Assembly: GCA_028867135.1 (NCBI GenBank) | Contig: JAGWGW010000008.1 | Span: 1 to 40,119, forward strand | Reading direction: 5' to 3' | Origin: Microcaldota archaeon | GTDB lineage: Archaea > Micrarchaeota > Micrarchaeia > Micrarchaeales > CABMGC01 | Length of the DNA stretch: 40,119 nucleotides | Shown here: piece by piece, positions 1 through 40,119 of the stretch | How the letters are laid out: each line of letters begins with the position of its first letter | How positions within the stretch are numbered: position 1 is the stretch's first letter | Program-made: the position numbers and the translations under genes | Notes under the pieces: model-generated | Database searches by the model: none | The model's input: the letters and a program-made list of their open reading frames with translations, nothing else | Told to the model about the DNA's origin: nothing

Positions 1-478
1 CCGTGCAGATTTTTGATGTGCCGCTAGAGAATGTTCCATTGCCAAAATCAGTCATAGTGGAAAAGGTTTTCCCACCGTCAGAAGACTTCATGAAAAACAC
101 ACATTGCGAGCCTATCTGGTCTAGTGCGTATATCTCGCCGGCATTGTCCGTTATGATGTGGGCGTCCGAACCGGATTGGTTCCATGTTCCATAAGGCAAA
201 GACATGTAGGAGAATGAGCTACCGCCATTAGTAGATTCGTACAACTGGGTTGGCGCTATTGCAGACACGAACAAGTCACCACTTGAGCCATCTATGTATA
301 TTGATGGTTCCCCGCTGGAATAAACAATCTGCGGTCTTGACGCATCCACTACTACGTAAGAAGAGAAAATAGCCTTGGATGAGTTGCTAGCTTGTACGGA
401 TGCGTTAAGTGCTCCTACTAAAGATACAAAAAATATGAGTGATATCAGACAGGGTAGGATATGCGCTCTTGCTTCCAT
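1..478 (-). CDS. Exported BNR/sialidase-like beta-propeller protein (3' part outside window)
   Basis: Open frame from ATG at 478 to the left edge: MEARAHILPCLISLIFFVSLVGALNASVQASNSSK...SSDGGKTFSTMTDFGNGTFSSGTSKICT. Signal peptide plus an Asp-box-like SSDGGKTF. Absent from ORF track because it has no stop in the window. Confidence 0.7.
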   Translation of the reverse strand, partial: MEARAHILPCLISLIFFVSLVGALNASVQASNSSKAIFSSYVVVDASRPQIVYSSGEPSIYIDGSSGDLFVSAIAPTQLYESTNGGSSFSYMSLPYGTWNQSGSDAHIITDNAGEIYALDQIGSQCVFFMKSSDGGKTFSTMTDFGNGTFSSGTSKICT

Positions 479-501
479 GCTAGAATAAACGAAATCAACG
501 T

Positions 502-713
502 TTAAATATGCACACCATGGCTCCGAGGCCCTTCGTTGCTATTCAATCTAGTGATTTTAATAGTGTAAGAAAAAACTTTCGTAGGCATGCCTTTCATCCT
601 GGCTTTCTTTATGGCGTCGGCGGTGCCATAACCCTTTTTACCGTTTCCCTAACGTCCTTTTCCACTTTCTTGTTCACAGTTTTCCAACTTCCGCTGATTA
701 CTATCCACTTCAT
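502..713 (-). pseudogene. Possible frameshifted remnant of a small Rossmann/SLOG-like protein
   Basis: Frame 1 from 713: MKWIVISGSWKTVNKKVEKDVRETVKRVMAPPTP*. The +1 frame continues as GYGTADAIKKARMKGMPTKVFSYTIKIT... to a stop at 502. Confidence 0.35.
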
Positions 714-746
714 GCATATTCCTCTTGAACTCAACGATATACAACA

Positions 747-1823
747 TCAGCAACCTTTTTTCAAAAGATAATAAAAACCGCTTCCATTGCTGGCCTCCAG
801 TGATATTTTCTTAGTACAGTTGTCGTACTGCGTCTCAAAGACAGTTTCGTTCACTCCAAAAGCCTTTACAAACGAGCTATTCAGGTTTTTAGTCTGGTTG
901 TATGTGTCAAGGAACTCTCTCAGTCCCCTTTCCCCTGCCCTGCTAACCATGTAATCAATAACAGTTGATGCTTCACCATAAAAGAGTTCAATCGTGTTGC
1001 TAGATTCCTGGAGTTTATCCAGGGAGTTAAGTAGGACAGGGCCATTTATACTAATGTTTTCCCTTGCAACTCCAAACCCATATTCTATATCGCCTCCGGC
1101 CTCCGCCCAATCATACATGGCAATTCCCTCATCAAGCCAGTTTGGCCTAACTGGTGCTCTTATGTTTGGATATAGATAGTAAAAGAACCGATGGCCGAGT
1201 TCATGCGCCATGCCTCCCCTGTACCAGTCAATATTCTCTACGTTGGAAAGGTTGTTTGGATCTCCATGCGGCAATGTATTGTAGATCTTTATCCCATCGC
1301 CAAGTGGAGGGTCCACGCTCCAGCCACCACCGCTACTGTTGGGGCTGGCGGTCGATGACATTGGCATCAAGCCTTTTGCATCATAAAAAGTATGAAACAT
1401 GTAGAGGTCCGTTTTGCTGGGAAGATCACCTCCGTATATCCTGGAATCTATAGGATAGGCATGTTCGAGAGTCTGAATAAGCACGTTTGCCATTCCCTGG
1501 TCTGCCAGCCTGAAATACACCTTGAAGTGATCGCTTACATACATTGTATCGAAGTAAGGGCTATCTGAAGCTTCGGTAGCGTAGGTAACTGTATTCGTGA
1601 CGATTGTCGTGAGCGCCGTTTGCGCTATTGTAGATGCAGGTGCACTTTGCGTGCTAGTTGTAGGCACGGTCGTCTGGTTAACGCTACCATTATGTATCGG
1701 TGTTGTCGTCGGTTGATTCATCGCGTAGTGATTCGCATTAATAGTGGAAAGCACGAGCACGCCGGCTATTATGACCGCCGCAATTATTGCAACGAGCTGT
1801 AAGTTTTTGGGTGCCATATCCAA
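747..1823 (-). CDS. Exported/membrane-anchored zinc metallopeptidase (gluzincin, peptidase-MA-like)
   Basis: N-terminal TM, Thr/Ser-rich stalk, HExxH motif MAHELGHRFF followed by WLDEGIAMYDWAE (third zinc ligand candidate). Confidence 0.7.
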   Translation of the reverse strand: MDMAPKNLQLVAIIAAVIIAGVLVLSTINANHYAMNQPTTTPIHNGSVNQTTVPTTSTQSAPASTIAQTALTTIVTNTVTYATEASDSPYFDTMYVSDHFKVYFRLADQGMANVLIQTLEHAYPIDSRIYGGDLPSKTDLYMFHTFYDAKGLMPMSSTASPNSSGGGWSVDPPLGDGIKIYNTLPHGDPNNLSNVENIDWYRGGMAHELGHRFFYYLYPNIRAPVRPNWLDEGIAMYDWAEAGGDIEYGFGVARENISINGPVLLNSLDKLQESSNTIELFYGEASTVIDYMVSRAGERGLREFLDTYNQTKNLNSSFVKAFGVNETVFETQYDNCTKKISLEASNGSGFYYLLKKGC

Positions 1824-1908
1824 CTATCACAATAAAGTATTTAATGGCTTGATACACCCAATGGCAATCGTGAGAGCCTATCGTGAGGTTCATGCTTCTT
1901 TTGAACAG

Positions 1909-1923
1909 AAATGGACTCGGCGG
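1909..1923 (+). repeat. att-like direct repeat, copy 1 (aaatggactcggcgg)
   Basis: Exact 15-bp match to 3013-3027, which includes the 3' end of tRNA-Ala. Confidence 0.6.
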
Positions 1924-2018
1924 ACGTCAGAGGTTGAGTATGTTGTACAAATACCACTACCTGATAGTATTTAACATCAAAACCATCATCCACAGTTGCT
2001 CACGATAAATATTATTGG

Positions 2019-2906
2019 TTATTTTAGATATCTTTGGTATTCTTTTATATACCTTCTAAAGAACCACAGTACAAAGATCGAATCAATTTTCTTGACTTGT
2101 GCTCTTTCTAAGGCATTGTAATAGCCTATCCTATTTTTGTAAGATATATTGAGCATCGGATAACCAAGTCTGTTTAAAATAAAGTTCATAACAAGACGCG
2201 ATAGCCTTCCATTTCCATCTATAAATGGGTGCACCGTAACAAATTTTAGGTGCGCCAACGCAGCCAACTCAACAGGATGTATTTTTATTTTGTTTTTATT
2301 ATACCAACTAAAGAAATAATCAAGTAAAGGCATGACTTCTACAGGGCTTGGAGGTATAAACTTGCTACCATATATCCAAACCTGCCTCGTGCGTATTTTT
2401 CCAGCTATATCTTTCTTTGTATTTTCAAAAAGGGAATGATGCCATCCCAAAACAAGTTGCAGAGTTAGGTCTTTTTTGTATTTAATCATATTATAGAAGA
2501 TGTTAGAATGTGCTTCTGCCTCTTTAACATCCCGGGTAGGTTTATTTGATGGAGTTATCCCATGCTGTAGCAAATTAGCTGTTTCCTTTAAAGTTAATGT
2601 TGAACCCTCTATTTTTTGAGTGTCATAAGTAAACTTTATCATAAACCCTTCAATTTCTTTGTCTTTTTCAGAAGCAGTTGCGGAATTAATATCCTTTGTA
2701 TAAGCTGATTTTATCTTATCTAAAGATAGATACCATTTCTGGGTGTAAACCTGTATGAGAAAATTACTCTTTATTTTGTCCAAATCTTTAGGTATGCTGT
2801 TTCCTAAATATCTCTCTTTTTTAATAACAGTTCCATTAAGCCTAAACGAGTGCTCGATATAATAGTACTTCTTCTTGCCGTATTTTCTTTCCCTTATATT
2901 TACCAT
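2019..2906 (-). CDS. Fic family protein (AMPylase-type), class II with N-terminal inhibitory motif
   Basis: Core motif HPFIDGNGRLSR; inhibitory motif TQKIEG matches [S/T]xxxE[G/N]. Confidence 0.9.
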   Translation of the reverse strand: MVNIRERKYGKKKYYYIEHSFRLNGTVIKKERYLGNSIPKDLDKIKSNFLIQVYTQKWYLSLDKIKSAYTKDINSATASEKDKEIEGFMIKFTYDTQKIEGSTLTLKETANLLQHGITPSNKPTRDVKEAEAHSNIFYNMIKYKKDLTLQLVLGWHHSLFENTKKDIAGKIRTRQVWIYGSKFIPPSPVEVMPLLDYFFSWYNKNKIKIHPVELAALAHLKFVTVHPFIDGNGRLSRLVMNFILNRLGYPMLNISYKNRIGYYNALERAQVKKIDSIFVLWFFRRYIKEYQRYLK

Positions 2907-2915
2907 GATAATACT

Positions 2916-2965
2916 TACCCCTACACATTTATAAATATTAGTATTTCTATCAAACTGTAGGGGTA
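2916..2965. promoter_or_regulatory. Inverted repeat TACCCCTACA-30 nt-TGTAGGGGTA upstream of fic
   Basis: Perfect 10-bp arms at 2916-2925 and 2956-2965. A TATA-like tttataaat (minus strand) lies between the arms. Confidence 0.45.
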
Positions 2966-3012
2966 GAGATATGCTGTGTTAGGGATTCATACCCTGCTCC
3001 CTCGTAAGCTGA

Positions 3013-3027
3013 AAATGGACTCGGCGG
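3013..3027 (+). repeat. att-like direct repeat, copy 2 (aaatggactcggcgg), at the tRNA-Ala 3' end
   Basis: Exact match to 1909-1923. Confidence 0.6.
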
Positions 3028-3088
3028 GATTTGAACCCGCGGCCTCGCCGTTGCGAACGGCGCGCAACTACCGCTGTGCTACGAGCCC
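3016..3088 (-). tRNA. tRNA-Ala(CGC)
   Basis: GGGCTCG/CGAGTCC acceptor with G3:U70, anticodon loop TTCGCAA, T-arm GCGGG-TTCAAAT-CCCGC, discriminator A, no encoded CCA, followed by TTTT. Confidence 0.95.
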
Positions 3089-3805
3089 TTTTGGTAATAG
3101 TATTCCTGCCTTTAACCATTTTAGGTATCTCCCTTTAATAATAGGATGCGAAGTTCCGATTTTATCCATCCATATTTTGATGTTCTTATTACCGCGTATA
3201 AGTACATTGCCTCCATGGCCTTCAGTCCAATGAACATAGGCAGGCATACCGAACTGTCTTATTAGTTTTTTAAGTTGAAGCAAAAAGCCTAGTGTGCCAC
3301 TAGCTATCTCTAAATGCAGATATTTGTACCCTTCATCTTTTCTAGCAAAAATACACCCATCGGTGTCTAAAAGACCGCGCAAAACTGAGGCTTTAACATC
3401 GGATGTAGAATTAAATATTTTCTTCGGCAACTTAATTTTATTTTTCTTATCGCCAATGGGCATTCCTAGATTTTTAAAGAACATAAATACTTGCTTATTG
3501 TTTATATTCATATTTATTGCATTGCAATCTTTTCGGATGCGATAGGATAACTTTATATTAAATTTTGATTTTAGAGTTGGCAATAAAAAATTTTGATAAT
3601 ATTCAAGATCATCTTTGGAGTTTCCGGTAAATTTAACTTCGTATTTAATGGCGTTATCGTAATTGCTATAATATTTTGACAGACAGCCATCACCCAAACA
3701 AATACCGAAAATTTCGTATATTTCTTTATCAAGAGTTGGTATGCTGGTGGTATTTGCAATAAAACTTCGTACATAAGCCATTCTTGAACTCATGTTTGCA
3801 CTCAT
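3068..3805 (-). CDS. LAGLIDADG-type homing endonuclease
   Basis: Two LAGLIDADG-like helices: EIFGICLGDGCLS and LRGLLDTDGCIF. C-terminus overlaps the tRNA-Ala 5' end by 21 nt. Confidence 0.85.
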   Translation of the reverse strand: MSANMSSRMAYVRSFIANTTSIPTLDKEIYEIFGICLGDGCLSKYYSNYDNAIKYEVKFTGNSKDDLEYYQNFLLPTLKSKFNIKLSYRIRKDCNAINMNINNKQVFMFFKNLGMPIGDKKNKIKLPKKIFNSTSDVKASVLRGLLDTDGCIFARKDEGYKYLHLEIASGTLGFLLQLKKLIRQFGMPAYVHWTEGHGGNVLIRGNKNIKIWMDKIGTSHPIIKGRYLKWLKAGILLPKGLVAQR

Positions 3806-3883
3806 GATCTCATCTATCTACGCTCTGTTATATTTTGAGACATTAATATGCTATTTTATCTATCTTTTGTTATTAATAGTCTT

Positions 3884-5269
3884 ATGATGGGCGCTTCTAA
3901 AGATAAAAAGGCAACTGCCATATTCAAGAGGATTCTGAAGGACATAAAGCCCACAAAGGTCGAGATAGAAGCAACAACCGCAAACGTGAACAGGCTCACT
4001 GCTGCGCTCAAGAGGATAGTACCGAAGAATATTGAAATCAGGGTGGCGGGCTCCGTTGCCAGAGGGACTAACTTGAAGGGCGACGCTGACATAGACTTCT
4101 TCCTACTTTTCGAAAAGGGCACTTCGAGGGAAAAGCTGGTGGAGCATGGTCTTTCGTATGGCAAGGCGCTCGCGAAGGCAGAGAAGAGCAGGTTCGAGAT
4201 AAAGTATGCTGAGCATCCTTATGTGAGGGTGTACGTGGAGGACATGGGCATAAAAGCGGACATCGTCCCGGCGTGGAAGATAAAGAGCGCAGATGAAATG
4301 GGAACCATGGTGGACAGGACTCCGTTGCACACCGAATTCATCAACGGCAGGATGTCGGACAGGCAAAGGGACGATGTAAGGCTGCTTAAGTTCCTGCTCA
4401 AGAAGCACAACATATACGGGGCCGAGGTGAAGGTTGGCGGGTTTCCAGGATACCTGTGCGAGCTCCTGGTATACCATTACGGTTCTCTTGCAAAGCTGCT
4501 TGAGGCAGCCGCTTCGTACAAGCTCCCTTTGATACTCGACCCATCGGACAGGGCCAACGTAGAGGATCCAAAGATAACGAAGAAGTTCAACTCGGATTTC
4601 GTAGTGCTGGACCCTGTGGATGTCAACAGGAATGTTGCTGCTGGCCTTTCAGTGGAATCCCTGGGAAGGTTTGTAATCCTTGCAAGGGAATTTGTCAAAC
4701 GCCCCAGCGCAGGGTTGTTTTACGGCGAAAAATTCTCGCATGATGACGTGCCCAAATACCTGGCGTCTCTCATGAAGGATACGGGCCTTGACATTTACCT
4801 GCTTGTGACAAAGGTGCCGGATGAGAGCGAGGACACGACATGGCCGCAGCTTAGGAAGCTGTCAGAGATACTTGAAGGGCAGATTGCGCGCTATGGATAC
4901 GAAGTCTATATCTCAATGCCGTACATCAGCGGCAAGAACGGCGTTATAGGGATTGTTGCGCCCAAATCATGGAAAACATCAAGGCTGCTGAAAGGGCCGG
5001 ACATATTCATCAGGAATGCGTCGGACAGCTTCATAGGCAAGCACAAGGGCGCGTTCGGATTTGCCATAAGGGGAAGGAGCGTGCTTGCGCTGGAGAAGGG
5101 CAGGTATCCAACCATCGGGCACATGCTGGAGGATTTGGCGAAAGGCAGGATTCCGCTCAAGAGCAAGCATATCGATTTCAAAGGCGCCAGGCTTTATGCG
5201 AACGAAGTGCCGAAGGAGCTGATGCACAGCACCTATTACGAGCTGAAGAAAAGGCTCTCGCTGCCTTGA
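3884..5269 (+). CDS. cca: CCA-adding enzyme (archaeal class I tRNA nucleotidyltransferase)
   Basis: GSVARGTNLKGDADIDFF nucleotidyltransferase motif and archaeal CCA architecture. In-frame ATG at 3884 preferred over 3848. Confidence 0.92.
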   Translation: MMGASKDKKATAIFKRILKDIKPTKVEIEATTANVNRLTAALKRIVPKNIEIRVAGSVARGTNLKGDADIDFFLLFEKGTSREKLVEHGLSYGKALAKAEKSRFEIKYAEHPYVRVYVEDMGIKADIVPAWKIKSADEMGTMVDRTPLHTEFINGRMSDRQRDDVRLLKFLLKKHNIYGAEVKVGGFPGYLCELLVYHYGSLAKLLEAAASYKLPLILDPSDRANVEDPKITKKFNSDFVVLDPVDVNRNVAAGLSVESLGRFVILAREFVKRPSAGLFYGEKFSHDDVPKYLASLMKDTGLDIYLLVTKVPDESEDTTWPQLRKLSEILEGQIARYGYEVYISMPYISGKNGVIGIVAPKSWKTSRLLKGPDIFIRNASDSFIGKHKGAFGFAIRGRSVLALEKGRYPTIGHMLEDLAKGRIPLKSKHIDFKGARLYANEVPKELMHSTYYELKKRLSLP

Positions 5270-5824
5270 TCAGAATGCGTACTTCCTGTTCCTCATCGCT
5301 ACATCATTGAGTTCGCCCAATAGGTCTATGCTCCTGGCCTTGGGATATCTTCCTTTCACTATATTCATGATCCTTGCAATCGCACGACTGTCGTTCATGA
5401 CTTCGAAACTTTTTTTGTAATTTGCAGATGCGTTAGCCCCGCAGTAGTCGGTCGCCTCGGATACGATGTTGTCGCGTATCTTCCCTGAGCTGTATCCCCT
5501 CTTCCTCATCCTTCCGATGAGCTTGCCCAGGTGCTCCCTCATGACTATTGCAGTTGCGCCGCTTATCCTCATGTCGCAGAGGAGATGGCCTTCGACTATG
5601 ACTAATTTTCTCTTCGACTCCTTCATCCTTTTCTCTATCTCGTTCTTCAGCGCCCGCATCTTCACTACTTTTGTGCCGTCCCTCTCGACCGACGAGAAGA
5701 GCCTTTTCTCGTTGACTATGTCGTTTGCCCTTATCAGCTCGGAATCCCTGATCCTTTTTGAGATGATCCCCGCTATCCTTGATTTGCCTGTAGCTGGGGT
5801 GCCTGTTATTATTATCGCCTTCAT
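5270..5824 (-). CDS. AK6/Fap7-like adenylate kinase family NTPase
   Basis: P-loop ITGTPATGKS; VIVEGHLLCD; short AK6-like fold. Confidence 0.8.
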   Translation of the reverse strand: MKAIIITGTPATGKSRIAGIISKRIRDSELIRANDIVNEKRLFSSVERDGTKVVKMRALKNEIEKRMKESKRKLVIVEGHLLCDMRISGATAIVMREHLGKLIGRMRKRGYSSGKIRDNIVSEATDYCGANASANYKKSFEVMNDSRAIARIMNIVKGRYPKARSIDLLGELNDVAMRNRKYAF

Positions 5825-5829
5825 GGATT

Positions 5830-6420
5830 CTACTTCGCGGGGCTTCTTGCAGACAACGAATCGAGTGCGGCGTCTATCTCACTCTCGCTCCTTTCCAGCA
5901 TCACCAGCTGGCTTGCAGGCGGATTGATGGTTATGGCGTAGGTCTTCTGGCCTGAGAAGATCCATGACCCGAGGGTGTACTTGTCGTACGATCCGGATGT
6001 GTCTGCAATGTACGTGGACATGCCCACAAGCCTGGTTATGAGCAGGTCGACGGCATTGCTGTAGCCGTCTATCGTTATCTCCTCCTGGCCGCTCTCGTCT
6101 GCGTCTATGAATGAGGGCTTTATGTACGGCACCCTTGTTGTCACGGCCTTGTTCCTTATCACGTCGTCCATCTTCCTGTACTCCGCATCGACCCTTTCCA
6201 GCTCCTTGGTGAACCTATCGCGCTCTCCAGGAAGCGCCTTCTTTGCATCGGAGAAATAGTCGTCAACAGCGCTTCTGGCGCTCTTGAGCTGCTGCTGCGT
6301 CGGTTTTGCGCCGTTAAACAGCTCCCTTATGCTGAAGTCGTACTTTCCCCTTGTCTCGTTGTCAATGTCGTCTATTATGACATCTGCCTCTGCGCTGAAG
6401 GTAATGTTTCTATCGGCCAT
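5830..6420 (-). CDS. Conserved hypothetical protein
   Basis: Long ORF with coding-like composition, directly upstream of the AK6-like gene on the same strand. Confidence 0.65.
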   Translation of the reverse strand: MADRNITFSAEADVIIDDIDNETRGKYDFSIRELFNGAKPTQQQLKSARSAVDDYFSDAKKALPGERDRFTKELERVDAEYRKMDDVIRNKAVTTRVPYIKPSFIDADESGQEEITIDGYSNAVDLLITRLVGMSTYIADTSGSYDKYTLGSWIFSGQKTYAITINPPASQLVMLERSESEIDAALDSLSARSPAK

Positions 6421-6464
6421 GCTCCCACAGCTGTTATATGGTTGGGATAAATTAAAAACCTTGC

Positions 6465-7412
6465 ATGGCAGATAGGTTTATGGCTGATCTGGACAGGGAT
6501 GCGCTTGATTTCGCGTACAGGTACCCTTTCTCCAGCGAAGCCAGGTCCATACTCAGCAGCATGGACCAGAGCGTGAGCGAGAAGTACCTGCAGAGCGGCA
6601 GGGTGAGGCTTGAGGAAGACCTCAAAAGCCAGAGGGTGCAGTTCACGGAGGTCATGCTTGACGACGTCAAGAAGACGTACATACTGAGCTATGTGTACTC
6701 AAGGATGCTGGTCAGCGCAATCAACAACAGGTACTACATCGGCAGGTACATACGTGCAGAGGCCGCGCGCTTCGGGTCCGCGCTCGCGAAGGACAGCGTT
6801 GAGAGCGTGCTGAAGGTGGCTAAGGAAACCTTGTTGAACCTATCCTATTCTGATGGCCTTTTCTCATTGGGATTTGCGGACTTCCTCATGTTCGCGCCGA
6901 AGTCGTCTGAATTCTCGCTGATAAGGCACGGGCTAAGCGACGGATGCGTCAGGCTGCCCAAGGAGAGCACGTGCAAGGTGATGGAAGGAGCCATAGCAGA
7001 GCTGATATCCAGAAACCTTCCGATAAAGCTGAAGGAGCTGCCGAAGAAGGTGGTCGACTATTCAAGGCTTGTAAAGGTGCCTGCTGAGAAGGCCGTCGCG
7101 CAGACCAGGGTGAAGGGCAACTACGCCTGGATAGAGACGGTGCTGCAGAACCCTATTGCAGATGTAAGGCACAGGGCAGTCAACCTCATACTCGCACCCT
7201 ATTTAGTCAATGTCCGCGGTCTTGACGAGGAGAGCGCTGCAAGGATAATAACAGGGTACATAGAGAAATGCAAGATGCTGAATCCCGACACACGCATAAA
7301 CGAGACCTACATAAAGTACCAGTGCAGGTATGCTAGGGAGAAGAAGATGAGGCCGCTGTCGCTTGACAAGGCCAGGGAGATGTTCAAGGGCATACTAGCT
7401 CTTGAGAAGTGA
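6465..7412 (+). CDS. priL: DNA primase large subunit-like protein (PriL N-domain, PriX-like C-domain)
   Basis: DFLMFAPKSSEFSLIRHGLSDGCVRLPKE resembles the PriL N-domain; VRHRAVNLILAPYLVNVRGLDEESAARIITGYIEKC...RPLSLDKAREMF resembles PriX/PriL C-domains. Confidence 0.65.
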   Translation: MADRFMADLDRDALDFAYRYPFSSEARSILSSMDQSVSEKYLQSGRVRLEEDLKSQRVQFTEVMLDDVKKTYILSYVYSRMLVSAINNRYYIGRYIRAEAARFGSALAKDSVESVLKVAKETLLNLSYSDGLFSLGFADFLMFAPKSSEFSLIRHGLSDGCVRLPKESTCKVMEGAIAELISRNLPIKLKELPKKVVDYSRLVKVPAEKAVAQTRVKGNYAWIETVLQNPIADVRHRAVNLILAPYLVNVRGLDEESAARIITGYIEKCKMLNPDTRINETYIKYQCRYAREKKMRPLSLDKAREMFKGILALEK

Positions 7413-7416
7413 GGAT

Positions 7417-7557
7417 ATGGCAGGGATATACACGATGTGCCACGTATGCGGGAGAAAAGCGGAGAGGGTATGCACGCTCTGCGGAAGAGGAGCCTGCAGG
7501 GAGCACATGGATGCAAGGTCTGGAGTGTGCAGCGCATGCAGGGCAGGCAGGAGATGA
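7417..7557 (+). CDS. 46-aa Cys-rich zinc-ribbon/treble-clef microprotein
   Basis: Manual translation: MAGIYTMCHVCGRKAERVCTLCGRGACREHMDARSGVCSACRAGRR*. Three CxxC pairs plus C/H. Starts 5 nt after the primase stop. Confidence 0.75.
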   Translation: MAGIYTMCHVCGRKAERVCTLCGRGACREHMDARSGVCSACRAGRR

Positions 7558-7824
7558 CTACAGGCCCTGGAAGTCCTTTGCTGAAGTGCCGCTGGGGAAT
7601 GCGCGGCCGTTCTTCGCCTCCACAGGAAGGCCGACTTCGTTTGCAATCCTTGAAAGCTCGCTGACGTCTATTATCCTATCGGTGAAAAGCTCCGAGTACT
7701 CGAGGTTGCCCATCTTTATCTTCTTGACCGCGAAGGTGAGCTGCTGGAACATGCCGTCCCTTCTGAGCCTTATCTTTACTGATCCCGACACCAGCGCGGA
7801 TTTTGCGCTGTCGCTGAGCTCCAT
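7558..7824 (-). CDS. Hypothetical protein
   Basis: MELSDSAKSALVSGSVKIRLRRDGMFQQLTF...; ATG at 7824 preferred over 7878. Confidence 0.6.
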   Translation of the reverse strand: MELSDSAKSALVSGSVKIRLRRDGMFQQLTFAVKKIKMGNLEYSELFTDRIIDVSELSRIANEVGLPVEAKNGRAFPSGTSAKDFQGL

Positions 7825-7880
7825 CCTACCAGATTGAATTTGCCATACAATAATATTAACCTTTAACACGCTAAGCAATT

Positions 7881-8234
7881 ATGAGCCTGACATACATCGC
7901 CATAGCAGTATTCATACTCCTCTCGATCTTCATGCCCCTTTCGATGATACTCACGTCCAGGATGCTCAGGCCGTTCATAAGGAGCAACCCTATAGAGAGC
8001 GCGCCTTACGAGAGCGCGGAGGAGAGCAGTGGCAGTAGGATAAGCATAATGAACGAGTACATACACTACTTCCCGATGTTCATATCATTTGAGATAGTGG
8101 TCGCCGTGATAGCGGTGTGGGCGCCGCTCGGCAGGCAGCTCGGCGTCGCCACCGACATATACATGCTCGGGCTTGTGCTGGCAGCGTTCGTCATGGAGCT
8201 GCTGGTCGTGATGGTCGCAAGGTCAGGGGATTGA
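7881..8234 (+). CDS. nuoA: NADH dehydrogenase-like complex subunit A
   Basis: ND3 family, motif SAPYESAEE, three TMs, first gene of the operon. Confidence 0.92.
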   Translation: MSLTYIAIAVFILLSIFMPLSMILTSRMLRPFIRSNPIESAPYESAEESSGSRISIMNEYIHYFPMFISFEIVVAVIAVWAPLGRQLGVATDIYMLGLVLAAFVMELLVVMVARSGD

Positions 8235-8809
8235 TGGCTATGGTGGATTACGATGGCGAAGAATTCAGGAACGCGAGGAAGGAGATGGACGGCCTTGTGG
8301 AAAAATCCCTGGAAGGCAGGGAGCTCAGGCCCAACGTCATCTTTGCAAAGCTTGCGGAGATAACGAAATCGGCTGCAGTGACAAAGGACATGATAAGGTG
8401 GTCAAGGCAGAACTCTGTGTGGCCGATGCAGTTCGGGCTCGCGTGCTGCGCAATGGAGCTCATGGACTTCGGCAGCGCGAGGGTCGATGCGGAAAGGAAG
8501 GGGTACCTGCTGTTCAGGGGCACGCCCAGGCAGTGCGACGTGATGGTCGTCGCAGGATGGGTCACCAAGTCCATGATTCCGGAGATAAAAAGGCTGTACG
8601 AGCAGATGTCGTCGCCGAAGTACGTTGTGTCATACGGCGAATGCGCGACCTGCGGAGGGCCGTGGTTCGAGAGCTACAACATAATCAAGGGCATAGACCA
8701 GGTGCTTCCCGTAGACGTGTACGTTGCAGGATGCCCTCCTAGGCCCGAGAGCCTTTTCGCTGCCCTGATAAAGCTGCAGAAGAAGATAGGTGGAGAGATT
8801 GAAGATTGA
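8234..8809 (+). CDS. nuoB: Complex I subunit B
   Basis: FGLACCAMELM, GECATCGG and VAGCPPRPE cluster N2 motifs. ATG at 8234 overlaps the nuoA stop. Confidence 0.96.
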   Translation: MAMVDYDGEEFRNARKEMDGLVEKSLEGRELRPNVIFAKLAEITKSAAVTKDMIRWSRQNSVWPMQFGLACCAMELMDFGSARVDAERKGYLLFRGTPRQCDVMVVAGWVTKSMIPEIKRLYEQMSSPKYVVSYGECATCGGPWFESYNIIKGIDQVLPVDVYVAGCPPRPESLFAALIKLQKKIGGEIED

Positions 8810-9170
8810 CAGGGAACAGCTTACCTCGCAGGTGGACAGGATGAAGAAGAACGGCTATGATTACCTTGTCAAGATAACCGCTGTCGATTACAGCGACCAC
8901 GTGGAGGCGATATACATGCTCAGGAACCTGGACGCTGGAAAGGACGAGTCCCTGGAGGTGGAGCTGAAGAACGATGACCTCTGGGTACCATCGGTAATGA
9001 GGAGCTACAGGGGCGCGGACTGGTACGAGAGGGAACTGAGCGAGATGTTCGGCATAGAGATAAGGGGAAGGACTGCGGAAAGGCTCCTGCTCGAGAAGTG
9101 GGACGGAGCGAATCCGCCGCTGAGGAAGGATTTCGTGTGGGGAGTGCAGTACAAGGCAAAGGAGGAGTGA
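8790..9170 (+). CDS. nuoC: Complex I subunit C
   Basis: ADWYERELSEMFGIEIRG...LRKDF; GTG start; operon context. Confidence 0.93.
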   Translation: MERLKIDREQLTSQVDRMKKNGYDYLVKITAVDYSDHVEAIYMLRNLDAGKDESLEVELKNDDLWVPSVMRSYRGADWYERELSEMFGIEIRGRTAERLLLEKWDGANPPLRKDFVWGVQYKAKEE

Positions 9171-9174
9171 TCCG

Positions 9175-10272
9175 TTGGCTATTACAAGAATAAACATTGG
9201 TCCTGTCCATCCGAGCACCCACGGGGTCTTGAGGCTTGTCGTGGACCTTGATGGCGATATGATAGAGAGGGTTGAGACGCACATAGGCTTCCTGCACAGG
9301 GGCGTGGAGAAGCTTGTGGAGACGAGGATGTACATGCAGAGCCCAGCCTACATGGAGAAGCTCGATTACGTTGCGCCTCTCTCCTATGACGAGGCGTACG
9401 TTGCGGTGGTCGAGAAGGCGCTAGGCATAGAGGTGAAGGAGAGGGCGCAGTATGCAAGGGTGATACTCCTGGAGCTGCAGAGGATCGCGAGCCATCTTCT
9501 CTGGTTGGGAACGATGTGCAACGACCTCGGGCAGATGTTCACTGTATTCATGTGGTCGTTCAAGGACAGGGACATGGTCCTCAAGCTGCTTGAGGAAGCG
9601 TCCGGAAACAGGATGTTCTACGTGAACGTGAGGCTGGGAGGCCTGCAGCGCGAACTCCCTCCGGATTTCGAGGCGCAGACTCTCGAGGTCATGGACTACA
9701 TGGAGAAGAGGACAGCCGAATACGAGAGGTACATAGAAAGGAACCCCGTGTTCATGGAGAGGATGAAGGGAGTTGGGGTGCTGAGCTCAAAGGACGCGAA
9801 GGACCTTGGAGTGACAGGGCCTGTTTTGCGCGCATCAGGGGTCGAATACGATGTCAGGAAGAACAACCCTTATTACGTGTATGAAAACCTGCATTTCAGC
9901 ATGAAGAGCCAGGAGAAGGGGGACAACTTCTCAAGGTACAGGGTGAGGATCATGGAGATCAAGGAGAGCATAAGGCTGATAAGGGAGGCATTCGGCAGGA
10001 TGCCTGCTAGCGGCGACATGGCGGGCATGCCGATAAGGCTCAGGAGCCCGGAGCCCGTGAACAAGGTGTCGAAGCTGAGCAGGGAGCTTCCGAGGGGGGA
10101 ATGCCTGATGTACATGGTCGCTGACCCGCAGAAGCCGTACAGGCTCTCGATAAGGTCTCCCAGCTTCATAAACCTCGCGGCGCTCAGCCACATAGCGAAG
10201 GGCCAGAGGCTCGCAGACCTGTTCGCGATACTCGGCAGCCTTGATCTTGTGATGGGCTGCGTGGATAGGTGA
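9175..10272 (+). CDS. nuoD: Complex I subunit D (49 kDa)
   Basis: INIGPVHPSTHGVLRL...HIGFLHRGVEKL...LGSLDLVMGCVDR; TTG start. Confidence 0.96.
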   Translation: MAITRINIGPVHPSTHGVLRLVVDLDGDMIERVETHIGFLHRGVEKLVETRMYMQSPAYMEKLDYVAPLSYDEAYVAVVEKALGIEVKERAQYARVILLELQRIASHLLWLGTMCNDLGQMFTVFMWSFKDRDMVLKLLEEASGNRMFYVNVRLGGLQRELPPDFEAQTLEVMDYMEKRTAEYERYIERNPVFMERMKGVGVLSSKDAKDLGVTGPVLRASGVEYDVRKNNPYYVYENLHFSMKSQEKGDNFSRYRVRIMEIKESIRLIREAFGRMPASGDMAGMPIRLRSPEPVNKVSKLSRELPRGECLMYMVADPQKPYRLSIRSPSFINLAALSHIAKGQRLADLFAILGSLDLVMGCVDR

Positions 10273-10276
10273 GCTT

Positions 10277-11293
10277 ATGCAGGCAGACATGGCCGATATT
10301 GTGGGAATCCAGGGCCTGCTCGGCTCTGGAAGCATCTGGTACAATATCCTAGGGATAATAGTGTACGCGGTAATAGTCATGGTCCTGCTATCGGTATTCG
10401 GGTACACGTTCGGATGGATAGAGAGGAAGATAATAGCAAGGGCGCAGTACAGGCACGGGCCGACGTATGTTGGCAAGTACGGGTTCCTGCAGAATATGGC
10501 AGACCTGATAAAGCTGCTTTCAAAGCGCGAGATACGCCTGGCGCAGGGGGACAACTTCATGGTCAGGATATCTGTGCCTCTTATGCTCTCGCTTTCTGTG
10601 TTCATACTCCTGCTGCTGCCGTTCTCGCAGTCGCTCCAGGCGACTAACCTTGGGCTCGGCCTTCTGCTGGTATTTGTGACCATCGCATTCTTCCCGATGT
10701 TCGTGTTCCTTACCGGGTTCTCAACGGGCAACAAGTTCGGCGACATAAGCGCGCAGAGGTCGGTGCTCATGCTCCTGAGCTACGAGCTGCCAATGATAAT
10801 AGTGATAGTTACCATAGCATTGGCCACAGGCAGCTACAACATACAGGGGATAGTGGCCGCGCAGGCAAACCGCTGGTTCGCGCTCGTCATGCCGCTGGGC
10901 TTCATAGTGATGTTCGTTGCGATGCTTGCAGAGTTCGAGAGGCCTCCGTTCGACCTCCGCGAAGCAGATTCGGAATTGATTGCAGGATGGCTTACTGACA
11001 TAAGCGCGCCGTACTACGCGCTGGTGCTCTTCCTTGATTATACCAGGATGTTCCTGGGCAGCATGATAATATCGCTGCTGTTCCTTGGCGGTTGGCTCGG
11101 CCCGTCCTTCCTTCCTGGGATAGCGTGGATGCTGATAAAGGCCACGCTCGTGGCCCTGTTCGTCATAGTGATCAGGGCGACGATGTTCAGGATGAGAATC
11201 GACAGGGTGCTGCACCTCGGATGGTTGGTTTTGATACCGCTCTCATTAATAAATCTTCTAATAACCTATATTGTATTGTTGTGGATTTTATGA
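10277..11293 (+). CDS. nuoH: Complex I subunit H
   Basis: GWIERKIIARAQYRHGPTYVGKYGFLQ...FERPPFDLREADSELIAG. Confidence 0.96.
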   Translation: MQADMADIVGIQGLLGSGSIWYNILGIIVYAVIVMVLLSVFGYTFGWIERKIIARAQYRHGPTYVGKYGFLQNMADLIKLLSKREIRLAQGDNFMVRISVPLMLSLSVFILLLLPFSQSLQATNLGLGLLLVFVTIAFFPMFVFLTGFSTGNKFGDISAQRSVLMLLSYELPMIIVIVTIALATGSYNIQGIVAAQANRWFALVMPLGFIVMFVAMLAEFERPPFDLREADSELIAGWLTDISAPYYALVLFLDYTRMFLGSMIISLLFLGGWLGPSFLPGIAWMLIKATLVALFVIVIRATMFRMRIDRVLHLGWLVLIPLSLINLLITYIVLLWIL

Positions 11294-11649
11294 TAGAGCC
11301 CGTCGCAAAAACGATCAAGACGATAGGCGAGAAGAGGTTTACGGTCGAGTTTCCTGAGGAACGCGAATCCCTTCCGGACAACGCGAAGGGGTCCCTGAGG
11401 CTTGACATGAGCACATGCATAAGCTGCTCGGCCTGCGCGATAATCTGCCCTAACAAGACGATAACGATGGTGAACGTATTGACCGACAGGGGCACGAAGA
11501 TAATGCCGCAGGTCGGGCTTGAGCGCTGCCTTTTCTGCGCGCTGTGCCAGGAGGTCTGCCCGCCCAAGTGCCTTACGCTGGGCAAGAGCTTCGATTTCGA
11601 GGCCTACGACAAGAGGGAGCTGCAGAGGAGGCCTGAGGAGCTGGAATAG
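11290..11649 (+). CDS. nuoI: Complex I subunit I (2x[4Fe-4S])
   Basis: CISCSACAIICP and CLFCALCQEVCP. ATG overlaps the nuoH stop. Confidence 0.94.
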   Translation: MIEPVAKTIKTIGEKRFTVEFPEERESLPDNAKGSLRLDMSTCISCSACAIICPNKTITMVNVLTDRGTKIMPQVGLERCLFCALCQEVCPPKCLTLGKSFDFEAYDKRELQRRPEELE

Positions 11650-11651
11650 AT

Positions 11652-12140
11652 ATGTACCCGACCAATGCGGATGTATACGCCTATGCGATAATCTCAATAA
11701 TCACGGTTCTTTCGTCAATCCTAATATTCGTGCAGAAAAGGCTCATCTATTCTGCCATAGCGCTCGCCCTGGTCTTCGCAGGCAGTGCGCTCATATTCCT
11801 GGAGCTTGGGCAGGCACTGCTAGCGCTGGTGCAGCTTCTCGTGTTTGTCGGGGGCATTTCCACATACCTCATAGTCGCGATTGCTGCCGAGGAGAAGGGC
11901 GCAAAGCTTTACAGCCCGTACATATTCATTGCGGCTGCCGTCGCAATATCGCTGGTGCTGTCGCTGATCGCTGGAGCCGTGCCAAGCGCGACAGGCGCCG
12001 GCAGCAGCAGCTTCCTTTCGATGGCAGCGTCCGCGTTCGAAACCTACTATCCATTGCTGTACGCGATGATGTTCCTTCTCATGGCAGCCACGATAGGCAC
12101 CATCGTTGTCGTCAAGAAGTTCGTGAGGCTGGTGGTCTGA
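11652..12140 (+). CDS. nuoJ: Complex I subunit J
   Basis: ND6-like: ALIFLELGQALLALVQLLVFVGGISTYLIVAI. Confidence 0.88.
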   Translation: MYPTNADVYAYAIISIITVLSSILIFVQKRLIYSAIALALVFAGSALIFLELGQALLALVQLLVFVGGISTYLIVAIAAEEKGAKLYSPYIFIAAAVAISLVLSLIAGAVPSATGAGSSSFLSMAASAFETYYPLLYAMMFLLMAATIGTIVVVKKFVRLVV

Positions 12141-12448
12141 TGCTTTATCTGGGATACATCATCGGAACATGCGCTGCGCTGCTGGGGGTCTCGCTCGCAG
12201 GCATAATAACGGACAGGCACTTTGTCGTAATAATGCTCGCAGTGGAGGTGATGCTTGTCGCAAGCATGATCGCGACGGTCGCGTTCATCTCGTACAACGA
12301 GGCACCGGATCCGATCGGCTTTGTGTTCCTCATAGCGCTCTGGGCTGTTGCTGCGGCTGAGACGATAGCGCTGGTCACGTTCTACATCTACATGAAGTAC
12401 AGGGGAGTGGATTTCGATGTGACCAAGCTCTCGAGGATGAAGTGGTAG
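12140..12448 (+). CDS. nuoK: Complex I subunit K
   Basis: ND4L-like: MLAVEVMLVASMIATVAF...ALWAVAAAETIALVTF. Confidence 0.9.
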   Translation: MLYLGYIIGTCAALLGVSLAGIITDRHFVVIMLAVEVMLVASMIATVAFISYNEAPDPIGFVFLIALWAVAAAETIALVTFYIYMKYRGVDFDVTKLSRMKW

Positions 12449-12449
12449 C

Positions 12450-14216
12450 ATGAACCCGGTCATCGTACTTGTCCCGTTCCTTGCAGCACTGGCGTACATA
12501 TCGTTCTCAAGGGGCACGAGGTACGCCAGGTATGCGGCCCTCGCAGGCTCCCTGGTCAGCCTTGCGCTTCTGCCGTTCATAGCGTACGGCTCTTACGACA
12601 TCCAGTGGCTCAGGACGGGAGGATACTCGTTCCCAATAGCGCTAGCCGTCACGCAGCTTAACTACATGCTGCTGGCAGTCGTCCTCTCGATAACGCCGAT
12701 AATACTGCTGTTCTCCTCAGGCTTCATGGACATCGTGACAGAGCAGAAGCGCTTCTACATCGAGATGCTGGCGTTCAGCATAGCCATGATCGCATTCTCG
12801 CTCAGCGGCAACTTCATAACGCTGTTCATTGCGTGGGAGTTCCTCAGCCTCACCAGCTACCTGCTCATAGGCTTCTGGCATTCCAAGGAGAGGGCGAACA
12901 GGGCAGCCAGGAAGGCGATAACGATAGTGCTCATGGGCGATCTTGCCCTGATAGGAGCGATCGCAATATTCTGGAACGCTGCAGGATCGCTCCAGTTCTC
13001 AGCGATAATAGCAGCTGCAGGTTCAGGCAACCCGATGATCTACGCAGGCACGCTGATGCTGCTCATGGCTGTGCTGACGAAGTCAGCCCAGTTCCCGTTC
13101 TACGACTGGCTGCCTGATGCGATGGAAGGCCCGACACCGGTATCGGCATACCTGCATTCGACAACGATGGTGAAGGCGGGAGTGTTCGCTGTCGCAGTGC
13201 TTCTTCCGCTGTTCGCCTCCACGGGGATAAGCGCCGTGCTGCTCACATTGGCGATACTGACTGCCGTGATAGCGACATACTATGCGATCGTGGAGACCCA
13301 CGTCAAGCGCATCATAGCCTATTCCACTGTGCAGGAGCTGTCGCTGATGATCATCGCGCTATGCGCGAACGCGGTGCTGGCAGGCATCTACTTCTTCTTC
13401 GTGCAGAGCTTCTACAAGGCGCTGCTGTTCTTCTCCGCGGGCTCTGGAATGAAGGCCACTGGAAAGGAGCATATCGACGACGTGACAGGGATCAGGTCCA
13501 GCAAGCTCATCTACATCACGACTCTTTTCGGGGTGCTCTCGCTGGCCGGCTTCTTCCCGTTCAGCGGATTTTTCGCTGGCGCCGGCCTTGCTTCGTCGCT
13601 TAGGGCGAACGTCCCCATTTACCTGATCATATCCCTGATATCGATAGCGACAAGCTTCTACATATTCAGGTGGGTCTTCAGGATCTCCGGTCAACCGAAG
13701 AACAAATCCATAGGGATAGCATACGCTGCGCTGCCTGCCCAGATGAAACTGGCAATGGCGGTGCTAGCGGCCATGACGCTTGCGGCCTCGCTGTTCTTCT
13801 TCTACATGCCGAGCTTCTTCAGCGGCTATCTTCCAGCATATACCTCTAACGGCTTGAGTGCGGGGGCTGCGGATGCGCTGGTTCTCATGGTCCTCGCTGT
13901 TATAGGAGCCGCACTCAGCTATTACGTGAACATAGCAAGGAGAAGAAAGACGAAGGAGCAGGAGATGCATGCAAGGAAGGGCACGGTGGCGGATGCGTTC
14001 TACATCAAGTTCTCCAGTTTCGCCTATTATCTGTCTGCAGGCGCAACGCTCATCGACACGCACATAAGCAACTTCTTTGATGCTTTCGGAAGGGCTGCAA
14101 TGGACACGGGGAAGCTTTTCAGGAGGTTCTCCGTAGGGGAGATAAACGCGTACGCGCTGGTCGTGGTGGCAAGCCTGCTGCTCCTTTTCGCGTATGCATA
14201 CGTGGTGCTTAGATGA
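12450..14216 (+). CDS. nuoL: Complex I subunit L
   Basis: ND5-like: KSAQFPFYDWLPDAMEGPTPVSAYLHSTTMVKAGVF. Confidence 0.93.
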   Translation: MNPVIVLVPFLAALAYISFSRGTRYARYAALAGSLVSLALLPFIAYGSYDIQWLRTGGYSFPIALAVTQLNYMLLAVVLSITPIILLFSSGFMDIVTEQKRFYIEMLAFSIAMIAFSLSGNFITLFIAWEFLSLTSYLLIGFWHSKERANRAARKAITIVLMGDLALIGAIAIFWNAAGSLQFSAIIAAAGSGNPMIYAGTLMLLMAVLTKSAQFPFYDWLPDAMEGPTPVSAYLHSTTMVKAGVFAVAVLLPLFASTGISAVLLTLAILTAVIATYYAIVETHVKRIIAYSTVQELSLMIIALCANAVLAGIYFFFVQSFYKALLFFSAGSGMKATGKEHIDDVTGIRSSKLIYITTLFGVLSLAGFFPFSGFFAGAGLASSLRANVPIYLIISLISIATSFYIFRWVFRISGQPKNKSIGIAYAALPAQMKLAMAVLAAMTLAASLFFFYMPSFFSGYLPAYTSNGLSAGAADALVLMVLAVIGAALSYYVNIARRRKTKEQEMHARKGTVADAFYIKFSSFAYYLSAGATLIDTHISNFFDAFGRAAMDTGKLFRRFSVGEINAYALVVVASLLLLFAYAYVVLR

Positions 14217-15583
14217 CCTTCGACCTCATACACATACAGCTCATACTCATGGCCATGCTGGTGCTTGGCAGCATAATCATAAGGATCAGGGGCGCGAGGA
14301 GCCTGCAGCTTACCTTCAACTCCGCGCTGCTGCTTTCCATAGCGCTGATCTTCCTGCTGATGGACATACTGCCCGTATCAGGCACCTACATGAACATGAT
14401 AAACGCCAACCAGTTCTCGTCGTTCATGGGCTTCCTGTTCGCTTTCGGCATGCTGCTCTTCAACCTGATGGCGTACAGCTACTCTGAAAGCTACAAGGAC
14501 CTTGCGCTGCTTGCGGATTTCTCATTCATAGGCATGTACCTCATAGCGTCGTCCGTGTCCCTGGTCACGATATTCGTAGGCATCGAGCTTTCCAGCATAC
14601 CGTCTATCTTCATGATACTGCTCTCAAAGAGGAGCATCGAGGCTGCGGCGAAGTTCTTCATAATGGCATCGATATCGATAGCGATACTGTCTTTCGCCAT
14701 AGTGATGCTCTACGGCACCTCGAATACGCTTGCGCTGTCCAAATACGGACCCGGAGGCATCATAGCGTTCGTGCTGTTCCTTTTCGTGGCAGGGCTGAGC
14801 TTTGATGCGTCGGTATTCCCGTTCAACGTCCTGATACCCGATGTTTACCAGGGATCTGGAGCGTACATCACAGGCATGCTCGGAGGGGTCAACAAGAAGG
14901 CGGGCTTTGCCGCGTTTATCCAGGTTCTGGTCCTCGTATTCATAGCGTACAAGCCAGCATTCGAGATAGTGGCCCTGCTCTCGCTGCTCACTATGCTCTA
15001 CGGGAACGTTGTGGCGCTGCTGCAGAACAACCTGAAGAGGCTCATGGCATACTCGTCGATATCGCAGGCAGGATACATACTCATAGGCATTGCGACTGCA
15101 ACGGCGCAGGGAATCGGAGCAAGCATCTTCCAGGTATTCGCCCACATGTTCCTTTTCATAGGCACGCTTGCGCTGCTCGCATGGCTCGAGTCCAGGAACA
15201 GGCTGGAGGTGGACGAGCTCATAGGCCTGAACAACGAGAACAGGTTCGCGGCTTTTGCGCTTAGCGTCTTCCTGCTGTCGCTTGTCGGCCTTCCGTTCAC
15301 CATAGGGTTCGTAGGCAAGTTCCTGCTGTTCATAAGCGCCATCAATTCAGGATTGCTCTGGCTTGCTATAGCCGGCATAATCAACAGCGCGATAAGCCTG
15401 TTCTACTATGCAAGGATCATAATGGCGGTATACGCGAACAAGGCACACGCAAGGCACCTTCCAATAGACTCTGGGGTATTTGCAGTTGTCGCGGTATGCC
15501 TTGTCGTCACGATAGTGTTCGGCGTGTATCCAGGACCAATTATAGCGCTCGCGGACGGCGCTGCGCAGTATCTTTTGCCTTGA
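14213..15583 (+). CDS. nuoN: Complex I subunit N
   Basis: FPFNVLIPDVYQGSGAYITGML (NuoN PDVYxGs motif) and AYSSISQAGYILIG. Confidence 0.88.
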   Translation: MTFDLIHIQLILMAMLVLGSIIIRIRGARSLQLTFNSALLLSIALIFLLMDILPVSGTYMNMINANQFSSFMGFLFAFGMLLFNLMAYSYSESYKDLALLADFSFIGMYLIASSVSLVTIFVGIELSSIPSIFMILLSKRSIEAAAKFFIMASISIAILSFAIVMLYGTSNTLALSKYGPGGIIAFVLFLFVAGLSFDASVFPFNVLIPDVYQGSGAYITGMLGGVNKKAGFAAFIQVLVLVFIAYKPAFEIVALLSLLTMLYGNVVALLQNNLKRLMAYSSISQAGYILIGIATATAQGIGASIFQVFAHMFLFIGTLALLAWLESRNRLEVDELIGLNNENRFAAFALSVFLLSLVGLPFTIGFVGKFLLFISAINSGLLWLAIAGIINSAISLFYYARIIMAVYANKAHARHLPIDSGVFAVVAVCLVVTIVFGVYPGPIIALADGAAQYLLP

Positions 15584-15636
15584 TTTAATTATGAATTTTC
15601 TAATATAGATTTATTAGTTGAAGACAGGATAGACCA

Positions 15637-16779
15637 TCATCTAAATAAAGATGCAGAAAACCTTTCATAATCTGTATAAATAGGAGGGAAAAGTGACATC
15701 CATTGCCTTACTTGGTCTTCTGAACCTTCTAAGAATGTAAACAATGCAAATTTACTTTTAAATTCAATACCTAGGAAATTGCCCAATGAGCCTAGTTGTA
15801 GCAATCCATCAAGCGGTGTCGAAGGCGCCATATGTTTAAGAATGGACATGGTAGTATGAGAAGGTAGAAATACGCCATAATTATCATATACAGAATTGCG
15901 GATAGAAACATAACCACGTGATATTTCTAATACACTATTCCTTATCGGAGATAAATCTTCGGCACTTCTTGCAATTATAATTGGTACACCTTCACCATCA
16001 ACAAGACATGTGCGGCCATCTCTCAATAGTTCCGTAAGCATTTGTTTACTTGCGCCGCTTATTGTGTTCAAATCAGAAGGCGGGAGTTCAATGCCTAAAG
16101 GCAATTCTTTTTCAAATTCCCTAAGTAATGCTTTAATATCCTTCTTCTGTATCTGTTCTTCGGACTCTTTCCTGACTACTAAATCTACATTTTTAACTGA
16201 TTCGTCAATAGCTTCTTTGCAACGCAGAGCCAAAGCATCAAGAAAAGATAAGTATTCTGATTTATGTGACACGCCTGAGATAGAGAAGAATTCTTCATAG
16301 TGTGAATGGATAGAAAAAAGACCAAGTCGATTCTCAGCTATTTCCCACAACTCGCGTGGCATCCTATGCGGCACACCATCTCTATGCACTCCTCCTCTTT
16401 TCTCTTCTACCACAGCCACCGCACTAAATCCACCTTTTAAGATAGAACCAGCACACATATTGCAGGGATCTAAAGAGGATACAATTAACAATTCTGAAGG
16501 ATGAGGCAGCTTTAGTTCGGCTCTATTTTGGAAATACCAATCTACAAGTTGGCGTTCACAGTGGCCGGTAGGATCCACTCTTATGCCATTTTGGATTACA
16601 GAATTTATTGCTTCAGCAAAAACTCTTCCGTTTCTACCAATTAAAAGGGCGCCTACGCCGAAAGTTCCCGATTTGAGTGCTCTTTCAGCTACAATCGTAA
16701 CTCTTTCTGCAGCTCCGATTACTGTTACTTGCCCTTCCGAAACTCTAACTCCCCGAGTTATATTCTGAACCCTCTCCAC
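15637..16779 (-). CDS. Cytidine/dCMP deaminase-fold protein with ~200-aa uncharacterised C-terminal region
   Basis: Zinc motifs GHCERQLV and DPCNMC; the remainder is not recognised. Confidence 0.7.
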   Translation of the reverse strand: MERVQNITRGVRVSEGQVTVIGAAERVTIVAERALKSGTFGVGALLIGRNGRVFAEAINSVIQNGIRVDPTGHCERQLVDWYFQNRAELKLPHPSELLIVSSLDPCNMCAGSILKGGFSAVAVVEEKRGGVHRDGVPHRMPRELWEIAENRLGLFSIHSHYEEFFSISGVSHKSEYLSFLDALALRCKEAIDESVKNVDLVVRKESEEQIQKKDIKALLREFEKELPLGIELPPSDLNTISGASKQMLTELLRDGRTCLVDGEGVPIIIARSAEDLSPIRNSVLEISRGYVSIRNSVYDNYGVFLPSHTTMSILKHMAPSTPLDGLLQLGSLGNFLGIEFKSKFALFTFLEGSEDQVRQWMSLFPPIYTDYERFSASLFR

Positions 16780-16878
16780 AACAATAAATTTTGGATTTCT
16801 TCATATATAAGACTTTAGATTTGCTTTTAGGTTATCATAATGTTTTAAAATACATTAGTTAGATTTTGTTTAAAATCA

Positions 16879-18420
16879 TTATTCCCATTCTATAGTGGAA
16901 GGGGGCTTATTGGTGATATCATAAACAACTCTTACAACTTCTGGAATTTCGTTTGTTATTTTAGTGGAGATTCTTTCTAAGATAGTATAGGGCACCTTTG
17001 AAAACGCCGCTGCCATAGCTTCGTCGCTTTCCACAATTCTTATTGCGATTACATATCCATAAGATCTCCCATCACCTCTGACTCCTGTACTCTTCGTATC
17101 GGTCAAAACTGCGAAGTATTGCCAAGGTCTTTCTTTTAAATTATCTTCGATTTCGCTCGTCACTATTGAATCTGCCCTCTTCAAGATAGCAAGTTTCTTC
17201 GGAGTCACTGTTCCGATTATTCTCACAGCAAGGCCTGGGCCTGGAAATGGTTGTCTATATATGATATCTTCACGCAATCCAAGTTTCACGGCGAGTTCTC
17301 TAACTTCGTCCTTGTACAATTCTTTTAGTGGCTCAACCAATCCTCTGAATTTAATCTTTGAAGGCATACCACCTACATTATGATGGGTTTTTATTATTTC
17401 AGATTTTTTAGATTGGCCAGATTCGATTCTATCTGGATATATAGTTCCTTGAATAAGATAATCTGCATCTACCTTTTTAGCGATTTCTTCAAAAACTTTG
17501 ATAAACTCCCTACCTATTATTTTTCTTTTTGTCTCTGGATTAATAATCTTTTTTATTTTTTCCAGAAAACGTCCTTTTGCATTGATATGCATATATTTTA
17601 TTCCTAGATTTTTAGCAATTGCGTCTATCTTTTCAGGCTCTCCATCTCTCATAAAACCATGATCTACAAAAACCGCTATTAGGTTTTTATGTAGGGCTAC
17701 GGCAGCAAGCGATGTAGCAGTTGTCGAATCAATACCACCACTCAATGCTATTATGGCCTTTTTATTTCCAACTGTCGTTTTTATATTTTTAATATAGGTT
17801 TTAACGAGAGCGTCTACTTTCCAATCTGGTCGTGCATTACAAATGCCAAATATGAAGTTCTTTAGTATCTTAGAACCATTTTTAGTGTGTGTCACTTCAG
17901 GATGCCATTGTAGGCCATAAATGTGTTTTGATCTGCTCTTATATGCAGCTATAGGGCAATCCGTAGTATCTGCAATGATTGTGTAATCTTTTGGTATCTT
18001 TAGTACAGTATCTCCATGACTCATCCATACCTGTTCGTTATCTTTAAGACCACTGAATATGTCTTCATGTTTTCTTATACGAGCAACTGAACTTCCGTAC
18101 TCCTTCGTTTTGGCAGGAATAACTATTCCTCCGGCATAATGGGCAATAAGCTGATGACCATAGCATATTCCTAATATTGGAATATCGAGTTTGAGTATGG
18201 TTTTATTAAATCTAGGAGAGTTCTTTTCGTATATGCTTGCGGGTCCACCAGAAAGAATAATCCCTTTTATATTAAATTTTAAGCTAAGTTCTTGTAAATC
18301 TTTTAAGGAAATATCGTGCGGCACTATTTCGGAGCGTACGTTATTTTCTCGTATTCTTCTTGATATAAGATGGCAATATTGGCCGCCGAAATCAAGAATT
18401 AGTATTATATCTTGTACCAT
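16879..18420 (-). CDS. guaA: GMP synthase (glutamine-hydrolysing), fused GATase-ATPPase
   Basis: GICYGHQL, LQWHPEVTHT, ALSGGIDSTT, QPFPGPGLAVRIIG, C-terminal NKPPSTIEWE. Confidence 0.97.
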   Translation of the reverse strand: MVQDIILILDFGGQYCHLISRRIRENNVRSEIVPHDISLKDLQELSLKFNIKGIILSGGPASIYEKNSPRFNKTILKLDIPILGICYGHQLIAHYAGGIVIPAKTKEYGSSVARIRKHEDIFSGLKDNEQVWMSHGDTVLKIPKDYTIIADTTDCPIAAYKSRSKHIYGLQWHPEVTHTKNGSKILKNFIFGICNARPDWKVDALVKTYIKNIKTTVGNKKAIIALSGGIDSTTATSLAAVALHKNLIAVFVDHGFMRDGEPEKIDAIAKNLGIKYMHINAKGRFLEKIKKIINPETKRKIIGREFIKVFEEIAKKVDADYLIQGTIYPDRIESGQSKKSEIIKTHHNVGGMPSKIKFRGLVEPLKELYKDEVRELAVKLGLREDIIYRQPFPGPGLAVRIIGTVTPKKLAILKRADSIVTSEIEDNLKERPWQYFAVLTDTKSTGVRGDGRSYGYVIAIRIVESDEAMAAAFSKVPYTILERISTKITNEIPEVVRVVYDITNKPPSTIEWE

Positions 18421-18479
18421 ACTAATTTTATGAGAAATAGATACTTATATCTTACTGATTTAGAACTAGCAAGTGCGTA

Positions 18480-19064
18480 TTAATCTCCGAATAATTCTCT
18501 AAAAACAACAACTAAGTCCTGACGAATTGTAGGTTCTACTATTCTAAATGCTTCTTTTGCAGCATTGAATTTGTCTTTCGGTATTCTTATTTCACCAGTG
18601 CCATTTGTTGATATATTTAGATTATCCTCTTTTACATAGGCTACACCGGCACCATTGAGTGACTTTACATTAGCACTAATTTTGAGCGCTCTGTTCTCTA
18701 TGTCAAAAATATCAAAGCTATTTATATCTACAGCTACACGGCCATTTCCTGGATAATGATACGACCTATCCTCTGAGGCGATTTCGTTATATCTGTTTTC
18801 CGGTACACCTACAAATGTGCCTTCTTGAGTTATTTTATGATGACCTGAGCTTCTAAGTCCCTGCTGTGAAGTCCAAGCTAAACCATTATCGAATAATTCT
18901 TGCCTAAAATGAGCATCATGCTTATATCTAAGACTGACTTCTTGCAAAGTAGCTAATCTGTAACCTTTAGGTACCGCGGCTTCTGCTTCTGAAGCAGGAA
19001 CTCTTTTATCTGATAAAAATACAGGCGCAGCCCTTTGTTGTTCAATTTGTGTTGTCCTTGCCAT
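18480..19064 (-). CDS. Hypothetical protein
   Basis: 194-aa AT-rich ORF: PKGYRLATLQEVSLRYKHDAHFRQELFDNGLAWTSQQGLRSSGHHK...; no family recognised. Confidence 0.6.
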   Translation of the reverse strand: MARTTQIEQQRAAPVFLSDKRVPASEAEAAVPKGYRLATLQEVSLRYKHDAHFRQELFDNGLAWTSQQGLRSSGHHKITQEGTFVGVPENRYNEIASEDRSYHYPGNGRVAVDINSFDIFDIENRALKISANVKSLNGAGVAYVKEDNLNISTNGTGEIRIPKDKFNAAKEAFRIVEPTIRQDLVVVFRELFGD

Positions 19065-19179
19065 ATCTCCACTAAATGATTAACCTAATTGTGGTATATA
19101 AACCAGATGGGTATTGTTTGTTGGACTAATGGGTCTTTTTAGAGCAATATTACCGACAGTAACAGGTTCTTTTATAGAA

Positions 19180-19698
19180 TTATACCCTTCTTCCTCTCCT
19201 TCCGCCAGGCCTCTTTGTAGTATCTGTTGGTATCGGGGTCACATCCTCGATGCTTCCTATCCTGAAGCCCGACCTTGCGAGCGCCCTTACTACGGCCTGA
19301 GCTCCGGGCCCAGGAATCTTGGAGCTGTGCCCTCCTGGCGCCCTTATCTTTATGTTGATGTGGGTTATCTGCTTCTCGATAGCCGTTGCTGCTACCTTAT
19401 ATGCTGCGTGCATTGCAGCATATGGCGATCCTTCCTCATGGTCAGCGTCGACGACCATTCCTCCGCTGCCGGTTGCTATCGTTTCGGATCCTGAAAGGTC
19501 AGTGAGCGTTATTATCGTGTTGTTCTTGGATGAATAGATGTGCGCGACTCCCCACCTGGTTGCCTTGGGCTTAGCCTTCTGGAGAGCTTCCTGGACCGCG
19601 CCTTCGTATGATATTGCTCCCTTCTTCTTTGCCTCCTGCTGCTCCTGCGGCTTCTGCTTTGCCTTTGAATCTGCCGATTTCTTCTTTTTGTCTGGCAT
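19180..19698 (-). CDS. rps11: 30S ribosomal protein uS11
   Basis: [25 protein letters not shown]...[43 protein letters not shown], with Lys/Gln-rich N-terminal extension. Confidence 0.96.
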
Positions 19699-19703
19699 AA
19701 TGA

Positions 19704-20261
19704 TCATTCAGCTTTTGGGGTTTCGTCTGTTGCAGGGCCCTGCCCAGGCGCAGTTGTTACAGTCTGCGGTGCAACGACATTGAAGTCGAGGTTTATCGAC
19801 TTGTAGTATCCTATCTTGTTCTCCTCGTCCATGCTTACGAGGTATCCGGGTGATTTCACCTTCTGGCCGTTGACGGCTATGAATCCGTGGGTTATCAGCT
19901 GCCTGGCCTGCTTTGGCGTCTTTGCGAGTCCTTTCTTGAACACTAGCGACTGGAGCCTCCTGTCCAGCAAGGCTTCTGGGGTTATGTTGAGCATGTCGTC
20001 GAGGGTTGCCTCCTTGTTGATTACGCTGTATCTTGCCAGCCTGTCCCTTATGCTGGTGCCGACCTTCTCGGATGACCTGCCTGAGAGAACCTCCCTGACG
20101 TTCCTCCTTATCCTGCTTACCTCGGTAGAAACCTTCCACAGCTCTCTCAGATTCTTGAGCCCGTACCTGTCCCTGAGGCCGTGGTCCCTGGTTATCCTCT
20201 CGGTATTCCACATCAGCTTGGGCCTTTCGAACTTCTTCCTTATCTTCTTGGGGTCGCCCAT
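19704..20261 (-). CDS. rps4: 30S ribosomal protein uS4
   Basis: [23 protein letters not shown]...[37 protein letters not shown]. Confidence 0.96.
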
Positions 20262-20265
20262 GGCA

Positions 20266-20886
20266 TCACTTCTTCTCCTCCGCGGCGGGCGCTGCTGCTG
20301 GTGCCGCTGCCGCTGGCGCAGCCGCTCCGCCTCCTGCTCCAGGCTTCTTTTCAGACTGCGTAGCTGCCTTTGCCGCAGCCTCAACTGTCTTCTTCATGAC
20401 TCCCACCGTAGCGCCGGTCCTTCCGGTGCTTCTTGTCCTCTGTCCGCGAACCTTCTGGCCGTACCTGTGCCTGAAGCCTCTCCATGTCTCCATCTTTATG
20501 TCGCTGTCTATGTCGTTCCTTACCTTTACGATGAGGTCGGTGCCAACAAGATGCATGTCTGCTCCGGAGTCGTGCTCCTTTCTCCTGTTAAGCATGAATG
20601 GGGGTATGTTCACAGCCTTCGGGTCCTTTACCACAGCCTCTATCTTCGAGAGCTGCTCATCGCTGAGCGAGCCTATCTTCGTCTCGGGGGGTATCCCGTG
20701 GGTCCTTTCTATGGAAAGGGTGAGGGCGCTGGCGAGGTTCTTTCCTATACCCTTTATCTGGTTCAGCGCCTTGGAGATCCTGAATGAGCCGTTGATGTCC
20801 CTTCCCGACATCCTGACTATGCTCTCCTCCTTGCGAGGCTCCTTCTGCTGCTTCTCCTCCTTTTGTTCCTTGTCCTTATCAGCCAA
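20266..20886 (-). CDS. rps13: 30S ribosomal protein uS13 with N- and C-terminal extensions
   Basis: ISKALNQIKGIGKNLA...GFRHRYGQKVRGQRTRSTGRTGATVGV. Start could be TTG at 20886 or ATG at 20811. Confidence 0.93.
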   Translation of the reverse strand: MADKDKEQKEEKQQKEPRKEESIVRMSGRDINGSFRISKALNQIKGIGKNLASALTLSIERTHGIPPETKIGSLSDEQLSKIEAVVKDPKAVNIPPFMLNRRKEHDSGADMHLVGTDLIVKVRNDIDSDIKMETWRGFRHRYGQKVRGQRTRSTGRTGATVGVMKKTVEAAAKAATQSEKKPGAGGGAAAPAAAAPAAAPAAEEKK

Positions 20887-21060
20887 TAAACCACTGAATG
20901 TAATGCTCTGAGATTTACAAAAAGCTATTAACAATGGCAAAACAGCTTAAAATAGCTTTCTATAGCCTGAAACGAGCGGTGATAATCGACATTTGCGCTT
21001 GCAATGTTTTTAAGCCTTGTGGGTCGGATCTTGCAGGCGATTCCTATCATTGAACATGAA

Positions 21061-21180
21061 CGCCAAGGTTGGGATTTTCATAAACAATGGTTTATTTTGA
21101 ACCCAAAAGACTCTTGCGAGTCATGCGCTTCCGGGTATTCGTTTCCAGGCGCACGCGTTACCGGATTCTGCCACCTTGGC
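21061..21180 (-). tRNA. tRNA-Ser(GGA) with two predicted introns (anticodon loop and T-loop)
   Basis: Acceptor GCCAAGG/CCTTGGC, discriminator G, variable arm GACTC-GCAA-GAGTC, anticodon stem TGCGC/GCGCA, T-stem TTGGG/CCCAA. Removing 21130-21142 and 21075-21095 restores loops CTGGAAA and TTCAAAT. The D-stem is weak (A12-C23 mismatch). Confidence 0.8.
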
Positions 21181-21209
21181 ATTTGATGGATAATGATAAG
21201 ATTATGATA

Positions 21210-22673
21210 TTAAGCTTTCCTCCTCTCGGTCTTCTTCGACTCAGGCCTTACCGATGGAAATAGGAGCACCTCCTTTATCGATACCTTGTCAGTGAGCAGC
21301 ATCACAAGCCTGTCTATACCCATTCCGAAGCCTGCAGTTGGAGGCATTCCGTATTCTATAGCCTCTAGGAAGTCCTCGTCTATCGGCGGCATCTCCTCGT
21401 CTCCCTTCTTCTTCTCCAGGGCCTGGGCCTCGAACTTCCTCCTCTGCTCAACAGGGTCCGTGAGTTCCGAATACACGTTCACGAGCTCCTTTCCGCACAC
21501 GAAGAGCTCGAACCTCTCGCTCAGCCTCTTGTCCTTCCTGCTGTCCTTTGTCAGAGGGCACATGTACGAGGGGTAATCAACGGCGAACGTTGGGTCCTTT
21601 ATCGTGCCGAGTACATACTTGTCGAAGAGCGCGTCTGCCACGTGGTAGTTGCTCTTTACCGCGACCTTCAGCCCTTCTTTCTCCGCTATCTTCGCTGCTT
21701 CCTTGTCATCGATATCTGCTATGTCTATTCCGGATCTCTTCCTTATCTCCTCCACGAAGTGTATCCTCTTGAAAGGGGCCTTGAAGCTCACCTTCTGCCC
21801 TTGGTACGTTATCTCGCCTGAGTTGAAGAGGTGCTTTACGAGGCCGCTGAGCATCTCCTCGGTCAATATCATGTACGTGTTGTAATCTCCGTACGCTTCG
21901 TAGAACTCCAGCATCGTGAATTCAGGGTTATGGGTAGCGTCTATGTCCTCGTTCCTGAAGTCCTTGCAGAACTCGTACACCTTCTCAAGGCCGCCGACAA
22001 TCAGCCTCTTCAGGTACAGCTCGTCAGCTATCCTCAGGTACAGGTCCGTATCGAGGGCGTTGTGGTGCGTTATGAACGGCTTCGCGTTCGCTCCTCCGTA
22101 CACTGGCTGGAGTATCGGCGTCTCGACCTCAAGGTAGCCTTTGGCGTCGAGGAAATCCCTTATGTACCTTATGGCCTTGGCCCTTGTCCTGAATATGCTC
22201 CTTGCATCAGGGTTCATGATCAGGTCAAGGTACCTCTTCCTGTACCTTACCTCTGTATCGGACAGGCCGTGGAACTTCTCAGGGAGGAATCTCAATGACT
22301 TTGAGAGCATCGTTATCTCGCTCGCCTCTATGCTCTTCTCTCCTCTTTCGCTCTTGATGACCTTGCCCTTTATTCCAAGTATGTCGCCTATGTCCGTAAG
22401 CTTCAGCACATCTATTGCCTTGTCCGGGGCTGTGCCGCTCCTAGCCAGCACCTGTATCTTTCCGGATCCATCCAATATGTCGAAGAAGAATAGCTTGCCC
22501 ATGCCCCTGAATCTCATGACCCTTCCCGCTACGCTTGCCTGCTTGCCCTCGAATTTTTCAAAATTGTCAGTTATATCTCCCGCATGCTGCAGTTGCCCAT
22601 ACGAGTAAGGATACGGATCGATGCCGAGCTCCCTCAGCCTTTTCAACTTTTCAAGCTTTGTTTCATCGGCCAT
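21210..22673 (-). CDS. lysS: Lysyl-tRNA synthetase, class II
   Basis: Class II motifs: RYRKRYLDLIMN, VETPILQPVYGGANAKPF, FRNEDIDATHNPEFTMLE, GFGMGIDRLVMLLT. Confidence 0.95.
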   Translation of the reverse strand: MADETKLEKLKRLRELGIDPYPYSYGQLQHAGDITDNFEKFEGKQASVAGRVMRFRGMGKLFFFDILDGSGKIQVLARSGTAPDKAIDVLKLTDIGDILGIKGKVIKSERGEKSIEASEITMLSKSLRFLPEKFHGLSDTEVRYRKRYLDLIMNPDARSIFRTRAKAIRYIRDFLDAKGYLEVETPILQPVYGGANAKPFITHHNALDTDLYLRIADELYLKRLIVGGLEKVYEFCKDFRNEDIDATHNPEFTMLEFYEAYGDYNTYMILTEEMLSGLVKHLFNSGEITYQGQKVSFKAPFKRIHFVEEIRKRSGIDIADIDDKEAAKIAEKEGLKVAVKSNYHVADALFDKYVLGTIKDPTFAVDYPSYMCPLTKDSRKDKRLSERFELFVCGKELVNVYSELTDPVEQRRKFEAQALEKKKGDEEMPPIDEDFLEAIEYGMPPTAGFGMGIDRLVMLLTDKVSIKEVLLFPSVRPESKKTERRKA

Positions 22674-22686
22674 AGTAAGCACCATG

Positions 22687-22761
22687 CGGGCCCGAGGGGA
22701 TTTGAACCCCTGACTTGGAGGTTAAAAGCCTCTCACTCTAGCCAAACTGAGTTACGGACCC
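22687..22761 (-). tRNA. tRNA-Lys(TTT)
   Basis: GGGTCCG/CGGGCCC acceptor, D-arm ACTC/GAGT, anticodon loop CTTTTAA, T-arm AGGGG-TTCAAAT-CCCCT, discriminator G. Confidence 0.94.
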
Positions 22762-22833
22762 ATTGTCTATTTTGATGATTTAAAGTATATGCACACCATT
22801 TAATTAATGATATCTATATTGATATGTTGATTC

Positions 22834-23715
22834 TTGATGAAGGCAAAGGATATGATGATTGAAGGCAAACTGCTCTCGTTCCTGACAAGCGATGGGGTGA
22901 GGCTGAACGGCTTCCTTTTCAGCGGGGGGAGCAAGCGCGCATGCATAATAAACGTGCACGGCATGACAGGCAACTTCTACGGCATAAGGCAGATGCTCCT
23001 GGCGCAGATGCTCGGAAAGAGGGGCGTCTCCTTCTTTTCGATAAACACAAGGGGGCATGACGCCGTATCGAATTACAGGATAGAGGACGGCAGGAAAAGC
23101 ACAAGGGTAAGGGCGGGCACCAACTTTGAGAGGTTCGAGGACTGCGTATTCGACATAAAGGCAGCGATAGGAGTCGCGGAGAGGATGGGCTTCAGGAAGA
23201 TAATGCTCTGCGGTCACAGCACGGGCTGCCAGAAGATCGCATACTACCAGTACAAAAGCAAGGACAGGCGGGTAAGTTCCCTCATACTCCTGGGCCCTGC
23301 GGACGATTACAGCATTGCGAAGAGAGACCTTGGCAGGAATTTCGGCAGGGTCGCGGCGCTTTCAAGGAAAATGGTGTCGAGAGGAAGAGGCGATGAGCTG
23401 GACAGGAGAATTCCTTCAGGATTCTCCGCGCAGCGCTTCGATTCGACCGTCAACCAGAGGAGGATAGAGAGCAGGATATTCAACTACGACGGTAAGTTGA
23501 GGGAATTCGCAAGCATAAGGATACCGATCCTTGCAATATTCGGCAGCAAGGAGGAATTCGCCGCCAAGAGCGTGGGCACTTACCTAAAGATATTGGGTAG
23601 AAGGACCAGGTCCGCCAACTACAGGCCACAGATAATCAGGGGCGCTGACCATTCATTCAAGGGTCACGAGCTGGAGCTGGCGCAGCGCATAGCGGAATGG
23701 GCGAAGCAGGTGTGA
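22834..23715 (+). CDS. Alpha/beta hydrolase
   Basis: NVHGMTGNF oxyanion region, CGHSTGCQ nucleophile elbow, C-terminal GADHSFKGHE His. Confidence 0.8.
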   Translation: MMKAKDMMIEGKLLSFLTSDGVRLNGFLFSGGSKRACIINVHGMTGNFYGIRQMLLAQMLGKRGVSFFSINTRGHDAVSNYRIEDGRKSTRVRAGTNFERFEDCVFDIKAAIGVAERMGFRKIMLCGHSTGCQKIAYYQYKSKDRRVSSLILLGPADDYSIAKRDLGRNFGRVAALSRKMVSRGRGDELDRRIPSGFSAQRFDSTVNQRRIESRIFNYDGKLREFASIRIPILAIFGSKEEFAAKSVGTYLKILGRRTRSANYRPQIIRGADHSFKGHELELAQRIAEWAKQV

Positions 23716-23763
23716 TTCATCACCTTGGTGGCAGGGAAACGGCTGGCTTTAGCCTGCAGATAT

Positions 23764-24069
23764 TTACTTCTTGCCTGGCTTCCGCTCCGTGAAGGCGTAC
23801 TTAGCTATCAGGAAGACGACAAACGCTATTATGATGAAGTTGACCAGCGAAGCGAGGAAAGGGCCCCATCCTATCTTCACAGGACCTATGTAGGCATATG
23901 CGGTCTGCCACGAGCCGTTCGGTATGAAGAACGTTATTATCGGCATTATCACGTTGTTGACAAGCGACTGTATCAGGCTTGTCGAGGCGACGCCTATAAT
24001 GAATGCAACAGCGAGGCCAAGCACCTTATACTCCTTCAGGAACTCCTTGAACTCGCCCAAGAGCCTCAT
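23764..24069 (-). CDS. mscL: Large-conductance mechanosensitive channel
   Basis: FKEFLKEYKVLGLAVAFIIGVASTSLIQSLVNNVIMPII; two TMs, ~100 aa. Confidence 0.9.
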   Translation of the reverse strand: MRLLGEFKEFLKEYKVLGLAVAFIIGVASTSLIQSLVNNVIMPIITFFIPNGSWQTAYAYIGPVKIGWGPFLASLVNFIIIAFVVFLIAKYAFTERKPGKK

Positions 24070-24130
24070 GTGTACCAGCCAATATGCATTGTGCGATTAT
24101 TTATATTCTACGCAAATGACAAGGCTGCGG

Positions 24131-25024
24131 TCAGTACATCTTCTGCAGCCTGTCTATCCTGTCCTGCAGCGGGGGATGCGTGGAGAACAGGTTCATGATG
24201 CTGTTCGCCTTGAACGGGTTTGAGAAATACAGCGATGCTGTGAGCTCGTTGGCGTTGGCAAGAGGCACGGATCTAGGGTCCTTCTCGTACTGGAGCAGCT
24301 TCTTCAATGCCCCTGCAAGCGCTGCCGGATTCCTTATCAGCCTTGCGCCGTTAGCATCTGCCATGTACTCCCTTCTCCTTGATATCGCGAGCCTGATTAG
24401 CATGGCGAATATGGGGGCAAGTATGCCGACAAGGATTGCTATCAGTATAAGGTATCCTCCGCTCCTCCTGTTGCCGCCGACGCCCCAGAAAAGCATGTTC
24501 CTTATGAAAGCTGCGACAAGACCTATGACCCCTGCGTAGACTATCGCTATCATCATGAACTTCATGTCGTTGTCCTGTATGTGCGACATCTCGTGCGCCA
24601 GCACCCCCTCCAGTTCTGTCCTGTTCATCATCGATAGGAGGCCGCTCGTCACGGCGACAGACGCCTTCTTCCTGCTGGCGCCAGTCGCGAAGGCGTTGGG
24701 GTTCGGGTCGTTTATTATGTAGACCTTGGGCATCGGCACCTGTATCGCAGACGCCAGCCCCTCCACTACGTCGTAGAGTTGCGGATACTTGCCCTTGTCA
24801 GCCTCCTTTGCCCTGGATACTGCGAGGACCACCTTGTCACCTGCGAAGTAGGTGAAGAGGGCGTATCCGATTATGAATATGAGCCCAATGGACAGCGAGA
24901 ATATGCCCCCTCCGAGGAATATCACGAACAGGTACACGACAAATGCGAACAGGACGGAGAAGAGCAGCATCAGCAGTATGGACTTTAGGTTGTTCCTAGC
25001 TATCTCGTCGAAGAAACTTGCCAT
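24131..25024 (-). CDS. htpX: HtpX-like M48 membrane protease
   Basis: VLAHEMSHIQDNDMK; NAFATGASRKKASVAVTSGLL; downstream of lemA. Confidence 0.95.
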   Translation of the reverse strand: MASFFDEIARNNLKSILLMLLFSVLFAFVVYLFVIFLGGGIFSLSIGLIFIIGYALFTYFAGDKVVLAVSRAKEADKGKYPQLYDVVEGLASAIQVPMPKVYIINDPNPNAFATGASRKKASVAVTSGLLSMMNRTELEGVLAHEMSHIQDNDMKFMMIAIVYAGVIGLVAAFIRNMLFWGVGGNRRSGGYLILIAILVGILAPIFAMLIRLAISRRREYMADANGARLIRNPAALAGALKKLLQYEKDPRSVPLANANELTASLYFSNPFKANSIMNLFSTHPPLQDRIDRLQKMY

Positions 25025-25036
25025 TTCCTACCACTA

Positions 25037-25642
25037 CTATCTCTTCTGCTTCTTCTGGGGGGCTTTCGGTGGAGTTCCGCTGCCAGCGTCGCTGAAGTCG
25101 ACCTTTACAGGCTCCTTGGCCTCTTCAGGCGCCTGGAAGAAGTCCTGCTTGCTGAATCCGAACATGCCTGCGAAGGCATTGCCCGGGAACTGCTGTATCG
25201 CGTTGTTGTAGTCAAGCACGTAGTCGTTGTATGATGTCCTTACGTATGATATCTTGTTCTCCGTGTTCTCGAGCTCCTCCTGGAGGTTCTGCATCGTATC
25301 CGATGCCTTCAGGTTAGGGTAGTTCTCCACGTTCGCGAACAGCGTCTTCAGCGCCTGGCTCAGCATGTTGTTTGCCTGCGCCTTGTCCTGCACGGACCCC
25401 GAGACCAGCTGGCTCCTCAGCTGCGTTATCTGCGTAAGCGTGCTCTTCTCGTACTTCATGTAGCCTTTCACGGTCTCTATCAGGTTCGGTATCAGGTCGT
25501 ACCTTCGCTTGAGCTGCACGTCTATCTGCGCCCACGCGTCCTGCACCCTGTTGCGCTTCGCGACGAAGCCGTTGAACATTGCTATGAAAGCGAGCACAAG
25601 TACGACTACCACGCCTATTATTATGTATTCCAAAAGTGCCAT
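25037..25642 (-). CDS. lemA: LemA family protein
   Basis: RVQDAWAQIDVQLKRRYDLIPNLIETVKGYMKYE; N-terminal TM. Confidence 0.95.
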   Translation of the reverse strand: MALLEYIIIGVVVVLVLAFIAMFNGFVAKRNRVQDAWAQIDVQLKRRYDLIPNLIETVKGYMKYEKSTLTQITQLRSQLVSGSVQDKAQANNMLSQALKTLFANVENYPNLKASDTMQNLQEELENTENKISYVRTSYNDYVLDYNNAIQQFPGNAFAGMFGFSKQDFFQAPEEAKEPVKVDFSDAGSGTPPKAPQKKQKR

Positions 25643-25703
25643 GAGAAGGCCTGACTAACTATCGCTGAAAAGGCTTAATAACGTTCTTTTTCCATATGGA
25701 TTC

Positions 25704-26264
25704 GTGAAGTTTGACAACGGCACTGTGGCTGGACTTCTGCTATCTTTGGGAGCCGCGCAGTTCCTCCTTTTCCTTAGCATATCTGAATCGCTGTACAGCG
25801 GATACAGCATATCGAAGAACGCGATAAGCGATCTGGGAGTCGGGAATACTGCGCTGATATTCAATACCTCCATAATGCTGATGGGCCTGCTGATAATCAT
25901 AGGTTCCTATTTTCTGGTCAAGGCCAAGAAAAGCAGGTACATCTCAATATTGGTGGGTGTGGTGGGGCTTGCGGCTTTCTGCGTAGGGGCTTTTCCTGAA
26001 ACAACAGGATGGCCGCACATAGTTGCGGCTTCAGTAGCATTCTCAATAGGGGGGATTTTCTGCGTGCTTTCGTACAAGCTTGTGAGACTGCCAATCGGAT
26101 ACCTTACAGGGGCGTTGGGCATTGTCACGCTCTTCGCAGTGGTATCGTACCTCGTATTCCGCCAGAATTACGGGCTTGGCTTTGGGGGCCTTGAGAGAAT
26201 GATGGCGTATCCGCTCATCATTTCGGTGCTGCTGATAGGGGCGCGACTGGCTAAAGAAGGTTAA
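25704..26264 (+). CDS. DUF998-like membrane protein
   Basis: Multiple TMs; SISKNAISDLGVGNTALIFNTSI, typical of DUF998. Confidence 0.7.
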   Translation: MKFDNGTVAGLLLSLGAAQFLLFLSISESLYSGYSISKNAISDLGVGNTALIFNTSIMLMGLLIIIGSYFLVKAKKSRYISILVGVVGLAAFCVGAFPETTGWPHIVAASVAFSIGGIFCVLSYKLVRLPIGYLTGALGIVTLFAVVSYLVFRQNYGLGFGGLERMMAYPLIISVLLIGARLAKEG

Positions 26265-26415
26265 GTGCTTGGGCCGCTGCCAGTTTGTAGCCGAATTGAC
26301 TTGCCCGTGCGCGCATTTCCTAACCATGTCATTTTGTTCTCGAAAAACCGAAGCATCGCCGAAATATTCCAAACCGCATTTATATTGATCGAGCCAATTA
26401 GATTGCGGTGGAGAA

Positions 26416-27036
26416 ATGAACGGAAAATTGACAGGTATGGCAGCTTTGGGAATTCTGGCGGCTTTGCTTCCAGCTTTCACAATGGCCAGTTCCATACTAG
26501 GGATAGGAACGAGCGCAGGGACGCAAACGGCAACGCAGGCCAGTGCTTCTGCAGGCAGCAGCCCGGGAATAGGAACCAGTACGCAGGCCGGTGCCAGCTT
26601 GAGTGCGGGCGCGAGCGTTGGCGTTGGTGCAAGCGGAAGCGGATCGTCAGGATCGCAGAGCACTAGCTCATCGGGAGGAGCGCAGGCTCAGTCTTCTGGA
26701 TCTGCAACTGCATCCGGAAGCGGAAACGCGCAGGCCCAGGTGCAGGGAAGCGGAGGACTCGTGTCGGCATTGGTTGTATCGGCAAACAACACTAAAAGCA
26801 ACGTAACAAACAACGTAACTGCAAACCTTGGTGCGAGCGCGCAGCAGAACGCTAACGCGAATGCGGCTGCGAACGCGGGAGTTGGAGCCAACGCTCAGGG
26901 CACAGCCAACGGGAATGCGAACGTGAATGCGGGTGCAAATGCGAATGCCAACGTGAACGTTGGGGTGTTTGCACAGATAGAGAACATCTTCGCTAGCATC
27001 GTGACCAGTATACAGGCGAGCCTCGGCATTAACTGA
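26416..27036 (+). CDS. Secreted low-complexity Gly/Ala/Ser/Asn-rich protein
   Basis: Signal peptide MNGKLTGMAALGILAALLPAFTMA, then AQ/GS-rich and NAN(A/V)-rich tracts with sequons NNTKSNVTNNVT. Confidence 0.75.
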   Translation: MNGKLTGMAALGILAALLPAFTMASSILGIGTSAGTQTATQASASAGSSPGIGTSTQAGASLSAGASVGVGASGSGSSGSQSTSSSGGAQAQSSGSATASGSGNAQAQVQGSGGLVSALVVSANNTKSNVTNNVTANLGASAQQNANANAAANAGVGANAQGTANGNANVNAGANANANVNVGVFAQIENIFASIVTSIQASLGIN

Positions 27037-27049
27037 GGCGGAATAAACT

Positions 27050-27076
27050 GGCGGATGACAACATCCGCCTTTTTTT
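27050..27076 (+). terminator. Intrinsic-type hairpin plus T-run
   Basis: GGCGGATG-ACAA-CATCCGCC followed by TTTTTTT, 14 nt after the stop of 26416..27036. Confidence 0.7.
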
Positions 27077-27090
27077 ATTTAAGTGTTAAC

Positions 27091-27285
27091 ATGCCAAGGA
27101 AGAAATCAGGAACAAGGAAGGGGATGGACAAGCTGGAAAGGGCCGAGGCGAAGGGAGAGATAGTGAGGATAAGGACGATAAAACCGAGCCCGGATACGTA
27201 CATTCATATAGGGATAGGGAAAAGGAGGGGCAAAAGGGGCGGCACAACTGTAGCCGGAAGGGTCCGCCGTATTAAAAAGCGATAA
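27091..27285 (+). CDS. Small basic protein (64 aa)
   Basis: MPRKKSGTRKGMDKLERAEAKGEIVRIRTIKPSPDTYIHIGIGKRRGKRGGTTVAGRVRRIKKR. Confidence 0.6.
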   Translation: MPRKKSGTRKGMDKLERAEAKGEIVRIRTIKPSPDTYIHIGIGKRRGKRGGTTVAGRVRRIKKR

Positions 27286-27287
27286 TC

Positions 27288-27605
27288 ATGATGAGAATCG
27301 GATTTGCCGTTGCGCGAACATACATGGCGGTCTTCCTGCTGATCGCTGCGACAGCCGTAATGGCCGGCTTCATCTACGAGATAGGAGCGCAAGCACAGCA
27401 GACGACACAGTCGCCATTGGCTGCACAGACCGCTGCGCAGGCGCCCCAGTCAACCGCATCGCAGCAGCCTGCCGGCGCAGGCTCTGATTACAGGAGCATA
27501 CTGCTGGAGCTGGTCGCCGTATCCGTGATATTCCTTGTCGCTATACTTATAAGGATAATCCTGCCTGAGAAAAGCCAAAGGGACGTGACATACCATCGGG
27601 CCTGA
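27288..27605 (+). CDS. Two-TM membrane protein with Gln/Ala/Thr-rich linker
   Basis: N- and C-terminal hydrophobic helices around QAQQTTQSPLAAQTAAQAPQSTASQQPAG; 2 nt after the previous gene. Confidence 0.6.
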   Translation: MMRIGFAVARTYMAVFLLIAATAVMAGFIYEIGAQAQQTTQSPLAAQTAAQAPQSTASQQPAGAGSDYRSILLELVAVSVIFLVAILIRIILPEKSQRDVTYHRA

Positions 27606-27651
27606 GGCGCGCCTGCGAAAACTATTTAAGGTAAAGGCACGCATTAGCTGT

Positions 27652-28146
27652 ATGGGAACGACACGGGCAGTCAAACCTCTTAGGCTTAGCTGGCAGATTT
27701 TCGGGGCCAAGGCGAACGAGCTTGCAAAGGAGGTGGAGAGGGAGCTCAGCGGCGGGGGAAGGCCCGACCTTATTGTCGGCATTGCAAGAGGAGGGGTGCC
27801 AGTGGCCCAGGTAATAGCTGATAGGCTAGAAATCAAGATGGACATAATCAGGGTCAAGTCCTATACAGGCATAAACGAGCGCGGCGAACCTGCGATACTC
27901 TCTGGGCTTGTGGACAGCGTGGGCGACAAGCGCGTGCTCGTGGTCGACGACCTTGTCGACGAGGGACATACGCTCGCTGCGGTTGTCAGGCACATCAAGG
28001 GGGAGGGCGCTTCGGATGTCAAGACTGCAGTGCTATTCAAGAAGCCGTGGACGACATTTGAGCCGGATTTCGTCATGGCTGAAACTAACAGGTGGATCGT
28101 CTTCCCTTGGGACAAGGGAGAGTACAAGAGGCTCAGCAGGAAGTGA
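27652..28146 (+). CDS. Purine-type phosphoribosyltransferase
   Basis: PRPP loop VLVVDDLVDEGHTL; GIARGGVPVAQVIADRL. Confidence 0.88.
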   Translation: MGTTRAVKPLRLSWQIFGAKANELAKEVERELSGGGRPDLIVGIARGGVPVAQVIADRLEIKMDIIRVKSYTGINERGEPAILSGLVDSVGDKRVLVVDDLVDEGHTLAAVVRHIKGEGASDVKTAVLFKKPWTTFEPDFVMAETNRWIVFPWDKGEYKRLSRK

Positions 28147-28185
28147 GACCGGCATTGCAAAGGATTTGCCCGACCGGTTTCCAGA

Positions 28186-28518
28186 TCAACCGAATGAGGT
28201 CTTTCTAAGTATCATTATCGGCGGATTCCTCTGCATCTCATCCTTGACCGGACGCGCCAGAGTGTAATACTTCCACTTCCTGGCGAACTCGCTCTCTATT
28301 CTTTCAACCATCCCCATGCCTGCCAGCTCCTTGACGTGCTGGTCCACCGTAGACGGGGATACCTGAAGGAACTGACTCAGCTCGGTCACGGTCATGTTCC
28401 TCCTCTCCAGCAGCTCCAGGATTTTCATCTTGGTCCTCAATAGTTTTCCCATACTCTCACAGCTTAAGGCCTTGCGGGTCCCCACCCTCCAAGCTTTTCG
28501 CGAGAATATATTGCACAA
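28186..28518 (-). CDS. ArsR-like winged-HTH regulator
   Basis: MKILELLERRNMTVTELSQFLQVSPSTVDQHVKELAGMGMVERI. Start uncertain; ATG at 28452 more likely than the TTG at 28518. Confidence 0.8.
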   Translation of the reverse strand: MCNIFSRKAWRVGTRKALSCESMGKLLRTKMKILELLERRNMTVTELSQFLQVSPSTVDQHVKELAGMGMVERIESEFARKWKYYTLARPVKDEMQRNPPIMILRKTSFG

Positions 28519-28529
28519 CTATTTTTATA

Positions 28530-28543
28530 TATTGATATCAATA
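28530..28543. promoter_or_regulatory. 14-bp palindrome TATTGATATCAATA
   Basis: Perfect palindrome just upstream of the HTH regulator, adjoining a TATA-like tatataaaaata (minus strand). Confidence 0.4.
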
Positions 28544-28604
28544 AGCCAATTATCTAAGTTATATTCTACGTTTCTGCTCAGTTAATTCCTTAACAGGTTA
28601 CCAA

Positions 28605-28652
28605 AATGATTAATGGCAGTTACGTAGTTTCCAGCAAGATTTATTAATCATT
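28605..28652. promoter_or_regulatory. Inverted repeat AATGATTAAT-28 nt-ATTAATCATT
   Basis: Perfect 10-bp arms at 28605-28614 and 28643-28652, 32 bp before the start of 28684..29730. Confidence 0.4.
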
Positions 28653-28683
28653 ATGTGGATATTCAGAGTTCAGATGGGGACTT

Positions 28684-29730
28684 ATGGTGAAGGAGTATAG
28701 CTATATCAAGAGGATGCTCCTTAGGGAGCTTAGCGAGAATTCGAGGACCTCGGTGACCGCGCTGGCTGAGAAGCTGAAGTGCTCAAGGAACACAGTACTG
28801 AACAACATCAAGGCGCTTGAAAGAGAGTTCGGACTCTACTACACGCTGGATCCCAACCTGTCCAAGATGGGCATACTGCAGAACCACGTGTGGAACGTCA
28901 AGTTCGGAGTGAAACCTGATACGGAAACGCTGAAAGAGATCTTCAAGGACGACAGTTTCATCCAGTTCGCAGTGGAAACGGACGGGGATTTCGACATGGT
29001 GCTGAAGGTCATCACCACCTCTGGCGAGGAGTATGTATCGTGGGGGCTGGACACCGCCATGAAGCTACTGAATTACAGGCCCGTGATAAGGCCGTCGCTC
29101 ATATCAATGATACACACGGGCTTTGTGCCTGTGCCGAATTCCGTGATCGAGAAAATCGGCGCTGAAAAGCTCGGGCTTGACGCGCTCGATGTGCGAATGC
29201 TGCTGCTTCTCAACGAGGATTCGACAATGACCTACAATGCGATGGCCAAGAGGCTCAAGGTCGACGTGGAAACTATAAGGTACAGGTTCAGAAGGATACT
29301 CGACTCGGGGATAATAGACAAGTTCACAGTACTTGCGACCAAGGTCCCAAGCATATACAACGTCGCCTTCTTTGTGAATTACGAGTTCGCGCCTGGGTTC
29401 AAGGAAAGGTATAGCAAGGTCCAGGAGTTCTACCTGGGCGTCGACGGCCAGCGGCCTTTGCTGAACAGTTTCCAGTACCTTGCGCTCACCAGCGGAAGCT
29501 ACACGCTTTTCGGCCTTGGCAGCTTTACCGACGATGAGAAGGCGATAAAGAACGCGGTTGTGATGCACAAGCTGATGTACAAGGAGGACAACGCGCAGGT
29601 GCGGTATGCAAAGGTGACGAACGAGATAAGGGGGCACCTGCCAATAAGGAACATAGACATGGCAAGGCACTTCAAGGGGATAAGCTGGGAGGTCCCGAAA
29701 AATACGAAAAAAGGGCATGACAGGATTTAG
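28684..29730 (+). CDS. Transcriptional regulator with two Lrp/AsnC-like HTH modules
   Basis: HTH1 RTSVTALAEKLKCSRNTVLNNIKALE; HTH2 TMTYNAMAKRLKVDVETIRYRFRRILDSGII. Confidence 0.75.
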   Translation: MVKEYSYIKRMLLRELSENSRTSVTALAEKLKCSRNTVLNNIKALEREFGLYYTLDPNLSKMGILQNHVWNVKFGVKPDTETLKEIFKDDSFIQFAVETDGDFDMVLKVITTSGEEYVSWGLDTAMKLLNYRPVIRPSLISMIHTGFVPVPNSVIEKIGAEKLGLDALDVRMLLLLNEDSTMTYNAMAKRLKVDVETIRYRFRRILDSGIIDKFTVLATKVPSIYNVAFFVNYEFAPGFKERYSKVQEFYLGVDGQRPLLNSFQYLALTSGSYTLFGLGSFTDDEKAIKNAVVMHKLMYKEDNAQVRYAKVTNEIRGHLPIRNIDMARHFKGISWEVPKNTKKGHDRI

Positions 29731-29830
29731 CAGATAAAAGAAATCCTTGCATGATTTATCGATAATTGCAATTAAAACAGAGCCATTAAAAGGGCTCCTA
29801 CCCATTATTGAGATATAACAGGTCATAATC

Positions 29831-30010
29831 TTGGGGGGTAGTGACGGAAAGGAGTTGCTGTGCGCCAACTGCCACCATGGGGTGGGCTACAAGACTGGAA
29901 ATCCCAAAGCTGGGAATTTGATGCATGAATACAAGGAATCGGATACCTTGACAAGGTACTCGGTCCTTTGCATGATGCCGTACTGCAACTGCGAGGACCC
30001 GAAGAGGTAG
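29831..30010 (+). CDS. Possible 59-aa Cys-rich small protein
   Basis: Manual translation from TTG: GGSDGKELLCANCHHGVGYKTGNPKAGNLMHEYKESDTLTRYSVLCMMPYCNCEDPKR*. Confidence 0.45.
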   Translation: MGGSDGKELLCANCHHGVGYKTGNPKAGNLMHEYKESDTLTRYSVLCMMPYCNCEDPKR

Positions 30011-30026
30011 GCTCAAAGCGAACCGA

Positions 30027-30212
30027 TCAGGCGTGCCTGCTTGCCGATTTCTTTACAAGCCTGAACTCGTAGTCGCTCAGCTCGTCGTATGCAGACTCGA
30101 GCTTTTTCATGTCCACCCCATTGGGCAGCGAATCGGGGTTGTGGTGCCTCAGTTTCTCCTCGTACTCAGCAAGCGACTTCAGCATGCTGATAATCCTGTC
30201 ATGGTGCTTCAC
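30027..30212 (-). CDS. Small hypothetical protein (61 aa)
   Basis: MKHHDRIISMLKSLAEYEEKLRHHNPDSLPNG...; TATA-like tatatatac upstream. Confidence 0.5.
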   Translation of the reverse strand: MKHHDRIISMLKSLAEYEEKLRHHNPDSLPNGVDMKKLESAYDELSDYEFRLVKKSASRHA

Positions 30213-30306
30213 AATATCACTTCCGAATGGACATCATCGCGCGCGGCGCATTGCTGCTCCGACAAATCCCAATACGAATAACTCAATAATAGTATATATA
30301 CGTGCG

Positions 30307-30831
30307 CTATTTGTAGGTTATATCCGTCTTCCTTACGACGGCGCTCTTCGTGAGCTCGTGCTCCTTCGAGCTCGCAGCGCTGAAGACATGCACGACTTTT
30401 ATTCCTCTGATTGTCAGCGCATCGGCTATCAGCGACCTGTGGCACCTCCAGGGCACCGCCTCTGCGCACATCATAACGATAGGCTTTTTGCGTGCGATCC
30501 CCATCAGCTCTGCTACCGCATGCCTGAAATCCTTTGTCTGCATGTAGTCGGCGAAACCCCTGAACGATGCGTTGTACCAATATGTGTTCACCGAGTCCTT
30601 CAGCGGATGCCTCAGCCCTCCAAGGCTTTTCATGTGCCTGTAGAGTATTCCGTGCCTTTTCAGGAACTTGCCCAGCCTTGCCTCGTTGAACTGCGGATTG
30701 GCTCTCGACTTGGGTATCGTCCTTATGTCTATCAGCTCCTTGATGCCATAGCGATTGAGTATGCGCACCAGCTCGCTGAGCTTCCTTGTCGAATGGCCTA
30801 TCGTATACGCGGTTGCCCTATCCCTTGCCAT
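30307..30831 (-). CDS. DUF488 family protein
   Basis: YTIGHSTRKLSELVRILNRYGIKELIDIRTIPKSR...MMCAEAVPWRCHRSLIADAL. Confidence 0.9.
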   Translation of the reverse strand: MARDRATAYTIGHSTRKLSELVRILNRYGIKELIDIRTIPKSRANPQFNEARLGKFLKRHGILYRHMKSLGGLRHPLKDSVNTYWYNASFRGFADYMQTKDFRHAVAELMGIARKKPIVMMCAEAVPWRCHRSLIADALTIRGIKVVHVFSAASSKEHELTKSAVVRKTDITYK

Positions 30832-31411
30832 TGAACGCGACCTCTTTTATCCTCCTGAGCTCGTTTACCCTTATCCTCGCCGCTCCCCTTATCGGAAAGT
30901 GCATCAGGTACACCCTTGACCTACCTATGTCATTCTGCCAGCCGAACCTGATGCTGTTGCTGTTGAGGAACTTCGAATACGTAACCTTGCCTATGAAGCA
31001 CACGACCCTTGGCCTGTTCCCGATTATAGTCTTGAGTATGCGGATCCTGCCCCTATCCTCTTCCCCTTTCCTGAGCTCGGACACGTCATGAGAAGGCCTT
31101 GTTATTATGTTTGTGAAGTTCAGGCTGTAGAGCCTTGTGAACCTCGTCTCGTACATGTCCTTCAGCCCTTCATCAGTCTTCAGCTCATCGATACGCTCGT
31201 TGATGACGCCCGCCCTGTTTAGAAGGTACCAGAAGGTCTTGTTGTTCGAGAACGGAACCCCCCTCCTGTAAGAGCCGTGATGCGGGTTTATGCCAACGAA
31301 CAGTATCCTTGCTCCCTTCGATATCGCGTACTTGATCATCTGGTCCAGCCTCAGGCCTTTTCCTCCATCATGAATGCCTTCCTGTTTTATACACATGCTC
31401 CCGAAAGGCAT
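30818..31411 (-). CDS. Mug/TDG-like uracil-DNA glycosylase superfamily protein
   Basis: ILFVGINPHHGSYRRGVPFSNNKTFWYLLNRAGV; overlaps the DUF488 start. Confidence 0.8.
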   Translation of the reverse strand: MPFGSMCIKQEGIHDGGKGLRLDQMIKYAISKGARILFVGINPHHGSYRRGVPFSNNKTFWYLLNRAGVINERIDELKTDEGLKDMYETRFTRLYSLNFTNIITRPSHDVSELRKGEEDRGRIRILKTIIGNRPRVVCFIGKVTYSKFLNSNSIRFGWQNDIGRSRVYLMHFPIRGAARIRVNELRRIKEVAFNGKG

Positions 31412-31445
31412 TAAATCTTATTCTGCATTATGACCTTTGTATTCA

Positions 31446-32846
31446 ATGCGAACTGAAGAGGACTCGCTTGGGAGGGTATCAGTGCCTTCAGATGCCTATT
31501 ACGGGGCATTCACGCAGAGGGCATTGGACAACTTCCCCATCTCTGGGATAAGGTTCCAGGATGAATTCATAACAGCTTATTCTGAGATAAAGCGCGCAGC
31601 AGCGATAGCAAATTCAAGGCTGGGCATGCTCGACAAGCGCGTGGAAAGATGCATTGTCAGGGCCTGCGACGATATAGCAGACGGCAAGCTGAATGGCCAG
31701 TTCCCCATAGACGTATTCCAGGCTGGCGCAGGCACATCGACCAACATGAATCTCAACGAGGTCATAGCAAACAGGGCCCTAGAAATAATGGGGCGTGGAA
31801 AAGGGGACTACAAAACAATAAATCCCAACGACCACGTAAACATGTCTCAGTCCACGAACGATACGTTCCAATCTGCGGTGCATATAGCGGCGCACGTGAT
31901 GATTGAGAAAGACCTGTTGCCTGCTCTGCATGAATACCAAGGAACAATGATGGCAAAGGCGAGAGAATTCTCGAGGATAATCAAGTCAGGAAGGACGCAC
32001 GTGATGGACGCTGTGCCGATAACCCTGGGCCAGGAATTCTACGGCTACTCGATAGAGCACGAGATAAAGATGATAAGAGGAGCGGATAGGAATCTTCTGA
32101 ACCTGAGCGTGGGAGGGACTGCGGTAGGAACAGGCCTCAACACGCACCCAAGGTTCAGGGAGCTGTTCTTCAAGGAGCTTAACAGGAGCACGAAGAGCAG
32201 GTTCGTGCCTGTGAAGAACAACTTCGCGATGACGCAGAACCTTTCATACATAGCTGAGATGAGCTCGCAGCTCAGGAACCTCGGCCTTAAGCTTATCAAG
32301 GCAGCGAATGACATAAGGCTGATGTCATCGGGACCGCATGCCGGATTGGGAGAGATAACAATACCGGAGGTGCAGCCTGGATCGTCGATAATGCCTGGCA
32401 AGGTCAACCCGTCTATGGCTGAGATGATGACAATGGCATGCTTCAGGGCGATCGGCAACGATCTTTCTATAGCTATGGCTGCGCAGGCAGGACAGTTCGA
32501 GCTGAATGTATTCGGGCCGATAGCCGGCTACTGCCTTCTGGAGTCGGTAACGGTGCTCTCCGAGAGCGTGGGCGCGTTCTCAAGGAGGTGCGTTGCAGGC
32601 ATAAAGCCCAACAGGAAAAGGTTGGGATATTATTTCAGCAGGAGCTCTGCTGTGGCGACTGCTCTGTCTCCCATACTGGGATACGCGGCAACGGCGAAGC
32701 TTGTCAAGGAAGCCGACAGGAGGGAGATCGGCATAAGGGAACTGGTTCTTGAGAAGAGGTTGATGGACAGAAAGGAGCTCGACAGGATACTCGATCCTTC
32801 AAGGCTTACAAGCCCTAATCTTCCTTTGAGGAAGAAGGCGGGATAG
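31446..32846 (+). CDS. fumC: Class II fumarase (fumarase/aspartase superfamily)
   Basis: GSSIMPGKVNPSMAEM signature; KSGRTHVMDAVPITLGQEF; next to SDH and malic enzyme. Confidence 0.88.
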   Translation: MRTEEDSLGRVSVPSDAYYGAFTQRALDNFPISGIRFQDEFITAYSEIKRAAAIANSRLGMLDKRVERCIVRACDDIADGKLNGQFPIDVFQAGAGTSTNMNLNEVIANRALEIMGRGKGDYKTINPNDHVNMSQSTNDTFQSAVHIAAHVMIEKDLLPALHEYQGTMMAKAREFSRIIKSGRTHVMDAVPITLGQEFYGYSIEHEIKMIRGADRNLLNLSVGGTAVGTGLNTHPRFRELFFKELNRSTKSRFVPVKNNFAMTQNLSYIAEMSSQLRNLGLKLIKAANDIRLMSSGPHAGLGEITIPEVQPGSSIMPGKVNPSMAEMMTMACFRAIGNDLSIAMAAQAGQFELNVFGPIAGYCLLESVTVLSESVGAFSRRCVAGIKPNRKRLGYYFSRSSAVATALSPILGYAATAKLVKEADRREIGIRELVLEKRLMDRKELDRILDPSRLTSPNLPLRKKAG

Positions 32847-32864
32847 GCTGCTGAAAAGGATGCG

Positions 32865-33035
32865 TCACGGGACCAGGACAGAGGCCACGAAGAGCAGGAA
32901 ACCCAGGGTAACCGTGATTTCCGAGTATCCTGCGGACAGATGCGCGTACTTCAGCAAGAACCCGGATATCTCCATCATGAGCAGGCCACTGAAGAAGAGC
33001 GGGTACCTCAATCTTGCAGGGAGTATCTTCGCCAT
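32865..33035 (-). CDS. Small two-TM membrane protein downstream of SDH membrane subunit
   Basis: MAKILPARLRYPLFFSGLLMMEISGFLLKYAHLSAGYSEITVTLGFLLFVASVLVP*; starts 2 nt after the upstream stop (or overlaps it if 33050 is used). Confidence 0.55.
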   Translation of the reverse strand: MAKILPARLRYPLFFSGLLMMEISGFLLKYAHLSAGYSEITVTLGFLLFVASVLVP

Positions 33036-33036
33036 T

Positions 33037-33765
33037 CTAAAGCACCACATGCAGCGTTATTAGGGTAGCATCTATCGGCCAGCCTGCGATGAGCGCCCTA
33101 AGATAGAGGTCGACAAAAATCACGAGTATCAGGCTGGACCATGCAAGGGCTTCGTGATGCATGTTGAAATAGGACTGCAGGCTGGAGATGCTGCGCCCCT
33201 GTTTAGGTGCGAACGCACAGCCATAGCATTTCAGGCCGCCTCCTGCGAGGTGCCTGACGGAGTGGCAGGAGAAGACGTACAGGGTTATCATCACCGAATC
33301 AAGAAGCAGCAGGACGCTGCCAAACCTGAGCGTGAAGAACCCAGAGTACGTTACCGAAGCCAGGAAGTCGTAGAAAAAGAAGGGTATCACCGCAATCGCC
33401 AGGTAGACGAAGTACCTGTGCAGGTTCTCAATCCTGAAGAGCCCGGTTTCGCCAGAGTATGCCCTGGACTTTGCGTCGCCCCTCTCATCGAGCGCGCAAT
33501 TTTCAGGATGCCTGAACAGGTGCCTGTGGTAGTCCTTCCTGAAGGCGTAGCAGCTAAGCCTGAAAGCGCCTATCAGCGGCAGTATGATTACAGTCGGCGA
33601 GTAGAACGGGTCGGTGTAGCCGTTGAACGGCGCGAGAGGGAACTCGACAAGCGCTGCGATGCCAAGCAATAGCAGGAGCAGGAATGACCAGAGCCTCCAG
33701 TTGGCTTCCAGGAATTCCGGGGGCAAGAGCCTTGCAGTTATGTATCCTTTTGTATTCGTTCCCAT
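33037..33765 (-). CDS. sdhC: Succinate dehydrogenase/fumarate reductase membrane subunit, actinobacterial-like type
   Basis: RLSCYAFRKDYHRHLF, IENLHRYFVY, SCHSVRHLAGGGLKCYGCAF, SYFNMHHEALAWSSL; multiple TMs; 2 bp downstream of sdhB. Start trimmed to ATG 33765. Confidence 0.75.
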   Translation of the reverse strand: MGTNTKGYITARLLPPEFLEANWRLWSFLLLLLLGIAALVEFPLAPFNGYTDPFYSPTVIILPLIGAFRLSCYAFRKDYHRHLFRHPENCALDERGDAKSRAYSGETGLFRIENLHRYFVYLAIAVIPFFFYDFLASVTYSGFFTLRFGSVLLLLDSVMITLYVFSCHSVRHLAGGGLKCYGCAFAPKQGRSISSLQSYFNMHHEALAWSSLILVIFVDLYLRALIAGWPIDATLITLHVVL

Positions 33766-33767
33766 GT

Positions 33768-34511
33768 TCAACCCTCTATATCCTTCTTGGCGGATCTTAT
33801 AAACCGCATCAGCGGATCGTACGCCCCGTCGGCAGCGCCCTCCTTCTCGGGTATTATCGCGTTGTCGGTTATCCGTATCTTCTCGGGGCAGACCTCCTGG
33901 CAGCATTTTGTAATGTTGCAGTATCCGATCCCCCCTTCCTCGTTCATGTGCTTCGACCTGTCCAACGAATCCAATGGATGCGTATCCAGGGATGCGGCCT
34001 TCACGACATGTCGCGGCCCGAAGTAACCGGTCTCGTGCTCCCTTATGACGTGGCAGACGTCCTGGCACAGGAAGCACTCGATGCAGCGCCTGAACTCCTT
34101 CGACCTTTCCACGTCTGGCTGCCACATTTTCCACGGCTCCTTAAGGTTGCTGAATGGCTTGAAGGCCGGCATTCTCCTTTCAGTCTCGTAGTTGGCCGAG
34201 ACGTCGGCAACCAGGTCCTTCACGATCGGGTAGGCCCTCATGGGCGCCACGGTGATCCTGCCTGCAAGATCGTCTATCCTGGTCTTGCACATGAGCGCTG
34301 GGACATTGTTTATCTCTGCGGCGCAGGACCCGCATCTTGCGGCCTCGCAGTTCCATCTAACTGCTATTGTTGTGTCTATCTTCTCTGCTGCGTACCTCAC
34401 GGCTTCGAGAACGACCATGCCCTCCTCCACGGGCACATCGTATTCCTGGAAATGTGGCGCTATTCCGGCCATTGGATCGCAGCGCCGTATGCTCAGCCTT
34501 ATCGTAGTCAT
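33768..34511 (-). CDS. sdhB: Succinate dehydrogenase/fumarate reductase iron-sulfur subunit
   Basis: CEAARCGSCAAEINNVPALMC; CIECFLCQDVC; CNITKCCQEVCP. Confidence 0.94.
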   Translation of the reverse strand: MTTIRLSIRRCDPMAGIAPHFQEYDVPVEEGMVVLEAVRYAAEKIDTTIAVRWNCEAARCGSCAAEINNVPALMCKTRIDDLAGRITVAPMRAYPIVKDLVADVSANYETERRMPAFKPFSNLKEPWKMWQPDVERSKEFRRCIECFLCQDVCHVIREHETGYFGPRHVVKAASLDTHPLDSLDRSKHMNEEGGIGYCNITKCCQEVCPEKIRITDNAIIPEKEGAADGAYDPLMRFIRSAKKDIEG

Positions 34512-36220
34512 CGATATACCTCATGCTTGATCAGGCGCTTCAGCCTTTGAGGCATGGGTCTCACGCGCACAGTCCTCAGCTTCATGCTATGGGCCCCTTT
34601 GAAGCATACCATGTTTACGTGCCACCTCCTGCTCTTCCTTGGGAAGTCGCTCCGCCAGTGGGCGCCGCGGCTCTCCCTTCTTTCAAGCGCGCTTCTTGTT
34701 ATCGCTTCGCACGCTACAAGCATGTTCTCAAGCGCGAGCGCGGAGAGAAGCCCATGGTTGAATACCAATGTGCCAGGCACCCGCACCTGGGCCTGCCTCG
34801 ACTTCAGCTCGCTTATTTCCTTCAACGTCTTCGACAGGCCGCTGCGGTCCCTTATTATGCCGACCCCGTTTTCCATGCTCTCCCTGAGCTCCTCGATCAG
34901 CGCGTTTGGGTTCGGGCCCTTCGCCGACTTTCCCAGATAAGAAGAGACCCTGCGCGTCTCCTGCAAGGCCTCGGCTTCGCTGACCTCAGGGAGCTTGCTG
35001 GCAAGCGCATGCTTCGATGCTGCCTCTCCGGCGCGCTTTCCGAACACCAGTATGTCTGCAAGCGAGTTGCCGCCTAGCCTGTTGCCTCCGTGCAGCCCGC
35101 CTGCAGCCTCGCCTGCGGCAAACAGACCATCTATGTTCGTCGCAGCTGTCTCTGGATCGGTCCTTATGCCGCCCATCTGGTAGTGCACCGTAGGCGCGAC
35201 CTCCATCGCCTCCTTTGTTATGTCGACATCTGCAAATTGCCTGAATTGCGAATACATGGACGGGAGCTTGTGCTTTATGAAAGCCTCACCAAGGTGCGAT
35301 ATGTCCAGGTAGACGCCACCGTGCGCAGTGCCCCTGCCCTCCTCTATCTCTTTGTATATCGCCCTGGCGACGATGTCCCTCGCGGCAAGCTCCTTTCTCT
35401 CGGGAGCGTACCTCTCCATGAAGCGTTCGCCTTTGCTGTTGAGCAGTATGCCGCCCTCGCCCCTCACCCCCTCGGTGACCAGCAGCCCCTTGGCTCCTGG
35501 CGGGTATACCATGCCTGTTGGATGGAACTGCACCATCTCCATGTCCATCAGCTCAGCTCCGATGTTGTATGCAAGACCGATGCCGTCTGCAGTGGATTCC
35601 CACGAATTGGAGGTCACCTTGTAGACTCTGCCGCATCCGCCCGTGGCTATTATGATCGCCTTGGCTTCAAAGGCCACGAATCTTCCCGTTTTCATCTGCA
35701 GGCCGATTGCGCCTTGAATGCGGCCGTTCCTGGCGAATATCTTGGTGACATAGGTCTCGTCCATCACCTCGATATCGCGGTGCAGCACCTGGTCCTCAAG
35801 CGTCCTAAGCAGCTCGAGCCCGGTCTTGTCGCCGACGTGGCACAGCCTCCTGTATGTATGGCCGCCGAATGCCCTCTGCATTATTCTGCCATCCTGCGTC
35901 CTGTCGAACAGGGCGCCGTACCTCTCGAGCTCGTATACGCGCTCAGCGGCCTCCTTTGCGAGTATCTCGGCCATCCTCCAGTCGGAAAGGTAAGCCCCTT
36001 CAATTATCGTATCAGCGAAATGGGCCTGCCAGTCGTCCTTGCCGTCGACGTTTCCCAGAGAGGCTGCTATGCCGCCCTCAGCCATCACTGTATGCGCCTT
36101 CCCGAGCAGCGATTTCGACACCACCACAACGCGCGCGCCTGCATCGCACGCTGCTATGGCCGCGCGCAGCCCGGCCCCCCCTGCTCCTATGACCAGTATG
36201 TCGCACTCAACCCTATGCAA
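34508..36220 (-). CDS. sdhA: Succinate dehydrogenase/fumarate reductase flavoprotein subunit
   Basis: DILVIGAGGAGLRAAIAACDAGA; AEGGIAASLGN; FGGHTYRR; MGGIRTDPE; LHGGNRLGGNSLADILVFG. Confidence 0.96.
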   Translation of the reverse strand: MHRVECDILVIGAGGAGLRAAIAACDAGARVVVVSKSLLGKAHTVMAEGGIAASLGNVDGKDDWQAHFADTIIEGAYLSDWRMAEILAKEAAERVYELERYGALFDRTQDGRIMQRAFGGHTYRRLCHVGDKTGLELLRTLEDQVLHRDIEVMDETYVTKIFARNGRIQGAIGLQMKTGRFVAFEAKAIIIATGGCGRVYKVTSNSWESTADGIGLAYNIGAELMDMEMVQFHPTGMVYPPGAKGLLVTEGVRGEGGILLNSKGERFMERYAPERKELAARDIVARAIYKEIEEGRGTAHGGVYLDISHLGEAFIKHKLPSMYSQFRQFADVDITKEAMEVAPTVHYQMGGIRTDPETAATNIDGLFAAGEAAGGLHGGNRLGGNSLADILVFGKRAGEAASKHALASKLPEVSEAEALQETRRVSSYLGKSAKGPNPNALIEELRESMENGVGIIRDRSGLSKTLKEISELKSRQAQVRVPGTLVFNHGLLSALALENMLVACEAITRSALERRESRGAHWRSDFPRKSRRWHVNMVCFKGAHSMKLRTVRVRPMPQRLKRLIKHEVYR

Positions 36221-36224
36221 TGAC

Positions 36225-37493
36225 TCATCCCTTTGATGAAAGCTTCTCTATCCTCCTGTATCTCCTCAATGATTCCCTGACCCTCTTCTTTACCTCGCTG
36301 CTGTCGACTGCGGAATTCGCGAGGCCCGATTCCTTGGCAGCTTCGACGATCTCAGCTGCAACTGTTGAAGCCAGCTTCGCAATAGTCTTGCTGTCCTGCA
36401 GGCTCGGCATTATCATCTCCCTTGAAAGGCCCTTGCCAACGGACTTTGCTATCGCCCTTGCCGCCATCGTTATCATGTGGTCATCTACGGCTTTGGCCCT
36501 GGCCTCGAGAATCCCTCTCAGTATTCCTGGGAATGCGGACAGGTTGTTAACCTGGTTCGGCTTGTCGCTCCTCCCAGTGGCGACTATGAAAGCTCCGGCT
36601 TCCAGAGCCTCGTCGTATCCTATTTCTGGCTCAGGATTCGCAAGCGCAAATACTATGGGCTTGTCTGCCATGCTCTTGATCATGTCCCTGTCAAAGGCGC
36701 CCTTGGTCGAGATACCGATCAGGACGTCCGCCCCTTTCACAACGCTTCTTAGGCTTCCCTTCTCCATTCTTTGGTTCGTCAGCTCGGCCATCTTCTCCTT
36801 CATGTAGTTCATGTTCTCGGCCCTTCCCTTGTACAGTATCCCGCTTGTGTCGAAGACATAGATATTCCTTGCACCGGCGTATGCGAGCGCCTCGACTATC
36901 CCGGTTCCTCCCGCTCCTGCGCCGTTTATCACTATCTTCGCATCCTTCAGCTTCTTGCCTGCGAGCTTGAGCGCGTTTGAAAGTGCAGCCAATGTCACTG
37001 CGCCAACCCCGCTCCTGTCATCATGGAACACGGGTATCTCAAGCTCCTTCTTCAGCCTGTCAACTATCCTGAAGCATTTGGGCGATTCTATGTCCTCTAT
37101 GTTTATCGCACCAAACGACGGCTGGAGGCTCTTCACTATCTCTATTATCTTCTCCTCGTCGGTTGTGCTGAGGCATATGGGCACCGCGTCAACGCCCCCG
37201 AACTTCTTCAGGAGAAGGGCCTTGCCCTCCATGACAGGGAGCCCCGCCTCAGGGCCTATCTTGCCGAGACCCAGGATCCTGGTACCGTCCGTGACAATCG
37301 CAACTGTCCGTCCTTTGAGCGTGTAATCATACACAGATTCCCTGTTGTCCTTTATCGCGAGGCAGACCTGCGCGACTCCAGGAGTGTAATAGACCGAGAG
37401 CTGCTCCTTTGTCTCAATCTCGACATTGCCGATGACCTCTATCTTGCCATGCTTATGCCTGTGCTTCTCAAGCACCTCCTCCCTGCTCACCAT
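36225..37493 (-). CDS. Malic enzyme (NAD(P)-dependent malate dehydrogenase, decarboxylating)
   Basis: YYTPGVAQVCLAI; VAIVTDGTRILGLGKIGPEAGLPVMEGKALLLKKFGGVDAVPI; INIEDIESPKCF. Confidence 0.95.
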   Translation of the reverse strand: MVSREEVLEKHRHKHGKIEVIGNVEIETKEQLSVYYTPGVAQVCLAIKDNRESVYDYTLKGRTVAIVTDGTRILGLGKIGPEAGLPVMEGKALLLKKFGGVDAVPICLSTTDEEKIIEIVKSLQPSFGAINIEDIESPKCFRIVDRLKKELEIPVFHDDRSGVGAVTLAALSNALKLAGKKLKDAKIVINGAGAGGTGIVEALAYAGARNIYVFDTSGILYKGRAENMNYMKEKMAELTNQRMEKGSLRSVVKGADVLIGISTKGAFDRDMIKSMADKPIVFALANPEPEIGYDEALEAGAFIVATGRSDKPNQVNNLSAFPGILRGILEARAKAVDDHMITMAARAIAKSVGKGLSREMIMPSLQDSKTIAKLASTVAAEIVEAAKESGLANSAVDSSEVKKRVRESLRRYRRIEKLSSKG

Positions 37494-37571
37494 CCCGACA
37501 CGATTAGATAGGGAATGTTTAAAATATAAATAACCTACTTTGGCAGGGGAATGGCATGGAAACTACATTGC

Positions 37572-38198
37572 TCACAGGGATATCATGTGGCCTAGCTTTA
37601 CAGAGTCGAGCACCTCCTGCTTTAGCGCATTGATGTCCTTTACGGATCCCATCTTGGCCTCGTTTGCTCTTACCGCGGACGTTACCATCTCCGATTCTGG
37701 TTGCTTTACTCCGCGCATCCTGAGGCAGAAATGCACCGCTCTTAGCACCACCATGACGAAATGCGCGTCGAGCTGCTCCTTGAGATAATCGGCGATCTCG
37801 TTTGTCATCCTTTCCTGCAGTTGCGGCTTGCTGGCGAACTTCACCACGGCCCTGGCAAGCTTGCTTACCCCGCATATCCTCCCTCCTTCCTTTGGCATAT
37901 ATGCGATCGTCGCGACGCCTTCGAATGGAAGCATGTGGTGCTCGCAAAGGGAATAGAACCTCACGCTTTTCAGAATTATCAGGCCTTTCGTCTGCTGCGT
38001 GGGAACATCGAAGGTGGTGAAAGTGAAATGCTCGTTTGCCTTGAGCTCCTTATAGAACCTTGTAATCCGTTTTGGGGTGTTCGCCAATGCTTCATCGCCG
38101 AACCATCCCAGCTCCTTGTTCAGGTCCTTCATCAGCGCCTCAAAATCCTTCTCGATCACGGCCCAGCCTTTATCGCCAATCTGCTTATCCTTAGACAT
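37572..38198 (-). CDS. folE: GTP cyclohydrolase I (FolE type)
   Basis: FYSLCEHHMLPFEGVATIAYMP; GVSKLARAV; FCLRMRGV. Confidence 0.95.
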   Translation of the reverse strand: MSKDKQIGDKGWAVIEKDFEALMKDLNKELGWFGDEALANTPKRITRFYKELKANEHFTFTTFDVPTQQTKGLIILKSVRFYSLCEHHMLPFEGVATIAYMPKEGGRICGVSKLARAVVKFASKPQLQERMTNEIADYLKEQLDAHFVMVVLRAVHFCLRMRGVKQPESEMVTSAVRANEAKMGSVKDINALKQEVLDSVKLGHMISL

Positions 38199-38215
38199 CT
38201 AATCACTGCCTTAAC

Positions 38216-38722
38216 TCACCTTAAAACTTTATAATGCAACTGCATCTCGTTCTTGGAGAGGCGCCTGGCTCCTACAAGTTTGAGCTTCGCCTCAAAGTCC
38301 TGGCCGTCAAAGATCCTGATGCCGTCAGTGAATATGCTCGGCTCTATGTTGATGTACAGCTCGTCTACAAGCCCTTTCCTCATGAATAATGAGTTCATCC
38401 TGCCTCCGCCGACCATCACGGTCCTGCATCCCGCCTCCTCGAAGAATTTCAGCGCCTTTTCTGGTCCTTTGTCTGTGAATATGACGTTTTTCCATCTGCT
38501 TTTGATAGGCTTCCTAGTCATCACTACGTTGAGCCCCTTGTATGGGAAATTGCCGTTTGCAAGCGTTTTCCTGTATGTGCCGGCCCCCACAAGGTTGGCC
38601 CTTGCCTTTGACATCACCTTGCGAAAGTCCCTGTCTGAAGCGCCGAGTATGAATTTTGTGTTCCCATCCCTTCTGGCAATGTATCCATTTGCCGTCATGG
38701 ACATGTAGATTATTACTTTCAT
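38216..38722 (-). CDS. RibD C-terminal/dihydrofolate reductase-like protein
   Basis: MKVIIYMSMTANGYIARRDG...TVMVGGGRMNSLFMRKGLVDELYINIEP. Confidence 0.88.
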   Translation of the reverse strand: MKVIIYMSMTANGYIARRDGNTKFILGASDRDFRKVMSKARANLVGAGTYRKTLANGNFPYKGLNVVMTRKPIKSRWKNVIFTDKGPEKALKFFEEAGCRTVMVGGGRMNSLFMRKGLVDELYINIEPSIFTDGIRIFDGQDFEAKLKLVGARRLSKNEMQLHYKVLR

Positions 38723-38892
38723 CGGTTCTCGATACATATTTGCGATTTGATTTTTATAACCAGCTGGGTCGTTTGGTTTTATGGCCGAAAAAGCATCTTT
38801 TATGCGGGTCAGGCCGTGACGCTAGGTAAAAAGCATGACCGGATCAGTTCGCAACAGAAAAGGATTATAAAAGGGTTTGCCCATCTGTTATT

Positions 38893-39990
38893 ATGGTTGG
38901 CAGCAACATCAAATACATAGCTCTGATCGCCGTTGTTGCCGTTGTTGCAGTTATTTTTGCTTCTGTTTTGCACGCGCCGAAAACTTCTGGCACTACAAAC
39001 GCCGTGACAAGCACGATGCAGACTACGATTGCAGCCACAACAATAAAGAGCCCATCAAGCACGACCTCACAAACAACCACGGCACAGGCAAGGCAGGGAA
39101 ACATAACCGGCAAGTATCTGATGACCTTTCTCGCATGCACTGGGTCCGCATGCACCAATCCACAAAACCACAAGACGTATCTTGCACAATCTGACGATGG
39201 CAGCAATTGGACATTGGTTCATGGATTCAGACCTTATACAGGAAGCGTTCCTGACCTTGTCAGAAGGGGAGGCACGCTCTACATATACAATCCTGGCACA
39301 GTCACGGCCTACAATATAAGCACTGGCGCGGAATCGTCGCAGCAGAATGTTGCCCTTAGGTACGCCAATGGCACGTCAACAATATTCGTGGATCCGAGCC
39401 CTATCCTGAGCCAGAACGGCTCTATTGTGCTTTTCTATCTGCCGGGAATAATCGGCCAGGATCCTGCATCTTGCCCCACAGGCCAATCCAGCTGCACAAA
39501 AAGCATAATGAGCGCAACCGAGGTGAAGGGCAGCAACGGAACCAGCTTTGTGGCAGACTCAGGGGCAAGAGTGAAGATACCTCTTGGCGCTCCTGGCTCG
39601 TCGCCCACAGTTTCCGATCCCGCCATCTTCCAGGACCCGTTGGGTTACGTGCTGTATGTCTCCTCTGGACAGAGCGTCCTTGCGTATTCCTCCCGGCAGC
39701 TGCAGGGCAACTATACTGCGATTTCCGGGCTCCAGGACGCCTCGCTTGTACAACAGGGCACCGGAGGGGTGCCCAGCGGATACTATTCTCAAGAGGGGCA
39801 GCAGTACTGGACATATGTCAGCTATACGAGTCCTGGGGTAACCGGGGTCATAAAGCTTGCTAAAACATCGTCGATAGACAGCCAGATTCCTTCGTCGGCT
39901 TTTGCCACTGTTGTTTCTGGATGCGATTTTCCTACTCTGGGTTGCGGTTATTCGGTAGAAAGCCCAGGCATTTACCCCAAGACGCCTTAG
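38893..39990 (+). CDS. Exported, membrane-anchored protein, probably beta-propeller/glycosidase-like
   Basis: N-terminal TM, Thr/Ser stalk (TSTMQTTIAATTIKSPSSTTSQTTT), then a beta-rich secreted domain (HKTYLAQSDDGSNWTLVHGF). Confidence 0.65.
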   Translation: MVGSNIKYIALIAVVAVVAVIFASVLHAPKTSGTTNAVTSTMQTTIAATTIKSPSSTTSQTTTAQARQGNITGKYLMTFLACTGSACTNPQNHKTYLAQSDDGSNWTLVHGFRPYTGSVPDLVRRGGTLYIYNPGTVTAYNISTGAESSQQNVALRYANGTSTIFVDPSPILSQNGSIVLFYLPGIIGQDPASCPTGQSSCTKSIMSATEVKGSNGTSFVADSGARVKIPLGAPGSSPTVSDPAIFQDPLGYVLYVSSGQSVLAYSSRQLQGNYTAISGLQDASLVQQGTGGVPSGYYSQEGQQYWTYVSYTSPGVTGVIKLAKTSSIDSQIPSSAFATVVSGCDFPTLGCGYSVESPGIYPKTP

Positions 39991-39992
39991 TT

Positions 39993-40119
39993 TTATTGCT
40001 TTTTCTTTAGGAAAAAGAACAGACTTATTGCAGCTACCAAGATTATTGCTGCAATGACTACTAAAAGTAGGATCTGTTTTTGGCTGAAGCTTTGACTTCC
40101 CTGCTGCACAATGGCTTGT
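39993..40119 (-). CDS. C-terminal end of a membrane protein (5' part outside window)
   Basis: Minus-strand frame AIVQQGSQSFSQKQILLLVVIAAIILVAAISLFFFLKKKQ*: C-terminal TM anchor with basic tail. Confidence 0.6.
   Translation of the reverse strand, partial: QAIVQQGSQSFSQKQILLLVVIAAIILVAAISLFFFLKKKQ

Follow-up and report, generated by a model that had tools for sequence, protein, structure and literature searches.

The window, the whole stretch of 40,119 nucleotides analysed here, carries on its minus strand a genuine 120-nt tRNA-Ser(GGA) gene from a micrarchaeon that has two very short introns and lies between a lysyl-tRNA synthetase-like gene and an ORF that contains ribosomal protein uS13 (Table 1). 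Read 5' to 3', with the introns in round brackets, the gene is GCCAAGG TG GCAGAATCCGGTAACGCG TGCGC CTGGAA(ACGAATACCCGGA)A GCGCA TGACTCGCAAGAGTCTT TTGGG TTCAAA(ATAAACCATTGTTTATGAAAA)T CCCAA CCTTGGC G. When both introns are removed in silico, ARAGORN recognizes the resulting 86-nt sequence as tRNA-Ser(gga), the predicted splice junctions joining ...GGGTTCAAA to TCCCAAC in the T-loop and CTGGAA to AGCGCA in the anticodon loop. The spliced cloverleaf has a long variable arm (class II) and G73, features that support assignment to the serine isotype.

Table 1 Features of the Ser(GGA) locus (positions in the window) and three other tRNA genes with T-loop introns in the same genome (G000)
Feature	Location	Strand	Remarks
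ORF containing ribosomal protein uS13	20266..20940	minus	downstream, same strand; named by eye from sequence
tRNA-Ser(GGA) gene	21061..21180	minus	120 nt including two introns; 86 nt after splicing; discriminator G73; no CCA encoded
T-stem 3' strand CCCAA	21069..21073	minus	from sequence
T-loop intron, 59/60, 21 nt (ATAAACCATTGTTTATGAAAA)	21075..21095	minus	strict hBHBh'; in-silico splicing, shuffles, relatives
T-stem 5' strand TTGGG	21102..21106	minus	T49-65 and T50-64 compensatory in relatives
Anticodon-loop intron, 37/38, 13 nt (ACGAATACCCGGA)	21130..21142	minus	relaxed bulge-helix-loop; in-silico splicing, relatives
Anticodon GGA	21144..21146	minus	anticodon stem TGCGC/GCGCA after removal of the 13-nt intron
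Acceptor stem 5' strand GCCAAGG	21174..21180	minus	pairs with CCTTGGC, 21068-21062
Lysyl-tRNA synthetase-like gene	21210..22685	minus	upstream, ending 29 nt before the tRNA gene; named by eye from sequence
tRNA-Ala(GGC)	L039 (G000:C31:57257-57512)		T-loop intron 28 nt
tRNA-Arg(TCT)	L037 (G000:C31:76546-76804)		T-loop intron 13 nt
tRNA-Leu(CAA)	L035 (G000:C31:40238-40535)		T-loop intron 13 nt

The gene neighborhood is partly shared with relatives. Of 108 loci in relatives (many of them truncated), 65 have uS13 on the same strand, with its match beginning within 500 nt of the 5' end of the tRNA, and 37 have a lysyl-tRNA synthetase homologue; this conserved neighborhood supports the orthology of the loci. 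The homologous locus and gene order recur in named Micrarchaeota genomes, in line with a micrarchaeotal origin of the window. The nearest match comes from isolate REEA68 (locus L077, the same gene as L043 of the congeneric genome), with 80% identity in uS13 and 86% in the lysyl-tRNA synthetase. At its end, the uS13 ORF has a long tail rich in alanine and proline (GGGAAAPAAAAPAAAPAAEEKK).

Within the T-arm, the two strands of the T-stem flank 28 nt, TTCA-AAA-TAAAC-CATT-GTTTA-TGAA-AAT, which form a bulge-helix-bulge (BHB) with a 4-bp central helix, two 3-nt bulges and a 5-bp inner helix, all pairs being Watson-Crick. If each bulge is cut behind its second nucleotide, 21 nt are removed and the loop TTCAAAT is restored. 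No other strict Watson-Crick BHB of the 5+4+5 form occurs in the 40-kb window, whichever strand is read, and none was present in five shuffles of the window (one strand each); the central and inner helices were regained in 12 of 200,000 shuffles of the T-loop intron alone. The T-loop BHB is not a product of chance. The original prediction had placed these features at coordinates that agree throughout with the minus-strand sequence, and its Ser(GGA) identity, its strict hBHBh' fold and its 21-nt excision leaving TTCAAAT are all borne out. Its 86-nt mature product is reached as well, although only when a 13-nt intron in the anticodon loop is also taken out. The 59/60 intron stands, and the second intron is an addition to what had been described.

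This second intron has a counterpart in all 82 homologues analyzed (10-24 nt long). In these genes, CTGG (positions 32-35) lies opposite a CCNG-like stretch of the intron, in register among the relatives and with 3-nt bulges on both sides; here, the central helix is CTGG/CCCG, with a mismatch at U33 (the second pair) that is shared by 63 of the 82. A register with a 2-nt 3' bulge (CTGG/CCGG) was considered and dropped, the relatives keeping the 3-nt one (CTGG/CCCG, bulge GAA). Judging by these alignments, the anticodon-loop intron forms a relaxed bulge-helix-loop, a kind of motif that splicing endonucleases of broad specificity accept (PMC4033280, PMC6379350). When the T-loop intron alone is removed, ARAGORN reports Pro(ggg), as would be expected if the 13-nt intron were excised in a different register to give Pro(GGG) or another isotype. 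Such an assignment appears exceedingly improbable given G73 and the class II variable arm, both of which fit serine, the canonical 37/38 cut, which yields CTGGAAA with the anticodon GGA, and the retention of the CTGG/CCNG register and the 3-nt bulges in relatives. The Pro(ggg) call on the present gene arises where ARAGORN puts the 13-nt intron in the wrong place. The Thr(ggt), Ala(ggc) and Pro(ggg) calls that ARAGORN makes on two-intron relatives were likewise rejected as isotypes and traced to misplacement of an anticodon intron of 11-13 nt.

As the original prediction had anticipated, the gene escapes standard tools: ARAGORN makes no call on the unspliced sequence, and the Rfam tRNA model, run on the whole genome, scores the locus at 28.4 bits (E 3.1e-4), below the gathering score of 29. 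Since both searches miss the gene at default thresholds, their silence is not counted as evidence against it. The expectation that no separate intact copy exists was also upheld: the tRNA search yielded 41 places in the genome, the remaining serine genes being GCT and TGA, and neither the Rfam tRNA search nor a DNA search with the gene detected a second Ser(GGA) in the assembly, which is 93.9% complete. A second copy in an assembly gap is possible but unlikely. Arguably, a gene missed by these programs in an incomplete assembly could be a decayed tRNA pseudogene, its T-loop broken by a random hairpin-forming insertion, with Ser(GGA) supplied by another gene; this scenario is very unlikely, given that no other Ser(GGA) was found in the genome and given the pattern of conservation in relatives.

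Matches to the gene were detected in 39 of the 40 genomes searched (its own and 39 relatives, one of them congeneric), and a pattern scan of GTDB species genomes produced 78 loci, with titles mostly of Micrarchaeota along with a few Marsarchaeota MAGs and one 'uncultured archaeon'. The homologue set consists of 82 distinct complete Ser(GGA) genes of Micrarchaeota. An intron is located exactly at 59/60 in 72 of these genes; the recurrence of the insertion at the same phosphodiester bond, with the BHB kept, argues against a pseudogene. These introns are 13-43 nt long and widely different in sequence, and 10 of the 82 homologues have no insert and a plain TTCAAAT loop, the same as the spliced loop of the present gene. 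A complete 4-bp central helix with the exon TTCA is formed in 70 of the 72 (mean 1.24 and maximum 8 in 2000 shuffles), and in the inner helix 31 of the 32 distinct rows form the first pair and 30 the second (16.0 and 14.9, respectively, in shuffles), figures that are descriptive and overstate the statistical weight because the relatives share ancestry. The exon half of the central helix is invariant among the homologues, so that two-sided covariation is impossible there; in the inner helix, 16 of the 32 distinct rows have G-C as the first pair, 8 have A-T and 6 have T-A, that is, the changes are compensatory.

The congeneric genome is the most informative of these and also speaks against a pseudogene: its exons are identical at 86 of 86 positions while the introns turn over, its T-loop intron being 28 nt long with a different sequence. 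Identical exons around a changed intron fit selection that would act on the spliced product. In the congener (L043), only 3 of 4 central-helix pairs form in the strict frame, which requires that this genome tolerate a relaxed motif. The same comparisons bear on the possibility that the insertion is never spliced and the mature tRNA carries an enlarged, hairpin-bearing T-loop. The hairpin is indeed stable in the minimum-energy fold. However, the insert varies in length and is missing from part of the homologues, and conservation tracks the form of an endonuclease substrate, not a particular sequence in the loop; moreover, with a T-loop of 28 nt the usual contact between the D-loop and the T-loop would be blocked. 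We consider an unspliced insertion highly improbable; splicing of Ser(GGA), itself deduced from comparison, is strongly supported by the data on relatives. The presence, absence and replacement of introns among close relatives with identical exons open the gain and loss of introns to direct testing in this lineage, which has a broad-specificity endonuclease.

The genome encodes RtcB (E 1.6e-165), the enzyme by which archaea usually ligate tRNA, along with a single PF01974 endonuclease, a 385-aa ORF. Residues 11-385 of the latter align with the epsilon2 EndA of ARMAN-2 (4FZ2; E 6.7e-148), and its Y233, H249, K280 and K158 correspond in the alignment to the catalytic triad of 4FZ2 (Y236, H251 and K282) and to K161, the lysine of the ARMAN-specific loop (ASL) (PMC6379350). 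By these correspondences, the enzyme is a three-unit epsilon2 endonuclease of the ARMAN type. With both enzymes encoded, the expected pathway would consist of cuts at both motifs followed by RtcB ligation. Almost certainly, then, the locus is a Ser(GGA) gene whose two introns would be excised by the epsilon2 endonuclease and whose exons would be joined by RtcB, transcription, cutting and ligation all being predicted from the sequence. The product would be the tRNA-Ser(GGA) of this genome, required for UCU and UCC codons. In the precursor, the T-stem would run on into the BHB, with TTCA, the universal T-loop letters of the exon, paired to the intron TGAA and the TAAAC/GTTTA hairpin of the intron capping the structure; the endonuclease would cut both bulges between nucleotides 2 and 3 and would also cleave the weaker bulge-helix-loop of the anticodon loop, and ligation of the halves by RtcB would yield the 86-nt tRNA with a normal T-loop.

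Position 59/60 is among the published noncanonical intron sites of archaeal tRNAs (reviewed by Yoshihisa 2014, PMC4090602), and T-loop BHBs have been described in general terms (PMC6379350). The published 59/60 introns resemble the one reported here in the insertion point, the BHB logic and the co-occurring 37/38 intron; the emphasis of that review is on Crenarchaeota and Nanoarchaeota, in which such introns abound, whereas the present host is a micrarchaeon whose endonuclease is of the epsilon2 form. The original prediction named Thermoproteales as the chief archaea with T-arm introns; the host here does not belong to Thermoproteales. Further parallels are ARMAN-1 and ARMAN-2, which are listed with multiple-intron tRNAs and whose epsilon2 enzyme cleaves noncanonical introns (PMC4033280); this work (Fujishima 2011 and Hirata 2012) is reviewed in PMC4033280 and PMC6379350, with a separate structure paper (PMC12397907). 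The likeness extends to the common phylum, the three-unit enzyme with the catalytic triad and the ASL lysine, and the combination of strict and relaxed BHB substrates. Given that 59/60 introns, two-intron ARMAN tRNAs and epsilon2 are all published, the Ser(GGA) gene represents a further case of a known type. The less expected part is the lineage-wide recurrence of introns at 59/60 in different tRNAs. In the freely accessible literature, no account was found of this site as a hot spot shared by several isoacceptors, either in Micrarchaeota or in this order, an absence that is weak evidence.

In the same genome, tRNA-Ala(GGC), tRNA-Arg(TCT) and tRNA-Leu(CAA) also contain T-loop introns (Table 1) and, like Ser(GGA), go unrecognized by ARAGORN as long as the T-loop intron is left in place. 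The Ala(GGC) intron starts and ends as the Ser(GGA) one does (TAAAC...GTTTATGAA). Across the order, a pattern for the 59/60 motif produced 202 matches in 79 genomes compared with 19 for the reversed pattern; elsewhere in the class, matches are sparser. Among the loci inspected individually are Ser(GGA), Ser(CGA), Ala(GGC), Arg(TCT), Arg(CCT), Arg(TCG) and Lys(TTT). Position 59/60 is a lineage-wide hot spot, used in at least 8 isoacceptors. tRNA genes that are invisible to ordinary finders make a genome seem to be without these tRNAs, which bears on completeness estimates and on codon-usage arguments for Micrarchaeota.

Some introns resemble each other across tRNA species of one genome. Among examples chosen for looking alike, Arg(CCT) and Arg(TCT) of genome G036 share an identical 13-nt intron, and near-identical introns are found in Ser(CGA) and Arg(TCT) of G061 and of G002, in Arg(TCT) and Arg(TCG) of G026, and in Arg(CCT), Ala(GGC) and Arg(TCG) of G032. 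Among the matches listed, the within-genome similarity of introns is 0.437 compared with 0.404 for permuted labels (P about 0.0005, with base composition uncontrolled), and for pairs at least 70% similar within a genome the permutation P is 0.03 (short introns, base composition likewise uncontrolled). These resemblances suggest possible copying of introns between isoacceptors of one genome, as in Thermoproteales, where large-scale transposition of tRNA introns is known (PMC4033280, PMC4090602). In both cases, introns resemble each other between tRNA species within a genome; the cases differ in that Thermoproteales belong to a different phylum and that the evidence here comes from short introns and a permutation test in which base composition is uncontrolled. 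Tentatively, and with a likelihood that we place slightly short of even, 59/60 could be a portable landing site for short BHB introns in this order: the exon half of the splice motif would be ready-made because nearly every tRNA has TTC(A/G)A, and introns would copy among Ser, Ala, Arg, Leu and Lys tRNAs within a genome, aided by the broad-specificity epsilon2 enzyme.

Several other tRNA loci depart from the ordinary layout. In eight relatives' loci (L158, L160, L165-L167, L169, L171 and L177), tRNA-Ser(CGA) has a T-loop intron and a second short intron, the latter on the 5' side of the anticodon loop (CCAGA...GGCGA|ACTCGAGATCTGG), at a noncanonical position near 31/32. In the source genome, a tRNA-Leu(TAA) without an ARAGORN call (L040, G000:C26:9152-9423) has a D-loop apparently split by a short hairpin insert (ATGGCATTGTGCCA...), and the reverse strand of L182 (G000:C31, about 23050-23200) contains a probable tRNA-Trp(CCA) whose anticodon loop holds a long intron, a gene reported by ARAGORN as Arg(cct) with a 67-nt intron. 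Finally, a truncated tRNA-Thr(TGT)-like fragment (L038, G000:C5:7437-7690), possibly a pseudogene, is located near an intact tRNA-Thr(TGT) on the same contig.
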